64,000 nt of DNA from an uncultured Bacteroidales bacterium. Lineage in GTDB: Bacteria > Bacteroidota > Bacteroidia > Bacteroidales > P3. The position numbers and the translations under genes are program-made. Shown here one piece after another: positions 1-64,000 of the stretch; within the stretch, counting starts at the first letter, position 1; each line of letters starts with the position of its first letter. The notes below the pieces were generated by a model. The model was not told the DNA's origin. It ran no database searches and worked only from the letters and a program-made list of their open reading frames with translations. The stretch spans positions 1 through 64,000 of the forward strand of contig ONEY01000004.1 of NCBI GenBank assembly GCA_900316965.1, read 5' to 3'.

Positions 1-1
1 T

Positions 2-178
2 GGAATGATGACTCCGGCCGAAGCCTCTGTGTTGAGTGGTGACCGGGAAATGAAATGGACCAGCTATAGGCAAATGGCAATAAAAAGCAGGGATAATGCG
101 GGTATCACTGAATATCCTTTACCCGTGCCGTCCTGTCATGGGTTTCCTTCCGGCCTACGGCCTCCAGTCAACCCATGA
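2..178 (+). CDS. Possible 3' end of an ORF running in from outside the window
   Basis: A plus-strand frame is open from base 2 to a TGA at 176-178 (58 codons, no start needed inside the window). The product is not recognised. Its last 15 codons lie inside the palindrome at 132-182, which is unusual for a genuine protein end, so the frame may be real only in part or may be chance. No promoter or ribosome signal can be assessed. Confidence 0.2.
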   Translation, partial: GMMTPAEASVLSGDREMKWTSYRQMAIKSRDNAGITEYPLPVPSCHGFPSGLRPPVNP

Positions 179-182
179 CAGG
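132..182. repeat. 13-bp perfect inverted repeat with inner GGCC hairpin
   Basis: The arms CCTGTCATGGGTT (132-144) and AACCCATGACAGG (170-182) are perfectly complementary and enclose a 25-nt loop that itself contains GGCCTACGGCC. There is no T-tract on either side, so it is not a standard terminator. It may be a REP-like palindrome, a recombination site remnant or the end of a mobile element; no transposase is adjacent. Confidence 0.5.
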
Positions 183-272
183 GATAAGACCTGTACAGTA
201 AACAAATTATAGGGCTAACAAAATATAGTCAACATTTATCAGTTATTAATCACAAACAAGAGTCAACCTAAA

Positions 273-485
273 TCAGGAAACGACATATGGCTCACCTAGA
301 TAGGAGAAGAGGATTTGGAGTTGGCGGGGGGAGAGGCGTTTTTGGGCGGGGCGGTAGCCGGTGGGGCGGAGGGCATTGAGGAGGCCAGGGGTAAGGTTGA
401 TTTCGCGGGCGAGGAGGCGGCTCGCGGTTTTCTTGCTACAGCCGTCGAAATAGGCCATGGCGAGGTCTTGCTTGAATTGGTACAT
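273..485 (-). CDS. DUF4248-like small protein
   Basis: About 70 residues. The pattern of an N-terminal FKxxLAxxYF stretch, a central helix, GYRPxQKxLxPRQ and a final LGEP matches the DUF4248 family, small Bacteroidales proteins of unknown function often found near HU-like DNA-binding proteins or phage-type genes. I chose the internal start at 485 because family members begin close to the F-K segment; an ATG at 509 adds eight residues. The antisense frame is a shadow. Function unknown; it could be a small DNA-binding protein (inference). Confidence 0.6.
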   Translation of the reverse strand: MYQFKQDLAMAYFDGCSKKTASRLLAREINLTPGLLNALRPTGYRPAQKRLSPRQLQILFSYLGEPYVVS

Positions 486-589
486 AATAATGAAATTTAA
501 ATGAAACAAAAGGCCTGACTTTAGAGTCTAGGCCGGAATTAGATTCAAGGAAAAATTCATATTATGCATCGAATCGCTGGCAAGACTGT

Positions 590-630
590 AAAAAGAGAGC
601 CACGGCAGGCGCGATGTGTGCCTGCCGTGA
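590..630 (-). terminator. Rho-independent terminator of the 5285-687 operon
   Basis: The 10-bp stem CACGGCAGGC / GCCTGCCGTG (601-610 and 620-629) is followed on the minus strand by GCTCTCTTTTT. It lies 57 nt beyond the stop of the metalloprotease gene, as expected for the end of this operon. Confidence 0.75.
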
Positions 631-686
631 CAGATGGAACGAATCTCGGTGTCGTTTTTTACGAACGTTTTTTCTATTTGGGAAAA

Positions 687-3206
687 TTAACGAACTTCAA
701 GAATGGCACCTTGCTTCACTGAGACCCCAGATTTCAGCAACACGTCATTTTCTGCGTCCATAATCACGTGAGAACCGTTCTCAAGAATTACATCACCGTA
801 TGGCTTCTGCGTGGTGACATCTCGTCCGGCTCGAATAGCATTACCTGTTTCATAGGCATTGCCATAATACGTTGTGTCTTGGATAAATCTGTTACTGCCG
901 AATTCTTGGAAATGGCCTTCACTCCCTATTGCTAGTGGGAAATTGACGAGTGGCGTCGCGGTACAGTTGCTTTGCCCTGAAAATATTTCAGGATTTAGAC
1001 CAAGTTGGTATCCATGATGTAAGTTGATGGCACTGAGCTCATTCACAAGCTCTATATTTGCACCGTCTTCTATACAAATATAAGCACCACTATTTATTTC
1101 AACATGTCCTGTTTTTTTTACCCTCAATGTCGCACCCGATTTTACATGGAGCGTTCCTGTCGCATTAATGTTCAGCACAGCACCATTTTCTATCTCATAC
1201 AAAGAACCAGACTCTAGTACCAATGTGGATTGGTTCTTGACGTTTACAGTTGAGGCTGACTCTTGTTTAAAAAATGAGCCATTTCTGCAAGTAAAAGTAG
1301 TCGGGTTAATAAAATCATCTATGTTCGATGAAGTCTGATTCTCATTTGCAGGATTTTTGTGGCGATTCGGTGTTCCACTTTTATCAATATCAACAGTGAC
1401 TGAAGATAATATGTCTACATCAGGAAGGTTATTACTTGTAATATCCGTTAGTACTATTGAGGATGCTGCCCAACGAACGTTTTTGTCTATTTTTACATCA
1501 TCAATTTGTATTTTGACTACCATGCTTCCATCAGAGTTATGACATAAAACCTCGAAAGATATACCATTTAGGTAATAATCTCCCATCTTTTTTAATGATT
1601 TGTTATATGTGGGAATGTTTTTTACACATGGGTTTCGTGCAATACCGACCTTGTCTCCACTTTTGAATTGTAAGCCTGTGCCAGTAAAATATTTGGCTGT
1701 TGGCAATTCATTGTCAACCTGAACAGCCTCGGTTTGCTCGTTCTCATGGTTAGTGCTATTATTGTCCGAATTGTATCCTATAAATCCATTATTATCAAAA
1801 TCATGTCTAATGGCTTCGTTGTTGTTTTGTCCACCGATTGGATTCTTATCCCCTTTAAATAATTGAAAAGTAGCATTGGAATCATATGGATTGCATAAAG
1901 CCCCTGGATATATTGGCATTAGACTAAAGGAGTAGTCGTAGTCTCCTCCCTCAGAAAGCCATCTGATTCCATTCCCATTGTTGAATAAATTCACATAGCC
2001 CTCATCTTTAACATGAGAATATGATTCCACGTATGCAATAAGTCCACGTTTGTATTCAGTTATGGGACTGTCACAAAAAGTTGTACCGTTGAAATTCCCA
2101 TCGAATGTAGATTGACACTGATGATTTTCCAGCCAAAGATATTGATACTTTCCACTTTCGGTAGGTATTCTGATCCTTATGGCATCTCCTGTTGTAATAA
2201 AATCCCTTAATGTGAATATGCCATTTGTTGCAGACAAGTCAGATGGACTGCTAATATCGGAATTAATCCCAGAGGCTTTTATTTGAGGAATCCAGTCAAG
2301 AATATAACGTTCCCAGCCCGTGGCACAAGTATAGCTTTGAGTCAAATGCATCATACCCCAACCAGCAATGGGCTCATAAAAGTAGTTCCCTGCCACATTG
2401 TTTCCTCCTGCATAATGAGGAGCATCGTATAGGCTATGCCCAACTTCGTGAGGGAAGATATCAATTGGATTAATAGTGCCGCTCGTGTGAGAAAAGCCTT
2501 CCCTTACTCCATAATTACCCATATTATTACCACTATAAGTTTGATTAATTCCAGTAGAGGATACTCCGTCATAATAGATTGATTTTAACCATCCTGGAGG
2601 TAGTATTGGGTTCCACTCCCTCGAAAATCTATGGCAAAATACAACATAATCTGCGATGTGATCCGCCGGAGACGAAGAGTTATCAAATGAATAATTGGGT
2701 TTGTTTTCCCTGTTGTCATACGGACTCCAATCGAAAGTGTTTGGTATTTGGTCTAAAACTTTTTTATGGAATTCTCCACGAGATGAAACAGTCGTGGGAT
2801 CTACCGTGATTACTTGAGGATAATAATCTGCCACTAATCGAAATCTACCACCAGACATTTGGTAATAGAAATTTGATACGGATTTACGATTGTTATCAGA
2901 ATATATCTCTTGTGGGAATTCTGCGAAATCGTTATAAAAAGCCTTTTCTGTAGACGAGGTCGCCCAATCCGGATATGCTCCATTATTCCAGCCTGGCAAG
3001 TCTAGGGTGTCATAGATTCCTCCATAAGTTATAAAAATAATTAATACACGCAAGTCCCCTTTTGGAGTAAACACTCCACCATTTTCGATATGAGATGTAG
3101 TCTTGGACTCTAACGTATTTGTTTGTTCATAGCCACATACAATCTGCCCTAAAGCGGTATGTATTATTAGTCCAATCAATAATAACAATATTAGACCCTT
3201 TTTCAT
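687..3206 (-). CDS. Secreted M6-like zinc metalloprotease
   Basis: 839 residues with an N-terminal signal peptide (residues 1-20, ending LG-Q). The motif HEVGH at 253-257, followed by SLYDAPHY, fits the HExxH zinc-protease signature of M6/immune-inhibitor-A-like peptidases; the glutamate is the expected catalytic base. The C-terminal third (about 645-839) is a low-complexity region with repeated xSGAxLxVxxxGxVxI units, as in right-handed beta-helix cargo of Bacteroidales, and lacks a clear type A sorting domain. It is the last gene of a three-gene operon: the preceding gene stops 1 nt upstream of this start. Probably degrades extracellular protein; substrate unknown. Confidence 0.75.
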   Translation of the reverse strand: MKKGLILLLLIGLIIHTALGQIVCGYEQTNTLESKTTSHIENGGVFTPKGDLRVLIIFITYGGIYDTLDLPGWNNGAYPDWATSSTEKAFYNDFAEFPQEIYSDNNRKSVSNFYYQMSGGRFRLVADYYPQVITVDPTTVSSRGEFHKKVLDQIPNTFDWSPYDNRENKPNYSFDNSSSPADHIADYVVFCHRFSREWNPILPPGWLKSIYYDGVSSTGINQTYSGNNMGNYGVREGFSHTSGTINPIDIFPHEVGHSLYDAPHYAGGNNVAGNYFYEPIAGWGMMHLTQSYTCATGWERYILDWIPQIKASGINSDISSPSDLSATNGIFTLRDFITTGDAIRIRIPTESGKYQYLWLENHQCQSTFDGNFNGTTFCDSPITEYKRGLIAYVESYSHVKDEGYVNLFNNGNGIRWLSEGGDYDYSFSLMPIYPGALCNPYDSNATFQLFKGDKNPIGGQNNNEAIRHDFDNNGFIGYNSDNNSTNHENEQTEAVQVDNELPTAKYFTGTGLQFKSGDKVGIARNPCVKNIPTYNKSLKKMGDYYLNGISFEVLCHNSDGSMVVKIQIDDVKIDKNVRWAASSIVLTDITSNNLPDVDILSSVTVDIDKSGTPNRHKNPANENQTSSNIDDFINPTTFTCRNGSFFKQESASTVNVKNQSTLVLESGSLYEIENGAVLNINATGTLHVKSGATLRVKKTGHVEINSGAYICIEDGANIELVNELSAINLHHGYQLGLNPEIFSGQSNCTATPLVNFPLAIGSEGHFQEFGSNRFIQDTTYYGNAYETGNAIRAGRDVTTQKPYGDVILENGSHVIMDAENDVLLKSGVSVKQGAILEVR

Positions 3207-3207
3207 A

Positions 3208-4104
3208 TTACTGTTTTATTATTTTAATTTGTGATTTCGAATAATTTGTCTCAACGAATAGCAAATATATTCCCTGTGGTAAATTCTTTATACAAACTTT
3301 GTCTTTACAACTGATATTGTCCAATATCAGATGCCCCATCATATCATAGATTTTTGCCGATTCAATATATTCGTCACTATTAATGTATATCCAATCGTTG
3401 CAGGGGTTTGGCCATATATGTACTTTTTGATTCTCTACGCAATCATTAATCCCCACAGGGCGAACAACACAGTCTTCTTCCGACCAGCCTTCCATGGAGT
3501 AGTGATAGATTAATTCCCCATCTTTGTGACAACAAACCATCCGGCTTCCGATGATATGCAAACGTAAATAATCTAAAAGATTTGAACAACCAACCCCCTC
3601 AATAAACATTATGGAGCGTTCGGTAAATTCATCAATGAGTGTAATTGTGTAATACCCGTCTTGTGTAAGTGTATCCAGTACAGTATACATGACACTATCT
3701 CGATAATCAACATAGTTTGGCAACCAAATTGTATCACCGATAGAAAGAGACATGTCTGCTATTATTAAATCGGCATTCCCATCCGGAAATCGACACCATA
3801 GCTTTCCTGTTGCAGTATCTTCCCTAAGAAAAAAATCAAGAGAAGAATCTCTGCCTTCAGAATAACCATTATGCCAATATACTGCAGAATACTCTACTTT
3901 CTTGAAATACATGTCACTAATCAATGTGTCATTGGTAATTCGCAATAATTGATTTTCCCATGGAACATCATAGTATTCCGTCACCCCGTTCCATTCAGTT
4001 GATTCCAGACCGAAAAAAGACTGGAATCCGTTCTGATGTTGAGCAAAACCAACTGTAGTATAACACAATGCTACCGAGCACAATAATAGTTTTTTCGTTT
4101 TCAT
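3208..4104 (-). CDS. T9SS type A sorting domain-containing protein
   Basis: 298 residues, signal peptide about 1-21 (ends in FAQ). The last 85 residues form a typical type A C-terminal sorting domain: IWPNPC near 228, then a YDMMG-type turn, LPQGIYLL and a lysine-rich end. This domain directs export through the T9SS and is normally cleaved off or used to anchor cargo at the cell surface. The central part (30-210) is not recognised; it has many Asp/Tyr/Trp residues and looks like a globular beta-rich domain. It lies between an S74-domain protein (8-nt gap) and a metalloprotease (1-nt gap), so the three are probably cotranscribed and exported together. Confidence 0.75.
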   Translation of the reverse strand: MKTKKLLLCSVALCYTTVGFAQHQNGFQSFFGLESTEWNGVTEYYDVPWENQLLRITNDTLISDMYFKKVEYSAVYWHNGYSEGRDSSLDFFLREDTATGKLWCRFPDGNADLIIADMSLSIGDTIWLPNYVDYRDSVMYTVLDTLTQDGYYTITLIDEFTERSIMFIEGVGCSNLLDYLRLHIIGSRMVCCHKDGELIYHYSMEGWSEEDCVVRPVGINDCVENQKVHIWPNPCNDWIYINSDEYIESAKIYDMMGHLILDNISCKDKVCIKNLPQGIYLLFVETNYSKSQIKIIKQ

Positions 4105-4112
4105 GACGATTC

Positions 4113-5285
4113 TTATTTTGTTAATACCATTCGTTTTGTTCCGACAATTTGTTCATCTACTACCAACGAATAAATATACATACCAGCATTAAGAGTGGAG
4201 CCACTGATAACCACTTGCCCATTGCCGAATGCATGTATGGGGTATGACTGCATCAGTTCTCCCGTTAAGTTGAAAACGAGTATATTTGCACTGGTTGCGT
4301 CTGTTGGAATAAAGTATTCGATTGTTGTAGCACTTGTGAAGGGGTTGGGGGAATTTTGATATAATACAGCACCATTTGTAATGGAGGAATTTGAGTTCGT
4401 ACTGCGATGAGCTCTAGATTCATGGTCAACGGTGGAGTCCGATTGCATCCCCCTAAGATAATCCTCGTAGTCCTCTATTAGATCTAAAGAAACTCCTCTG
4501 TTTTCAATGGCTGTGTACAATTCACGGAAAGCGGACACGATGATAGGAATCATTTCCAGATAGTTCACATACTGGTTACCCAACGAATCAAACTCAACAA
4601 TCTCCGGGAAAAGGTCAATAATCTCAGAGGTTATCAGACCATAACGGGTATCGCCAAAGCCTCGTGACTGTAAGGCGGATGTCGCAAGTTGTCTGGCTAA
4701 GTCCTCTTTTTCAGTTAAGCCTTCAGCTCTCTCTATTTCACCAACATTGCCAACAGGTTGAATATTATCAAGAGGTTTATAATTATATGTAACACCATTC
4801 AACCGCATTAATCTTGGAAGTGCATACTGAATGTTTCTGATTGAACTTTTATGGTTGTCATCAGAACTGACGGAGAGCCTATCCAGTCTGACACCATCGT
4901 ATATGGTAAACCGCGGAAGATAATCCCTTTGCCCATTATAGTTCCATTCTGCAACAATATAATCACCATTAAAGGCAGACATTTTGACTCCTTTTTTTCC
5001 ATGCAACCACAGAATATCTGAATCGTACGTGCCAAACTCTCCTATGAACACATTCCAACCATTGTGGTCATATCGTCCGAAATCACCAAATGCCAATTTT
5101 GAACCAGCATTGAATTCCCCGAGCCTTCCTTGAATTGACATTGAAAGAACTCGGTACATATCGTCATCCGGGCGGGTGTCGGGACCAACTATAACTCGAC
5201 CGTCGTTTTTGATGACAAGCTGGGCACTTGCCGTAAAAACCGAGAAAAAGAAAGTAGCCAGTATGATTATTGATTTTTTTTTCAT
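4113..5285 (-). CDS. S74-type chaperone domain protein with T9SS sorting domain
   Basis: 390 residues; signal peptide 1-21. Residues about 138-262 resemble the peptidase S74 intramolecular chaperone domain known from phage tail fibres and bacterial surface proteins (SVSSDD, then LPRLMRLNGVTYNYK, then YGLITSEIIDLFPEIV and a region corresponding to DYxxLIPxLxxAxREL). After a Ser/Thr linker (275-305), residues 307-390 are a type A sorting domain (SPNPF, AGMYIYSLV, final KRMVLTK). S74 domains in phage cut themselves off after helping trimer assembly; whether this one is active cannot be told from sequence. First gene of the 5285-687 operon. Confidence 0.75.
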   Translation of the reverse strand: MKKKSIIILATFFFSVFTASAQLVIKNDGRVIVGPDTRPDDDMYRVLSMSIQGRLGEFNAGSKLAFGDFGRYDHNGWNVFIGEFGTYDSDILWLHGKKGVKMSAFNGDYIVAEWNYNGQRDYLPRFTIYDGVRLDRLSVSSDDNHKSSIRNIQYALPRLMRLNGVTYNYKPLDNIQPVGNVGEIERAEGLTEKEDLARQLATSALQSRGFGDTRYGLITSEIIDLFPEIVEFDSLGNQYVNYLEMIPIIVSAFRELYTAIENRGVSLDLIEDYEDYLRGMQSDSTVDHESRAHRSTNSNSSITNGAVLYQNSPNPFTSATTIEYFIPTDATSANILVFNLTGELMQSYPIHAFGNGQVVISGSTLNAGMYIYSLVVDEQIVGTKRMVLTK

Positions 5286-5309
5286 TTTTTTGTTGTATTT
5301 ATTTTTTGT

Positions 5310-5562
5310 TAAGCTCTTATTTCGCGAGAGCTATTGCGGTTGCTGTAGCACTGTGTGGATTTGCGCAACATTTTCTACTGCCACACAATAGAGTTAGTCG
5401 ATCTACGTTATTAAAAGCAATGTAGAGCAACTGCTCTATGCCTCGGGTGCGGGACGGCAGGGAAGCGTGCGTTGCGAGTTTCTAAATACAATCACGCTCT
5501 CCCTGCTTGGGCACCCTCTCTTTTTTGCCCCGACACAACGGCGCACCAAACTTGTGCGGGGC
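5310..5562 (+). ncRNA. Structured intergenic region, candidate plus-strand small RNA
   Basis: The 466-bp gap 5286-5752 has no gene but holds several inverted repeats: AGCTCT/AGAGCT (5312-5332), TGTGTGG/CCACACA (about 5352-5387), TAGAGCA/TGCTCTA (5423-5438), a long stem GGGTGC-GCAGGGAAGCGTG with CACGCTCTCCCTGC-GCACCC (5445-5516, one bulged base in the inner 13 bp), and CCCCG-CACAA with TTGTG-CGGGG (5528-5562). The long stem is followed on the plus strand by CTCTTTTTTG, the layout of a plus-strand terminator, yet no plus-strand gene precedes it. This suggests a small RNA of roughly 200 nt. No known family is recognised. Confidence 0.3.
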
Positions 5563-5628
5563 TTTGCTATATGAACTGCATGGTTTAGAGAGTGAATTGA
5601 CGGTTATTCCCGCCTTTTTACATTAATT

Positions 5629-5664
5629 AAGTGGTTAATCTGTGTGGCCGCACACTAACCATGG
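5629..5664. repeat. 36-bp imperfect palindrome, copy A
   Basis: Begins AAGTGGTTA and ends ACTAACCATGG, with TGGTTA/TAACCA and GTGTG/CACAC arms. It matches copy B at 7317-7352 at 28 of 36 positions by eye, same length and orientation. It lies just downstream of the NDT-like gene, so it may act as a terminator, although no strong T-tract follows on the minus strand, or it may mark the cassette boundary. Confidence 0.5.
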
Positions 5665-5752
5665 TTGATTTGATTTTTCTTGACCATTTTGAGACATGTG
5701 ACAGGTTTTTGATGGATGAGCTGCCTCACCATAACCAATTTCAGTATAAACA

Positions 5753-6190
5753 TCATTTATCTATCTGTTGTAAAGCGTTGAACAACGTTTTGCAAATGTT
5801 GATGTCAAAATCCAGCAGAAGAGCCTTAATGCTGGACTTGCTTAATCCTTTAGCCAAAAATGGGAGATCATTAAAGTTGCCTATGATGATTATTCTCTTT
5901 TGTAAGGCACAGGCATAACCTAATTCAATCAATGAACTTGTTTGCATTCTTCGGGGATGAATCAGTAAAAAAACATCAGACTTTTCGATTTTCATAAAGT
6001 CTTCATCAACTGATTTGCTTGGGCTGTCAAAACAATTATCGCTATCAATATGTTCAAATTCGTTATAAACTGAATGCCCAAAACTTTTAAGCATATCAAT
6101 AATCGACACTGCATGTTCTTTAAATGACAAGAAGTCTTGAATGTTGCCAAACCCAGTAATTGGCGTTGAAACAAAAATGGTTTTAGTCAT
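5753..6190 (-). CDS. Stand-alone nucleoside 2-deoxyribosyltransferase-like protein
   Basis: 145 residues. The order of motifs matches the nucleoside 2-deoxyribosyltransferase (NDT/RCL) fold: first strand IFVSTPITG (5-13), a helix, then KSDVFLLIHP (70-79) and SSLIELGYACALQK (85-98), where E89 aligns with the catalytic nucleophile glutamate of NDT enzymes. NDT relatives transfer or hydrolyse the N-glycosidic bond of deoxynucleosides or nucleotides. The same module forms the C-terminus of the TIR protein encoded 15 nt upstream, so this looks like a partner subunit from duplication. Cellular substrate unknown; nucleotide cleavage or binding in a defence role is an inference. Confidence 0.6.
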   Translation of the reverse strand: MTKTIFVSTPITGFGNIQDFLSFKEHAVSIIDMLKSFGHSVYNEFEHIDSDNCFDSPSKSVDEDFMKIEKSDVFLLIHPRRMQTSSLIELGYACALQKRIIIIGNFNDLPFLAKGLSKSSIKALLLDFDINICKTLFNALQQIDK

Positions 6191-6205
6191 TATTAGTCTA
6201 GTTAA

Positions 6206-7279
6206 TTATTCATTGTTATCCTCGCTAAAAAGAAGCATTTTGTTGGAAAGAATTTCTTTCTTAAGGTCAGCGAATGTCGAGTATTGACGAACACGTACGT
6301 GTGGAATATTGTCACCAGCATTCTTGATTAGATAGGGAAGGCTTTTTTTGTAGAATATAACTGTTTTTTTGCATAAAGCAATAGCATAACCCAATTCTAC
6401 AAAAGAGCTGGATGGGCGCGGTTTATCAACGATTAAAACAAAACTGTCGACTTGTTTGAGTTTCCTGAAATTATTCTTTACGGCAACATCTTTCCCTTCA
6501 AAATGCGATTTGTCTTCGATTTCAGCAGCAGGACAAGTTACCTCAGAGAATCCAATTGTTGATAATGCCCCAACTATTTCTTTTAATTCTTTGCGCTGCA
6601 ACTGATAATCATCAGTTGACAATGTGCTCATTGGTGCACTGACAAAAACCGTATTCCTTTTAATCGTACTAATTTCCTTAGGATAAATGTATTCGGTATT
6701 ATAGAATCCTTCCCCCTTCAACTTGCCAAAAACCTTTTTGAAGTCTCTCTGAAGTTTTACATAGGCTTTTTTCGAGATTTCATCCAGTTGTGTTTTATCG
6801 ATGTCGATTAACTTTAATTCTTCATTGATGTCAGAAATCATCTTGCAAAATTTTACCCTATCATGGAACTGTACACCATCGCGAGACCGGAATCTGTCAC
6901 GGGGTTGGTCATTGTCATGAAACTGGACACATTGCTTGTCTTGTAACGGGGTTCCTTGTATTGCCTTTTCACTACAATTGAAAAGCAACGGTATGGTTAA
7001 AATGTCATTCCCTGCCAAGGCACCAGCTTCATAGTGAATCCAAGGGGATCTTACGGTGTCCTTGGTGACGCACACGATACCAAACTGGGCACCTTTTAGA
7101 ACATTATTGATTTTGTTTTTCCAATCTTCACCACAGGTGATATTCATGTCGGAAACAAAACACTTCACTTTGCCGGGGAAAATATCGTTTTCTATTCCTT
7201 GTTTCAGTTTTTTGGCGATAGTCTTCCCATGTTCGCCAGACCAACTGATAAAAATCTTATACTCTGTCTTCTTGCTCAT
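6206..7279 (-). CDS. TIR domain protein fused to an NDT-like domain
   Basis: 357 residues from the start at 7279 (an upstream ATG at 7306 would add nine basic residues). Residues 7-90 are a TIR domain: YKIFISWSG, a KVKCFVSD strand, and SPWIHYEAGALAG, where E84 occupies the position of the catalytic glutamate of NAD-cleaving TIR domains. Residues 91-200 are a charged linker with a near-repeat VQFHD (118-122, 136-140). Residues 208-345 repeat the NDT-like fold of the neighbour (NTVFVSAPMS; VDSFVLIVDKPRPSSSFVELGYAIAL, E295). No signal peptide or membrane segment; probably cytosolic. TIR proteins of this type often serve in antiphage defence; no direct evidence here. Confidence 0.7.
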   Translation of the reverse strand: MSKKTEYKIFISWSGEHGKTIAKKLKQGIENDIFPGKVKCFVSDMNITCGEDWKNKINNVLKGAQFGIVCVTKDTVRSPWIHYEAGALAGNDILTIPLLFNCSEKAIQGTPLQDKQCVQFHDNDQPRDRFRSRDGVQFHDRVKFCKMISDINEELKLIDIDKTQLDEISKKAYVKLQRDFKKVFGKLKGEGFYNTEYIYPKEISTIKRNTVFVSAPMSTLSTDDYQLQRKELKEIVGALSTIGFSEVTCPAAEIEDKSHFEGKDVAVKNNFRKLKQVDSFVLIVDKPRPSSSFVELGYAIALCKKTVIFYKKSLPYLIKNAGDNIPHVRVRQYSTFADLKKEILSNKMLLFSEDNNE

Positions 7280-7316
7280 TTTGTTTCTTTTTTTGTGATA
7301 ATACATCTATGAAATA

Positions 7317-7352
7317 AAGTGGTTAGTGGGCGTGGGTGCCCACTAACCACGG
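7317..7352. repeat. 36-bp palindrome, copy B, with 13-bp perfect stem
   Basis: GTGGTTAGTGGGC (7319-7331) and GCCCACTAACCAC (7338-7350) form a perfect stem with a 6-nt loop. It lies between the end of the T9SS gene at 7454 and the start of the TIR gene. On the minus strand it is followed by ACTTTATTTC, so it may terminate the upstream gene; it also resembles copy A beyond the other end of the TIR/NDT cassette. Confidence 0.6.
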
Positions 7353-7453
7353 ATTGTTTTGGCTATTTCTTCACGAGTTTGAGGTATGACACAAGCTCCT
7401 GTGGAGTGCGTGGAGAGGCATTTTTTGGGGCTACGGGTGTTTGAGGGCTGGAA

Positions 7454-9442
7454 TTATTTCTTCACAATTGTCTTCACTCCGTATTTGTCTTTGGTGCACA
7501 CCACGAGGAGGTATTGTCCTGCGGGAAGTGTGCTGATGTCGATCTCGGTCAACTGACTTTCACACTTTCTGGTCATTACGGCCTTGCCGTTAACGTCGTA
7601 GATTGTCATTTCATACGGTTCTGGTTGGTTCAGCTGCACTGTTAGCCGTCCAGTTGTTGGATTGGGTGAGACGGAGAGCTCCAGTGTAGCGGCTTGATTG
7701 ATGCCTATGCTTGACGAGTCGAATGAGAAGATGGCGGTAAAGAGAGTGTCCTGCGTGACGGTGATGGTGCGGGGCGAATCTTCATTGCCGTCCGACCAGC
7801 CGTCGAAGATGCAGTACATCGCCGGGGTGGCGGTGAGGATAGCCTCATCGCCACCCACGTATGTGCCGCTGCCTTCAACTGTGCCCCACTCAACGTTGTT
7901 GACGGCTGTCTGCACGTGATATAGTGGCAGCTCAATGAAGTGGGTGACAAAGGCGGTGTCGCAGGTTAGGTATATCGTGAGGGGGTTGTCGGTAAGGCTG
8001 TCGCCAGTGGCGTTACTCCAGTGCGTGAAACGGAATCTCTCTGCAAAAGGATTGGCGGTAATGGTGTGGTAGGTGCCACCCGAGTAGCTGCCGCCGCCGG
8101 TGACGTTGCCCATCGTCACATTTGCCGAAGAGACTTGGAGATTAAACATCTGGCTGCTGATATCCTGGAAATAGGCAACAAAAGCGGTGTCGCTGACGAG
8201 GTGAATGATGCGCGTGGTCTCGGTGCTGCCATCGTTCCAGTGCAAGAACCTGTGACCGAGGGTTGGTGCTGCAGATATTGTAACATCGGAGGCGTAGTAG
8301 GTGCCGCTGCCAGTGACTGTACCCATCGTCTCGCCCGATGCAGAGACCTGCAAGTTGAACTGCTGAGTGCACTGGAAGGTCGCGACGATTGTCGTATCGC
8401 TCATAAGATGCACCACGCGTGGGTTGTCGGTCACGCCGTCGCTCCACGAAACAAAGGCAAAGCCCGGTGCGGGAATGGCCGTGATGGTGTCGTCGCTCTC
8501 GTCGGGGAAGCGTCCGCCGCCAAGCACCTCGCCCCAGCCCGTCTCATTAGGCATGGCATTGAGGTCCCATTTGTCCACAATGACAAGGTAATATCCCACA
8601 GGGCTGTAGGGCCAGTCGCTCATCCAGACGCCGCCAAGCGCAGGGCTAAACCAATTATCCCAAAAGGCATACGGCCTGCCTGGAAGATGGCAGCTGTGTT
8701 GATCTTGGAATAACGGTCCATCGGAACCTATCAAATCATGATAGTTACTTATGTCGCATCCTGTTTTGGGATCTAACATATATTCGCCTAAATCCATAAT
8801 ATCAACATAGACAGTAGGAATTCTTCCGTTACTGTTAACACTATTATACCCACTGTTTGTAGAACCGACAATAAAAAATTCGGTATCCACCCACACCGGC
8901 TGCTCAAAATATGCCTCGTATAGATAGCAGTATTGGACATACTCATCGTTCCATCCCTGACGGAGCTCCATTACACGCGCAGTGGCCGTATCCCACCTCA
9001 CAGAGTCAAGCAGTTGAAGTCGGACCGTATCGTCAATTTCCTGAAATACCCGATGGCCAGCCGCAGTCATCTGGTATAGATAAAGATATTCGGGTAGTTT
9101 CTGTACAACAGCGGCGGTGTCGACAGTCGGCGGATTGTAATTTTGCACCATTGCTACCAATCCCTTCACCTTCATATGTCTGTTGTGTGCATATTCCCAT
9201 TTGGCAATATTCGCACCTTCCAAATAACGATGAAACTTGTATTTAAAACAGAAACAGCTGTCCCATACACCATTAGGTCGCCAGTTCGGACAATCGTCAA
9301 ACCACTTGGTGTAATAATATTTGTCACAACGCGGGGTTGCAGGTATTGTGTCGTCCACATCCGACGGACTTATCGTTGATGCCAAGGCTATTCCTGGCAT
9401 TACAAACAGTGCAAGGATTAGTATACTATATAACTTTTTCAT
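7454..9442 (-). CDS. T9SS-exported protein with InlB-type repeats
   Basis: 662 residues, signal peptide about 1-21. Residues 25-290 are an unrecognised N-terminal domain. Four consecutive divergent InlB B-type repeats follow (about 300-355, 360-425, 430-500, 505-572), each with the pattern GTVxGxGTY, LTATP-like, FxxWSDG and DTxFxAxF. The final 80 residues are a type A sorting domain (VSPNPTTGRL, then IYDVNGK, LPAGQYLLVV and terminal KK). The protein is expected at the cell surface; InlB-like repeats serve as spacers or adhesive modules. Base composition changes near 8690: the repeat-plus-sorting part is clearly more GC-rich than the N-terminal part. Last gene of the run that begins with the sigma factor at 13430. 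Confidence 0.75.
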   Translation of the reverse strand: MKKLYSILILALFVMPGIALASTISPSDVDDTIPATPRCDKYYYTKWFDDCPNWRPNGVWDSCFCFKYKFHRYLEGANIAKWEYAHNRHMKVKGLVAMVQNYNPPTVDTAAVVQKLPEYLYLYQMTAAGHRVFQEIDDTVRLQLLDSVRWDTATARVMELRQGWNDEYVQYCYLYEAYFEQPVWVDTEFFIVGSTNSGYNSVNSNGRIPTVYVDIMDLGEYMLDPKTGCDISNYHDLIGSDGPLFQDQHSCHLPGRPYAFWDNWFSPALGGVWMSDWPYSPVGYYLVIVDKWDLNAMPNETGWGEVLGGGRFPDESDDTITAIPAPGFAFVSWSDGVTDNPRVVHLMSDTTIVATFQCTQQFNLQVSASGETMGTVTGSGTYYASDVTISAAPTLGHRFLHWNDGSTETTRIIHLVSDTAFVAYFQDISSQMFNLQVSSANVTMGNVTGGGSYSGGTYHTITANPFAERFRFTHWSNATGDSLTDNPLTIYLTCDTAFVTHFIELPLYHVQTAVNNVEWGTVEGSGTYVGGDEAILTATPAMYCIFDGWSDGNEDSPRTITVTQDTLFTAIFSFDSSSIGINQAATLELSVSPNPTTGRLTVQLNQPEPYEMTIYDVNGKAVMTRKCESQLTEIDISTLPAGQYLLVVCTKDKYGVKTIVKK

Positions 9443-9489
9443 AATTTTTTTTACTTTACTTGAAAAATGCTATTCAATTTGCCCACATA

Positions 9490-11001
9490 CTATTCTTTAA
9501 CACAAGGAAATTCCTTTTCTATTTCATTATCTATTAAAGGAATATATGTTACAGGGTATGTAACTTCATCATAAGGGAATCGGTGAATAATACGCAATTG
9601 GTTTTCGATAAGTTGATGTTCTACAGTAATAGGTTGAGCCTCAACATCGTTTTCTTTATGGCAGCTCTGTTCATATCCGCCACCATTTTCCCCTCTTTGA
9701 GACATCAGATACAATGGTGAAAAAATGTTATTCTTTTCCATTCCACTCCAGAACAAATGCTCATAACCATTCCTCTTTTGAAGTGTTATGGATTGGAATA
9801 GAATACCATCATCCAAATACTGTTTGACTGGATATCTGCAATACCTGTTTTTGTTCCAAGTTAAAATGGAAACAATGTCGGAGTTATGTTCTTCAAAAAG
9901 AACCGCCGTAGCATTGTTTGATGGTAAATGGATTAATTCCTTAACCAAAGGTGTGCTTTCAAGGTATGCTCCTCTTAAAAATTTAAGCCTTCCGTTAGGA
10001 TAGTCGTATTGGCTGTTGAAGAGTCCTTCGTTCTTCTCAAATTTAATATGATAGCTTACCTCTATTCCATTGCCTGTTGTGAAACAGATTTTTGCAGGGT
10101 CATACCTGAAGAATTTCTCAATCTCATTATAACTATCACACTCGGGTTCAATAATCAAAGGTGTAAAAAGAATTGCATTTACACTATCGTTCAGTTCTAA
10201 TCCTCCCATAATTAGGTGGTCTTCTTGTCCGCTGTATCTAATCCACTGTTCAATTCCTGTGATATCGTTTGAAACGGTAACAACATAATCATCAGTGATA
10301 GTGATATCTGTAAGCACTTCATTAGTATTAGTTCTTATATTGTTATCCCATCGAACACTTCCCAAACAATCGGGGTAGAATTTGGCTCTACAAAAACAAG
10401 ACGGAGCATTAACCAAGTCATCTAGTCCAATGATATCAAGAACAGCATTGTCTAGGAATGTGTTTTGAATATGATAATAAAGGCTATACTCCTCTGCATA
10501 GCATACCATTCTATATAATTCTTTCGTTTTCTCTACGTCACGCACTTTTACTGTATAAGAAGAAGAAGGACTCAAGGCTTCATCCATAGAGAAAAAACCA
10601 GCGAACCCGTGTGTCAAGTACCCTTGATTTCCAAGTTCTGTTCTTGTACCGCAGAAACAGCAAAAGTCTACAGGTTCAAAAGTACCATTTTTACGAAGAG
10701 TAACGAACCTGACATCATTGACTTTATACCCTTTTGGCAAATCAAAAATGTGCTTAATATCGCCAGTAGTTGTGTTTTGAATCATAAACGAAGTATACCC
10801 TTTGATTGTGTCTGCACGAGGTGCATTCGTAAAATAGCCATACTGTGTCAAGACATTGTATGTCTCATTGTAATTGCGCACAATCGAGGTGTACTGGACG
10901 TAGTCCGGTGAGCGAAATATCTGTTCTATCTCAGAAATTTGAGCAGCAAGCCTTAAAAAAGGCAAAAATAAAATCAGCAGTAAAATTGTTTTTTTTGACA
11001 T
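9490..11001 (-). CDS. Exported protein of unknown function
   Basis: 503 residues with a clear signal peptide (1-20, ending LAAQ). The mature part is rich in beta-type sequence, Tyr and Asp, with a CCFCG cluster near residue 95. No domain is recognised, and there is no type A or B sorting domain, so its final location (periplasm or surface) is open. It lies 47 nt upstream of the InlB-repeat gene and 75 nt downstream of a lipoprotein gene, all on the minus strand, suggesting cotranscription. It may be a surface component working with its neighbours. Confidence 0.6.
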   Translation of the reverse strand: MSKKTILLLILFLPFLRLAAQISEIEQIFRSPDYVQYTSIVRNYNETYNVLTQYGYFTNAPRADTIKGYTSFMIQNTTTGDIKHIFDLPKGYKVNDVRFVTLRKNGTFEPVDFCCFCGTRTELGNQGYLTHGFAGFFSMDEALSPSSSYTVKVRDVEKTKELYRMVCYAEEYSLYYHIQNTFLDNAVLDIIGLDDLVNAPSCFCRAKFYPDCLGSVRWDNNIRTNTNEVLTDITITDDYVVTVSNDITGIEQWIRYSGQEDHLIMGGLELNDSVNAILFTPLIIEPECDSYNEIEKFFRYDPAKICFTTGNGIEVSYHIKFEKNEGLFNSQYDYPNGRLKFLRGAYLESTPLVKELIHLPSNNATAVLFEEHNSDIVSILTWNKNRYCRYPVKQYLDDGILFQSITLQKRNGYEHLFWSGMEKNNIFSPLYLMSQRGENGGGYEQSCHKENDVEAQPITVEHQLIENQLRIIHRFPYDEVTYPVTYIPLIDNEIEKEFPCVKE

Positions 11002-11076
11002 AAATTAAATATTAAAAATCAACAGCTTAATCATTAACTAATTAGTAGATATTTCGAACATATAGTTGTTTGTAAA

Positions 11077-11490
11077 CTATTTTATCGCATTGCAGGTATA
11101 TATTCCTGTTTCCTTGTCAAAGCGTATAGTTACAGTATATCCTTCGTCTGACATCTTATCTGCCCAAGCATAGGCATCATCGTGATTGGTGGTGGTGTAG
11201 GTTACAACATCCTTTGAGGAAAGAACACGCGAGGCTCTATCCTCGTTGCGGAAACTGACTTCATGTCCTTCTTCCGCCAAGGCGAACATACGATTCAGAA
11301 AATCGTGCCATGCGTCTTCTCCAATAAGCGTGATATGGTGGGTCGCTCCGTCAACCGAATAACTCACTGTGAAAACGGTACCGTTTTCAGCAACGACACA
11401 GGTGTCGTCAATAATGTTTTCTTTCTGGCAACTGACCGCCAGCGTTCCGAGCACTGCAAAGAGTGCGATGGTAATGAAAATTTTACGCAT
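11077..11490 (-). CDS. Small lipoprotein of unknown function
   Basis: 137 residues. The N-terminus has a lipoprotein signal with the lipobox LAVSC (cysteine at residue 21), so the mature protein is expected to be lipid-anchored in the envelope. The rest is a compact alpha/beta sequence with no recognised domain. It lies 10 nt after the 166-residue membrane protein gene, within the sigma-factor-led run. Confidence 0.6.
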   Translation of the reverse strand: MRKIFITIALFAVLGTLAVSCQKENIIDDTCVVAENGTVFTVSYSVDGATHHITLIGEDAWHDFLNRMFALAEEGHEVSFRNEDRASRVLSSKDVVTYTTTNHDDAYAWADKMSDEGYTVTIRFDKETGIYTCNAIK

Positions 11491-11500
11491 AATATCTGTT

Positions 11501-12001
11501 TTATTGATTAGTAGATTTGTCGTAATTGTAGTGTCTTACTGCGTTTAGTTCTTCCTTATTCTTGATGTGGAAAACTGTTAATGTGCGCTTCAAGTGGGAG
11601 ATGGCAAGAAGATTATTGGAGTATGAGTCGAGGATGGTATCTGTGGTGGTGGACTTGGGAATTACTTTTACATAAATCAAATCTTCTCCGTTGTCTATGA
11701 ATTGCTGGACGTCAGGAGGTGGGTTGGGTACTTCAAAATCTTTTTTTAGGGTGGTCCAAATAACGGAATCTGTTGCCTCCAACAGTGTGACATCGACAAA
11801 GACGGTGTCATTTACTTTATAATCCTTGACAAAAGAAACATCGATACCTTCAACTTTCTCATAACGAGCATATATTTCGCTGACCTCGTTGGAAGGGAAG
11901 ATGTATTTCCACTGTATGGCTATGTAGCAGACGAGAGCCTCCACGAGAGCAAGGATGGCTATGATCAGCCAAAAGCGTTTTTTATTAAAAGGACGTTTCA
12001 T
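11501..12001 (-). CDS. Single-pass membrane protein of unknown function
   Basis: 166 residues; basic start MKRPFNKKR followed by one hydrophobic segment (about 10-32), then an exported soluble part. Its ATG overlaps the stop of the preceding gene (ATGA, 11998-12001), which implies translational coupling with the 259-residue membrane protein. No domain recognised. The arrangement sigma factor, membrane protein, membrane-anchored protein resembles sigma/anti-sigma loci, but no anti-sigma motif is visible. Confidence 0.55.
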   Translation of the reverse strand: MKRPFNKKRFWLIIAILALVEALVCYIAIQWKYIFPSNEVSEIYARYEKVEGIDVSFVKDYKVNDTVFVDVTLLEATDSVIWTTLKKDFEVPNPPPDVQQFIDNGEDLIYVKVIPKSTTTDTILDSYSNNLLAISHLKRTLTVFHIKNKEELNAVRHYNYDKSTNQ

Positions 12002-12777
12002 AGCTGCTCGATTGTATTGTTAATAGTATCGCAAATCGCATCGTCGGTTTTCTCAGAGGTGGTGGTGACCTTAACAAAGTCGCGAGTGGCGGCAAACGCT
12101 TTGTCTGCGTTCAGGACAATCAACAGAAAAATGCAAGCAGCAATGGAATATGAAGGAAGACGGAGAGAGAAGAACTCCCGCCGACGGTAGTCTTTATCGG
12201 GAATCGAATTGTAGCTGCCAGCGAGGACAAAACCAATCCAACGGCGGCGGTGACGGGAGAGCCGATTCAGCCTATCGGCATAGCGGGACATACGATAAGG
12301 ATAAGGGCGGAGGCGGAGAGTCTGCTTCATGAGCCACAGGCTACGGGCGGCACGTAGAGCCACCCATAAATCGGCGACGGACAGAATGGCGACTGGTACA
12401 AGCACCTGTGGTGCGCGTAGAGCTGATGTGTCGGTATGCCACAAGATGCTTGCCGCAAGAGCGAGGAGCAACAGGCAGAAGATTAGCAGATAGCGGTCGC
12501 ATCGACGGCGAAGTTGGAACTGAGGAATATTGTCGCCTTCAACCAAGGCATGAATTTGCTCTGGGGAAAACGGCGGTATTCGCGAGGCAACTTCATCCAT
12601 GAGCCTCTGAGCAGAACGCATTCGGCTTGTTACCTCGTCGAACATGGCAGACTTGGTGGAAGCCAATGGCTGGATTTCTGAAATGTTACTCATTTCAATT
12701 GCGTCACAGCCCCGAGCAGCAATGTGTCCTCTTTCCTCTTGTTTGGATAATTCCAATTTTCTTTTCTTTATTTTCAT
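11998..12777 (-). CDS. Polytopic membrane protein, candidate sigma-factor regulator
   Basis: 259 residues. A charged cytosolic N-terminus (1-90), two close membrane segments (about 93-112 and 122-145), a very basic stretch (150-190), a third membrane segment (about 212-230) and a short exported tail. Not recognised as a named family. As the first gene after an ECF-type sigma factor, separated from it by a structured 134-nt spacer and coupled by ATGA overlap to the next gene, it could be a membrane-bound anti-sigma-like regulator; this is an inference from position only. Confidence 0.5.
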   Translation of the reverse strand: MKIKKRKLELSKQEERGHIAARGCDAIEMSNISEIQPLASTKSAMFDEVTSRMRSAQRLMDEVASRIPPFSPEQIHALVEGDNIPQFQLRRRCDRYLLIFCLLLLALAASILWHTDTSALRAPQVLVPVAILSVADLWVALRAARSLWLMKQTLRLRPYPYRMSRYADRLNRLSRHRRRWIGFVLAGSYNSIPDKDYRRREFFSLRLPSYSIAACIFLLIVLNADKAFAATRDFVKVTTTSEKTDDAICDTINNTIEQL

Positions 12778-12823
12778 TAATAATCAGTGTTTTACCACCC
12801 AGCAATTGATTGATAATGAGGGA

Positions 12824-12881
12824 ACGTTGCGCTATGTGAGTGCAGCGGGAGCTTGCTCACATGGCCGAACCTAAGCAACGT
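12824..12881 (-). promoter_or_regulatory. Strong hairpin between the sigma factor and the downstream genes
   Basis: Outer arms ACGTTGC (12824-12830) and GCAACGT (12875-12881) enclose a second stem, ATGTGAG (12834-12840) with CTCACAT (12856-12862), extendable to about 12 bp with one bulge. No T-tract follows on the minus strand. It could be an attenuator, an RNA-processing site or a protein-binding palindrome. Confidence 0.4.
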
Positions 12882-12911
12882 CACCGCAGGTAAGAAATAG
12901 GCTGGTTAATA

Positions 12912-13430
12912 TTATTTATGAATTAGCATTCTCAATTTGTTTAAAAGTCTTGACATTCGTTTACGAGCGTTGCTCTGTGTGATGCCTTCGGTGCGCGATA
13001 TGGTGCTATAAGAGTCGTCACTAAGGTAGTGATTCAGTAGATTACGTTCTTTGTAGTCAAGTTGTTCCGAGAGTTCGTCGATCAGACTCCAGCCGTCGCG
13101 GGCTTGGCTCATCAATTCACTTCCGTAGAGGTTTTCCAAACCGTACAGGTCGCAGACGGACTGGAATTCTTGGTGATTGGGGTTGCGAAAGTAATCTACA
13201 ATGGCGTGATATGAGATTTGGTATATCCATGTTGCATCTGTGCTGTCGCCACGGAAACGGTCGAGGCCGTAATGACTAAACTCTGTCCATATCGCCAAGG
13301 CACATTCTAGTCGCAACTCGTCGAAATAGAATGCATTACCACCACAGAACCTGAGACAGATACTGTTAATAGTTTGGTAGTTGCGTTTCAGCAGATCGCT
13401 GAATTCTATTTCTTGCTGCAGCGTTGGCAT
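12912..13430 (-). CDS. ECF-type RNA polymerase sigma factor
   Basis: 172 residues. Region 2 (about 8-82) includes the LRLECALAIWTEF helix, the FRGDSTDATWIYQISYHAIVDYFR segment (-10 recognition side); region 4 (about 113-168) has LDYKERNLLNHYLSD and the helix-turn-helix ITQSNARKRMSRLLNKLR. This matches sigma-70 family ECF proteins of Bacteroidota. The gene heads a run of six same-strand genes, so it may control its own operon. No recognisable anti-sigma factor follows, but an unknown membrane protein does. Confidence 0.8.
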   Translation of the reverse strand: MPTLQQEIEFSDLLKRNYQTINSICLRFCGGNAFYFDELRLECALAIWTEFSHYGLDRFRGDSTDATWIYQISYHAIVDYFRNPNHQEFQSVCDLYGLENLYGSELMSQARDGWSLIDELSEQLDYKERNLLNHYLSDDSYSTISRTEGITQSNARKRMSRLLNKLRMLIHK

Positions 13431-13726
13431 TGGGCGTTATGTCAATCTACTTCATATTCATGTTTTTATAACGTTATTATAGCAATTATATTGTTATAAT
13501 CATTATTATCGCGCATTCTCGTTTGTTTCTTTCTTTTTGCCTTATTAGACGTAAAAATTTTTGAATTGTGTGACAAGGAGGTGAAGTTTAACATTATTTT
13601 AACACTTCTTAAATAACCCGTTGGCGGAATTTAATAACAAGTGAATTGTTGATAACTATATGAAGAAGAAGTTGTGCATATTGCAGATTTTCGGTAATTT
13701 TGTAATTGAAATAAAAAACAATTACA
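13431..13726. other. AT-rich non-coding region upstream of the sigma factor
   Basis: About 295 bp with no credible ORF. It probably holds the sigma-factor promoter (minus strand); I could not single out a TAnnTTTG element with confidence. It ends where the IS982-like fragment starts. Confidence 0.4.
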
Positions 13727-14200
13727 TCAGCCCGTGGAAGTTTGCCGTTTGTCGCGGGCAAACGATGCAAGATGGGGAAGGACACCCCTGAAATCGCTCC
13801 GAACTTTGGCTACTGAGCCTCGCAGGGAGTATATTACTTCGGCTACAAACTTCACGCCCTGTGCGGCTTAAGTGGTGTCATTCATTCGTATGACCTCACC
13901 AAGGCCAGTGTCCACGACATACACCACCTTCAGGACATCAAGCCGATTTACCACAGCTGCAGTATCTTCGGCAACAAGGGGTACATCAGCGCCACCATTC
14001 ATCTCGACCTTTTCGAGACGGCCAACATCAAGCTTGAATGTCTTTACCGCCTTAACCAGAAGGACTGGAGACCGACATACATCCCATTCGTCAAGGCGAG
14101 GAAACGCATTGAGACCGTGTATTCACAACTGTGCGACCAATATATGGTCATTCGCAACCACGCTAAACAAACCAGTGCAGCTTTCAAAAAAAACTATTGA
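13727..14200 (+). pseudogene. Decayed IS982-family transposase fragment
   Basis: Conceptual translation gives PVEVCRLSRA in one frame, then after a frameshift near 13755-13765 GKRCKM..EIAPNFGY, a TGA at about 13812, and YFGYKLHALCGLSGVIHSYDLTKASVHDI through ARKRIETVYSQLCDQYMVIRNHAKQT, ending in TGA at 14198-14200. This is the middle and late part of an IS982-type DDE transposase. The 5' part is missing, the usual C-terminal tail after NHAKQT is replaced, and there is one frameshift and one stop, so it is inactive. Sequences quoted in parts; the order and spacing fit the family. No terminal inverted repeats were found. Confidence 0.75.
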
Positions 14201-14201
14201 T

Positions 14202-14912
14202 ATGTTCTCGACAATAGCCTCCGATTTAAACTATGAATCGTCCCACGAAAGTCAGAAAAAAGCCATTATGGATAAAGCATATAATAATACGACCGGCTGG
14301 AAATACCGTTGTGGATTCCTTGGTTTGTACGATTGTTATAAACAACTAAGCTCCAATGATGTGCTCAAATCGCCTTCAACAATAGAAGGCAACAAAAAAA
14401 ATGTCTTAAAAACTATCGAGGATATCGGAACAAACGGTATGGGCCCATCAAACTACAAAGCTATACAGGCTGCCATCGACAAAGCCTACACCGATCTATA
14501 CAATTGGTATCGTCCCATCTACTCTAACGCATCCCAAATATTTGATAAGCGTTCCCGTGCCGACTATGAAAACTATGAGTATGAAAAAGGTGTCGAAGAA
14601 GCTAAACGAGAAAAACGGAAACAGGAAATATGCAAAAAATGCAAAATTGACGTAAAAAAAACAGTTATGCCCAAAGGCTATTATCAACCCAGTGGAACTA
14701 TCTTTAGCCTCAACGAGCCACCAGCCGAATCCGACGAATCTGGTGTGATTGTAAACCTTAATGGTAATGAATGGTACTGGAAATATATCTATTATCACGA
14801 CGGTGACTCTCGCATAGAGGTGTCTGGAGAGTCTAGCGACACATATAATAATTACGATGAAATGATTCAAGGATTAATTACAACTTGCATGGAAAGAAAA
14901 GGTTGCCGATAG
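14202..14912 (+). CDS. Unrecognised protein or 3' remnant joined to the IS fragment
   Basis: 236 residues from the ATG at 14202. The frame remains open upstream to 13872, but there it only overlaps the transposase remnant out of frame, so the true start is the ATG or was lost. A helical first half with several Tyr/Asn-rich helices is followed by a Lys/Glu-rich coiled segment (about 120-150) with CKKC and a beta-rich end. No signal peptide and no recognised domain. The junction lies in an A-run at 14188-14195, suggesting that the IS insertion or a deletion removed the original 5' end. Confidence 0.45.
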   Translation: MFSTIASDLNYESSHESQKKAIMDKAYNNTTGWKYRCGFLGLYDCYKQLSSNDVLKSPSTIEGNKKNVLKTIEDIGTNGMGPSNYKAIQAAIDKAYTDLYNWYRPIYSNASQIFDKRSRADYENYEYEKGVEEAKREKRKQEICKKCKIDVKKTVMPKGYYQPSGTIFSLNEPPAESDESGVIVNLNGNEWYWKYIYYHDGDSRIEVSGESSDTYNNYDEMIQGLITTCMERKGCR

Positions 14913-15054
14913 CAATCTCATCGCTCCTAATCTGTCTATAAATAGACCTTTCTCCCTAGACTCGTTTACACGCAAATCCCCACGAAACAAACATTTCGTT
15001 CTCAAAAAAACTATCGTTAGACCTAACGGCCAATTGCAGTTAACATTAGCATAA

Positions 15055-15089
15055 AAAAGAGAGGACCTCTTTTCAAAGTCCTCTCTTTT
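15055..15089. terminator. Bidirectional terminator hairpin
   Basis: AAAAGAGAGGAC (15055-15066) pairs perfectly with GTCCTCTCTTTT (15078-15089); the A and T ends give a U-tract in both directions. It separates the plus-strand ORF ending at 14912 from the minus-strand DUF3078 gene ending at 15187. Confidence 0.8.
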
Positions 15090-15186
15090 GTCTCTCCGGC
15101 GGCGCTCAAAGGATTCTTCACTCTCAGGTTCCTCCTCAAAGCCCCTCCGTTTTATCTTCTAGCAAAGCTTCTCACATGCTTTACTT

Positions 15187-16266
15187 TTATTTCTTCGGGG
15201 TCTTCCAGTTGAAGAACACCTGTATTCCTGCCATCTGATATATCTGCCAGTGACCCCATTTGCCCATACCGTTAAAGTCGGTGTCCCACTTTGTGTTCAG
15301 AGCAAAATTGGCCGACAGGAAGCTGGAGAAGCGATAGTCGAGCTTCAACTCAAAATCTAAGTCGGTCTCAAAAGCGCGTTTCTTCATCCAACCATAGCCC
15401 TTCAGCTCATCCCAAGTCTCCTCCTCGACAAGTGAGTATTTTGATGTCGTCTCCATATCGTCACCCCAACTCATGTTTTTGGGTTTCTTGTAGTCATAGA
15501 AGAGCTCCAGACGGGCATACAAGTCTAGGTTGGGAAGTATGTCCTTCTTCAGATACATGGCCTTGACATACGAACCAAGGGCAAAATATACATGCTTGTA
15601 TGTGCGTGCGGGATTCAGCGTGCCGTCGGCCAAACGGAAATCATCCTCCTGTAGCACACCATAGGTATAGTTGCTGTCTATCAGCTCGTCGTTGCACACA
15701 AAGGTGGTCTTTCCGGTCAAGAACGACAGCGACACCGACCAGTTGGCTTTCTTGTGCTCAAACGAAAGTGCCGTCGTCAAATATGCCGGTGCGAAAAAGC
15801 CCGACACCTGCTTCTGAGTCTGGTTGGCACCAATACCGCTGTACTCGTAGCCTGCACCAAACTGGGTCTTGAGGTTGGCCGTGAAGCTGGCGCCCCAGTC
15901 TTTGTAGGCTTTCCACGATATGGCACTGGTAAGGTCTATCTTGTCGTTGCTTTTGCGTCTGGTCTCAAACAGGGTGTCTCCCTCGGCAAGGTCCTGCCAT
16001 GCATAACCATAGGCCAAGTCTACGATATTGTCCCACACATATTTGGGATGGGTAAACTTATAATTGCCGAAAAATGTTCCGGTGACATCTATCTGCGAGT
16101 TGCCCGACGACGACCAGTTGTTAAACATAAACTCACCTATCTTCAACGCTGGCGTCGATGTGGTAGCCCACTCTCCTTCTTTCTTTGCCCCCTCTTGGTC
16201 TTGGGCATTTACAGCGGCAATGGTCATTAGCGACATCATTGCAAGAATAAGTACTTTTTTTGTCAT
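15187..16266 (-). CDS. DUF3078 domain-containing outer-membrane-type protein
   Basis: 359 residues from the ATG at 16266 (an ATG three codons upstream is also possible). Signal peptide 1-22 (ends VNA-Q). The body matches DUF3078, found in Bacteroidota: an early PALKIGEFMFNNWSSSGNSQ segment, then alternating amphipathic strands with aromatic ends and a final aromatic strand (QVFFNWKTPKK), as expected for an outer-membrane beta-barrel. Function of the family is unknown. It has its own terminator and stands alone. Confidence 0.8.
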   Translation of the reverse strand: MTKKVLILAMMSLMTIAAVNAQDQEGAKKEGEWATTSTPALKIGEFMFNNWSSSGNSQIDVTGTFFGNYKFTHPKYVWDNIVDLAYGYAWQDLAEGDTLFETRRKSNDKIDLTSAISWKAYKDWGASFTANLKTQFGAGYEYSGIGANQTQKQVSGFFAPAYLTTALSFEHKKANWSVSLSFLTGKTTFVCNDELIDSNYTYGVLQEDDFRLADGTLNPARTYKHVYFALGSYVKAMYLKKDILPNLDLYARLELFYDYKKPKNMSWGDDMETTSKYSLVEEETWDELKGYGWMKKRAFETDLDFELKLDYRFSSFLSANFALNTKWDTDFNGMGKWGHWQIYQMAGIQVFFNWKTPKK

Positions 16267-16401
16267 TGTTAGCAATATTTATTTTAACATTTTGTTTCAA
16301 AAAAAAATCCGCGTCTCAACGCGCCTTCTTCCATCACACGGCGATAGCGCGACATTCCGCCACCACCTCTTTCGGACAATGCGTCAGCGGGACTTCGCTC
16401 T

Positions 16402-16887
16402 CTATTGTGGGTCGTAGATTGCCCTTACGGCACTCTCTATCTCTCCAATCGTGAATCCGTGCGACGAAAGATACGACGACAATTTGTTCCTTCGTTTCCT
16501 GATATCCTCATCCTTTAGAGTCCGAGATTTCGTTTCAGCTAGCGATTGCAGAATGACACTGTACTGCTCTTCGTCAATATTCGACAACGCCTTCTCTATA
16601 GTGGCATTGTCTATCCTCTTGCTCCTCAACTGATAGGCTATCTTCAACCTACCCCATTTCTGCAAGTGTAGCTTCGAGTCACAATAAATCCTACAATAAC
16701 GCTCCTCATCTATAAACGACTGATCTACCAAATACTCGGTGATTCGCTCTGTGAGCTCTCGATCGGCACCCCACGTCATCAGCTTGTCCCTCACCGCTGA
16801 ACGGCACTGCTCGTTGGCAGCGCAATATTGTTCGGCCTTGGTGATGTAGGCGCGTTCGCTTTCGGTGAAGTCAAAGTTATTCGACAT
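16402..16887 (-). CDS. recX: Regulatory protein RecX
   Basis: 161 residues from the ATG at 16887; the longer frame to 16956 adds 23 hydrophobic residues that are not part of the family and overlap the likely promoter. Motifs typical of RecX are present: repeated three-helix units with YLVDQSFIDEERY, KWGRLKIAYQLRSKRI and a late KLSSYLSSHGF. RecX binds RecA filaments and limits their activity. recA is not in the window. Confidence 0.85.
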   Translation of the reverse strand: MSNNFDFTESERAYITKAEQYCAANEQCRSAVRDKLMTWGADRELTERITEYLVDQSFIDEERYCRIYCDSKLHLQKWGRLKIAYQLRSKRIDNATIEKALSNIDEEQYSVILQSLAETKSRTLKDEDIRKRRNKLSSYLSSHGFTIGEIESAVRAIYDPQ

Positions 16888-16945
16888 GACTAATTTAATT
16901 AATACTGTGTTTGTTAGATAAAATATCCATTTATTTTTCAAAAGG

Positions 16946-16953
16946 CAAAAATA
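16946..16953 (-). promoter_or_regulatory. Promoter -7 element for recX
   Basis: Minus-strand TATTTTTG matches the Bacteroidetes TAnnTTTG element, about 60 nt upstream of the recX start. No clear TTTG -33 element at the ideal distance. Confidence 0.5.
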
Positions 16954-17045
16954 CAAAAAAAATTTATTTGCGACATCTCTATTCTCATCTATACCCCTTT
17001 TTTAACATATTTCTTTATCTTTAATTACTGCATAAATGAAAAAAA

Positions 17046-17077
17046 TTTTGTCAATCCACTGTAATTATGTATCTTTG
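17046..17077 (+). promoter_or_regulatory. Promoter of the glgA-DUF4270-YwqK-maf group
   Basis: TTTTG at 17046-17050 and TATCTTTG at 17070-17077 are separated by 19 nt, an ideal match to the Bacteroidetes primary-sigma promoter. Transcription would begin about 20 nt before the glgA ATG at 17104. Confidence 0.8.
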
Positions 17078-17103
17078 CATTTTAGTTTTAGAATATTCTT
17101 ACC

Positions 17104-17928
17104 ATGGGAAAAGGAAAAATACTATTTGTCAATCAGGAAATTATGCCCTTCCTGCCCGAAAGCGAAAACTCCTATATCGGTCGCTATCTACCTGCCTACG
17201 CTCAAGAAAAAGGACGCGAAATTAGAGTTTTCATGCCTCGTTTCAGCAATGTCAACGAACGCAAAAACCAACTCCATGAGGTCATCCGCCTCTCGGGCAT
17301 GAACCTTATCGTCAACAACGCCGACCACCAGCTCATCATCAAGGTCGGCTCTATCCCCTCGGCACGCATGCAGGTCTACTTCATCGACAACGAGGAATAT
17401 TTCACCAACCACAAAGGCTTCTTCGACGAAAATGGTAAATTCTATACCGACAACGACGAGCGAATCCTCTTCTTCGGACGCGGCACCCTCGAAGCCGTGA
17501 GAAAACTGGCTTGGCAACCTCACCTCATCCATTTCACCGGCTGGTTCTCTTGCATGATCCCCTTCTACCTGCGCCGCATCAACAAGGAAAACGCCTTCTT
17601 CTCCGGCACCAAGACGGTTTTCTCCCTCACCAACGACGCCTTCGAAGGTAACTTCGGCCCCGATATGGAACGCAAGCTCAAAGCCGACGGCGCTACAGCC
17701 AAAGACCTCCGCATGCTCGAAAACCTCGACTACATGACCCTCACCAAGGCGGCTATCAGCTACGCCCACGGCATCGTGGTGGCTTCACCTAACGTCAACC
17801 CCGAACTCCTCGCCTTCGCCCGCGAAAACAAACGCAACATCGTCGAATACGAGCCCGACCGCACCCTCTTCTACGAACGCATCAACAAACTCTACGACTC
17901 TATCATCGGTAGCAACATCAATAACTAA
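17104..17928 (+). CDS. Short GT5-type glycogen/starch synthase
   Basis: 274 residues. It corresponds to the N-terminal GT5 domain only, as in the short glycogen/starch synthase proteins of Bacteroidota: KILFVNQEIMPFLPE start, RVFMPRF, then VYFIDNEEYF, HFTGWFSCMIPFYLR and a late ASPNVNPELL segment. The usual ADP-glucose-binding KxGGL motif after the first strand is absent (PESENSYIGRYLP stands there), and there is no second Rossmann domain, so catalysis alone is doubtful. Its adjacency to a DUF4270 gene is conserved in the phylum. First gene of a plus-strand group. Confidence 0.8.
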   Translation: MGKGKILFVNQEIMPFLPESENSYIGRYLPAYAQEKGREIRVFMPRFSNVNERKNQLHEVIRLSGMNLIVNNADHQLIIKVGSIPSARMQVYFIDNEEYFTNHKGFFDENGKFYTDNDERILFFGRGTLEAVRKLAWQPHLIHFTGWFSCMIPFYLRRINKENAFFSGTKTVFSLTNDAFEGNFGPDMERKLKADGATAKDLRMLENLDYMTLTKAAISYAHGIVVASPNVNPELLAFARENKRNIVEYEPDRTLFYERINKLYDSIIGSNINN

Positions 17929-17998
17929 TCTTCTCCAACCTCTCCCCTTTCTACCCATCCATTCAAAAACCTAACTCCTAAATCATCTTAAACCCCTA

Positions 17999-19279
17999 AT
18001 GAAATCGTTTTTTTATCTTCCGTCGTTGCTCCTGTGCGCTATCCTGGCCTTCTCGGCTTGCACTGAGAAAGAAACCAACCTCGGCGTGGACCTCCAAGAC
18101 CCCGCCACTCTCTTCGACGGCATATCCGCCACTGCATTCGGCTCGGCCTGCACCGTCTTCGACGACTCTCTTCTCACCTCAGGCCTCCGCTATGTTTTGG
18201 TGGGCTTCTATTCCAACCCTACATTCGGCTCCTCCGAAGCTGTCCTCTACACTCAGGTCTCTGTCAACAACGACAACGGCGTCGAATTCAACCAAAACTT
18301 CTCCATCGACTCTGTCGTCCTCTCTCTCGCTGTGTCCGAAATCTACCCAGCTTCCGACAACGCTAAGTCCTACCACGACCTGCATTTCGAAATCTATCAA
18401 CTCTCCGACCGTTTGCTCAAGGACTCCGCCTACTACGCCAACAGCTCCATCGACATCAACGGCACTGTCTTCTTCGACGACATCGTTCGTCTCCCTCAAA
18501 GCGACAGCATGGTGGTCAAACTGCCTCTCAACGACAACTTCAAGGCTTTCCTCCAAAACAAAAGCTACGCCACATCCGACGACTTCGTCAACGCTGTTAA
18601 AGGCCTCCGCATTCGCATCGTCAACGACGGCTCTCCTGTTATGGCTACCTTCAACATGGCCGCTACGGCAACAACTATGACCGCCTACTACACCTACAAC
18701 AACAACGGGGATATCATCAACGGATCTACCGATTTCGTCGTCGGACAAACATCGCCTCACTTCAACCAATACATCAACAACTACAACAATCAACTATCTA
18801 TCTTCAACTCTAACCACAACGACTCTTTGGACGGCAGCCTCCAGACTTTCCTCTGCCCTATGGGCGGCACCAACATCAAACTCAATTTCAACTCCTTCAT
18901 TCAACAATTCAAGCAGCAACACCCTCTGGCTATCATCCACTACGCCGAATTGCTCCTGCCTGTCGCCAACTCTTCCCCCGACGACAAACCTGCCACCATC
19001 GTCGCTCTTAAATGCTACCAAGACGGCTCTGTCGTCAACATCCCCGACTTCTATGACTCTCACAGCGGCTATGACGGCACCTACGACAAAAACACGGGCT
19101 GCTACCGCCTCCGCATCACTCAACACATGCAAAAACTGGTAAAGAGCGGCTTCGACCTCGGCACTCTCCTCGTCATCGAAGGCCGCCGCTCGTCGGCTCA
19201 ACATGCCATCATCAACGGCAGCGACTCTGCGGCCACCAACGGCAACCCTATTCGAATCCAATTTATTTATAGCGAATAA
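17999..19279 (+). CDS. DUF4270 family lipoprotein
   Basis: 426 residues. The lipoprotein signal ends in FSAC (cysteine at about residue 21), followed by TEKETNLGVDLQDP, which fits DUF4270. The body is a long beta-rich sequence with repeated aromatic/Asp patterns (for example VLSLAVSEIYPASD). Function unknown; DUF4270 lipoproteins are conserved beside glgA in Bacteroidota and are expected in the outer membrane. Codons are strongly biased to C/T-ending forms, giving spurious antisense frames. Confidence 0.8.
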   Translation: MKSFFYLPSLLLCAILAFSACTEKETNLGVDLQDPATLFDGISATAFGSACTVFDDSLLTSGLRYVLVGFYSNPTFGSSEAVLYTQVSVNNDNGVEFNQNFSIDSVVLSLAVSEIYPASDNAKSYHDLHFEIYQLSDRLLKDSAYYANSSIDINGTVFFDDIVRLPQSDSMVVKLPLNDNFKAFLQNKSYATSDDFVNAVKGLRIRIVNDGSPVMATFNMAATATTMTAYYTYNNNGDIINGSTDFVVGQTSPHFNQYINNYNNQLSIFNSNHNDSLDGSLQTFLCPMGGTNIKLNFNSFIQQFKQQHPLAIIHYAELLLPVANSSPDDKPATIVALKCYQDGSVVNIPDFYDSHSGYDGTYDKNTGCYRLRITQHMQKLVKSGFDLGTLLVIEGRRSSAQHAIINGSDSAATNGNPIRIQFIYSE

Positions 19280-19283
19280 CACA

Positions 19284-20513
19284 ATGAAATCTTCTCTCAT
19301 ATCCATCTCCCTGCCTTCTCTTCTTCGCGTCTGCGGCCTGGCCATCTCCCTGCTGGCTCTGGCTCCCGTCTCCGCCCAAATTCAATACCACAAATACTAT
19401 GACGGCCAACCTCGCCAAATGGCGGTGGAGGGCATGATGAGCGACGACAGTGTCCGCTATGGCCTATGGACTTGGTGGCACCACAACGGCAAGGTCTTCC
19501 AACAGGGCTCCTACGACAACAACGGCAACAAAACCGGCACTTGGCAGCAGTTCTATGAGGATGGCGCTAAACGCGCTGAGGAATGCCACTCTAACGGCAC
19601 CTCTCGCATGTGGTACCACGACGGCACCCTCGAAAGTGAGGTGACTGTCGTCAACGGCCTCAAACATGGCCTCTATAAATCTTGGTACCCCAACGGCCAA
19701 CTCAAGGAGGAGATCCCTTTTGTCAATGGAGTGAAACAGGGCAAATCGTCCGAATGGCACGACAACGGCAAAAAGAAATTTGAGGGCACCTACCGCGACA
19801 ACGAACTTAACGGTCCCGCCACATGGTGGACCAACTTGGGCAAACTGGATATGCGTGGCTCCCTCGACGCCGGCGAACAACAGGGCGAATGGCTCTTCTA
19901 CTGGCGCACCAACGGCAATCTCGGCATCCGCGGCAACTACTCTCATGGCGTGGAATCTGGCGTATGGACCTACTACTACGAAACAGGCGAAAAATGGCGC
20001 GAGGGCTCTTACTCTAATGGCGACAAAACGGGCAAATGGACCACTTGGTACGAGTCGGGACGCAAACTCCACGAGGGCAACTATGTCAACGGTAAGGAGG
20101 AGGGCGTCTGGACCGCTTGGTATGAGGATGGCAGCATCGACTACACCGGCTCTTTCCGCCAAGGCAAAAAGGACGGCGAATGGAAGGCTTTCTACGACGA
20201 CGGCCGCCCTCGCTACATTATGCACTTCTCTGCTGACGAAAAAGACGGCGAAGAAATCCGCTACTTCCCTAACGGCAAAATAGAATCTCGCTCTAACTAC
20301 AAAAACGGTGCCTGGCACGGTCGCTATGAACGCTACAACAGCGCTGGCAAACCCGAGGAACAAGGCTCTTTTGTCAACGGCGAGAAGGATGGCCGATGGG
20401 TACTATACGACGCCACCGGCAAAGTGGCTATGGAAATGACCTTCAAGGCCGGCAAACAGACTTCTTCTGCCGACAAAAAACCTTCTGGCCATGGCCGTAC
20501 TGGCGATTTCTAG
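19284..20513 (+). CDS. Secreted YwqK/MORN-repeat protein
   Basis: 409 residues starting at 19284, only 4 nt after the DUF4270 stop; the frame extends upstream into that gene, but the ATG at 19284 begins a signal peptide (about 1-31, ending VSA-Q). About twelve repeats of the pattern GxWxxYYxxGxxxxEGxYxxGxxxG follow, as in the YwqK/toxin-antitoxin-type MORN repeat family. Such repeats form elongated beta structures; a specific role is unknown. Tight spacing implies cotranscription with glgA and DUF4270. Confidence 0.8.
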   Translation: MKSSLISISLPSLLRVCGLAISLLALAPVSAQIQYHKYYDGQPRQMAVEGMMSDDSVRYGLWTWWHHNGKVFQQGSYDNNGNKTGTWQQFYEDGAKRAEECHSNGTSRMWYHDGTLESEVTVVNGLKHGLYKSWYPNGQLKEEIPFVNGVKQGKSSEWHDNGKKKFEGTYRDNELNGPATWWTNLGKLDMRGSLDAGEQQGEWLFYWRTNGNLGIRGNYSHGVESGVWTYYYETGEKWREGSYSNGDKTGKWTTWYESGRKLHEGNYVNGKEEGVWTAWYEDGSIDYTGSFRQGKKDGEWKAFYDDGRPRYIMHFSADEKDGEEIRYFPNGKIESRSNYKNGAWHGRYERYNSAGKPEEQGSFVNGEKDGRWVLYDATGKVAMEMTFKAGKQTSSADKKPSGHGRTGDF

Positions 20514-20531
20514 TGCTCTTTCTTCTTTACC

Positions 20532-21095
20532 ATGAAACTTCTCCTTGCCTCTAAATCCCCTCGCCGTCGCGACTTGCTCTCTCGCCTTGGCTTCCCTCTC
20601 TCTTTTGTCGACCTCGATGTCGACGAGGTTGTCCCTCCTGGCACTCCTGTCGACCTTATCCCCGCCGGCTTGGCTCTCCTCAAAGCTAAAGCGTTCTCCA
20701 AACCTCTCGCCAATGACGAAATATTGGTCACCGCCGACACCATCGTGGCTCATCGCGGCGACATGATTGGCAAACCTCACAGCCGCGAAGAGGCTATCCA
20801 AATGCTTCAAAGTCTCTCGGGCGACCGTCACACGGTATTCACCGGCGTTTGCCTTAAAAGCGCCAAACGACAATGTGTGTTTACCGAAAAAACCTACGTA
20901 TGGTTCCGCCATCTCAGTCTCAAGGACATCATCTCTTATGTCGATAGCGGCTCTTGCATGGACAAAGCCGGCGCCTACGGCATCCAGGAATGGATCGGCT
21001 TGATCGGGGTGGAACGTATCGAGGGCTGCTTCTACAACGTTATGGGGCTTCCGGTATCGCGCCTCTACCAGGAATTGTGCAAAGGCGGATGGTAA
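20532..21095 (+). CDS. maf: Maf family nucleotide pyrophosphatase
   Basis: 187 residues. N-terminal LASKSPRRRDLL is the Maf phosphate-binding signature; D69 in TADTIV and the GKP motif (81-83) complete the active site, and DRHTVFTGV and GAYGIQEW match the family. Maf proteins hydrolyse non-canonical or standard nucleoside triphosphates (dTTP/UTP or m7GTP types) to the monophosphate. Follows the YwqK gene by 18 nt and converges with recQ. Confidence 0.88.
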   Translation: MKLLLASKSPRRRDLLSRLGFPLSFVDLDVDEVVPPGTPVDLIPAGLALLKAKAFSKPLANDEILVTADTIVAHRGDMIGKPHSREEAIQMLQSLSGDRHTVFTGVCLKSAKRQCVFTEKTYVWFRHLSLKDIISYVDSGSCMDKAGAYGIQEWIGLIGVERIEGCFYNVMGLPVSRLYQELCKGGW

Positions 21096-21112
21096 ACAAT
21101 CTGCTTCCTCTG

Positions 21113-23014
21113 CTATTTCTCTGACTTCAGCATAAGATTAAAATCTTCATCCATTCTCAGCTTCCCTTTGTCCAACAGCGCGCGCACCGCCGCTGTCAAC
21201 TGCTTTGGCTCTACTCCTTCCATCTTTGCGGCTAGCTGCTTGATATTAGCTCGGCCTTCTTTCATTGTCTCCTCTATTCTCGCCTCTACACTCTTCATTG
21301 TGGCCATGGTCTTTGTCAAACAGTAATCACAACGTCCGCAATTCATCGCATCCTTCTCTCCAAAATAGTCTAGCAACCACACACTCCTGCATCTCTTGTC
21401 GTTGGTGGCATAATCTATCATCGACTCTCGCCTAACCACGGCCAACTCTTTGAGCCTTTTGTAATTCTCCTCTCTTAGGTCGATGTCTTTCACATCTATG
21501 CGTGGTGTGCAGAATACTATCTGGGGCTTGAGCATCTTGGGTTGGTATGTGATTATCTCCAAACGATTCAACCCACTAAGTATGTTGGCGACTTTGGTCG
21601 CATCCATACCGCATCGCTTGGCAATAACTGCTTCGCTTATGGGTGTGAAATCGGTGAAGAGACCACCATACAGGCGCAGCATGGACTCCAACATATCTCC
21701 TATGGTGCGGTCCGACATCTGAACGCGGTACAATTCATCCTTGTCGACATTGATGTATACTTTCGACATCAACTCGCTCTGCTCTGGCATCGACACCAAT
21801 CCTTCTCTCTCCAAAAAGGTCAACGATCGATAAAACGTATACATATCTAGCCCGTAGGTATTGCATATCTCTTCGATATTGAACGGGAATCGACTCCCCT
21901 CTCCTGCTCCCACTGGCAGCTGGTAATAATTACACAACGCTCTGTAGCTGTTCTTTATAATTGCCAGCGTCGGAAAGTCGCGCTCTACATCTTTCCTTAG
22001 TTTTATGCAGTCGCCGTCACTGTAAATCAACACTGCATAGGCTTTTTGTCCATCTCGGCCGGCGCGCCCCGCCTCCTGGAAATATGCCTCCGGCGATTCG
22101 GGCAGATCCAAATGCACTACATATCTGACATCGGGCTTGTCTATCCCCATCCCAAACGCGTTGGTGGCTACCATTACTCCCTTCGTCGATGTCATCCAGT
22201 CTTGCTGACTCTGTATTCGCTCTTTTACCGGTATTCCTGCATGGTATGCTGCTGCCGCAATGTCGTTCTCATTGAGCATTCGACTTATCTCCTGCGTGCG
22301 TCTACGGTTCCTTACATACACTATTCCACTGCCGCCCACATTGCGTATTATTCTAAGCAGCGTACCCTCCTTGTCGTCGCTATGGCGCACGGTATACACT
22401 ATATTTGGCCTGGCAAAACTGTTCTGGAACACCTGCCCTTCTCTGAATGCTAACTTGCTTCTTATGTCTTCTACCACTTCGGGCGTCGCCGTCGCTGTAA
22501 GGGCTATTACGGGCACTTCAGGGTGGTATTGCCTTACCTTTGCTATCTCTAGATATGGAGGCCTGAAATCATATCCCCACTGCGATATGCAATGGGCTTC
22601 GTCTACGGCAATGAGACTCACCTTCATCTGTCTGAAATGATCCAGAAAGGTTCGGTTCTGAAGCCGCTCTGGCGATACATACAGCAGCTTTATATTACCG
22701 AACACACTGTTGTTGAGCACCACATCTACCTGATGTTTGCTCATTGCCGATGTTATGTATGCTGCCTTGATATGTTTTTCGCTCAACATCCTCACCTGGT
22801 CGGCCATCAACGCTATCAGCGGCGATATGACTACTGTAATGCCTTCGTTAATAATGGCAGGCACCTGGTAGCAAAGTGATTTCCCTCCTCCTGTAGGCAA
22901 TAGGGCCAATGTGTCGTGCCCTTTCATAACCGACTCTATTATCTCTCGCTGCAAAGGCCTGAATTTATCGTAATGCCAATATTTATGAAGTGCTTCTTCC
23001 GGAGTCATTGTCAA
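21113..23014 (-). CDS. recQ: ATP-dependent DNA helicase RecQ
   Basis: 633 residues. Q-motif region FRPLQREII near the start, Walker A TGGGKS (41-46), DEAH (138-141), helicase motifs SPLIALM, TATATPEV, YHAGIP and QEAGRAGRDG, then a zinc-binding RQC part with CRSVWLLDYFG and CGRCDYC. It unwinds DNA 3' to 5' in recombination and replication repair. A short C-terminal tail follows; a full HRDC domain is not evident. Converges with maf (17-nt gap). Confidence 0.92.
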   Translation of the reverse strand: MTMTPEEALHKYWHYDKFRPLQREIIESVMKGHDTLALLPTGGGKSLCYQVPAIINEGITVVISPLIALMADQVRMLSEKHIKAAYITSAMSKHQVDVVLNNSVFGNIKLLYVSPERLQNRTFLDHFRQMKVSLIAVDEAHCISQWGYDFRPPYLEIAKVRQYHPEVPVIALTATATPEVVEDIRSKLAFREGQVFQNSFARPNIVYTVRHSDDKEGTLLRIIRNVGGSGIVYVRNRRRTQEISRMLNENDIAAAAYHAGIPVKERIQSQQDWMTSTKGVMVATNAFGMGIDKPDVRYVVHLDLPESPEAYFQEAGRAGRDGQKAYAVLIYSDGDCIKLRKDVERDFPTLAIIKNSYRALCNYYQLPVGAGEGSRFPFNIEEICNTYGLDMYTFYRSLTFLEREGLVSMPEQSELMSKVYINVDKDELYRVQMSDRTIGDMLESMLRLYGGLFTDFTPISEAVIAKRCGMDATKVANILSGLNRLEIITYQPKMLKPQIVFCTPRIDVKDIDLREENYKRLKELAVVRRESMIDYATNDKRCRSVWLLDYFGEKDAMNCGRCDYCLTKTMATMKSVEARIEETMKEGRANIKQLAAKMEGVEPKQLTAAVRALLDKGKLRMDEDFNLMLKSEK

Positions 23015-23061
23015 TACAAAATTATATTATGGATTCAACATCGAAGTGCGACATGATTGTG

Positions 23062-23069
23062 CAAAGATA
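23062..23069 (-). promoter_or_regulatory. Promoter -7 element for recQ
   Basis: Minus-strand TATCTTTG, a perfect TAnnTTTG match, about 48 nt upstream of the recQ start. Confidence 0.6.
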
Positions 23070-23152
23070 GTAAGAATTTTTGTTTGGGAGAGAAAAAAAT
23101 CAAAAGTTTTCTTGGACTGAGGTTTTGTTCCGTTCTCCCGTCTTATTTAAGC

Positions 23153-23188
23153 AAAAATGGCAAGCTCAATCAAAGAGCCTGCCATTTT
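23153..23188 (-). terminator. Terminator of the T9SS type B gene at 23231
   Basis: AAAATGGCAAGCTC (23154-23167) pairs with GAGCCTGCCATTTT (23175-23188) with one mismatch; on the minus strand it ends in TTTTTG. It lies between the stop of the 23231-26014 gene and recQ. Confidence 0.75.
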
Positions 23189-23230
23189 ATTTGAATTAAT
23201 TCCTAATGTTTTACTAGGCCACTCTATTCG

Positions 23231-26014
23231 TTACCTAATCAGAGTCACTGTGCCTTTCTGCGAAAGCACCCTGCGCTCTCCGCTTCGACGATAAGTGGTG
23301 ATGTAGACGTATGTGCCTTCTTTGCAGTCTTTTCCTTTGTATTTTCCATCCCATCCTTTCTCAATATTGTTGGACGAGAATATCAATATTCCTTCTCTGT
23401 CGTAAACATAGAGCTGATAGTCGTCAAGTAGGTTGGCGGTGTAAGGTTTAAAGATATTGTTGGTTTCCAATCTTGGTGTGAAAGCGTTGGGGAACCATAC
23501 CGCGAAGATGCCTACCGGCACATAGAATGATGTATCGCGCGAGCAGCCCAGGGGATTGGAGGAAACCAACGACACTAGTATCGAATCCTGGCTGAGGTCG
23601 GTGAAGGTGAACACTACTGTGCGTGTCGACGAGGTGTTGCCGTTGCCGAAATTCCACAGCGAGGCTGACGAATTCTCCGACAGGTCTGAGAACTGCACCG
23701 ACGGATTCTCCGAGTCGATATAATCGGGTGTCAAGCTTACGTGGAGTATGGGATATGGATACACTGTGATTTTCTGCGTCAACGCTGTAGCTCCACAGCC
23801 GTTGGTTCCGTGTCCTATAACGCTATACACTGTGGTTTCTTTGGGTGAGACTTTTATTTCTGACTCTGTGCTTTGTCCATTGAGGTCTGGGTCAGGAGGA
23901 TTAGAACTCCACTCAAAGTAGGCGGCCTTTCCTGCTGTTAGCGTAACTGTGTCGCCTGTACAGATACGGGCTTTGTCGGTCTGCAGGTCGGGCTTTACAA
24001 GATATAGGTTGATGCTGTCCCATGTTACGCATCCCAGAGGACTGGTAACTTTTACGAAATAGGTGCGGTCCTGTGTTATCGTTGTCGCCAAATGGCTAGT
24101 ATTTTCTACCGCCGGCGATGTGCCGCCCATAACGTAATACCAGTCGAAATCGCAGTTTTCTACTGTGCTGTTGACCTGAACGTCGGAATGGTCTCCGTTG
24201 CAGACAATGGTGTCGCCAAGTACAGTAAGTTCAGGATATTTGCCTACATTGATACGAAATGTGGTGTCGGAATAGCAATAGACATGTTCGGTGATTCCGT
24301 CTCCTGTGGTGTCGGCAACATAGAATTGCGACCCTCGTGTCAGCAACGTGATGTCAGTAATGGTGTCGAACGAAAAGCGTATTGCCTGCGTGGGCGAATT
24401 GAAGGTGGAGTCTCCCACCGTCCAGCGGTGATAGCCGGAGCCTGTGGTGATGTCTGATATGATAATGGTATCTCCCTCACATATATCGTTCCGACTAATG
24501 TTTACTCGTGGCACAGGGTTCTTGATGGTTCGTATAGCTACGGTCTTCTCGTTCCAACAGTTGGCTCCGACAGTGCGGGTGCGCACCTTGACGCTGTAGT
24601 TGCCCCCTGTGGGATAAGTGTGGCTAGCGTGTCCGCCTATAACACTGTCCACCAAACTTGCCGTCGTAGGATTGGGTGTGCTGTAGAAATACCATCGTGT
24701 GAGTGAGGTGTCGACAAGCTGGGTGTCGTTGTTGTGGAACGGAGTGTAGCTGAGATCGCGAAGAGTGATGTTGGCGTTGCAGCCCAATACGCTGTCGACA
24801 ACCAAAGCGGGCTTGGTGTTGCCCACGGTGACGGGCAGATAGGTGACAACAGGATAGCTCTCATTCATCTGTGTTGTCATCTTGCAGCGGAAGGTATTCT
24901 GTGTCAATGTGTCGCCATCGGAGCGTCTGACGAAGTTGCTGACCACGGTGTTCAAAATTGAGTCGGTCTGATTCTCAATAAGCTCATAGTTGGCTGCATT
25001 GTTGACCTCGTCACCCGTTAGGGGTCCGTTCTTGCTGCGGTACCATGCGTATGATATTGCTCCCTTAGGCGCGGCTATGCGAGCCACACTCTCTGACTCT
25101 CCTGCCGCACATCCGTTGGCGGTAAGCTCCATGGGCTGGCACTCGCCGGCAATATAACAAAGTGCATAGTGCTGGCTCTGGGAACAGTCGCCTGCAGCGA
25201 TTTTGATTCTTACTGTCTGGTATTGCAACTTGCTAAGGTTGACGATAACCTTTTGCCAAGGCAGGTAGACATTGCAGCTATAGCTGGCTCCTGTATGAGT
25301 TCCGGTAGAAGCTACATAGAATGGATCCACATTGGTATTTGATCCCGCAGGGGTAGGACGTATGTAACACAGAGTGTCTCCACTTGCCAGAACCCAGTTG
25401 TTGCCAACTCTTTTCTCTACTGTAATGGCAAACTCGGGGTTTTGGCTGGAGCTATGCTGTCCATTCTGCAGCGATAGGGCATACCATATCGTCAAAAGTG
25501 CATTCTTCGGATTTACAGTCATCTCATAGGTAAGCATCTCGAATAGATGATTGCCACAATAATTACCCAACCTAATTGAGGTATGGAATGATGTGTCGGG
25601 AGGCAGATAAGACAAACGGTTCTGTGTCTCGTTATCATTTCCTGGTCCCTTGATAACAAACCTCTTCTGATAGTCAGGTTGATTATCAATATTTTTCGAC
25701 AACGAAGGCGTGCTACTTACTTGATAGTCGCACGTGCTTCCTCCAACTACGGTCTCCAAGTCGCTAGCTTGCACCGCTGTAAGCGTGGTTCCTGGAATTA
25801 GTCCAGGCGCCGTACATGTGCTTTCTACACTTCCTTTCTCTCCGGTATAGCCTTTCCATGATGTTTGTCCAGCACCACCGGTAACAACGAAGTTGGACGG
25901 ATTTTTCAATCCTATACAGTTGGGGTTCTGTGTATAGTTAGGCCTTTGCGCCTGCATCACCCCTAGCGTGCATAGGGAAAATACTAATAAAAGAAAATAA
26001 CGTTTCATATTCAA
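23231..26014 (-). CDS. T9SS type B sorting domain protein, intact paralogue
   Basis: 927 residues, signal peptide about 1-22 (ends MQAQ). The N-terminal third is unrecognised; residues about 300-820 hold several Ig/PKD-like beta domains. The final 90 residues form a type B (gliding-motility-type) sorting domain: VWFPNAFTP, FKPYTANLLDDYQLYVYDREG, GWDGKYKGKDCKEGTYVY and an ending KGTVTLIR. Such proteins are large surface adhesin-like cargo. It lies downstream of a second, highly similar copy at 26326-28986; the sequences from about residue 290 on are almost the same. Promoter -7 element at 26085. Confidence 0.85.
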   Translation of the reverse strand: MNMKRYFLLLVFSLCTLGVMQAQRPNYTQNPNCIGLKNPSNFVVTGGAGQTSWKGYTGEKGSVESTCTAPGLIPGTTLTAVQASDLETVVGGSTCDYQVSSTPSLSKNIDNQPDYQKRFVIKGPGNDNETQNRLSYLPPDTSFHTSIRLGNYCGNHLFEMLTYEMTVNPKNALLTIWYALSLQNGQHSSSQNPEFAITVEKRVGNNWVLASGDTLCYIRPTPAGSNTNVDPFYVASTGTHTGASYSCNVYLPWQKVIVNLSKLQYQTVRIKIAAGDCSQSQHYALCYIAGECQPMELTANGCAAGESESVARIAAPKGAISYAWYRSKNGPLTGDEVNNAANYELIENQTDSILNTVVSNFVRRSDGDTLTQNTFRCKMTTQMNESYPVVTYLPVTVGNTKPALVVDSVLGCNANITLRDLSYTPFHNNDTQLVDTSLTRWYFYSTPNPTTASLVDSVIGGHASHTYPTGGNYSVKVRTRTVGANCWNEKTVAIRTIKNPVPRVNISRNDICEGDTIIISDITTGSGYHRWTVGDSTFNSPTQAIRFSFDTITDITLLTRGSQFYVADTTGDGITEHVYCYSDTTFRINVGKYPELTVLGDTIVCNGDHSDVQVNSTVENCDFDWYYVMGGTSPAVENTSHLATTITQDRTYFVKVTSPLGCVTWDSINLYLVKPDLQTDKARICTGDTVTLTAGKAAYFEWSSNPPDPDLNGQSTESEIKVSPKETTVYSVIGHGTNGCGATALTQKITVYPYPILHVSLTPDYIDSENPSVQFSDLSENSSASLWNFGNGNTSSTRTVVFTFTDLSQDSILVSLVSSNPLGCSRDTSFYVPVGIFAVWFPNAFTPRLETNNIFKPYTANLLDDYQLYVYDREGILIFSSNNIEKGWDGKYKGKDCKEGTYVYITTYRRSGERRVLSQKGTVTLIR

Positions 26015-26084
26015 TATAAGTTTTAAGTTACTTAAAAATACTTTTTTGCTTTAAAATATATTTTCGTTGACATTTATATAGACG

Positions 26085-26092
26085 CAAAAATA
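26085..26092 (-). promoter_or_regulatory. Promoter -7 element for the intact T9SS type B gene
   Basis: Minus-strand TATTTTTG, flanked by a segment (about 26077-26125) that recurs upstream of the second copy at about 29187-29237, including the words GACGCAAAAA and TTTTGCTGCATT read on the plus strand. Confidence 0.55.
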
Positions 26093-26186
26093 GTCATTTT
26101 GCTGCATTAAAAAACGATTTTTTTCAAGTTTTTTTTAATAAACAAACAGAAAAAACTCCAAATCAACAATATACACAATAAAAAAA

Positions 26187-26222
26187 AAGAAAAGCAGACC
26201 GATAATTCAGCCTGCTTTTCTT
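26187..26222 (-). terminator. Terminator of the second T9SS type B copy
   Basis: AAGAAAAGCAG (26187-26197) pairs with CTGCTTTTCTT (26212-26222), followed on the minus strand by a run of Ts. It lies 104 nt past the stop at 26326. Confidence 0.75.
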
Positions 26223-26325
26223 GTCTGACCTATAGATATATTCTATTTTATTTACAGAATAAGCTAATGGGAGTGGTTAATGAATAATTATCAGACACAA
26301 TAATCCTCACTCCTTATTCACATCA

Positions 26326-28692
26326 TTACCTGATAAGTGTAACCGTGCCTTTTTGGGTCATCAGGCGCTCGACTCCGCTTCTGCGATAGGTTGCAACGTA
26401 AACATATGTGCCTTGTCGGCAGTCGTGACCTTTATAAGTTCCGTCCCAGCCTTCCTCTATGTTGTTGGTTGAAAATACCAATGAGCCAAAGCGATCGTAA
26501 ATAAAGAGCTGATAATCCTCAAGGACATTTGCTGTGTAGGGTTTGAAGATTTTGTTAGTTTCAAGAATAGGTGTGAATGCATTGGGGAACCACACAGCGA
26601 AGATGCCTACCGGCACATAGAATGATGTGTCGCGCGAGCAGCCCAAGGGATTGGAGGATACCAACGACACTAGTATCGAATCCTGACTGAGATCGGTGAA
26701 GGTGAACACTACTGTGCGTGTCGACGAGGTGTTGCCGTTGCCGAAATTCCACAGCGACGATGAGGAATTCTCCGATAGGTCTGAGAACTGCACCGACGGA
26801 TTCTCCGAGTCGATATAGTCGGGCGTCAAGCTAACATGAAGTATGGGATATGGATACACTGTGATTTTCTGCGTCAACGCTGTAGCGCTGCAGCCGTTGG
26901 TGCCGTGACCTATAACGCTATACACTGTGGTCTCTTTGGGCGATACAGTAATCTCGGAAGAGGTGCTTTGCTCGTTAAGATCGGGGTCGGGAGCTTTGTC
27001 GGTCTGCAGGTCGGGCTTTACAAGGTATAGGTTGATGCTGTCCCATGTTACGCATCCCAGAGGACTGGTAACCTTTACGAAATAGGTGCGGTCCTGTGTT
27101 ATCGTTGTCGCCAAATGGCTAGTATTTTCTACCGCCGGCGATGTGCCGCCCATAACATAGTACCAGTCGAAATCGCAGTTTTCTACTGTGCTGTTGACCT
27201 GAACGTCGGAATGGTCTCCGTTGCAGACAATGGTGTCGCCAAGTACCGTGAGCTTTGGATATTGTCCCACATTGATACGGAATGTGGTGTCGGAATAGCA
27301 ATAGACATGTTCGGCGATTCCATCTCCTGTGGTGTCGGCAACATAGAATTGCGACCCTCGTGTCAGCAACGTGATGTCGGTGATGGTGTCGAACGAAAAG
27401 CGTATTGCCTGCGTGGGCGAATTGAAGGTGGAGTCTCCTATCGACCAACGGTGGTAGCCGGAGCCTGTGGTGATGTCTGATATGATAATGGTATCGCCAG
27501 AGCAAAGATCGTTACGGCTGACATTGACGCGAGGTACCGGGTTCTTGATGGTGCGTATTGATACGGTCTTCTCATTCCAGCAGTTGGCTCCGACGGTGCG
27601 GGTGCGCACCTTGACGCTGTAGTTGCCCCCTGTGGGATAAGTGTGGCTAGCGTGTCCGCCTAAAGCGCTGTCCACCAGACTTGCCGCTGTAGGATTGGGT
27701 GTGCTGTAGAAATACCATTTTGTGAGTGAGGTGTCGACAAGCTGGGTGTCGTTGTTGTGGAACGGGGTGTAGCTGAGGTCGCGAAGAGTGATGTTGGCGT
27801 TGCAGCCCAACACGCTGTCGACAACCAAAGCGGGCTTGGTGTTGCCCACGGTGACGGGCAGATAGGTGATTACTGGATAGCTATCATGCATCTTGGTTGT
27901 CATCTTGCAGCGGAAGGTATTCTGTGTCAATGTGTCGCCATCGGAGCGTCTGACGAAGTTGCTGACCACGGTGTTCAAAACAGAGTCGGTCTGATTCTCA
28001 ATAAGCTCATAGTTGGCCGCATTGTTGACATCGTCACCCGTTAGGGGTCCATTCTTGCTGCGATACCATGCGTAGGATATAGCTCCCTTAGGCGCGGCTA
28101 TGCGGGCGACACTCTCTGACTCTCCTGCCGCACATCCGTTGGCGGTAAGCTCCATGGGCTGGCACTCGCCGGCGAAATAGCAGTATCCATAGTGTGCGCT
28201 CCAACAACAGTCACTAGTGGCAATCTTAATTCTCACACGCTGGTATTGTAGTTTGCTGAGGTTGACAATAACCTTATTCCACGGCAGGTATGCATTATCT
28301 GACGTTCCTGTCAGGAAGTCTCCCATAGCATTGGTGGAAGTAGGGCTTTGTTTGATGTAGCACAATGTGTCGCCAGAGGCTCTTACCCATTGGTTGCCTG
28401 ACCTTTTCTCGACGATGATAACAAACTCTGGATTTTCGGCCGCGGGATGGAAAACCTTATACAAAGAAACGGCATACCAGATTGTAACCAGAGCGTTCTT
28501 AGGAGTGACATCGAATTCATAGCATAACATCTCCGCCTCATGTCCGCCACAGGGTGTTCCCAACCTGATAGAGGTGTGGAAAGATGTGTCGGGAGGAAGG
28601 TACGACAGATTGTTGTTTGTTAGGGCATCGGTACCAGGTCCTTTGATCACAAAGCGTCTAGTATAGTCAGGCTGCCCATTAATGTCGGTCAT
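26326..28692 (-). CDS. T9SS type B protein, C-terminal part of a split gene
   Basis: 788 residues without a signal peptide. It is in the same frame as the 94-residue ORF upstream; a single TAG at 28702-28704 divides them. The sequence from about residue 170 to the end is nearly identical to the paralogue at 23231-26014, including the type B sorting domain (VWFPNAFTPILE to KGTVTLIR). Compared with that copy, 24 residues (72 nt) are missing at about 26993, removing an RICTGDTVTL-containing strand. The ATG at 28692 is probably just the first in-frame Met, so the exported form would not be made unless the stop is read through or is a sequencing error. Confidence 0.7.
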   Translation of the reverse strand: MTDINGQPDYTRRFVIKGPGTDALTNNNLSYLPPDTSFHTSIRLGTPCGGHEAEMLCYEFDVTPKNALVTIWYAVSLYKVFHPAAENPEFVIIVEKRSGNQWVRASGDTLCYIKQSPTSTNAMGDFLTGTSDNAYLPWNKVIVNLSKLQYQRVRIKIATSDCCWSAHYGYCYFAGECQPMELTANGCAAGESESVARIAAPKGAISYAWYRSKNGPLTGDDVNNAANYELIENQTDSVLNTVVSNFVRRSDGDTLTQNTFRCKMTTKMHDSYPVITYLPVTVGNTKPALVVDSVLGCNANITLRDLSYTPFHNNDTQLVDTSLTKWYFYSTPNPTAASLVDSALGGHASHTYPTGGNYSVKVRTRTVGANCWNEKTVSIRTIKNPVPRVNVSRNDLCSGDTIIISDITTGSGYHRWSIGDSTFNSPTQAIRFSFDTITDITLLTRGSQFYVADTTGDGIAEHVYCYSDTTFRINVGQYPKLTVLGDTIVCNGDHSDVQVNSTVENCDFDWYYVMGGTSPAVENTSHLATTITQDRTYFVKVTSPLGCVTWDSINLYLVKPDLQTDKAPDPDLNEQSTSSEITVSPKETTVYSVIGHGTNGCSATALTQKITVYPYPILHVSLTPDYIDSENPSVQFSDLSENSSSSLWNFGNGNTSSTRTVVFTFTDLSQDSILVSLVSSNPLGCSRDTSFYVPVGIFAVWFPNAFTPILETNKIFKPYTANVLEDYQLFIYDRFGSLVFSTNNIEEGWDGTYKGHDCRQGTYVYVATYRRSGVERLMTQKGTVTLIR

Positions 28693-28701
28693 TGTCTGTC
28701 C

Positions 28702-28986
28702 CTAGCACGAAGTCGTTCCACCAGTTGTTGTGGCGAGGCTGGCGGCAGGGACAGGTGTGGTGGAAAAGGTCGACCCTAATGAGGTGCATGTACTTGCCTG
28801 TGCTGGGCTATCGGGTTTGTTGCCTGTATATCCCACCCATGCCGAATTGGCGGCACCACCTGTGACAACAAAATTGGTGGGGTTTTTCAAGCCCATACAG
28901 TGTGCGCTTTGTCCTTGTACGGAACTGTGCATTGCCCCTATAAGAAAGAATGCAATAAGCGCGGCAGTAATTTTTGTTTTTTTCAT
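28702..28986 (-). CDS. N-terminal fragment of the split T9SS type B gene
   Basis: 94 residues: signal peptide about 1-25 (ending VQGQ), then a segment similar to the start of the paralogue (HCMGLKNPTNFVVTGG compared with CIGLKNPSNFVVTGG). It ends at TAG where the paralogue continues through a cysteine-containing loop. Frame is kept across the stop, so one base change would restore a protein of about 886 residues. Confidence 0.6.
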   Translation of the reverse strand: MKKTKITAALIAFFLIGAMHSSVQGQSAHCMGLKNPTNFVVTGGAANSAWVGYTGNKPDSPAQASTCTSLGSTFSTTPVPAASLATTTGGTTSC

Positions 28987-29389
28987 TTATGATGTGTTTT
29001 AGTTATCTGAGTTAATGGAAAGTGATCAATGGTTATTCTCCTATTGGATCTCGTCGGCATCCTTCAAAAAAACAGCGAATCTTACAAGATTAAATCCGAT
29101 CTATATATTCAAAAACAACAATTTATTCTTATACCATCCTAAGCTATTATCAACTTTATTCTCACACTTCTCCCCCTTGTATAATTTATAGACGCAAAAA
29201 ACGATATTTTGCTGCATTGAAAAACGATATTTTTGTTTTTTTAACTTTTTTATACGTTAAAACGCATAAAAGGTAACAGTATTTTGAATGGTATATAATA
29301 GTTATTATCTATTGGGCATACGCTAATGTCCTTATCGGGTTGAAGTTTTTTTTCTCTATTGGAATGATTATGTCATCGTTAGAATTAGA
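28987..29389. other. AT-rich intergenic region upstream of the split gene
   Basis: No credible ORF. The stretch 29187-29237 repeats the promoter segment of the paralogue, but the TATTTTTG element is altered (TATCG followed by TTTTTTG on the minus strand). The rest shows nothing recognisable. Confidence 0.4.
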
Positions 29390-29417
29390 AAGGGATGGCA
29401 TTTAAATGCCATCCCTT
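29390..29417 (-). terminator. 28-bp perfect palindrome at the end of rpsA
   Basis: AAGGGATGGCATTT followed directly by AAATGCCATCCCTT, a perfect inverted repeat 32 nt after the rpsA stop. The following minus-strand sequence is only moderately T-rich, so it may be a terminator or an RNA-end stabiliser. Confidence 0.6.
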
Positions 29418-29448
29418 ATCATATTGAATGTGTCAAAAAAGGAGGCTA

Positions 29449-31254
29449 TTATTTTTCACCTTCGCCAGCTTCTTTTTCCATTTCTTCTTTCAAGTTGACC
29501 AGGACGTCGAGGTCACCGAGAGTGGTTTTCTCGAGGGTGTCGTTGATCTTCTTGACAGTCTTTTTGGTGTTGCGTTCCTTCTTAGCCTCGGTGTCTTCGC
29601 TGCGGGTTTCGCCGTCGGCGACATCCTGGTTGAGACGTGTGTGAGAAACGATGATTTTCTTGTTCTCTTTCGAGAATTCGATAACCTTGAAATCGAGGGT
29701 TTCACCATTCTTGGCGCGGCTGTGGTCGGCCTTCTCGAGGTGACGCATAGGAGCGAAACCTTCAACACCATAAGGCAATGTAACGGTAGCGCCCTTGTCG
29801 TTCATGGCGCTGATGGTTCCCTGATGTACGCTGCCTACTGTGAAAATGCTCTCGTAGACATCCCAAGGATTTTCCTCGAGCTGCTTGTGGCCGAGGCTGA
29901 GGCGACGGTTTTCGGCATCGACTTCGAGAACAACGACGTCAATCTTGTCACCAATCTTGGTAAACTCGGCGGGATGTTTGATTTTCTTGCTCCAGCTAAG
30001 GTCGCTGATGTGGATAAGGCCGTCAACACCTTCCTCAAGTTCAACAAAGATACCGAAATTGGTGAAGTTGCGGACAGTAGCGGTATGCTTGCTTCCGACA
30101 GGATATTTCTCGGCGATGGCCAACCATGGATCGGGCATAAGCTGCTTGATACCAAGGCTCATCTTGCGCTGCTCGCGGTCGAGAGTGAGGATAACTGCCT
30201 CTACCTCGTCGCCGACCTTCAGGAAGTCCTGAGCGCTGCGCAGGTGCTGGCTCCAGCTCATCTCGCTGACGTGGATGAGACCTTCAACACCGGGAACGAC
30301 CTCTACAAATGCGCCATAGTCGGCGAGAACAACGACTTTACCTTTAACATGGTCGCCTTCCTTGAGGTTTGGATCGAGGGCGTCCCAAGGATGAGGTGTG
30401 AGCTGTTTCAGACCGAGAGCTATGCGACGCTTTGCCTCGTCGAAATCGAGGATAACAACATTGATCTTGTCGTCGAGGTGAACGATCTCTTCGGGATGAG
30501 AGATACGACCCCAGCTGAGGTCGGTGATGTGGATAAGTCCGTCAACACCGCCAAGGTCGATAAACACACCGTAGCTGGTGATGTTCTTAACAACACCTTC
30601 GAGTACCTGACCCTTCTCGAGATGGCTGATAATCTCGGCTTTCTGAGCCTCGATCTCGTCTTCGATAAGTGCCTTGTGAGAAACGACGACGTTCTTGTAT
30701 TCGTGGTTGATTTTGACAACCTTGAATTCCATGTTCTTGTCGACAAACACATCGTAGTCGCGGATAGGCTTGACGTCGATCTGCGAGCCGGGGAGGAAGG
30801 CCTCGATGTTGTCGAATACGGTAACGATGAGACCACCTTTGGTGCGGCTCTTGACGTAACCGGTAATGATTTCCTGGTTCTCGTAAGCTTCGTTGACGCG
30901 CTCCCATGACTTGAGGATGCGGGCTTTCTTGTGGCTGAGCATCAACTGGCCATTGGCATCTTCCTGGCTTTCAACGTAAACTTCGATTTTGTCACCAGCC
31001 TTCAGGTCGGGATTGTAACGCAACTCCGATGAGGGGATGACGCCGTCAGACTTGAATCCAATGTTAACAACGGCCTCACGGTCGTTAATGCTAACGATGG
31101 TGCCTTCGATTACTTCCTGCTCTGTGAATTGGTTAAAGGTCTTTTCGTAGGCAGCGCTCTGCTGCTCGATTTCGGCCTGATTTGTTTTTTCGGCGTTGTT
31201 ATCGATTGCACCCCAATCGAAATCCTCTAACGGTTTGACATCTTTATAATTCAT
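29449..31254 (-). CDS. rpsA: 30S ribosomal protein S1
   Basis: 601 residues from the ATG at 31254, giving the usual start MNYKDVKPLEDFDW; the longer frame to 31302 is not conserved. Six S1 OB-fold repeats are visible, starting near QEVIEGTIVSIND, QEIITGYVKS, GQVLEGVVKNIT, GDHVKGKVVVLA, GSKHTATVRNFT and GSVHQGTIS; repeats 3-5 have the classic GLIHxSxLSW end. S1 binds mRNA on the small subunit. The acidic C-terminal tail is Lys/Glu-rich. A long antisense frame over this gene is a shadow. Confidence 0.93.
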   Translation of the reverse strand: MNYKDVKPLEDFDWGAIDNNAEKTNQAEIEQQSAAYEKTFNQFTEQEVIEGTIVSINDREAVVNIGFKSDGVIPSSELRYNPDLKAGDKIEVYVESQEDANGQLMLSHKKARILKSWERVNEAYENQEIITGYVKSRTKGGLIVTVFDNIEAFLPGSQIDVKPIRDYDVFVDKNMEFKVVKINHEYKNVVVSHKALIEDEIEAQKAEIISHLEKGQVLEGVVKNITSYGVFIDLGGVDGLIHITDLSWGRISHPEEIVHLDDKINVVILDFDEAKRRIALGLKQLTPHPWDALDPNLKEGDHVKGKVVVLADYGAFVEVVPGVEGLIHVSEMSWSQHLRSAQDFLKVGDEVEAVILTLDREQRKMSLGIKQLMPDPWLAIAEKYPVGSKHTATVRNFTNFGIFVELEEGVDGLIHISDLSWSKKIKHPAEFTKIGDKIDVVVLEVDAENRRLSLGHKQLEENPWDVYESIFTVGSVHQGTISAMNDKGATVTLPYGVEGFAPMRHLEKADHSRAKNGETLDFKVIEFSKENKKIIVSHTRLNQDVADGETRSEDTEAKKERNTKKTVKKINDTLEKTTLGDLDVLVNLKEEMEKEAGEGEK

Positions 31255-31360
31255 AAAGATTAAAAATTGTTTTTTTATGGCTCCTGCCTGCCGGTTAAAC
31301 ATATATTAACTAATTGTGCTACACTAAATTGACAGGAATTTAGCTCCACAATCAGAATTG

Positions 31361-31394
31361 CAAATTTACATATATTTCTGAATATAAACACAAA
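31361..31394 (-). promoter_or_regulatory. Promoter of rpsA
   Basis: Minus-strand TAAATTTG at 31361-31368 is a perfect -7 element; TTTG at 31391-31394 lies 22 nt upstream, slightly more than the ideal 19. The leader to the ATG would be about 100 nt, long enough for control by S1 itself, which is known in other bacteria. Confidence 0.6.
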
Positions 31395-31450
31395 AACTTG
31401 AAAAGTTTTTAAAAAAAACATTTTTTCTCTCCTGTATAAAACCTTAAAAC

Positions 31451-31827
31451 CAAACGTCCGATTTGGGTTAATTGTAACAGAATAAGCAATGGCTTTGTAT
31501 GGATAAACAACTGAAGGAAAGTGTGATGAATTGCGCTTATCACTTTAGGACAATAGCAACGACGGGGGTGTTTTCGAGCAGAGATATGGGTAGAAAAAGA
31601 TGAGATAGCAAGGAAAAATGTCAAGAAGGAGGCAAAACCGGGTGTTAGGCAAGCGAAAAGAGACAAAAAGCACCTCTAAGGGCACTAGATGACCACGCAA
31701 AAAAGAAGGAGAAAAAAAAGAAGAGGAAAGAGGGGGATGAGTCCGCTATGAGTCCGCTATGAGTCCGCTATAAGTCCGCTATAAGTCCGCTATGGGTACT
31801 TAAACTCAAACGTCCGATTTGGGTTAA
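31451..31827. repeat. 21-bp direct repeat flanking a 335-bp non-coding stretch
   Basis: The same 21 bases, beginning CAAACGTCCG and ending TTTGGGTTAA, occur at 31451-31471 and 31807-31827 in the same orientation. Between them is purine-rich, non-coding DNA with the 11-bp tandem repeats. The ORF that covers part of this on the minus strand has no recognisable features and is probably chance. Confidence 0.65.
31741..31795. repeat. Five tandem copies of an 11-bp unit
   Basis: GTCCGCTATGA is repeated five times without spacers; the third and fourth copies end AA and the fifth GG. Two further copies lie at 55742-55763 in another intergenic gap. Confidence 0.75.
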
Positions 31828-31884
31828 AAACTGTCGTGCGAGATTTTAATATCATTGTGTCATCCCTAATTTGAAAAAAATGTT

Positions 31885-31892
31885 TAATTTTG
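31885..31892 (+). promoter_or_regulatory. Promoter -7 element for the PQQ-like lipoprotein
   Basis: TAATTTTG matches TAnnTTTG; start of transcription expected near 31899. No good -33 element. Confidence 0.45.
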
Positions 31893-31956
31893 CATTTTTG
31901 TTGAATTCGCATTGATATATGACAATATCACGTCAATGAATAAAATGATTATCGCA

Positions 31957-33543
31957 ATGTCTTCACGACACAGATTTATTATTATACTGTTAACAACACT
32001 ATTAAGCTCTTGCTTTGCAACCCCGAAGCATATTGGCGACAGCATTGCTACCGCTGACTCTACAGTATTCCTCTCTGTGTTACCTGACACATTATTCGGA
32101 TCGACAGACGCTATTGAATGGAAAACAATAATTTACGACTCTACATCCGACGCCACCCTGCACAATCTTGCAAGCCTTTACAGCAATACGCCCGGCATTT
32201 TCACCTTTAGAGGCGGTGCCTTTCGCGACGCCCCTTTCTGCGGCCACGTGAACGGCATTCCGGACACTATTCTTGTCGACTGGAAATTCACTACCGACTA
32301 CGACGGACGTATCACCGACTATGGTGTATGGGGAGGAGGCTCGGGTTGGACAGGTCAGCCTTTATACGTAAATTGGCCCGACAGCATTATTGACAGATTC
32401 CGCAACGAGTCGCCAGCATTGACAAAACATTTTGACAAAGAGGAAATCATCATAGGCTCTCTCGCCTCTAAAATATACTTCATTAACTTCAACACCGGCG
32501 ACAGCTCACGACGCTCATTGAAGACCCATAACACTATTAAGGGTACCGTATCGCTCGACCCGACTCTTAACGGCAACCTTTACGTTGGACAAGGCATCCC
32601 ATGCACAAGGCCATTCGGCGCAATGACATTCAACTTGTTCAGCCATACTATGACTCATTTCTTCCCACAGGACAAGAATGCTTGGCGCAAATGGGGCGCC
32701 TACGACTCCTCCCCCATCAGAGTAGACAGATTTCTGTTCCTTATTGGCGAGAACGGCACGATGTACAAATACCTGATTGAAGGTGACAACCTGACTCTTC
32801 ACAGCACACTTCAATTTCGCAAACTTCATAAATCAGCGGCAGGAATGGAAGCATCAATGTCGGTGCTTTGTAATTACGGTTATGTGAGCGATAACCATGG
32901 CAGCATACTATGTGTCAACCTCAACACCATGAAACCTGTGTGGCATTATGATAACCACGACGACAGCGATGGCTCACCCGTGTTGGCTATTGAAAATGGC
33001 AGACCCTATATTTACTCCGCATGCGAAATGGACAAACAGGGTATCGTCGGGAATTGCCACTTTGTAAAACTTGACGCTCTGAACGGATCTCTAAAATGGG
33101 AACAAATATTTTCATGCCGTCGAGGGAAAATGGGCGGCAAAAAATTTGACGGCGGTCAGTTCTCCACCCCTCTGCTTGGCAGCGGCAACTGTGACAGCCT
33201 TGTATTTACTAATATCGTCACCAACAACAAACCGGGATTGCAAGGCGACTTCGTGGCTTTAAACCGCTATGACGGTAGTGTGGCGTATAGCGTACACATG
33301 AATCATTACGCATGGTCGTCCCCTGTAGCTCTCATCAACGACCAAGGCCAGTTTTTCGTTTTCACCGCCGACACCAAAGGTCGCACCTACATTATTGACG
33401 GCAAGAGCGGCAAAGTACTATGTCAATGCGCCATAGGTTCCAATTTCGAATCTTCTCCCATCGTCGTTGGCAACAGCATTGTCATCGGATCTCGTGGAAG
33501 AAATATTTACAAGCTAACAATCACCAACAAAAACACAGAATGA
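31957..33543 (+). CDS. PQQ-like beta-propeller lipoprotein
   Basis: 528 residues from the ATG at 31957; ATGs at 31936 and 31912 are alternatives. The chosen start gives a compact lipoprotein signal with lipobox LLSSC (cysteine at about residue 19). The body has repeated propeller blades of the PQQ/WD type, for example GSLASKIYFINFNTGD, DNHGSILCVNLNTMKPVW, YIYSACEMD..KLDALNGSLKWE, FVALNRYDGSVAYS and TYIIDGKSGKVLCQ. No PQQ-enzyme active site is seen, so it is probably a structural or binding protein on the envelope. It precedes an esterase gene on the same strand by 84 nt. Confidence 0.75.
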   Translation: MSSRHRFIIILLTTLLSSCFATPKHIGDSIATADSTVFLSVLPDTLFGSTDAIEWKTIIYDSTSDATLHNLASLYSNTPGIFTFRGGAFRDAPFCGHVNGIPDTILVDWKFTTDYDGRITDYGVWGGGSGWTGQPLYVNWPDSIIDRFRNESPALTKHFDKEEIIIGSLASKIYFINFNTGDSSRRSLKTHNTIKGTVSLDPTLNGNLYVGQGIPCTRPFGAMTFNLFSHTMTHFFPQDKNAWRKWGAYDSSPIRVDRFLFLIGENGTMYKYLIEGDNLTLHSTLQFRKLHKSAAGMEASMSVLCNYGYVSDNHGSILCVNLNTMKPVWHYDNHDDSDGSPVLAIENGRPYIYSACEMDKQGIVGNCHFVKLDALNGSLKWEQIFSCRRGKMGGKKFDGGQFSTPLLGSGNCDSLVFTNIVTNNKPGLQGDFVALNRYDGSVAYSVHMNHYAWSSPVALINDQGQFFVFTADTKGRTYIIDGKSGKVLCQCAIGSNFESSPIVVGNSIVIGSRGRNIYKLTITNKNTE

Positions 33544-33627
33544 CCATTATTCTAAATATAAGGTTCTTTGACATAAAACATCATTAATGTTTTTACTCAC
33601 ACATATCACCCAACAACTTATAACACA

Positions 33628-34710
33628 ATGAAAAAAGTTCTAATTTTTATAACCTTTTCTCTACTTCTAGCCACCCTCAACGCTCAAAAGATTACGCCTT
33701 TTAGAGGCAAAGTTAGTGATGCGTATAATTTTTGGATAAGCACTCCCGATGGATACTCCAAAAATAGCACAGCCAAACCTCTTGTAGTATTCCTTCATGG
33801 GCGTAGCCTCTGTGGGCGCGACCTCAACAGGGTGAAACGTTACGGTCCCCTCAACGCAATAGAAAAACACGGGTTGAAAATCGACGCTATTGTCCTTGCC
33901 CCCCAAAACCCGGGTAGCAGCTGGCGCCCTGATAAAGTCATGAGTCTCGTAGAATGGACCAAACGGCATTACAACATCGATACCAATAGAATTTATGTCA
34001 TCGGCATGAGCCTTGGCGGATATGGAACCATCGATTTCGCAGGCACTTATCCCGACCGTATTGCTGCGGCTATGGCTCTTTGCGGAGGCGGAACGCTGCG
34101 CGACTATTGCGGACTCAACGATATTCCTTTATGGATTTTGCACGGAACCGCTGATCGCGCTGTCGGCGTAGGCGCTTCGCAACGTGTTGTCGACGCCATG
34201 AACGCATGCGGCAATAGCAAACGATTGATATGGACAAAACTTCCCGGCGCCAACCACGGACGACTTGCACGCATCTTCTACCTGCCCGAAACCTATCAGT
34301 GGCTCTTCGCCCACAGTCTTAGCGACGAAGGACGTAACGTTGACCGCTCTTTCAAGATAAACAACGAGACCCTCAGCCGTAGCGTATACCAAGAATTGCT
34401 AAAGTCAGACATCATCGCCGTTGACTACTCCAAAACTGCACCCGCACCCTCCGATGGCGTGGAAACAGAGGATATGTATACTGACAATGAAACCTTCGAC
34501 ACGCTGGAAACAACAAAAACTGAGGTCAACGATAAACCAGCACCAGAAGTCAAAGCCAAAAACACAAACAAATACTACACAATCAAGAAAGGCGACACTT
34601 TGAGTAAGATAGCCCGCAAACATCACACTTCAGTGAAGGCCCTATGCAAACTCAACAACATAAAGCCCGACGCCACACTCCGTATTGGCAAAAAAATAAG
34701 AGTCCGATAA
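33628..34710 (+). CDS. Exported alpha/beta-hydrolase (esterase) with C-terminal LysM domain
   Basis: 360 residues; signal peptide 1-19 (ends LNAQ). Residues 40-225 form an alpha/beta-hydrolase of the PHB-depolymerase/feruloyl-esterase type: HGRSLCG oxyanion turn (57-63), GMSLGG with nucleophile S128, D176 in HGTADRAVG and H210 in GANHG. After a Thr/Glu-rich linker, residues about 316-359 are a LysM repeat (YYTIKKGDTLSKIARKH, ending KIRVR) that binds peptidoglycan or glycan. The fusion suggests an ester hydrolase tethered to the cell wall; substrate unknown. Terminator follows at 34765. Confidence 0.82.
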   Translation: MKKVLIFITFSLLLATLNAQKITPFRGKVSDAYNFWISTPDGYSKNSTAKPLVVFLHGRSLCGRDLNRVKRYGPLNAIEKHGLKIDAIVLAPQNPGSSWRPDKVMSLVEWTKRHYNIDTNRIYVIGMSLGGYGTIDFAGTYPDRIAAAMALCGGGTLRDYCGLNDIPLWILHGTADRAVGVGASQRVVDAMNACGNSKRLIWTKLPGANHGRLARIFYLPETYQWLFAHSLSDEGRNVDRSFKINNETLSRSVYQELLKSDIIAVDYSKTAPAPSDGVETEDMYTDNETFDTLETTKTEVNDKPAPEVKAKNTNKYYTIKKGDTLSKIARKHHTSVKALCKLNNIKPDATLRIGKKIRVR

Positions 34711-34764
34711 ATCAAATACTACTGCGGACTTGTGAGCAAAGTCGAATTTGGTCTTATTACTTTA

Positions 34765-34800
34765 AAACCCCGAAAGATTCATCCTTCGGGGTTTATTTTT
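34765..34800 (+). terminator. Rho-independent terminator of the esterase gene
   Basis: AAACCCCGAA pairs with TTCGGGGTTT (34765-34794), followed by ATTTTTG. Confidence 0.85.
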
Positions 34801-34836
34801 GTTTCAAACACTCAGATTTATTTCTAATGTCTTTCC

Positions 34837-35301
34837 CTAGAAAACATCTTCTAATTCATCCGTAACATTATCAACTGCATCTTCCAACTCATCCCAAGCA
34901 TCGTCAAGCTCCTCCTCACTATAAAAATGCTGTGATTCTCCATCTGTGCCAGTCAAGCCTTTTACAAATCCCGACAATTCGTCAAGGATACCACCAAAGG
35001 AACCTGTAATAGAATTAACCTTGCCCATGGCTACAGCTTTGCCTAAACGTGCCTTCAGCCTCCCTATCTCCTTACGCTGCTCCTTAGTGGTTTTATCACG
35101 TAGTTTGGAAAGCGACTCGCTGATTTCACTATACTCTTCTGAAACATATTCCCAATCTTCATTGGTGAAATTTGAACCATCTTCTTCCACCATTTCCACA
35201 AGATTGGCAAGTTTGTTAATGTTTCTATCAACGGGAGAACAAGAAACCACGACCAATGTCATTGCAACACATGCAATAATGACTAATAATTTTTTTTTCA
35301 T
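34837..35301 (-). CDS. Acidic lipoprotein of unknown function
   Basis: 154 residues with lipobox VVVSC (cysteine at 21). The rest is helical, with a Lys/Arg-Leu heptad-like section (60-95) and a very acidic tail (EEELDDAWDELEDAVDN). It resembles small Bacteroides lipoproteins annotated as DUF6565-like, but I am not sure of that family. It probably sits in the envelope facing the periplasm. Divergent from the LTA-synthase-like gene. Confidence 0.6.
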   Translation of the reverse strand: MKKKLLVIIACVAMTLVVVSCSPVDRNINKLANLVEMVEEDGSNFTNEDWEYVSEEYSEISESLSKLRDKTTKEQRKEIGRLKARLGKAVAMGKVNSITGSFGGILDELSGFVKGLTGTDGESQHFYSEEELDDAWDELEDAVDNVTDELEDVF

Positions 35302-35516
35302 AATCAGTAGTTTTGATAAATGTTATTCATTGTTATTACTCTATTTTTATACTTTTTTTAACGTTTATTCCCATTAACACATTACAAACCTAAATATCAT
35401 ATACAACTCACAAAATAAATATTTTATATAAAAAATAATATATTCAAGCATAAACCAATTTCAATACAAAAATATATTTTTTTTTAAAAAAACAATAATA
35501 ATATATCCTTAAAGTT

Positions 35517-35524
35517 TATTTTTG
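35517..35524 (+). promoter_or_regulatory. Promoter -7 element for the LTA-synthase-like gene
   Basis: TATTTTTG in the AT-rich divergent gap 35302-35617; start of transcription near 35531, about 90 nt before an ATA codon at 35618 that may be the real start. The rest of the gap shows only A/T tracts. Confidence 0.5.
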
Positions 35525-35662
35525 CATCTTGATAGAAGAATCGATCACATTCATATAATCCTATAAAACAGCAATATTACGACTATCTCGAACAATAAAA
35601 ATTTCGCTTTTCCAAACATAAAAAAAGTACTTTGGAATATTCTGCTTGCTTACATAGTATAT

Positions 35663-37525
35663 ATGCTGTGTCGAATAGTTTATGTATGGGAAAACTGGGA
35701 GCTTTTCGCGGGTGGGTGGAACGAACTCAGCCTGTGGATGCTGCTGCGAGGCTGTCTTAGGTTTGACACATCGGCAATATTTTACACCAACGCTCTTTAC
35801 CTGATAATAGCCCTTATTCCTTTTACTATACGCACAAAACAATGGTGGAATATTCTGTCAAGAATAATATATGGCATCATCAATAGCATCGCTGTCATTG
35901 CCAATCTTAGCGACGCGGTTTACTCTCAATTTACCGGACGCCGCACTACGGCTTCTTTCTTCTCCGAATTTGCCGGCGACGACAATCTGGGGACCATTAT
36001 TTTCACCGAAATCGGACGGCACTGGTATCTTGTTCTGATAGGAAGCATACTCATTGCGTCCCTTTGGTTGTTTTACAAAAGCGAAAAAAACGAGACAAAA
36101 AAAACACTCCGCACCTTTACCTATTGGATTCCTCTGCTAGTTTCCATTCCCGTCACACTTATTGCTATGCGTGGAGGTATAATTAACACCTACCGACCCC
36201 TGTCGCTAGCCGACGCGGCACAATATGTGAATCGCCCTAGCGAGACCGCCATCGTGCTCAACACTCCCTTTTCTGTAATACGCACCATCGGTAAAACAGC
36301 CTTCATAGACCCAAAATATTTCAATGACACCGAACTGACACTAATATACAACCCTGAGCACTACCCGGTAACCGACTCCTTGCCATCGCTCGACAACAAA
36401 AAAAATGTCGTTATAATCATCCTTGAAAGCTTTGGGCGTGAATACACCGGTTTCTTCAACAAAGACTTGGAAGATGGCAAATATAAAGGATACACTCCTT
36501 TTATCGATTCTCTGCTGAGTGTGTCGCTGACTTGGCAACAAACCTTCGCAAACGGCAGACGCAGTATCGATGCCATGCCTGCCATTTTGTCGTCAATACC
36601 AATGTTTATAGAACCTTTCTTTATGACAGGCTACTCTCTTAACCGCATCACTAGCCTAGCTGGCCTTTTGAAAGATGAGGGATACAACTCCGCATTCTTT
36701 CATGGCGCCAACAATGGATCGATGGGTTTCGAGAACTATGCTCTCGCAGCAGGTTTCGACCAATATCTCGGCCGCAACGAGTACAATAACGACAAACGAT
36801 TTGGTGGCAATAACGATTTTGACGGCACATGGGCCATCTGGGATGAACCTTTCCTCCAATTTTACGCCACAAAAATGAGCGAAATGGAAGAGCCCTTCGC
36901 TACTGCTGTATTCACAGCTTCTTCCCACCACCCATTTGTTATTCCCGAGCAATACAAAGACATTTACCCTGAAGAGGAATTGGTTATGCACAAATGCATT
37001 CGCTATAGTGACAACGCTCTGAGAAAATTCTTCGCAACAGCCAGCCAACAGCCTTGGTTCAAAAACACCATCTTCGTCATAACAAACGACCATACCAATA
37101 TATCAAACCACGACATATACAAAACACCTCAAGGGCTTTACAGGGGTCTCTTGTTTATTTATGATCCATCTGGCAAGTTGCCCCGTGGGGTACGACCTGG
37201 CATAGCAAGCCAAATCGACATTATGCCAACCCTACTAGGCCTACTTGGTTACGACAGACCTTTCGTAGCTTTTGGACAAAATCTTTTGGAAACCCCTGCC
37301 GACAGCATGTGGACAATCAACTACAATGGTGGTATTTACCAGTTTATGCAAGGCGACACATTAATTCAGTTCGACGGAAACCAAATCTCCAATTGCTACG
37401 ACATCCATTCCGATCCTTACATGAAACATTCATTACCCCATCATCCCAAAAAAATGGAGCTTAAATTGAAAGCCATCATTCAACAATACATGAAAAGAAT
37501 GTCGGAGGACCGACTTACCCTATAA
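35663..37525 (+). CDS. LTA synthase-like membrane sulfatase (phosphoglycerol transferase family)
   Basis: 620 residues from the first ATG. About five membrane segments up to residue 175, then a sulfatase-fold domain: E255 in IIILESFG (metal ligand), S301 in NGRRSIDAMPAI at the nucleophile position, HGANNGSMGFENY, and TNDHTN (about 473) for metal binding. In Bacteroidota such proteins transfer phosphoglycerol or phosphoethanolamine-like groups to envelope glycans. The frame is open upstream to 35567, and the preceding codons encode KKVLWNILLAYIVY, the missing half of the first membrane helix, preceded by ATA at 35618. The real start may therefore be ATA; see findings. Confidence 0.82.
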   Translation: MLCRIVYVWENWELFAGGWNELSLWMLLRGCLRFDTSAIFYTNALYLIIALIPFTIRTKQWWNILSRIIYGIINSIAVIANLSDAVYSQFTGRRTTASFFSEFAGDDNLGTIIFTEIGRHWYLVLIGSILIASLWLFYKSEKNETKKTLRTFTYWIPLLVSIPVTLIAMRGGIINTYRPLSLADAAQYVNRPSETAIVLNTPFSVIRTIGKTAFIDPKYFNDTELTLIYNPEHYPVTDSLPSLDNKKNVVIIILESFGREYTGFFNKDLEDGKYKGYTPFIDSLLSVSLTWQQTFANGRRSIDAMPAILSSIPMFIEPFFMTGYSLNRITSLAGLLKDEGYNSAFFHGANNGSMGFENYALAAGFDQYLGRNEYNNDKRFGGNNDFDGTWAIWDEPFLQFYATKMSEMEEPFATAVFTASSHHPFVIPEQYKDIYPEEELVMHKCIRYSDNALRKFFATASQQPWFKNTIFVITNDHTNISNHDIYKTPQGLYRGLLFIYDPSGKLPRGVRPGIASQIDIMPTLLGLLGYDRPFVAFGQNLLETPADSMWTINYNGGIYQFMQGDTLIQFDGNQISNCYDIHSDPYMKHSLPHHPKKMELKLKAIIQQYMKRMSEDRLTL

Positions 37526-37576
37526 TCAATCAAGACTTATATCTCCTATACATCAACCTTTATAAAACGAACAAGT

Positions 37577-38068
37577 ATGTCTACATTCTGGATAATTCTA
37601 GCCATAATTATGATTTTGGTAGGTTTGCTGGGTTCGGTAGTGCCTGGCTTGGCAGGACCTCCTTTCAGTTGGCTCGGGCTCCTCTTTGTCAATTTTAGCA
37701 ACGCTGTCGACTATAGCCTCACTTTTATACTAATTACGGCAGCAGTAGCGGCTATTATCACCGTAATGGATTACGTGATTCCCTCTCTAAGCACAAAACA
37801 TCACGGTGGCAGCAAAGCCGGCGTATGGGGCTGCAATATAGGACTTGTGATTTCCATTGTGGGGCTTCCCTTTGGTCCCACCGGCTTGCTGGGTGTGGTT
37901 CTCTGGCCTTTTGTAGGCGCTTTGGTTGGCGAACTTCTTAGCGGCAAACAAAAACGTGAGGCTCTCCGCGCCGCTTGGGGAGCATTCCTTGGATTCCTCG
38001 CCGGCACAGGTCTGAAACTGGCCTATGGCATCTTCGCCGCGATCTTCGTCATCAAAGGCCTCTTCTGA
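37577..38068 (+). CDS. DUF456 family membrane protein
   Basis: 163 residues, four or five hydrophobic segments. The glycine-rich pattern ([48 protein letters not shown]) matches DUF456. Function unknown. Starts 51 nt after the LTA-synthase-like stop, so it may be in the same operon. Its last 17 nt overlap the 3' end of queF on the opposite strand. Confidence 0.85.
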
Positions 38069-38510
38069 AAAGACGCTCCTCGGCCATACGCTCATATTTT
38101 GTACCTGGACGACCATAATTGGCATAGGGGTGGATTGCTATGCCTCCTCGAGGAGTGAATAGGCCTATAACTTCCAAATAACGCGGTTCCATAAGTCGCA
38201 CAAGATCCTTCATAATTATATTGACACAATCCTCGTGAAAGTCCCCATGATTGCGGAACGAGAAAAGGTAAAGCTTCAAACTCTTGCTCTCGACCATACG
38301 ACGATCTGGAATATATTGTATGCGTATTTCTGCAAAATCAGGCTGTCCTGTGATAGGACATAATGTTGTAAACTCGGGACATAAGAGCTCTACCCAGTAG
38401 TCGTTTCCCTGATGAAGATTCTCAAAAGTCTCCAAAACCTCTGGCGTGTAGTCGGTCTTATACTCTGTTTTATGACCTAGGGCATGCAAATCATCTTTTT
38501 CGCGATTCAT
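38052..38510 (-). CDS. queF: NADPH-dependent preQ0 reductase QueF
   Basis: 152 residues, the short (unimodular) form. C51 in [12 protein letters not shown] is the catalytic cysteine forming the thioimide with preQ0, D58 the acid; ESKSLKLY and FHEDC are the remaining family motifs. It converts 7-cyano-7-deazaguanine to preQ1 in queuosine synthesis. Other queuosine genes are not in the window, and no preQ1 riboswitch is apparent upstream. Overlaps DUF456 tail to tail. Confidence 0.93.
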
Positions 38511-38661
38511 ATCTATCTATTTTTTTTGTTTCAAATCATTTTTACTGAGATAACATCACAATTCATTGTCATTATTATCCATTATAACACCATTCAACAT
38601 ACACATATCCCTCTCTTTTACAAAATATTACACGTAACACAATGTATTATTATTGCTAAAA

Positions 38662-38669
38662 CAAAGATA
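38662..38669 (-). promoter_or_regulatory. Possible queF promoter -7 element
   Basis: Minus-strand TATCTTTG about 150 nt before the queF start, with TTTG 15 nt upstream (shorter than ideal). Confidence 0.35.
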
Positions 38670-38744
38670 CTAATAATAATCCATCAAACACTGTTTCTGT
38701 CAAAAAATAAATCTCTCTGCCAACCTATCTTCTAAACTATTTTG

Positions 38745-38970
38745 TATATTTGCACAGAATAACAAAACGCTAAAGCTTATATTACAACTTGTACATCAGA
38801 TAAATAATTACACTTTCAATAACAAATCGCAATCTTTTTTAGAATCAATCAAATCATAATTTCAAACGTTTATTATTATTAATCAACAACAAACAAGGAT
38901 ACATCTTCAACTTTCATATATTATGACTATTATATAATCAATGAATACTCTAACATAAATTATATTTCTC
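38745..38970 (+). promoter_or_regulatory. Promoter and long AT-rich leader of the C10 protease
   Basis: TATATTTG at 38745-38752 is a perfect -7 element. The next 218 nt up to the ATG at 38971 contain no ORF and no strong hairpin, so the mRNA would have an unusually long, A/T-rich leader unless another start of transcription lies closer. Confidence 0.45.
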
Positions 38971-41094
38971 ATGATAAAAAAGTTATTATTACTTTGTTTA
39001 GCCGCCACATTCTCAGGCCTTTTTTCTTACGCTAATCCTGTTGACCCTACAACGGCTCATAAAGTTGCGACAGCATTCATGAAAAAAGCCGGCATTGATA
39101 CCAAAGGAAGCAATGTCATCGACATCACAAAAAGTACTGACTTCAACGACATCTACATTTTCTCCATTTTGAACAATAACGGATTTATCATTATTTCTGC
39201 TGACGACAACAGCTCTCCTATTCTTGCTTATAGCGACAACAATCCTTTTATTATAACTGGAATGCCCGACCATATTCATGCATGGATTGAAGGCTACTGC
39301 CGTATGGTGCGACACAACAGTAGTGCCTCCTATTCTAAATCCGCCGATGAGGAATGGCAAGAGCTTCTCAACAACGATGGGAAATCATATCCTACTAAAG
39401 CCAACGTGCAACCAATGCTACAAACTCAATGGGGCCAAAGTCCCTATTACAATGAATTATGTCCTGACGACCCCTCTAACGGAGGCCGAGCGGTAAGCGG
39501 TTGCACAGCAACAGCCACAGCGCAGATTATGAAATACTTCTCCCACCCTACCATAGGATATGGGTCCTGTTCATTTGTACACGACCGCCTAGGAGAACTT
39601 AGCGCCGACTATGGAAACACAACCTATCTCTTCGACAGTATGCCTTCGAGCATCGATGAAAACAGTTCTGCTGTAGAAATCAATTCTGTAGCAACACTCA
39701 TCTATCATGTCGGTGTCGCTGTACACATGAACTACAGTTTCCTTGGCAGTGGCGGCAAAACAGCAAGCTACGGCTATGGCGGTGAGGCTTCATCAGAAAA
39801 TGCCCTTAAATACAACTTCAAATACAGTCCCTACATCTGGACAGCTTTCCGCACAGACTACAACATTGACGAATGGACTGAGCTCATGAAAAACGAACTT
39901 TTCAATGGTCGTCCTATTCTTTATGCTGGCTACGACTCTATTCAGTCGGGGCACGCCTTCGTCATCGACGGATGGCAGGGCAATGTGAAAAAATTTCATT
40001 TCAACTGGGGCTGGAAAGGCGGCGCCGACGGATGGTATATGCTCTATGACCTTCACCCCAACGGCACCTCATATCATTTCGACGACTTCGCCACAGCAAC
40101 TATAGGTATTGAACCCTTCGACGGTTTCGACCCGTCATCCACAACGAGGGTAACAACAACGGCTGTAGACGCGAATGGCAACGCTACTACCCACGGTGTC
40201 GTAACCGGTGCGGGCACCTACAATTTCGGCGACACCTTAACACTCACAGCCACAGCCACAGACGAAGCATATCGCTTTGTAAGATGGAACGACGGATGCC
40301 GATACAATCCCCGCAGCACCGTGGCCACAGGTGGCTCTTTGGAACTGTCGGCAATATTCGCACCACTGAAAGCCGACACCATACGCTTCTACACTTCTGG
40401 CAACGCCATGAACCGCGCCTCAAACATTCCCAACGGCCTCGGAGAAGACTCTATATGGGGCATAAGAATCCCTGCTAAAGCTATCACTGCCGGCAGCAGC
40501 CTCAAAGCACTCAAAATAATGGGTCGAAAGAGCGGCAACCACGACATAACAATACTCACTGGCAACGACAACCCGTCAGAGACAGTATACTCATCATCTT
40601 TCCGTTCCTACATAAACTACCCATACTGCTGGTACACCTATACCCTCGACAACCCTGTAACCCTAGACGGGACACAATCACTCTGGATAGTGCTGAAATG
40701 TACCGATGTAGACACTCCTGGCGTTTTCTCCATTTATGGTGGCAACGCCAATGGTATGCTAAGCGGCGAAAGCCTCACTCCAATGTCGGACAACTGGAAA
40801 TTCAGCTGGATGATAGACGCTTTATTTGAAGACAATGTCGGCATAAACGACAATCATCTTTCGACTCTAAAATTCCAACTCTACCCAAACCCAACCAGCA
40901 ACAACTTGTCGCTCAGTAATATACCTAACAACGCCTCAATTGAGATTATCGACTTAAACGGGCACAAAATATATACCACACAATCTGTAGGCACCGAGAT
41001 GACCATTAGTGATGCGAAATTATCACCGGGCATCTACCTCGTCCGCGTCACAAGCGACAAAGGCATCGGGACACAGCGATTGGTGGTGAAGTAA
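38971..41094 (+). CDS. C10-family cysteine protease with T9SS sorting domain
   Basis: 707 residues; signal peptide 1-21. Residues 24-110 are a Spi/propeptide-like inhibitor domain (VATAFMKKAG, GFIIISADDNSSPILAYS). The catalytic domain carries C178 in VSGCTATATAQIMKY and H328 in SGHAFVIDGW, followed by FHFNWGWKGGADGWY, as in streptopain and Porphyromonas PrtT. An InlB-like repeat (about 385-465) and a beta domain precede the type A sorting domain (about 628-707, YPNPTSNNLSLS, SPGIYLVRV, RLVVK). Predicted secreted proteinase with an autoinhibiting propeptide. Confidence 0.88.
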   Translation: MIKKLLLLCLAATFSGLFSYANPVDPTTAHKVATAFMKKAGIDTKGSNVIDITKSTDFNDIYIFSILNNNGFIIISADDNSSPILAYSDNNPFIITGMPDHIHAWIEGYCRMVRHNSSASYSKSADEEWQELLNNDGKSYPTKANVQPMLQTQWGQSPYYNELCPDDPSNGGRAVSGCTATATAQIMKYFSHPTIGYGSCSFVHDRLGELSADYGNTTYLFDSMPSSIDENSSAVEINSVATLIYHVGVAVHMNYSFLGSGGKTASYGYGGEASSENALKYNFKYSPYIWTAFRTDYNIDEWTELMKNELFNGRPILYAGYDSIQSGHAFVIDGWQGNVKKFHFNWGWKGGADGWYMLYDLHPNGTSYHFDDFATATIGIEPFDGFDPSSTTRVTTTAVDANGNATTHGVVTGAGTYNFGDTLTLTATATDEAYRFVRWNDGCRYNPRSTVATGGSLELSAIFAPLKADTIRFYTSGNAMNRASNIPNGLGEDSIWGIRIPAKAITAGSSLKALKIMGRKSGNHDITILTGNDNPSETVYSSSFRSYINYPYCWYTYTLDNPVTLDGTQSLWIVLKCTDVDTPGVFSIYGGNANGMLSGESLTPMSDNWKFSWMIDALFEDNVGINDNHLSTLKFQLYPNPTSNNLSLSNIPNNASIEIIDLNGHKIYTTQSVGTEMTISDAKLSPGIYLVRVTSDKGIGTQRLVVK

Positions 41095-41133
41095 CTAAGA
41101 GACAACTGCTCACAGAAAGATAAGCACAAACGC

Positions 41134-41334
41134 TCAAAAGCGAACCAAGCACAATACAGGGTATTCTTTCTTATATTTTTCAAAACAATTTAGGAGTTCC
41201 TTGCTGTAACTCTCGTTTTTGTATCGTTTATAAGCGACAAACCACATCACGAAATAGCAAAGTATTGGTGGCAGCATCCAGAAATATATGCTGAGTTGTA
41301 CTCCGAAAACAATACATATCAGCAAAATAATCAT
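41134..41334 (-). CDS. Small membrane protein of unknown function
   Basis: 66 residues: one or two hydrophobic segments (2-33), then a Lys/Tyr-rich cytosolic tail (YKRYKNESYSKELL). Not recognised. The composition looks like a real membrane protein rather than a shadow, since nothing lies on the other strand, but no promoter or conserved neighbour supports it. Confidence 0.4.
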   Translation of the reverse strand: MIILLICIVFGVQLSIYFWMLPPILCYFVMWFVAYKRYKNESYSKELLNCFEKYKKEYPVLCLVRF

Positions 41335-41470
41335 AGAAGTATAGAAGCAGGAAAAGAAAGGTAAGAATGATTCTGCTATATTTTCAGTCGTCCAAGTTTA
41401 CCGCTTTCCTCAACGCATCCATCCGTTATAGACGGTGCACAAGCAAAGGTCTAGTATGTTCTTACAGTTA

Positions 41471-42769
41471 TCACTCTTTTGCTACGCCCTTGTTGACAGG
41501 CCTTGAGCCGACAAGGGCATAGTAGAGGATGTAGGCGAAGCCCGCAACAGCAACCCAATAGCTGGGCTGGTAGCCGCTTACACCATAAATGTCGACCACA
41601 CCGTTCATCAGCAACGGCAGGATACCACCACCGCACACCAGCGCCATAAAGAGTCCCGATGCACGCTCGGTGTAGGCTCCTAGTCCCTCAACGGCAAGGT
41701 TGAAGATGCCTCCCCACATCACACTGGTGCATAGGCCAACGCATACGAGCAGAGCACCGCTGAGTGGAATAAGGTTCATACCAAAACCTTTGGCTCCGTT
41801 GAAGCCGGGGAAGTTAATCATCGTAGTGGCAGGAACAAAGATAGCTATCACCACAAGTGCGATGGCAATACTTGCAACAGTTGCAATCATTGCACGCGGA
41901 GACACTTTGCTACCAACAAGACCGCCAATCAGACGACCTACGAGCATCAGCAACCAGTAGAACGCAGTCACGCTGCCAGCGACAGCTTCAGCACTGACAC
42001 CTTCGGCAAAGAAATGCATCTCGGGATTCTGCAACCACTTGTTCAAAATATTGGGCACGCCAACCTCGACTCCCACATAGATGAAGATGGCGATGGCTCC
42101 CATCACGAAATGGCGGAACTTAAAGAGCCCCTTGTAGGTCAACTCCGACGAGTCGGCCTTCTGAGTTTGTTCGTTCTCAGGGATCTTGGTCAACAGAATT
42201 ACGATAAATGCAACGGCAAAAATGGCCAACGCTGTATACATAAGCGGAAAAGTATCGCTTATCTTTGCATCTACAATACTAGGAATCAGCAAACCAGTGA
42301 TAACAATAACTGCCGTACCGCACAAAGAATTGAAAGTGCCTCCGAACTGTATCAGCTGGTTGCCCTTGTTGCCGCCACCACCAAGTCGGTTAAGCATCGG
42401 ATTGACAACGGTGTTGAGCAAACACATCGAGAATCCTGCCACCAAAGCACCAATCAGATATATTCCAAAGCTGCCTATCAAACCAGAACACAGCTGTATG
42501 GCAACACCGATGAAACCAACACTGACAGCCACAAGCGAAGTACGTTTGTAGCCACGTTTCTGCAACATATTACCGGCAGGAATACCCATAATGGCATAAG
42601 CTATGAAGTTGGCAAAGACGCCAAGCGTTCCTTGCCAGTTGGGAATAGTAAACTGATTCTTGAGGATGTCTCCCATTGGTGATGCCAGATTAGTGACAAA
42701 GGAAATCATACCGAAGAGCAAGATCATAACCACGATGGGTATGGCATAGTTTTGTTTTTTCTGTTCCAT
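41471..42769 (-). CDS. FucP-type MFS sugar transporter
   Basis: 432 residues, twelve predicted membrane segments. The start (PIVVMILLFGMISFVTNLASP) and the NFIAYAIMGIPAGNMLQKRGYKRT loop fit the FHS/FucP family that imports sugars (fucose, glucose/galactose) with protons. The sugar cannot be told from sequence. It lies 42 nt after atpG on the same strand; readthrough from the ATP synthase operon is possible but no link in function is known. Confidence 0.82.
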   Translation of the reverse strand: MEQKKQNYAIPIVVMILLFGMISFVTNLASPMGDILKNQFTIPNWQGTLGVFANFIAYAIMGIPAGNMLQKRGYKRTSLVAVSVGFIGVAIQLCSGLIGSFGIYLIGALVAGFSMCLLNTVVNPMLNRLGGGGNKGNQLIQFGGTFNSLCGTAVIVITGLLIPSIVDAKISDTFPLMYTALAIFAVAFIVILLTKIPENEQTQKADSSELTYKGLFKFRHFVMGAIAIFIYVGVEVGVPNILNKWLQNPEMHFFAEGVSAEAVAGSVTAFYWLLMLVGRLIGGLVGSKVSPRAMIATVASIAIALVVIAIFVPATTMINFPGFNGAKGFGMNLIPLSGALLVCVGLCTSVMWGGIFNLAVEGLGAYTERASGLFMALVCGGGILPLLMNGVVDIYGVSGYQPSYWVAVAGFAYILYYALVGSRPVNKGVAKE

Positions 42770-42811
42770 TATGAAAAGAAATGTTGTGGATCCTAGAATA
42801 TTAAATATATA

Positions 42812-43693
42812 TTAGTTTTTCAAAGCTTCGGAACCGCTGACGATTTCAATAATCTCATTAGTAATGGCTGCCTGACGCGCTTTGTTGTAGGACAAGCGAA
42901 GCTCTTTGAGCAATTCAGTGGCATTGTCGGTAGCCTTCTGCATAGCTGTCATACGCGCACCATGCTCGGCAGCGAGGGAGTCGAGAATGACACGATAGAA
43001 CTGTGAGCGCAGAGTCATAGGTATCATATCACGCATGATAGTCTCCTTGTCAGGCTCATAGATATAATCATTCTTCGTTTTCGTCTCCCCATCAACCCTC
43101 TCACGATCCTTATTGGCAACAGGCAAGAACTGTTCACAGCTGAGTATCTGTGTAAGAGAGTTTTTGAATTGGTTGTAAACAATCTCAACAACATCATACT
43201 CCTTGTTGCAGAAAGAATCCATAATGCTTTGGCAAAGATTAACAATATCATCGAAATTGGGATTATCAAGCAGATCATCGTAACTCCCGACAACAAGATT
43301 TTTTTGCTTTTGAAAGAATTCGCTGCCGCGTTTACCAAGAGTAATCATCTTAACCTCAGGATGTGAAGGCAAAGAGTCATAATAGGCCAACCGTGAGGAT
43401 GCCTCTTTAATGACATTGGAGTTGAAAGCGCCACAAAGACCTTTGTTTGAGGTCACCACCACCAAAAGCACACGCTCTTTGATTCGTTGCTCATGGTAAG
43501 GTGTCTGCACACCGTCTTCAATATCAATATCGGCAACAATAGAAGCCAACTGGGCAGCGTAGGGACGCATGCCCATGATGGCATTTTGTGCGCGGCGGAA
43601 TTTTGCAGCCGAGACCATCTTCATAGCCGAGGTGATCTGCTGCGTGCTGCTTACCGACGCTATACGTGTTCTGACTTCTTTAAGATTAGCCAT
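42812..43693 (-). CDS. atpG: ATP synthase subunit gamma
   Basis: 293 residues. N-terminal NLKEVRTRIASVSSTQQITSAMKMVSAAK and C-terminal LSYNKARQAAITNEIIEIVSG coiled coils are the rotor shaft of F1; the LLVVVTSNKGLCGAFN segment is the central Rossmann-like part. Last ATP synthase gene here, 21 nt after atpA. Confidence 0.95.
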   Translation of the reverse strand: MANLKEVRTRIASVSSTQQITSAMKMVSAAKFRRAQNAIMGMRPYAAQLASIVADIDIEDGVQTPYHEQRIKERVLLVVVTSNKGLCGAFNSNVIKEASSRLAYYDSLPSHPEVKMITLGKRGSEFFQKQKNLVVGSYDDLLDNPNFDDIVNLCQSIMDSFCNKEYDVVEIVYNQFKNSLTQILSCEQFLPVANKDRERVDGETKTKNDYIYEPDKETIMRDMIPMTLRSQFYRVILDSLAAEHGARMTAMQKATDNATELLKELRLSYNKARQAAITNEIIEIVSGSEALKN

Positions 43694-43714
43694 AGCGTTT
43701 TGTTAACGTTGACT

Positions 43715-45295
43715 TTATTTTGAATACTTGGCGCTGAGGTCAGCGGCAACCGAGCGCATAGTTGCGAGGTCTTCATCCACCAATTTACCAGCCTTGAGGT
43801 TGGCAAGCAACTGCGGATGGTTCTGACGCAAGAAGAAGAGATACTCTGCCTCAAAATTGCGGACCTTGTCCACAGGCACCTTCTGAATCAATCCGTTGGT
43901 CCCACAGAAGATTATGGCCACTTGTTCCTCAACAGGCATAGGCGAGTACTGGGGCTGCTTAAGAATTTCAACATTGCGAACACCTTTGTCCAACACGGCC
44001 TTGGTGGCTGCATCGAGGTCGCTGCCAAACTTCGAGAAAGCCTCAAGTTCACGATATTGTGCCTGGTCTAGTTTCAGAGTTCCTGCAATTTTCTTCATCG
44101 ACTTAATCTGAGCCTTGCCGCCCACTCGCGACACCGAGATACCCACATTGATAGCTGGACGTACACCGCTGTTGAACAAGTTGGTCTCAAGGAATATCTG
44201 ACCATCGGTGATAGAGATGACGTTGGTGGGGATATAAGCCGAAACGTCACCAGCTTGCGTCTCAATGATAGGCAATGCCGTAAGCGATCCACCACCACGC
44301 ACCTTGTCTCGCAACGAAGCCGGAAGGTCGTTCATCTGACGCGCAATCTCATCACTCTGAATGATACGTGCGGCACGTTCAAGCAGACGCGAGTGCAGAT
44401 AGAAAACGTCGCCAGGATATGCCTCACGTCCTGGTGGGCGACGGAGAAGCAGCGAAACCTCACGATAGGCCACAGCCTGCTTCGAAAGGTCATCGTAGAT
44501 AACCAAAGCGTTGCGCCCCGTGTCGCGGAAATACTCACCAATAGCAGCTCCGGCAAAAGGAGCATAGAACTGCATAGCGGCAGGGTCGGAAGCAGTAGCG
44601 GCAACGACAATGGTGTATTCCATAGCACCCTTCTCCTCAAGGTTCTTCACCAAGTTGGCAACAGTAGAGCCCTTCTGGCCGCAGGCAACATAAATACAAT
44701 ATACCGGGTCACCGGCATCATAAAAATTCTTCTGGTTAATAATAGTGTCAATGGCAATAGCTGTCTTACCTGTCTGACGGTCGCCAATGATAAGCTCACG
44801 CTGTCCGCGTCCAATAGGAATCATTGAGTCAATAGCCTTAATACCTGTCTGTAGAGGCTGTTCCACAGGTTGACGATAGATAACGCCAGGAGCCTTGCGC
44901 TCGATAGGCATATCGAAAAGCTCACCACCAATGGGACCCTTGCCGTCAATAGGCTCACCTATTGTGTTGATGACACGACCCACAAGTTGTTCGCCCACTT
45001 TGACCGAAGCAATACGCTTGGTGCGCTTTACAGTGTCTCCCTCGTTGATAGTGTTGGACTCAGCCAGCATAACGATACCGACATTGTCCTCCTCAAGGTT
45101 CTGCACAATGCCCTGCTCACCCGTGGCAAACTCAACCAATTCGCCCGACTGAGCATTGTTGAGACCATAGACACGCGCGATGCCGTCACCAACGGTAAGA
45201 ACAGTGCCAACCTCCTCAAGAGCGACATCGAGGTCGACATCGGCCAGTTGTTTTTTAAGAATCGCCGAAACCTCGGCGGGTTTTATCTCTGACAT
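43715..45295 (-). CDS. atpA: ATP synthase subunit alpha
   Basis: 526 residues. Walker A GDRQTGKT near 172, [28 protein letters not shown] and [11 protein letters not shown] are standard for the non-catalytic nucleotide-binding subunit of F1. Preceded by atpH with a 42-nt gap. Confidence 0.97.
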
Positions 45296-45337
45296 ATAAT
45301 TTTAATGATTATTGATTCATAAAAATAGAGAAATGCG

Positions 45338-45895
45338 TCACAGTTTACTTTCATAAACGTTCTTGCTGAAGTCTCTACGCAGCTTGGCAACCTGAGTGCT
45401 GATGCTGGCGTCGTACATATTATTGTCGAACGACACACAAAAACCACCCATAATCGAAGAGTCCACCTTGGAATGCAACTCCACCTTCTTGTTGGTATAG
45501 TCACCCACAGCTTTCTCCACCGACTTTGCGATATCATCATCGATAGGCGCGGCCGTAACAAGCTGCGAAAGAACAATACCCCGGTCGTCACGATACAATT
45601 CAACAAAAGCGTTGGCAATACCCTTGAGGTTTACCGAACGACGCTTGCGCACAACAAAAGCAAGAAAAAGCATGGAGACTTTCGACACCTTGTTTTCAAA
45701 AAGCTCTTTTAGTATTGCCACTTTTTTAGCCTCACGTATGACAGGGTTGGCAAAGATAGTGGCAAGAATATGATTCTCGCAGCAAACATCGTAGACATGC
45801 CTCATGTCTTTGTTGGCCGCGTCCAACTGTCCCATATCGCGAGCCACCAGGAAAAGAGCCTTGGCATAATTGATATTAATTCTATAGTCTTCCAC
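45338..45895 (-). CDS. atpH: ATP synthase subunit delta
   Basis: 185 residues. Six-helix N-terminal domain (NYAKALFLVARDMGQ; FANPVIREAKKVAILKELF) and C-terminal part ending GGFCVSFDNNMYDASISTQVAKLRRDF, as in subunit delta/OSCP linking F1 to the peripheral stalk. Lies between atpF and atpA. Confidence 0.92.
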   Translation of the reverse strand: MEDYRININYAKALFLVARDMGQLDAANKDMRHVYDVCCENHILATIFANPVIREAKKVAILKELFENKVSKVSMLFLAFVVRKRRSVNLKGIANAFVELYRDDRGIVLSQLVTAAPIDDDIAKSVEKAVGDYTNKKVELHSKVDSSIMGGFCVSFDNNMYDASISTQVAKLRRDFSKNVYESKL

Positions 45896-45940
45896 TGTGA
45901 TATTGAAGTTGATAATTGATACTAGGCAAAAGCCGGCACA

Positions 45941-46447
45941 TCAATTCAGTTTAGCGTTATCCAACTCTTTCTTGACAAAATCATTGGCCCTCTCCTTATC
46001 TGAAAGCTCCGATTTAATAAGCTTTTCGGCAATCTCAATCGAAAGAGTGGCAATCTGATTTTTCAAATCATGCATAGCCTTGAGTTTCTCATAGTTGATG
46101 TTCTCGCGCGCACTTTCAACTATACGGTCAGCTTCTACGGTCGCCTTCTGGCGAGCCTCCTCTATAATCTGCTCACCTGTCAGACGGGCATTGCGAAGTA
46201 TCTCATCACGCTGCACCTTTGCCTCGGCAAGCAATTTCTCGTTGTCCGACTTAAGCGCAGCCATCTCCTGACGCACCTTCTCAGCAGAATTGAGGGCATC
46301 ATTGATATCCCTCTCACGTTTGTCAAGAGCCTTGAGAATCACCGGCCATCCCCACTTCATAAGGATGAATGCAAGAATGCCAAACGACACAAGCATCCAA
46401 AAAATGACGCCAAGACCAGGACTTACTAAAGGATTGTTCATTAACAA
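45941..46447 (-). CDS. atpF: ATP synthase subunit b
   Basis: 168 residues. One N-terminal membrane segment (about 8-28, VIFWMLVSFGILAFILMKW) followed by a long charged coiled coil, the peripheral stalk of F0F1. 45 nt upstream of atpH. Confidence 0.93.
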   Translation of the reverse strand: MLMNNPLVSPGLGVIFWMLVSFGILAFILMKWGWPVILKALDKRERDINDALNSAEKVRQEMAALKSDNEKLLAEAKVQRDEILRNARLTGEQIIEEARQKATVEADRIVESARENINYEKLKAMHDLKNQIATLSIEIAEKLIKSELSDKERANDFVKKELDNAKLN

Positions 46448-46589
46448 AAAAATTATAAGATTATATAAACATGTAAGGCTTGAACAGCAGCCAATAGCAC
46501 CTCTCCAAGCACCATTGTTCTCTAATTACCAATCAAAAAGGTGGGCGCCATAGGCCCATCGCCACGGGCGCCACACACAAAACTTCTGG

Positions 46590-46856
<267 letters not shown>

Positions 46857-46912
46857 TTATTTTATGTTATTAAAAAAATAATTAACTATAAACCATTCAA
46901 TCGTTTACAGCG

Positions 46913-46970
46913 TTCGGCCAACAAACCGAACAAGTATGCAAAAATACATAATTAATTAAAAACAACAAAC
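46913..46970 (-). promoter_or_regulatory. Promoter of the atpE-F-H-A-G operon, with leader hairpin
   Basis: Minus-strand TTTG (46967-46970), 19 nt, TATTTTTG (46940-46947): an ideal promoter. Transcription would start near 46933, at the edge of a hairpin GTTCGG/CCGAAC (46913-46932), leaving a leader of about 80 nt before atpE. Confidence 0.8.
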
Positions 46971-47213
46971 AATATCACTCCCAACAATACAATATTTTAT
47001 TCAACCTCCCATTATCTTTTTTATAATCAACACCATGACGAACACAATATTTTATAATTTTTTTTGTTCTATATTACCGCAACCCAATAAAGCCAATGCG
47101 CCGGCAAAACCCACAAAGCATACAACAACATTTTAACATACATCTCTGGCGAAGCAAAGCGAACCCATATCGGACTTACTAACCATTTTTATCACCTAGA
47201 CAAACACCCCACT
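46971..47213. other. Divergent AT-rich gap between atpE and the C-S lyase
   Basis: No ORF and, in particular, no hydrophobic frame that could be atpB. No clear plus-strand promoter was picked out. Confidence 0.4.
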
Positions 47214-48383
47214 ATGCACAAATACAATTTTGACGAAAAAATAGAACGTCGCGGCACCAACTGCGTTAAATACGACATGCTCAAACCCCTTTACGGAAAC
47301 GAAGACCTGCTGCCAATGTGGGTCGCCGACATGGACTTCCGTTCTCCCGATTTCGTTATGGAAGCTCTCCGCAAGCGCTGCCAACACGAAGTCCTTGGAT
47401 ACGGCATCCCCTCCGAAGGCTACCACCTAGCCGTAACAAAATGGCTAAAAGAACACTACAACATCAACGCCGACCGCAGCGAGCTACATTTCATACCCGG
47501 CATAGTGGCAGGCATCTCCTATGCCCTGCTTTGCCTCACTCAACCTGGCGACAAAATACTGGTGACAACACCCGTCTATCCCCCATTCCTCAACCTTCCC
47601 ACCGCTGCCGGCAGAACAACCGTTTACAGCGAACTCAAGATAGAAAACGGCAGATTCGCCATTGATTTCGACGATTTCAAACAAAAAGCAAAAGAATGCA
47701 AAGTGTTCCTGATGTCCAACCCCCACAATCCCGCAGGAACAATATGGGGCTTCGACGTCCTTCGGCGCATCGCCGACATTTGCGACCACGAGGGACTTTT
47801 GGTCATTTCCGACGAGATACACGCCGACATGACCCTTCATGGCAAACAACACGTTAGCTACAGCACCATCGGTGACAATGCCCGCAACCACTCTCTGACC
47901 TTCATGGCACCGAGCAAAACATTCAATATTGCCGGCCTTGGCAGCTCAACATGCTACGTCGGCAACCCCTCTTTGCGCAAACGCTTCTTTGATTGGCTCG
48001 ACGGATTGGGTGTCGCCGGAGGCAATATCTTTGCCTTCACAGGCGCCGAGGCCGCCTTCGGACAAGGGGAAGAATGGCGGCGACAAATGGTGTCATACCT
48101 CGAAGAAAACGTTGCGACATTGAGCGCCTTCATAAACGAAAAAATGCCCTACGTCAAAGTACTGCTACCCGAAGCCTCATACCTGGCATGGCTCGACTTT
48201 AGCGGCACCGGCTTGAATCATGACGAACTATCAAAAACTTTGATACAAAAAGCCCGCCTGGCTTTGAACGATGGCACCACCTTTGGCGGCGAAAAATACA
48301 AATGCTGCTTCCGCCTCAATATCGGATGTCCAAGGAACATGCTGCTAGAAGCCCTTGAACGCATGGCAGAAACAATCGGCTGA
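47214..48383 (+). CDS. PatB/MalY-type aminotransferase-fold C-S lyase
   Basis: 389 residues. Fold-type I PLP enzyme: MWVADMDFRSP near the start, VLGYGIP, the SNPHNPAGTIW motif, SDEIHADM with the cofactor aspartate, and PSKTFNIAGL whose lysine forms the Schiff base. This set is typical of the MalY/PatB group, which splits cystathionine or cysteine to give pyruvate, ammonia and a thiol. Stands alone on the plus strand; converges with nadB. Confidence 0.9.
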   Translation: MHKYNFDEKIERRGTNCVKYDMLKPLYGNEDLLPMWVADMDFRSPDFVMEALRKRCQHEVLGYGIPSEGYHLAVTKWLKEHYNINADRSELHFIPGIVAGISYALLCLTQPGDKILVTTPVYPPFLNLPTAAGRTTVYSELKIENGRFAIDFDDFKQKAKECKVFLMSNPHNPAGTIWGFDVLRRIADICDHEGLLVISDEIHADMTLHGKQHVSYSTIGDNARNHSLTFMAPSKTFNIAGLGSSTCYVGNPSLRKRFFDWLDGLGVAGGNIFAFTGAEAAFGQGEEWRRQMVSYLEENVATLSAFINEKMPYVKVLLPEASYLAWLDFSGTGLNHDELSKTLIQKARLALNDGTTFGGEKYKCCFRLNIGCPRNMLLEALERMAETIG

Positions 48384-48439
48384 CCTCTGTTGTTAAGACA
48401 ATCTTCCGTCTCACACGGCCTTATTGACGACGGCAATGG

Positions 48440-50029
48440 TCATTCGGCCGACGGCTTATCAATCAAGTCGATAGAATAATGCAATCCCACATTCTCTCGG
48501 CGTGCCATTGCATGCTTGATAACAAGATAGGAACATGCTATAAGATTGCGGAGTTCCGACAACTCCTCGGTAAGGACGCTACGGTTGTAAAGCTCTTCTG
48601 TCTCACGGAAAATAAGGTTTAGACGGTCGAAAGCACGACGCAAACGCAAATCACTACGCACAATACCCACATAGTTGGTCATAATCTCCTGCAACTCCTT
48701 CTTCGTCTGCGTAATAAGAACCATCTCCTCGTTAAGCACCATTCCTTCTGCGTTCCAATCGGGTATAGCTTTGAATGGTGACTTATCGATATTGAACATG
48801 GACACCTCCTTGACAGCGTCCATAGCCGCATTATGAGCGTATACGACAGCCTCAAGCAACGAGTTACTTGCCAAACGATTACCGCCATGCAAACCTGTGC
48901 ATGAACATTCTCCAGCAGCATAAAGATGTCGTATGCTGCTTTGTCCGTTGCGATCCACCTTGATACCTCCACATTGATAGTGGGCGGCAGGACGTACGGG
49001 GATCATATCCTTGGTGATGTTGATTCCAAGCTCAAGACATTTAGCGTAAATTGTAGGGAATCCGTTAATTAATTCATGCTTGCCTATCCCGCGGGCATCA
49101 AGGTACAAATATTCGACACCAGCAAGTTTCATCTCGTTGTCTATAGCTCGAGCGACAATGTCGCGAGGCGCCAATGAGAGCCTCTTGTCGTATTTCTGCA
49201 TAAACTCCTTGCCGTTGCGATCTTTCAAAATTGCGCCGGCGCCTCGCATTGCCTCTGTGATAAGAAAAGCAGGCTTTTCGGCAGGATTATAAAGACTTGT
49301 AGGATGAAACTGCATAAATTCCAGATCCTTCAACACGCCACGGGCACGATGAACCATAGCGACACCATCGCCAGTGGAAATGATAGGCGTTGTGGTTGTG
49401 GAGTAGATGTTGCCCATGCCGCCAGTAGCCAACAACGTGACCTTGGCCAAATAAGTGTCAATCTCGTTGGTTTTGCAATTAAGAGCATAGACACCATAAC
49501 ACTCAATGTCTGGCGTGTGTTTGGTGACACGCTGACCGAGATGGTGCTGCGTTATGATGTCGATGGCAAACTGGTTTTCCTTCAACTCAATATTGGGGTG
49601 GTCATGGATAGCTTGAAGGAGGCCTCTCTCTATCTCGGCACCAGTATTGTCTTTGTGGTGCAAAATTCTGAACTCAGAGTGACCGCCCTCTCTGTGTAGG
49701 TCGAAACGCCCACCACCCTTGTCCATATCGAAATTGACGCCATACTGCACCAATTCCTGTATGCGCTGCGGAGCCTCGCGAATGGTCATTTCCACCACCT
49801 CGCGGTCGCATATGCCGTCACCCGCGACAAGGGTGTCGGCAATATGTTTGTCGAAGCTATCAGTATCGTACATTACAGCGGCAATGCCACCTTGCGCATA
49901 TTTGGTAGAGCCCTCCGAGGCCTCTCCTTTGCAAAGAATACACACCTTGCCATATTGAGCCACCTTGAGAGCAAAACTGAGGCCCGCAATGCCTGAACCT
50001 ATAACCAGGAAATCAACTTCATGACGCAT
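48440..50029 (-). CDS. nadB: L-aspartate oxidase
   Basis: 529 residues. FAD-binding GSGIAGLSFAL at the start, then STKYAQGGIAAV, HREGGHSEFRILHHKDNTG, the active-site region RPAAHYQCGGI and GLHGGNRLASNSLLE, and a helical C-terminal domain. It oxidises L-aspartate to iminoaspartate in NAD synthesis. The partner nadA is not in the window. Confidence 0.95.
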   Translation of the reverse strand: MRHEVDFLVIGSGIAGLSFALKVAQYGKVCILCKGEASEGSTKYAQGGIAAVMYDTDSFDKHIADTLVAGDGICDREVVEMTIREAPQRIQELVQYGVNFDMDKGGGRFDLHREGGHSEFRILHHKDNTGAEIERGLLQAIHDHPNIELKENQFAIDIITQHHLGQRVTKHTPDIECYGVYALNCKTNEIDTYLAKVTLLATGGMGNIYSTTTTPIISTGDGVAMVHRARGVLKDLEFMQFHPTSLYNPAEKPAFLITEAMRGAGAILKDRNGKEFMQKYDKRLSLAPRDIVARAIDNEMKLAGVEYLYLDARGIGKHELINGFPTIYAKCLELGINITKDMIPVRPAAHYQCGGIKVDRNGQSSIRHLYAAGECSCTGLHGGNRLASNSLLEAVVYAHNAAMDAVKEVSMFNIDKSPFKAIPDWNAEGMVLNEEMVLITQTKKELQEIMTNYVGIVRSDLRLRRAFDRLNLIFRETEELYNRSVLTEELSELRNLIACSYLVIKHAMARRENVGLHYSIDLIDKPSAE

Positions 50030-50094
50030 AGATGTAACTATTTATAGATTGATTGTTAGTATACCGTATTGATAAGTTAGTTTTTTGAGTTTTT

Positions 50095-50928
50095 CTATCT
50101 CTTAAGATAGTCGATGTCGTTAGGAGAGATAAGTCCGTACTGTATGGCCTTGGCTATACGAGCGCCGCTTTTGTTGACAATGCCAAACTTGCGGCTCAAA
50201 TCTTTCTGTTTCTCCTGAATGGCTTTCTCGCTCTCGCTCCATTTTGTGAGTCGCTGCGATATTTCCTGCGCCGTACATCCCGCGGCCTCAAGGAGGAGTA
50301 TCTCCTGCTCTTCCTCCGACACCGACTCGGTCATCACCTCATGGTGCTCACGTTCAAAATACAATTCCGCCGCTTCCATAAGTGTCAACATTACAGGATA
50401 GTTAAAATAGTATTTCTCCCCACGCTCCAGACAAGAGACGGCGCGCAGTATGTTCTCTATCGAAAAACCGCCCATAGCGTTTTTGCTGACAAAGGCATTG
50501 GCGCCTTTGTGCAAAGCCTCGAAAACAACGCTGCCTATATCTTTTATGCGTTGCAAACGATTTGTCTCGTTGGCCATAGGATTGTCGAAACGGCCCGAAA
50601 GTATGATGATTTTAATGTCGGTGCCATCCATCTTCTTGTATTGGCGCCGCACCCGCTCAGTGATGAATATGCCGCCTGTCGGCTCACCCTGGAACTCCAT
50701 ATCCACAAGTAAATAGTCGGGACGATTCCCAACAGAGGCGTTAAGAGCAGAGAAGAGATGAGGGCCGTCGGCATAGGTGTCGAGCACTTCAAGCTCGCGC
50801 TGCTCTACACGCCCGTCGTCATCTACGCGACAATCTACCATAGCGTGACTGGCGTTGATTTCATACTTTATAGCCTTACGGATGATTGGTTCGTCATCCA
50901 CAATCATTAATGTGATTTTATCTGACAT
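50095..50928 (-). CDS. Response regulator with C-terminal HTH
   Basis: 277 residues from the ATG at 50928; the frame upstream to 51006 is not family-like. Receiver domain 1-165: IVDDEP acid pocket, YLLVDMEF with the likely phosphorylated Asp, and IIILSGR and a late Lys in ANAFVSKN. It has a longer insertion than usual between strands 2 and 3. Residues about 215-277 look like a LuxR-type helix-turn-helix (EEEQEILLLEAAGCTAQEISQRL, then IVNKSGARIAKAI). Likely partner of the kinase at 54338, from which it is separated by a lipoprotein gene. Confidence 0.8.
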   Translation of the reverse strand: MSDKITLMIVDDEPIIRKAIKYEINASHAMVDCRVDDDGRVEQRELEVLDTYADGPHLFSALNASVGNRPDYLLVDMEFQGEPTGGIFITERVRRQYKKMDGTDIKIIILSGRFDNPMANETNRLQRIKDIGSVVFEALHKGANAFVSKNAMGGFSIENILRAVSCLERGEKYYFNYPVMLTLMEAAELYFEREHHEVMTESVSEEEQEILLLEAAGCTAQEISQRLTKWSESEKAIQEKQKDLSRKFGIVNKSGARIAKAIQYGLISPNDIDYLKR

Positions 50929-51087
50929 CGAGATTTGATAAGTCTTATTTTCAAGCAACTGTTTTATAAATAGGAATTCACGCTTATTTTTTAGAACTGT
51001 CCACACGAATTCCCCAAAAGTGTTAGAACAGCATTTCTATCATTTTCAAAGTAATAGCCGTTTTTATAAACAGAGATCAACTATAAA

Positions 51088-51981
51088 TCAATAGCCGCCT
51101 ACGACTTTGACTTTATATACCTTGCCACCTACCGAAAAAGTAGGACCGGCGCCCATTCCCATCACACCAATCTCAATATTGTCATCATCAACATAGGCGA
51201 GGAATCCTTGGGCGCTCCATGATCCGTAACCCGAGTAGGATTTCACCATTTTGCCTTGACGGTCGTAGAAACAAACAATAGCCTCACTATCAGAATCCTC
51301 ATTTGACTTTTCATACAGAAGAGCTTTCGCATAATTGGGGTGCCCGGTAATAGTCATCTCGTATACCTTCTCATATCCTTCGGGAATAGATGATGTTGCC
51401 GACGTTTGCTCACTATAGTACTCGATGGTACGGGTTGCGGAACCTCTGCCATACTCATAACCTTTGCTGACCCTTTTTATCCAGTTGCCATATTTATCCA
51501 AATTTGAGTATGTTAGGGTCTCATATTCAACTTCGTCATCAACAGTATGCTTTATTTTGACAACAAAACCGCGTTCGTCGTAGGTATAGGCTTCTTCCCT
51601 CATCGAACCTTCGGCAGCCGACTCTGAGCCTACTACTTTACCAGAATTCCATTTGTAAGTAACACTATTCTCGTAGCCTTGCATTTCGGCAATTTGGCCC
51701 TGTTTGTCGTGTTTATATGAGAATGTTCCACTATGTCTTGTCAGATTGCCATTTTTGTCGAATTCATAAGTCATACCATCCTCAGCCATCTTCTTGACCG
51801 GCCCTTTGAGTTCAAAGAAAGCGAGGTCGGGAGTGACCAGGACAGATTGAGATTCACTCTCTATTGTGGATTCAACCGAGGAATCATTATTAATATCTTT
51901 GGGGGAATCAATGGAATTATGGCATGAGACACAAAAAAAACAGATGGTTAAGCCAACAAAAAACAACATCGTCTTTTTCAT
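51088..51981 (-). CDS. Lipoprotein with RHS-like repeats
   Basis: 297 residues from the ATG at 51981 (an ATG nine codons upstream is less likely). Lipobox FCVSC, cysteine at about 20. Residues 70-200 contain RHS/YD-type repeats (YEFDKNGNLTRH, YKHDKQGQIAEM, YTYDERGFVVKI, NLDKYGNWIKRV). The C-terminal part (about 225-297) is a separate domain with GMGAGPTFSVGGKVYKVKV. Sits between the kinase and regulator genes, so it may be a sensor or target of that system; this is inference. Confidence 0.72.
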   Translation of the reverse strand: MKKTMLFFVGLTICFFCVSCHNSIDSPKDINNDSSVESTIESESQSVLVTPDLAFFELKGPVKKMAEDGMTYEFDKNGNLTRHSGTFSYKHDKQGQIAEMQGYENSVTYKWNSGKVVGSESAAEGSMREEAYTYDERGFVVKIKHTVDDEVEYETLTYSNLDKYGNWIKRVSKGYEYGRGSATRTIEYYSEQTSATSSIPEGYEKVYEMTITGHPNYAKALLYEKSNEDSDSEAIVCFYDRQGKMVKSYSGYGSWSAQGFLAYVDDDNIEIGVMGMGAGPTFSVGGKVYKVKVVGGY

Positions 51982-52229
51982 TTTTCTTTCCCTATATGTG
52001 TCGGGCACAACTATTGTCGCTCACACTGTGCCATGTTAAGCGAAATGAAATAAATGATAAAGAAGCTTGGCACATATAATATCTTTTTTCTAGCGCTGGT
52101 GATATAAAACTTCTCGACTTCATTCACGAAATCGTCTGCAAAAATACGACAATTATTTGGTATAGCCAAAATTATTTTTAGCCGCGAGGTGCAACAGAGA
52201 TGAATAATGTCTATTGGAAGTGGGAACAA

Positions 52230-54338
52230 TCAGCTCTCCTTCGCGGCAATAAGGAAATGGAACGTGCTGCCTTTGCCCTCGGCGCTCTCTGCCCATATAC
52301 GGCAGCCTCTTACTGTATTATCATCATGTTTCTTGATGATGTAGCGACAAAGTATCAAGCCGAAGCCCGATCCATAGCCCTGCTGACCTGCCTGGCGAAT
52401 TTTTTTGTCGGAGCGGAACAGGTTCTCAAGTTCCTCACCACTCATGCCAACCCCGGTATCGGCCACGCTAAAATGGAGAAACCTATTGTCGTCGTCCCAA
52501 GGCTCCACAGCCACTACCACCGAACCCGACGAGGTGTGCTGAATGGCGTTGTTTACAAGATTTCGAAGCATGATTTCCAACAGCTGACGGTCGCCAGTGG
52601 CCACACAATCGCTTTTTACAAACCTTAGTGCCACCTTGTCTGGGAATGGGTTGTTGACACTTTGCTCAACGCTGTCGAAAACATCTTGTACAATTATTGT
52701 TGACAACCGAAACTGGAGGCCGCTGGGAATCGACAGATTTGTCCAGTTTTTGATGTTCTCGAAGGTCCTTATCAGCTGACCCGTAACCTCGCGTTTGAGA
52801 GGTTCGGGCATTTTATCGTTCTGTAAATATGAGACAAACGGGGTGATGTCGTGCCGCAAAACACTCAGACAAGTCTCCACGTTTGCTATACGCTCCACGT
52901 CTTTCTGTTTTGCCTCTTGCAACATGGCCGTCTCTCTTTGTAGCGCCTTGGTTCTGCGACGCAACAGGAGGAGCGTCGTCAAGAGCGCGACGGCCAAAAC
53001 GGCAAGCACCAGAGTGAACCTAAGCATTGTGGCGCTACCTCGGTTTGCCTCTTCGAGTTGCCGCTGAAGTATAAAGTCGGCTTTCTCGTTTTGCTTGATA
53101 TAGTTAAGCAAGGCCAATTCCCGACGCGCCCAGTTTCTCATCGCTTCCGTCGAAATGGCGCAACCCGATACAAGGAGGTCTTCGTAAAGCATGGCCTCAA
53201 ATTTTGGAGCCACCGAATGCTGGATGTTGTCAGCCGATGCGTCTCCATCGTCCGACGGTGCCGACAGCTCTCTGTCGACAATATTCAAACCCTCGGCAAA
53301 ATAGTCACACGCCAAAGCTGTGTCGCCTACTGACATACAGTAACGGCCTGTGGCCACCACGGCGCCAAGACGCTGATATGGGTCGTCATGAAGGAAAAAA
53401 AGCGATGTGGCCTCTCGCATAAATGCCAATGTTGTGTCGTCCACACTACTGACATCAAATGAAAAAGCATTATTCACATAGTCGCAGATAGACTTGACCT
53501 CTTTGGCGTTGTCTTTCCACGTAGAGGCTTTGATGTTACCGCTCCATAGCATAAAGCCGAAAAGCTGGTAGGTGTTGGCGAGATGATATGTGCAATAGCG
53601 GTCTTTGTTGTTGAGCAAGCGCAAATTCTCGCCACAGTAATACAATGCTTTGGAAAGGTATGCCGACTGGCGCAAGGTATCGGAGCAAAGGACATAATAG
53701 CCATAGGCGATAGCGTAGTTTAGCGACATATCCTCGGCATAGTCGCAATAGAGCGAGCTGCGACGTTTTTCCATTTCCTCAACCAACTCCGCCTGCTGGT
53801 AGATCGATTTGTTGCGATAATGGTAGTTGAGCGTCGTAGTGGCGATGTAGAACTCGCTTTTGGCGAGGTTGAAAAGCATGCCCTCTTCTCTGTCGTCTAA
53901 AAGTCCCGACTGTTCGATATCATACAGAATGCGGTAACATCCAGCGATGTCGCAGCTTCGCTGCAACAGGCGGGCCTCAAGGATATGAGCCAACACCTGC
54001 TCAACTTCTTTGTTTGGCGTGCTACCTGCAAAATTGAGGACTGAATCCACATAGACATGCACAGAGTCATGTATCGACCTATTGAAGTAGGATGTGGCCA
54101 GGTTGTTCCACGCCCTGAGCCTTCCGCCGGAATAAGAGGGAAGGCTGTCGTCGATGAAAGCTATGGCTTTGCGTGCATAGACCTCGCTGAGGACTGCGTC
54201 ATTGAATCGGTTTTGGAAGGAGGCTTTGTTGAGGGCGTCGACACGCGAACGCAACAAAGCGTCGATGTCGTCATGACGAGAAGAGCATCCCGCCAAGGCT
54301 CCTATCAATATGGCAAAAAGAAGAAGATACTGTTTCAA
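52230..54338 (-). CDS. Hybrid-type periplasmic sensor histidine kinase (DUF5112-like)
   Basis: 702 residues. The N-terminus has a lipoprotein signal with LAGC (cysteine 18). Residues 20-430 are a helical, TPR-like sensory region; one membrane segment at about 439-460; then a kinase core with H496 in LSVLRHDITPF, the N-box MLRNLVNNAIQHT, the G1 box VADTGVGMSG and the GYGSGFGLILCRYI G2 box. It resembles Bacteroides DUF5112-type sensor kinases. The signal would be perceived outside the membrane, the kinase acting inside. Probably phosphorylates the regulator encoded at 50928. Confidence 0.85.
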   Translation of the reverse strand: MKQYLLLFAILIGALAGCSSRHDDIDALLRSRVDALNKASFQNRFNDAVLSEVYARKAIAFIDDSLPSYSGGRLRAWNNLATSYFNRSIHDSVHVYVDSVLNFAGSTPNKEVEQVLAHILEARLLQRSCDIAGCYRILYDIEQSGLLDDREEGMLFNLAKSEFYIATTTLNYHYRNKSIYQQAELVEEMEKRRSSLYCDYAEDMSLNYAIAYGYYVLCSDTLRQSAYLSKALYYCGENLRLLNNKDRYCTYHLANTYQLFGFMLWSGNIKASTWKDNAKEVKSICDYVNNAFSFDVSSVDDTTLAFMREATSLFFLHDDPYQRLGAVVATGRYCMSVGDTALACDYFAEGLNIVDRELSAPSDDGDASADNIQHSVAPKFEAMLYEDLLVSGCAISTEAMRNWARRELALLNYIKQNEKADFILQRQLEEANRGSATMLRFTLVLAVLAVALLTTLLLLRRRTKALQRETAMLQEAKQKDVERIANVETCLSVLRHDITPFVSYLQNDKMPEPLKREVTGQLIRTFENIKNWTNLSIPSGLQFRLSTIIVQDVFDSVEQSVNNPFPDKVALRFVKSDCVATGDRQLLEIMLRNLVNNAIQHTSSGSVVVAVEPWDDDNRFLHFSVADTGVGMSGEELENLFRSDKKIRQAGQQGYGSGFGLILCRYIIKKHDDNTVRGCRIWAESAEGKGSTFHFLIAAKES

Positions 54339-54495
54339 GGGTGCGAGGGTTATGTTAGAGTTTTATGATAAGTTATTATTATTTTATTGTCAACAACTTG
54401 GCTGCAATTACGATCTATGTTGTTTTTTGAAAGATCTAACTTTTAGAATTTGTCTCTATTCTTGCACATTTCACCAATCTCTTAATCCCCATATT

Positions 54496-54530
54496 GCAAA
54501 AAGAACTCGACAGATGTCTGTCGAGTTCTT
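54496..54530 (-). terminator. Terminator of tRNA-Cys
   Basis: AAGAACTCGACAG and CTGTCGAGTTCTT form a perfect 13-bp stem with a 4-nt loop (54501-54530), followed on the minus strand by TTTTTGC, 8 nt after the tRNA 3' end. Confidence 0.88.
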
Positions 54531-54538
54531 ACTCTTAG

Positions 54539-54609
54539 AGGTCGCTTCCGGATTTGAACCGGAGTAGCAGGTTTTGCAGACCTGTGCCTAACCCCTCGGC
54601 CAAACGACC
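54539..54609 (-). tRNA. tRNA-Cys (anticodon GCA)
   Basis: 71 nt on the minus strand. Acceptor GGTCGTT pairs with AGCGACC (one G-U), discriminator T; anticodon stem CAGGT/ACCTG with loop CTGCAAA; T arm TCCGG-TTCAAAT-CCGGA. CCA is not encoded. Confidence 0.95.
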
Positions 54610-54631
54610 TTTAATGTCCGAAAAGACTTTG

Positions 54632-54663
54632 CAAAAGTACTAACAATTTCGAATATGGCAAAA
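54632..54663 (-). promoter_or_regulatory. Promoter of tRNA-Cys
   Basis: Minus-strand TTTTG (54659-54663), 19 nt, TACTTTTG (54632-54639): an ideal Bacteroidetes promoter, 22 nt before the tRNA 5' end. Confidence 0.8.
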
Positions 54664-54801
54664 TTTTTCTTCCGAATATTTTACCAAGCGCCCATACAGC
54701 ACTAACAATCACCATAATACAAATACTTATATATTATAAGCTTTTACCCGCGAAAGGTATAAAAAATATGAGGTTGTATGCTATAAATCATTTTTTCGAT
54801 G

Positions 54802-54809
54802 TATTTTTG
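54802..54809 (+). promoter_or_regulatory. Promoter -7 element directly before the SpoU gene
   Basis: TATTTTTG ends 5 nt before the ATG at 54815, so transcription would start at or very near the start codon (leaderless mRNA). Confidence 0.55.
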
Positions 54810-54814
54810 CAAAC

Positions 54815-55639
54815 ATGAAGACAATACATATCGACAGAATTGACTCTCCGGAACTTGATGTATACACGCAACTTACCGAAGCGCAACTGCGCAACAAACT
54901 GGAGCCGGAAAAAGGTATTTTCATAGCTGAGAGCCTTAAAGTGGCTCGCATCGCCCTCGAAAAAGGACTCGAGCCAATCTCTTTTCTAGCCGAGAAAAAA
55001 TATGTCGACGAGCAAATTATTCCACTTTTTGGAGACAAATACGACATACCGGTATATACAGGCGAGCGGGATTTGTTGTCAAAACTCACTGGTTATGAAT
55101 TGACACGGGGGTTCCTTTGTGCCATGAAACGTCCGGTGCTGCCCTCTGTCGAGGAGGTTTGCCGCAACAAAAGTCGTATTGTCGTCCTCGACAACGTGGT
55201 CAACTCTACGAATACCGGCGCCATTTTCCGAGCCGCCACAGCTCTGGGCATAGAAGGCCTTCTGCTCTCCCCCACTTGCTGCGACCCCTTGAACCGTCGT
55301 AGCGTGCGCGTTAGCATGGGAACGGTTTTCCAAATGCCTTGGACTTATATTGAAAACTGGAGCGACAACGGTCCTCAGCTTTTACGCGACCTCGGATTTA
55401 GTACCGTTGCATTGGCGTTAGGTCCCGACTCCATAGCGATTGACGATCCTGAGCTGCTGTCTATCGAGCGTATTGCTCTGATTCTTGGCACAGAAGGTGA
55501 CGGCTTGCCTAAAAAGACTATAAAAGCATGTGACCATGCTGCCATTATTCCTATGCAACAGGGAGTCGACTCTCTCAATGTAGCCGCTGCCGCCGCCGTG
55601 GCTTTCTGGCAGTTACGGAAAAGGCGACATAATATTTAG
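54815..55639 (+). CDS. SpoU/TrmH-family RNA 2'-O-methyltransferase
   Basis: 274 residues. N-terminal substrate-binding part with EKGIFIAESLKVAR, then the SPOUT catalytic domain: VVLDNVVNSTNTGAIFRAA (motif 1, with the catalytic Arg), ALILGTEGDGLP (motif 2) and IPMQQGVDSLNVAAAAAV (motif 3), which together form the knotted SAM site. It methylates a ribose 2'-OH of tRNA or rRNA; which base is unknown. Confidence 0.9.
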   Translation: MKTIHIDRIDSPELDVYTQLTEAQLRNKLEPEKGIFIAESLKVARIALEKGLEPISFLAEKKYVDEQIIPLFGDKYDIPVYTGERDLLSKLTGYELTRGFLCAMKRPVLPSVEEVCRNKSRIVVLDNVVNSTNTGAIFRAATALGIEGLLLSPTCCDPLNRRSVRVSMGTVFQMPWTYIENWSDNGPQLLRDLGFSTVALALGPDSIAIDDPELLSIERIALILGTEGDGLPKKTIKACDHAAIIPMQQGVDSLNVAAAAAVAFWQLRKRRHNI

Positions 55640-55741
55640 TCTTGGCTTTGGTTTGCGCGGCCATACAACTTAGCGCTAACTTGGCTTTACCAACAAGGAC
55701 AAAATTTTCTTCTATCAACTTCATCTTTTATGGAGGCATGG

Positions 55742-55763
55742 GTCCGCTATGAGTCCGCTAAAG
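55742..55763. repeat. Two tandem copies of the GTCCGCTATGA unit
   Basis: GTCCGCTATGA followed by GTCCGCTAAAG, the same 11-bp unit as at 31741-31795. Located in the convergent gap between the SpoU and S46 genes. Confidence 0.65.
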
Positions 55764-55779
55764 ATTGGTGGTTGCAAAC

Positions 55780-55821
55780 AAAAAAAATGCGGGGCAAAGC
55801 CTTCCAAGGCACAACCCCGCA
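55780..55821 (-). terminator. Terminator of the S46 peptidase gene
   Basis: TGCGGGG (55788-55794) pairs with CCCCGCA (55815-55821), with an inner GCC/GGC; a run of eight Ts follows on the minus strand. Confidence 0.85.
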
Positions 55822-55859
55822 ATTATTTTTAGCTATACTTTATATATCGTCAAAGAATG

Positions 55860-58028
55860 TTATTTCACAATAACCATCTCGTCGATAAGATTCTTGGCGC
55901 CAGCATATTTGTCGATAACGAAAAGCATGTAGCGTGAATCCAAGCAGATGCAACGCTGCAAGTTCTCCTCGAAATCTATGTCGCCCGACATTGCCTCGCT
56001 GTTGCCGTCGAAGGCAAGGCCGATGAGGTTGCCCTCAGCGTCGAGGACAGGGCTGCCGCTATTGCCACCGGTGATGTCGTTGTTGGTGACAAAGCAGGTA
56101 ACCAACTCGCCTTTGCTGTTGGCATAGGGACCGAAGTCGCGAGCAACATAGAGATTTTTCAGACGTTCGGGGACGATGAACTCGCTGTTGGTGGGATCCT
56201 CTTTTTCCATAACGCCCTTAAGGGTGGTGTAGAAGCTATAGGAAACGGCGTCCTTGGGATCATAAGCCTTAACATTGCCGTAGGTGAGGCGTATGGTGGA
56301 GTTGGCGTCGGGGCTCATGAGTTTGACGTTTTTGTTGATTTGGAGAATACCGTCGGTAAAGTTGCGTATGCCGCGTTTGAGACCTTCAGCCGACTCTTTG
56401 GGAACCATGCTGCTAATCTCGACATATTTCATGTAAATCTCTTTGCCAATCATGTAGATGGGGTCTTTCTCAACTTTCTTGAGGTCGGGTTTCTGAAGGA
56501 ATTTCATACAGCTTTCCTTGGTGCCGAATACTGACTTTTTGAAGAGGTCGTCGACATAGCGAGTGAAGTCGCCTTTGTATTTCTTGTCGGCGTTGACGAG
56601 GAATTCGGGCATAAACTGCATCTCCATGTTCTTGTAAACATATTCGAAGAGGGCGGCCATGAGGCGTTTTTCGGTGTTGACATCATAGTCTTTGTAGAAC
56701 TCTTCGCAGCTGGCTTGAATGGCGGCCATGATTTCGTCGTATGAGCCTTCTTCAGCGTCGTTAGCGACGGCGAGGGAACGTCCTATGCCGAAACTTTGCC
56801 AAGGCAGCTCTGGACCTGAGATGAGGCCTTCGATGATGTAGGATAATGCGGCCTGGTAGGGAGCGCGGTCGGCATAGCCTTTCTTGATAAGCGAGAGTGC
56901 GTCGGCATACTTGGGATCTTTGTCTTTTGCCCATGCCTTGTATTGTGACTCAATCTCTTTCTTGACACCCATGGTGTTGAGGTTCTTCAGGGCCTTGTTC
57001 TGCTCATTGCTGTATTTCCAGTAGTTGGAGCAGCTGGCATACTTGGAAGCGTATTTGATTTTGATTTCCTGGCTCGATGCCATTTGCTCGCGAAGGATGT
57101 TGATCTTCACGGTGCGGATTTCGTAGCGCAGTTTGTTGGTGATGTTCATGGTTTCCTCGAGGCCATAGCTGGTGAGGAAATGGTTAGTGGTGCCCGGGAA
57201 GCCCATAACCATAGCGAAATCGCCGTCTTTCAGCTCACGGTTGCTGACGGGGAGGAAGTGTTTGGGCTTTAGGGGGATGTTGGATTCCGAATAGTCGGCG
57301 GGGTCGCCATTGGGAGCGGTATAGATGCGGAACATCGAGAAGTCGCAAGTGTGACGAGGCCACGACCAGTTGTCGGTGTCGCCACCAAATTTGCCCATCG
57401 ACGAAGGAGGTGCACCAACAAGACGGACATCCTTGTAGATGATATGGACAAAGAGGAAGTACTGATTGTCGTTGAACATGGGTTTAACCATAGCGTCGTA
57501 GATGGTTCCCTCTGACGCTTTTTTGGCGATGCGGTCGCACACCTGTTTGACGGCGCGGGCGCGCTCCGACTCACTCATGTCGTCGCTGAGAGCTGACAAA
57601 ACCTGGTCGGTCACATCTTCCATGCGGACAAGGATGGATGCGGTAAGACCTGGGTTGGGGAGCTCTTCCTCTTTGCTGTATGCCCAGAAACCATCGCGCA
57701 GATAGTCGTGCTCGACGGTCGAGTGCTCTTGTAGTTTGCCGTAACCACAATGGTGGTTGGTCGAAATCAGACCTTGGTCGGAGATAATCTCACCTGTGCA
57801 AAAATGCCAGAACGGCTGGCCTTCATTGCCAAGACCAACGATAGCATCCTTGATACAGCTCTGGTTTACACTATAGATATCTTCGGCAGTCAATTTAAAA
57901 CCGGCCTTCTGCATGTCGGCATAATTTTTGCCAATAAGCGAGAGGAGCCACATGCCCTCGTCGGCCTTAACAACGCCCGGCAAAGCCATGAGCAAAGCCA
58001 GGGACAATACAAATGTTTTGATTTTCAT
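55860..58028 (-). CDS. S46-family dipeptidyl peptidase, DPP7-type
   Basis: 722 residues from the ATG at 58028, which gives a signal peptide (1-22, VKA-D); the longer frame to 58094 adds 22 residues without family support. Motifs of the S46 family: DEGMWLL after the signal, TNHHCGYG (His of the triad, 92-93), WSWPRHTCDFS, and GGNSGSPVLD with nucleophile S657. G675 in LAFDGN is the position that is Gly in DPP7 (hydrophobic P1) and Arg in DPP11 (acidic P1), so DPP7-type preference is predicted. Removes dipeptides from peptides in the periplasm or at the surface, supporting peptide use for growth. Confidence 0.9.
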   Translation of the reverse strand: MKIKTFVLSLALLMALPGVVKADEGMWLLSLIGKNYADMQKAGFKLTAEDIYSVNQSCIKDAIVGLGNEGQPFWHFCTGEIISDQGLISTNHHCGYGKLQEHSTVEHDYLRDGFWAYSKEEELPNPGLTASILVRMEDVTDQVLSALSDDMSESERARAVKQVCDRIAKKASEGTIYDAMVKPMFNDNQYFLFVHIIYKDVRLVGAPPSSMGKFGGDTDNWSWPRHTCDFSMFRIYTAPNGDPADYSESNIPLKPKHFLPVSNRELKDGDFAMVMGFPGTTNHFLTSYGLEETMNITNKLRYEIRTVKINILREQMASSQEIKIKYASKYASCSNYWKYSNEQNKALKNLNTMGVKKEIESQYKAWAKDKDPKYADALSLIKKGYADRAPYQAALSYIIEGLISGPELPWQSFGIGRSLAVANDAEEGSYDEIMAAIQASCEEFYKDYDVNTEKRLMAALFEYVYKNMEMQFMPEFLVNADKKYKGDFTRYVDDLFKKSVFGTKESCMKFLQKPDLKKVEKDPIYMIGKEIYMKYVEISSMVPKESAEGLKRGIRNFTDGILQINKNVKLMSPDANSTIRLTYGNVKAYDPKDAVSYSFYTTLKGVMEKEDPTNSEFIVPERLKNLYVARDFGPYANSKGELVTCFVTNNDITGGNSGSPVLDAEGNLIGLAFDGNSEAMSGDIDFEENLQRCICLDSRYMLFVIDKYAGAKNLIDEMVIVK

Positions 58029-58105
58029 TTTTAAAATGCGAATAATATTAATTAATAATTTGATTTTAAATTCAATACGCAAATATTCAGTCAATATATC
58101 TTTTG

Positions 58106-58135
58106 CAAATTTACATAAAAAAAAGCAATTTACAA
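58106..58135 (-). promoter_or_regulatory. Promoter of the S46 peptidase gene
   Basis: Minus-strand TAAATTTG (58106-58113) with TTG (58133-58135) 19 nt upstream. Confidence 0.6.
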
Positions 58136-58577
58136 CCCATAGAGATTTAAAAAGAGCTCCCGTCCACTACAAACCTCAGAGTATAAGCAATTATAAGGCA
58201 ATGTGACAAAACTCATCATATAATCAAAAACGTTTGCATTCCATCATTACCTTTTCAAAAAAAGATATCTCCAACTCAAAAAAAAACACCCCCTACCAAT
58301 TACCCTAAAAATCCCATTTCAAGAAAAAGTTATCAACAGCATTCCAACAGGCAAAACTATCCCAAAAAACACTTGAAGCCTTTCTCAATTTCATTTCTAG
58401 AACATTGTATACAAACCAATTACACAAGATTTCACTTTTTTGAAACCAAATGGATACAAGTGTCGTATAAAAAAGCGCAAAAGGGTTTTAATGGGAGGTT
58501 AAAACTTTTTTTGGAAAAAAATAACAATTTCTGGAATATAATTTATATCTTTACACTTCGAAACAAAATAGGCAAAA
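58136..58577. other. AT-rich gap upstream of mraZ
   Basis: Apart from short chance ORFs, no gene. Near its right end AAGGG and ATGGG occur 10 nt apart (58481-58495), a spacing similar to the direct repeats bound by MraZ, and TATCTTTA at 58546-58553 is a weak -7 element. Confidence 0.35.
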
Positions 58578-59039
58578 ATGTCGTTACTGCTTGGTATAGA
58601 ATATTGTAAGCTTGACAGCAATGGTCGTTTCAAGCTTCCAATTGCCATAAAAAAGCAATTGGAGGGGGACGACTGTCGTTTTGTCATCCGTCCAAGCATA
58701 TATGCCGAGTGTCTGGAACTATGGCCATACGCAAGTTTTGAAGCGGAGATAGCTCAATTGCAGAAAGAACTGAACCCCTACTCTATCGAGGACCGCAAAA
58801 TGCTTCGTGTGCTCAGCGCCGGCAACATCGTGGAAATGGACACCAACGACCGTTTGCTGATTCCTGGCGAGCAACGATCACGAATCAAAAACGCTAAAGA
58901 CTTGGTTCTCCTTTCCACAGGCCATTTCATGGAAATCTGGGATTTCGACACCTACAGCCGCATGAACAGCGAAACCAGCGACTATGCCGTTAAGGTCGAC
59001 GAAAGATTAGGGAGGAAAGTCAATGCAACAGAGCAATGA
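58578..59039 (+). CDS. mraZ: Transcriptional regulator MraZ
   Basis: 153 residues with two SpoVT/AbrB-like halves: CKLDSNGRFKLPIAIKKQL (first DxxGRxxLP motif) and EMDTNDRLLIPGEQR (second). MraZ binds upstream of its own gene and regulates the division and cell-wall cluster. Overlaps rsmH by 17 nt. Confidence 0.93.
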   Translation: MSLLLGIEYCKLDSNGRFKLPIAIKKQLEGDDCRFVIRPSIYAECLELWPYASFEAEIAQLQKELNPYSIEDRKMLRVLSAGNIVEMDTNDRLLIPGEQRSRIKNAKDLVLLSTGHFMEIWDFDTYSRMNSETSDYAVKVDERLGRKVNATEQ

Positions 59040-59970
59040 GAAATACCACATACCGGTGATGCTCCATGAATGCATGGAGACCTTGGCCATACGCCCCGAC
59101 GGAGTGTATGTCGACGTCACTTTTGGAGGTGGCGGGCATTCTCGCGCCATCCTCAGCCTCCTTGGCGACAACGGCCGTCTTTTCGCCTTCGATCGCGACA
59201 GCGACGCCATAGCCAACATTCCCGACGACCCTCGTTTCTGCCTGATACAAGAAAACTTCAAACACCTCAAGAACTTCCTTCGCCTTCACGGCGTGAGAAA
59301 AATAGACGGCCTCCTCGCCGACCTTGGCATTTCTAGCCATCAGATCGACGTCGCCGAGCGTGGTTTCTCGACTCGCTTCGACGGTCCTCTCGACCTTCGA
59401 ATGGACCGCCGCGAGGAAACTACGGCCGCCGACATTGTGAACAACGCCTCGGTCGAGGAATTGCAAAACATCCTCTGGCTCTACGGCGAGTTGCAGAACG
59501 CTAGCTTGCTGGCCCGCGACATCGTATCGGCCCGCGCTCTAGAACCCATCACCACTACATCGCAGCTATGCAACGCCCTGAGCCGGCACCTACCCCGCAA
59601 CCGCGAGAACAAAACCCTCGCTATGGTGTTCCAAGCCCTGCGCATTTACCTCAACGGCGAACTTGAAGCCTTGAGACAAATGCTGACCCAAGCAGCCGAA
59701 ATCCTCAACCCCGGCGGCAGAATATGCGTAATGTCGTACCACTCGCTCGAAGACCGCCTGGTGAAAAACTTCTTCAAAAGCGGCAACTTTGAGGGAAAAC
59801 AAGAAAAAGACTTCTACGGCAACCTCATAGCCCCTCTCAAGCCAGTGAGAAACAAACCCATAACAGCGTCACAAGAGGAATTGGAGACAAACAACCGGTC
59901 GCGTAGCGCTAAACTACGAGTCGCCGAGAAACCCATCGATAAAAACGTCGGAAAGGAGGAGCTACTATGA
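59023..59970 (+). CDS. rsmH: 16S rRNA (cytosine(1402)-N4)-methyltransferase
   Basis: 315 residues. HIPVMLHECMETL at the start, DVTFGGGGHSRAIL (SAM site), GLLADLGISSHQID and MSYHSLEDRLVKNFF are RsmH (MraW) motifs. It methylates N4 of C1402 in 16S rRNA. Overlaps both neighbours (17 nt with mraZ, 4 nt with ftsL), so translation is coupled. Confidence 0.95.
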   Translation: MQQSNEKYHIPVMLHECMETLAIRPDGVYVDVTFGGGGHSRAILSLLGDNGRLFAFDRDSDAIANIPDDPRFCLIQENFKHLKNFLRLHGVRKIDGLLADLGISSHQIDVAERGFSTRFDGPLDLRMDRREETTAADIVNNASVEELQNILWLYGELQNASLLARDIVSARALEPITTTSQLCNALSRHLPRNRENKTLAMVFQALRIYLNGELEALRQMLTQAAEILNPGGRICVMSYHSLEDRLVKNFFKSGNFEGKQEKDFYGNLIAPLKPVRNKPITASQEELETNNRSRSAKLRVAEKPIDKNVGKEELL

Positions 59971-60311
59971 CCGAGAAAAGCAACAAAAAAGGCCGGCTGG
60001 CAAAAATACTCGGTGGCGATGTGCTTGAATCCCAGGTCGTCCTGAAACAGATACCGCTAATGCTTGTCATCGTAGCCATGTGCCTCATCACCGTGTTTGT
60101 GCGCTACCGCGTGGAAAGCCTCAACAAAGAAAAAAACAAGCTGGCCAAAAACGTCAGCTATATGCGCGAGCGAAGAGTGCAGATGCAGAAGAGATACCAA
60201 GAGTCGATAAGAATATCGAGAATAGACCAAGAACTGGACACTCTGAAAGTAGGACTCGGCGGAGGACCACCCTTCGAATTAAAAATAGACAATAATGATA
60301 ATAATGAATAG
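59967..60311 (+). CDS. ftsL: FtsL-like cell division protein
   Basis: 114 residues: cytosolic basic N-terminus, one membrane segment (about 32-50), then a coiled coil in the periplasm (RVESLNKEKNKLAKNVSYMRERR). Position between rsmH and ftsI and the topology identify it as FtsL of the Bacteroidota type, despite low sequence conservation. ATG overlaps the rsmH stop. Confidence 0.8.
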   Translation: MTEKSNKKGRLAKILGGDVLESQVVLKQIPLMLVIVAMCLITVFVRYRVESLNKEKNKLAKNVSYMRERRVQMQKRYQESIRISRIDQELDTLKVGLGGGPPFELKIDNNDNNE

Positions 60312-60433
60312 TCTTCTTATTATATATAGATAGTACTTGGATAGTACTCAGACACCTATAAAACACATCAAAACCTCAAGTCCCTGAACAAAACCTCAAC
60401 CCAACCCGTCAGCAACAAATAATAACCACAACA

Positions 60434-62689
60434 ATGTCGAAAAAAGAGAGCTTGTCATCAAAGTCAAAAATAGGACTCCTATTCCTCATCCTCTCCCTGG
60501 GATTTGGAGTGGCTTTGCTGTGGTCGGGCATCAAGGTGACCTGGGTCAACGGAGACATGTGGCGCAAACGTGCCGAAGCCCTATCCAAAAACTACATCCC
60601 CGAAAAAGCCAACCGAGGCAACATCTACTCCTCCGACGGCAAAATACTCGCCACCACAGTACCCGAGTGCGATCTATACATCGACTTCCGCACTTACCCT
60701 TTGCGAAACAAAGACAACAAAATAGTAATAGAAAAAGGCGACACCGTCTACACCAGCGCCATCGTCGACAGCAACTACAACAAATATGTCGACACCGTTT
60801 GCCACATTCTCCACGAAGCTTTCCCCGACTCGTCGGTGGCAACTTTCAGGAATCTTATCGACAACCGCCGCAAAAACGGCAAGCCCAGAGGCTGCGTGCT
60901 GATAAAACGCCACATACCCTACTCTAGCTGGGACCGCATTTGCCGCCTTCCGGGATGGCGCCGCGGCGTGGTCAAGATGGTCGACGGCAAATCTGTAATC
61001 CACAACAGAAGATTCCACACCTACGGAAACATGGCCGAAAACATCATCGGCTTCAGCAAAAACTACAAAGACGAAATATACACCGGCCTCGAGGGATACT
61101 ACGACTCCATACTTCGCGGCAAAGACGGTCTGGTGCTGAACCGCCGACTCTCGTGGGGTCAATGGATGCCCATACGCCAAGGCTCGTCGATAACCATTTC
61201 TGCCGGCGATAGCGTCCGTACCGACTCTGTGCCGGGCCACCCCGTCATCAACGGCCAACACATAGTGGCAACCATCGACACACGCCTACAAGACATAGCC
61301 CACTACTCGCTCGAAAACGCCCTGCGACGCTACGGAAGCTCTGCCGGCTGCGCCATCTTGATAGAAGCCGCGACGGGCAACGTGCTCGTTTGCTCTAGCC
61401 TTATTCTCGACACAACAGGACAATACCTGGAAATGCCCTACCGCAATGTGGCCATCACCGACCTTTACGAGCCTGGTTCCATCTTCAAACCCGTCCTCCT
61501 TACAGCAATGTACAACGACTCGTCATTCGCTTTGGACACAGCTATGTTGCTACCCGTTGGAACCAAACAGTTCAGCGCCAACAGCAAGATTGTCAAAGAC
61601 CACGGCCTCCCCAACGCTATGTATCCGCTTTGGAAAGCCGTAGCCGTTTCTTCAAACGTGGCCTTCTGCGAACTGGCCTGGCGTTTCTATAACAACCGCC
61701 GCAGCGAACTCTTCAACCAAGTAAGCAAAATTTTCCCCTTCGACAACCTCAACCTCGACGTTGTCAACAAGGAGTACAAAAGCCGCACCAACAAGCTACG
61801 GTACGACAACGACTTCCTCCGTTTCTGCTACGGATACACCAGCGCAGTATCGCCTATGCGCATGGCAACATTCTACAACGCTCTGGCAAACAAAGGGCGC
61901 ATGGTGAAACCGCGTTTCTGCAAAGGTATCATCAAGAATGGCGAGCTGGAGGAACTGCCCGTGCAAGTCATCAACGAAAGTATCTGCTCGCCAACCACAG
62001 CCGAAACTCTGCGCGACATGCTTATAGGCGTTGTCGAGGAAGGCACCGGTGACAACATCAAAAACGACACCTACAGCATCGCCGGCAAGACCGGCACCGC
62101 CGAAACCTCGCCGGGAGCACCCACCAGCAACGCCACCTTCGTCGGCTTCTTCCCCGCCGACAAGCCCAAATACACTTGCCTTGTGATGATGCGCGACATC
62201 AGCACCTTCGGCCGCAACGCAGCTCCCGTCTTCCAAGACATCGCCGACTGTGTTGTGTCGCTCGACAAAGAGTTGGACTGCCGCCCCACCATGAAGGAAA
62301 TGATAGAAAAACGTCGCGAACTCGGCAAAGCAAACACCTCCCACAGCCTGCCCTCGGTATACAAAGCTCCTCAAGCTTCGGTACGCATGGCTCAGAAAAA
62401 AATGGGCATCACCGGCGTCCCCGTCGCCAACCGTAGCCGTTGGTGCACCTTTAGCGACGCCGTCGACAGCTTGGGCATCGAAGCCAAATACACAAGCTAT
62501 GAATGCCCCATGGGACAAATGCCCAACTGCTATGGCATGACTATCAAAGACGCCATTCTGCTCTGCCGCAGCATGGGAATAGACGTAACCTTCGAAGGCT
62601 ATGGCAAAGTCGTGTCTCAGGAACCAAAAGCCCGCACTCCTCTGCCTCGCAACGCCAAAGTTCATCTTAAACTACAGAAAAAACAGTAA
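60434..62689 (+). CDS. ftsI: Penicillin-binding transpeptidase FtsI (PBP3) with PASTA domain
   Basis: 751 residues. One N-terminal membrane segment (about 12-31), dimerisation part, then transpeptidase domain with S349 in EPGSIFKP (SxxK), SSN at 406-408 and KTGT at 552-555. A PASTA-like domain (about 690-751) ends the protein. It cross-links septal peptidoglycan. 122 nt after ftsL; murE follows by 26 nt. Confidence 0.93.
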   Translation: MSKKESLSSKSKIGLLFLILSLGFGVALLWSGIKVTWVNGDMWRKRAEALSKNYIPEKANRGNIYSSDGKILATTVPECDLYIDFRTYPLRNKDNKIVIEKGDTVYTSAIVDSNYNKYVDTVCHILHEAFPDSSVATFRNLIDNRRKNGKPRGCVLIKRHIPYSSWDRICRLPGWRRGVVKMVDGKSVIHNRRFHTYGNMAENIIGFSKNYKDEIYTGLEGYYDSILRGKDGLVLNRRLSWGQWMPIRQGSSITISAGDSVRTDSVPGHPVINGQHIVATIDTRLQDIAHYSLENALRRYGSSAGCAILIEAATGNVLVCSSLILDTTGQYLEMPYRNVAITDLYEPGSIFKPVLLTAMYNDSSFALDTAMLLPVGTKQFSANSKIVKDHGLPNAMYPLWKAVAVSSNVAFCELAWRFYNNRRSELFNQVSKIFPFDNLNLDVVNKEYKSRTNKLRYDNDFLRFCYGYTSAVSPMRMATFYNALANKGRMVKPRFCKGIIKNGELEELPVQVINESICSPTTAETLRDMLIGVVEEGTGDNIKNDTYSIAGKTGTAETSPGAPTSNATFVGFFPADKPKYTCLVMMRDISTFGRNAAPVFQDIADCVVSLDKELDCRPTMKEMIEKRRELGKANTSHSLPSVYKAPQASVRMAQKKMGITGVPVANRSRWCTFSDAVDSLGIEAKYTSYECPMGQMPNCYGMTIKDAILLCRSMGIDVTFEGYGKVVSQEPKARTPLPRNAKVHLKLQKKQ

Positions 62690-62715
62690 CCCCAAACTTA
62701 GCAATCATTAACATC

Positions 62716-64000
62716 ATGAAACTATCCAACATACTGAAAGGAATTGACTGCACCACATTCTGCAATGGCAAGCCAACATCAATGCCCGAGCTAGATATTG
62801 CTGCAATAGAATTCGACTCGCGCAAGGTAGAGCCGGGCTATTTGTTTGTGGCGCAAAAAGGGGTTCATGTTGATGGACATCTATATATTCCCACCGCCAT
62901 AGAAAAGGGCGCCTCTGCCATCTTGTGCCAGGACATCCCCGATGATATGCCCAAAAATGTGTGCTTCGTTCAGGTCAAAAACTCCGACCTCGCCCTTGGT
63001 TTGGCTGCAGCCAACTTCTACGGCAACCCCTCGCACAAACTCCGACTCGTAGGCATTACCGGAACCAACGGCAAGACCACTACGGTCACTCTGCTTCACA
63101 GCATGATGAGAAACATCGGCAAACACGCTGGCTTAATCTCAACAATAGTGAACCGCATCGACGACGAGGAAATCCCCGCCACTCACACAACTCCCGACGC
63201 TATACAACTCAACAAGCTGCTTGCTCTCATGGTTGACAAAAGCTGCGAATACTGCTTTATGGAGGTAAGCTCACACGCCATTGTACAAAACCGCATCGCT
63301 GGCCTTAACTTCTTTGGCGGCATATTCAGCAACCTAACACACGACCACCTCGACTTCCACGGCACTATGGCCAACTATATCGCCGCCAAGAAAGCCTTCT
63401 TCGACCAACTACCCAAAAACGCTTTCGCCCTCACCAACATCGACGACCGCAACGGCCGCGTGATGGTGCAAAACTGCAATGCCAACATAAAAAGCTATAG
63501 CCTTCAAACCATTGCCGACTTCCGCTGCAAAATCATCGAAAACACCATCCACGGGCAACAACTGGAAATCAACGGCAAAGAGATGTGGACACAACTGGTG
63601 GGTCGCTTCAATGCCTACAACATCACAGCCATTGTGGCCACTGCCATACTGTGCGGCATTGACGAAAACGAGGCTCTGCGTGTGGCTAGCAGCCTGCACG
63701 CCGCACCCGGCCGCTTCCAATACATTCACGACAACGGAATCACCGCCATTGTGGATTACGCACACACTCCCGACGCTTTGCAAAATGTCATTGACACCAT
63801 CAACGAAATTCGCGACGAACGTAACAACCTTATTGTCGTGGTCGGTTGCGGCGGCGACCGCGACCCTCTGAAACGCCCTGTTATGGCTCGTATCGCAGCC
63901 GAAGGCAGCGACCATCTAATCCTAACTTCCGACAACCCTCGCACCGAAAACCCGGAAAAAATTCTCGACGCGATGGAAGATGGACTCGACAACGAACAAC
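62716..64000 (+). CDS. murE: UDP-MurNAc-tripeptide synthetase MurE (partial)
   Basis: At least 428 codons, cut by the window end. Start MKLSNILKGI, then DSRKVEPGYLFVAQKG (UDP-binding N-terminal domain), ATP loop GTNGKTTTVTLL at about 115-126, HTTPDA, EVSSHAI and LTHDHLDFHG. These identify the Mur ligase that adds the third amino acid, meso-diaminopimelate in most Bacteroidota, to UDP-MurNAc-Ala-Glu. The decisive DNPR motif (SDNPRTENP) is visible near the end, which supports diaminopimelate as substrate. Confidence 0.93.
   Translation, partial: MKLSNILKGIDCTTFCNGKPTSMPELDIAAIEFDSRKVEPGYLFVAQKGVHVDGHLYIPTAIEKGASAILCQDIPDDMPKNVCFVQVKNSDLALGLAAANFYGNPSHKLRLVGITGTNGKTTTVTLLHSMMRNIGKHAGLISTIVNRIDDEEIPATHTTPDAIQLNKLLALMVDKSCEYCFMEVSSHAIVQNRIAGLNFFGGIFSNLTHDHLDFHGTMANYIAAKKAFFDQLPKNAFALTNIDDRNGRVMVQNCNANIKSYSLQTIADFRCKIIENTIHGQQLEINGKEMWTQLVGRFNAYNITAIVATAILCGIDENEALRVASSLHAAPGRFQYIHDNGITAIVDYAHTPDALQNVIDTINEIRDERNNLIVVVGCGGDRDPLKRPVMARIAAEGSDHLILTSDNPRTENPEKILDAMEDGLDNEQ

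Follow-up and report, generated by a model that had tools for sequence, protein, structure and literature searches.

A TIR-NDT fusion and a stand-alone NDT-like protein form a rare, sporadic two-gene unit

Layout of the gene pair and its flanks

The 64,000-nucleotide stretch of Bacteroidales DNA analysed here (the window) carries two neighbouring genes, one for a TIR-NDT fusion and one for a smaller protein of the NDT-like fold, separated by 15 nt (Table 1). The sequence-only reading had proposed this arrangement, and the reading frames, Pfam matches and predicted structures all bear it out. The TIR domain of the fusion is the sole TIR_2 match in the window's genome. In the AF2 model of the fusion (pLDDT 89.1), the linker between the two domains consists of helices at residues 135-155, 162-179 and 181-189. 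Structure comparison had been suggested as a check on the folds, and the predicted models resemble TIR NADases and MilB/DNPH1 N-glycosidases, with the TIR fold of TIR-domain NADases and the NDT fold of the MilB/BcmB/DNPH1 branch both present. Among proteins of known structure, the closest kin are the nucleotide N-glycosidases of this branch and not deoxyribosyltransferases.

Table 1. Positions of the two genes, their domains, key codons and flanking repeats in the window.
Feature	Position	Strand	Remarks
Gene 1, TIR-NDT fusion, 357 aa	6206..7279	-	open frame; TIR_2 E 9.3e-14, Nuc_deoxyrib_tr E 2.1e-6
TIR domain, about residues 7-128	6896..7261	-	codons W80 7040-7042, E84 7028-7030
Linker of helices joining TIR to NDT, about residues 135-190	6710..6877	-	3 helices in AF2 model
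Fused NDT-like domain, about residues 206-353	6221..6664	-	
Fused NDT codons	N270 6470-6472, E295 6395-6397	-	N270 at the catalytic Asp position
Gene 2, stand-alone NDT-like protein, 145 aa	5753..6190	-	
Gene 2 codons	F6 6173-6175, D64 5999-6001, E89 5924-5926	-	
Upstream flank with hairpin	7315..7388	.	arms 7319-7331 / 7338-7350; common to same-genus copy L002
Downstream imperfect copy of flank repeat	5627..5702	.	47 nt at 74%; 78 columns at 76.9% to L002 9887-9964

The GC content of the pair is 37.0%, as against 45.9% for the window. A closely similar copy is found in the same-genus locus L002, where positions 9891-11505 are 84.9% identical to window 5749-7388 over 1641 columns, hairpin flank included, and where the same pair lies between different genes than in the window. 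The flank repeat in L002 starts with the end of a gene for a secretion-tail protein (YLKLVKK-stop). The hairpin-bearing flank repeats may be a mark of the unit's movement, or they may be a terminator. Taken together, rare occurrence, low GC and different neighbours in L002 give the pattern of an accessory, moving unit. The 10 plasmid and 6 phage records with a match have it in the TIR part alone; none reaches 80% coverage of the fusion, no record of either kind matches the partner, and of the 48 viral contigs with a match none extends past query residue 221.

Ten nearby ORFs of the window gave Pfam matches only to secretion-tail, InlB-repeat, Peptidase_S74 and DUF3078 models. The downstream neighbour, a 390-aa gene, has a homologue in 11 of 119 genus genomes, and four of these 11 stretches were compared with the window as possible empty sites. 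The pair is in none of the four, one of which holds just 0.46 kb upstream of the homologue, but as conservation is also lacking for the upstream neighbour, the comparison yields no clean empty site. In genus loci without the pair, its three downstream genes (window 687-5285) recur together, with an 839-aa homologue in 4/4 and a 298-aa homologue in 3/4 of the loci examined. Elsewhere in the window, two large adjacent genes (23231-26014 and 26326-28692) appear by eye to be recent tandem copies with long near-identical stretches.

Recurrence of the pair and its genomic surroundings

A protein search returned 108 relatives, about 60 of them with the fusion, and a scan of genome contigs returned 49 loci, eight of which hold a full-length fusion (L002-L009). 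The partner lies directly behind the fusion in all eight. It had been stated beforehand that finding the pair only here would count against it as a system; it recurs instead, at seven loci distinct from the window (L003 nearly duplicates the window, and L002 comes from the same genus). The record names of the eight loci include Bacteroidales/Bacteroidetes, Clostridia (Oscillospiraceae, Defluviitaleaceae and another Clostridia), Atopobiaceae and Salinimonas. A ninth locus, L044, is cut at the contig end and retains the tail of the fusion and the partner, L048 is a 101-aa fragment, and the remaining loci of the scan are mostly TIR-only matches. The two reading frames overlap in five of the eight loci (L002, L004, L005, L006 and L008, the last with an uncertain start), and the intergenic gap is +15 in both the window and L003, +1 in L009 and +65 in L007.

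When nine whole carrier genomes were searched with the partner profile (E <= 1e-5), only the partner and the fused domain were found, in 9/9. Within the genus, three of 120 genomes carry the pair, each with exactly both parts. In a sample of the phylum, the window's own genome is the single carrier among 395. A similar picture is seen in the order of G493 (1/394 sampled genomes, G493 itself), in the order of G499 (2/392 with the partner, both already known carriers) and among 391 genomes of the class Clostridia, where the centre genome is the only carrier and one more has a 71-aa remnant. The relative G030 does not count as a carrier, having a TIR-type match alone (residues 7-179) and no fusion. 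The pair is thus a real, rare and sporadic two-gene unit.

In the sampled genomes, partner-like sequence without the fusion was limited to two cases. The first is the broken 71-aa remnant in G587 (L130:8134-8349), listed in the search table as a 101-aa open frame; its neighbours appear by eye to be a DNA adenine methylase and its restriction enzyme. The second, in G1487 (L131:7931-8395), is a MilB/BcmB-like protein, the nearest non-partner match in the genome samples, which by eye adjoins a thymidylate-synthase-like gene.

A tree built from 60 fused domains and 29 partners, with a BcmB-like outgroup, places the fused domains in a single group (100/99). No one clade unites the partners, as the L007 partner falls beside the fused group in a tree with several long branches, for which the program warned of false joins. 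By this tree the two copies parted before the family spread, in an order that is unsure. Over eight pairs, the distances for the one protein correlate with those for the other at 0.946, a value reached by none of 20,000 permutations, and at 0.819 without L002 (63/20,000 as high); L003, being a copy of the window, was omitted, and the L002 fusion was represented by P0004, which differs by one residue. Shared descent alone can explain this co-variation.

Whether the pair sits in defence islands had also been set as a check, and recognised defence genes do lie near five of the eight loci, as judged from ORFs chosen by eye. The scans covered 10 + 10 ORFs, together with overlapping sets run against Pfam, and since control loci are absent, enrichment of defence genes around the pair is an impression with no statistic. 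L002 has AbiH (PF14253, E 8.2e-41) and a HEPN/nucleotidyltransferase pair as neighbours, L006 a PtuA-like ATPase with its PDC-M01 partner (Septu-like), and L009 SIR2, HNH and ThsB_TIR. In L004, ThsA_Macro (PF20016, E 2.8e-40; L004:1188-2054) lies about 0.3 kb upstream of the fusion, and in L008 it lies 0.24 kb downstream of the partner (E 8e-38; L008:11704-12570) and is followed by a ThsB-like TIR. L005 offers only a candidate (PDC-S01), and the 3.2-kb contig of L007 is too short for its neighbours to be judged. For the window and its near copy L003, the 10 window ORFs searched against Pfam include no defence gene.

ThsA_Macro occurs in two of the ten carrier genomes, once in each and both times adjoining the pair, and the window's genome is without it. 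An all-against-all comparison of the neighbouring ORFs at nine loci revealed no third common gene, the only matches being those between the same-genus loci L002 and L003 and the ThsA of L004 and L008. With no other effector gene common to the loci, the pair appears self-contained outside L004 and L008. The L004 contig itself gave no ThsB match, and two ThsB-like matches are on another contig of that genome. A ThsB-like TIR protein there (L133:3267-6990) adjoins genes that by eye resemble a caspase-type protease and a DUF4062-type protein.

Active sites of the TIR and NDT-like domains

TIR NADases are established defence enzymes. The best solved relatives of the present TIR domain by sequence are NADase TIRs (7uxr, AbTIR). 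Conservation in the fusion was taken from an alignment (A3) of 56 of the 108 relatives, the window protein and six locus proteins, which left out near-copies, partial rows and 46 TIR-only matches (P0065-P0110). E84, singled out by the sequence-only reading, is the conserved catalytic Glu of TIR-domain NADases and, like W80, is invariant in the 62 letter-bearing rows. F10 is present in 61/61 rows and is aligned to the Phe that AbTIR and other NADase TIRs have. According to the available part of PMC11204291, a position at which ThsB2 and deoxynucleotide enzymes carry Tyr is usually Phe or Ala in NADase TIRs, and F10 probably occupies this position.

In the stand-alone protein, D64, F6 and S85 are each found in 29/29 sequences and E89 in 28/29, with Lys in L006. 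The stand-alone protein therefore has both the catalytic Asp and the catalytic Glu, as aligned to MilB and BcmB; the partner profile matches BcmB with E 7.7e-15, and the same two residues are aligned in the comparison with MilB. In DNPH1, the corresponding chemistry is divided between D80, which protonates the leaving base, and E104, which is the nucleophile (PMC10603095, in the part available).

The fused domain differs at the first of these positions. N270 pairs with D64 in a profile alignment, and the columns are also placed by HMMER alignment to BcmB and MilB. Asn is found here in 57 of 62 rows, with Asp in 2, Thr in 2 and Ser in 1, the rows being related sequences and not independent events. 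At the Glu position (E295), 58/61 rows have Glu and 3 have Asp; at the Phe/Tyr position, 37 rows have Tyr and 26 have Phe (n=63). The catalytic Asp-Glu pair is thus incomplete in the fused domain, and the two NDT modules are unequal, with Asn replacing the catalytic Asp of the fused one in most rows. The earlier description of the second gene as a copy of the same fold was accurate for the fold, but not for the equivalence that it implied.

The top Nuc-deoxyribosyltransferase match of the fusion profile in the PDB is 8pqp, a D62N mutant (E 0.022), and other chains of the same enzyme score at E 0.067-0.77. N62 of 8pqp aligns with N270. Judged by alignment, the Asn of the fused domain is the same change as the engineered D62N of a solved enzyme, so evolution would have made in this domain the change that enzymologists used to stop the enzyme class. 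NDT catalysis is not strictly kept, given the Lys for Glu in L006 and the Asp at E295 in three fusions.

Some indications of the ligand come from MilB. In the accessible text of PMC10603095, F17 of MilB, in place of Y24 of DNPH1, goes with ribose substrates; R23 is an Arg used on the base and the phosphate in hydroxymethyl-CMP recognition (PMC4081090, in part). The position of R23, six after F6, holds Ser or Thr in 28/29 partners and Ala in one, so that neither Arg nor Lys is found there, and the phosphate-binding S97-x-G99 of MilB is not kept in the partners. Since both features are missing, no substrate can be named. Hydroxymethyl-CMP sensing, which the MilB match had suggested, was dropped on account of the Ser/Thr at the recognition position in 28/29 partners.

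A possible nucleotide-gated TIR module and its relation to known systems

To our knowledge, the trigger of many TIR proteins is not known. The reading of the pair that we prefer, and hold to be quite possible if still short of probable, is that of one antiphage module in which the NDT pair senses a nucleotide and the TIR domain then destroys NAD+, so that a heterodimer of a live and a dead NDT gates the TIR NADase. In such a module, the competent stand-alone NDT would pair with the non-competent fused NDT, as suggested by the self-pairing of MilB and DNPH1; MilB is a dimer in the part of PMC4081090 consulted. The stand-alone subunit would still bind or cleave a ribonucleotide, for its Phe stands at a position that is Tyr in deoxynucleotide enzymes, and the loss of the MilB Arg argues against hydroxymethyl-CMP as that ligand. 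The fused subunit would only bind. A change in nucleotides during infection would alter the NDT dimer and allow the TIR domains to assemble, whereupon destruction of NAD+ would stop the infected cell. The TIR domain is taken as the effector because it is the only obvious one, ThsA at two loci being the sole further gene that the neighbourhoods have in common.

A more elaborate version, which we regard as somewhat doubtful in its entirety, describes the pair as a split, duplicated N-glycosidase. Its dead copy would be joined to a TIR NADase and its live copy would stand alone, the heterodimer would read the ribonucleotide state in phage infection and fire the TIR, and in some lineages the unit would have been coupled to Thoeris, where it would offer another way to trigger ThsA-macro.

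The main competing explanation is that the TIR domain, like ThsB, produces a diffusible signal of the ADP-ribose type to which a separate effector responds, with the NDT pair setting the timing and ThsA-macro serving as effector in some lineages. Thoeris combines one ThsA with one or several ThsB, and ThsA-macro binds ADPR (PMC11204291, in the part available). The ThsA_Macro genes beside the pair in L004 and L008, each the sole such match in its genome, fit this arrangement. However, eight of ten carrier genomes, including that of the window, are without ThsA_Macro. Furthermore, the ThsA of L004 may be a leftover or be served by another protein, as the two ThsB-like matches elsewhere in that genome suggest, and plain ADPR from a depleting NADase would reach ThsA too. 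A signalling TIR is, on this evidence, rather unlikely.

The pair of NDT domains could also be a protein sensor that recognises a phage protein, its old active site being a leftover, with the TIR domain still an NADase effector. There is precedent in Swarozyc, a single-protein TIR system that is switched on by portal (PMC13174449, in part), and in SpbK, which is switched on by YonE (PMC12847820, in part), and catalytic residues are indeed lost in some NDT domains. A mere scaffold would have no need of D64, F6 and S85 in 29/29 partners and E89 in 28/29, however, and this explanation is unlikely.

If both chains were nucleotide-consuming effectors, the TIR domain would cut NAD+ and the stand-alone NDT the ribonucleotide pool. 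The partner has the Asp/Glu pair and the Phe of ribonucleotide N-glycosidases, and DRHyd domains have been proposed as NADase effectors in conflict systems (PMC9503650, in part). This leaves the Asn-bearing fused NDT with no role and sits poorly with the Lys for Glu in the L006 partner, which makes it very unlikely. A regulator or salvage enzyme of nucleotide metabolism with no defence role, as the metabolic functions of MilB, BcmB and DNPH1 and the window's own neighbours might suggest, is highly improbable in view of the patchy occurrence (3/120 genomes in the genus, 1/395 in the phylum), the low GC and the defence genes near five of eight loci.

Should the preferred reading of a nucleotide-gated TIR NADase be true, the pair would form a new bacterial link between nucleotide sensing and cell shutdown. 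With a split, nucleosidase-like pair as the switch, the trigger would be a defined small molecule that could be searched for in infected cells; mutants with which to probe it follow directly from the live/dead pairing. As the family occurs in several phyla, in copies that are few and scattered, it would bring a so far unnamed system into the defence catalogue. From the two ThsA-macro loci one would in addition see how sensing modules are swapped between systems.

The pair was not found as a named system in PADLOC 2.0.0 or NCBIfam 20.0, nor was a description found in the open-licence PMC text searched, and an earlier mention elsewhere is possible. Labels of known systems were set aside because the PADLOC, NCBIfam and Pfam matches are domain-level or weak only. 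The sequence-only reading, which had recognised no named system such as Thoeris in the pair, thus holds as far as these two collections go, but a link to Thoeris is possible in view of ThsA_Macro beside the pair in two lineages.

A retron was likewise considered and rejected, as window 4000-10000 contains no Rfam retron RNA (one match lies far below the gathering score) and the 10 neighbouring ORFs no reverse transcriptase in Pfam scans. Retron effectors include NDT-like modules (PMC12548924, in part), and a TIR effector is also known from the name of NCBIfam NF042941, which the TIR domain of the fusion matches weakly (E 6.9e-6; score 25 bits, cut-off 600). The best PADLOC match of the TIR domain is TIR-TM (E 1.1e-24, residues 8-124). 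It covers the TIR part only (2-117 of 293 positions), and the present protein has an NDT domain and, in the predicted structure, no membrane part.

The TM-macro type of Thoeris resembles the pair in having a TIR protein in defence islands, and ThsA_Macro adjoins the pair at two loci. The TM-macro ThsA effector is nonetheless missing from most carrier genomes, as noted above, and ThsB has no NDT domains. Also, the present TIR is nearer to the TIR_2 and TIR-TM models than to ThsB_TIR, which it matches below the cut-off (E 0.15); the match to PADLOC ThsB is weak (E 7.4e-4). SpbK and Swarozyc, as described in the available parts of their sources (PMC12847820; PMC13174449), similarly join a TIR or TIR-like domain with a catalytic Glu to another module and use no separate effector. 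Unlike theirs, the extra module here has the NDT fold and is accompanied by a stand-alone partner of that fold.

The TIR/DRHyd/SLOG superfamily has been proposed to supply nucleotide-processing conflict domains (PMC9503650, PMC7159879 and PMC8195603, each in part). In comparison with MilB, BcmB and DNPH1, the fold occurs here twice, in unlike copies of which one is fused to TIR; the base- and phosphate-binding Arg of MilB is missing in both copies, and the fused copy has Asn for Asp. TIR NADases and NDT-like retron effectors were thus already known, and what appears to be new is that a TIR-NDT fusion is paired with a stand-alone NDT and that the two NDT domains are not equivalent.
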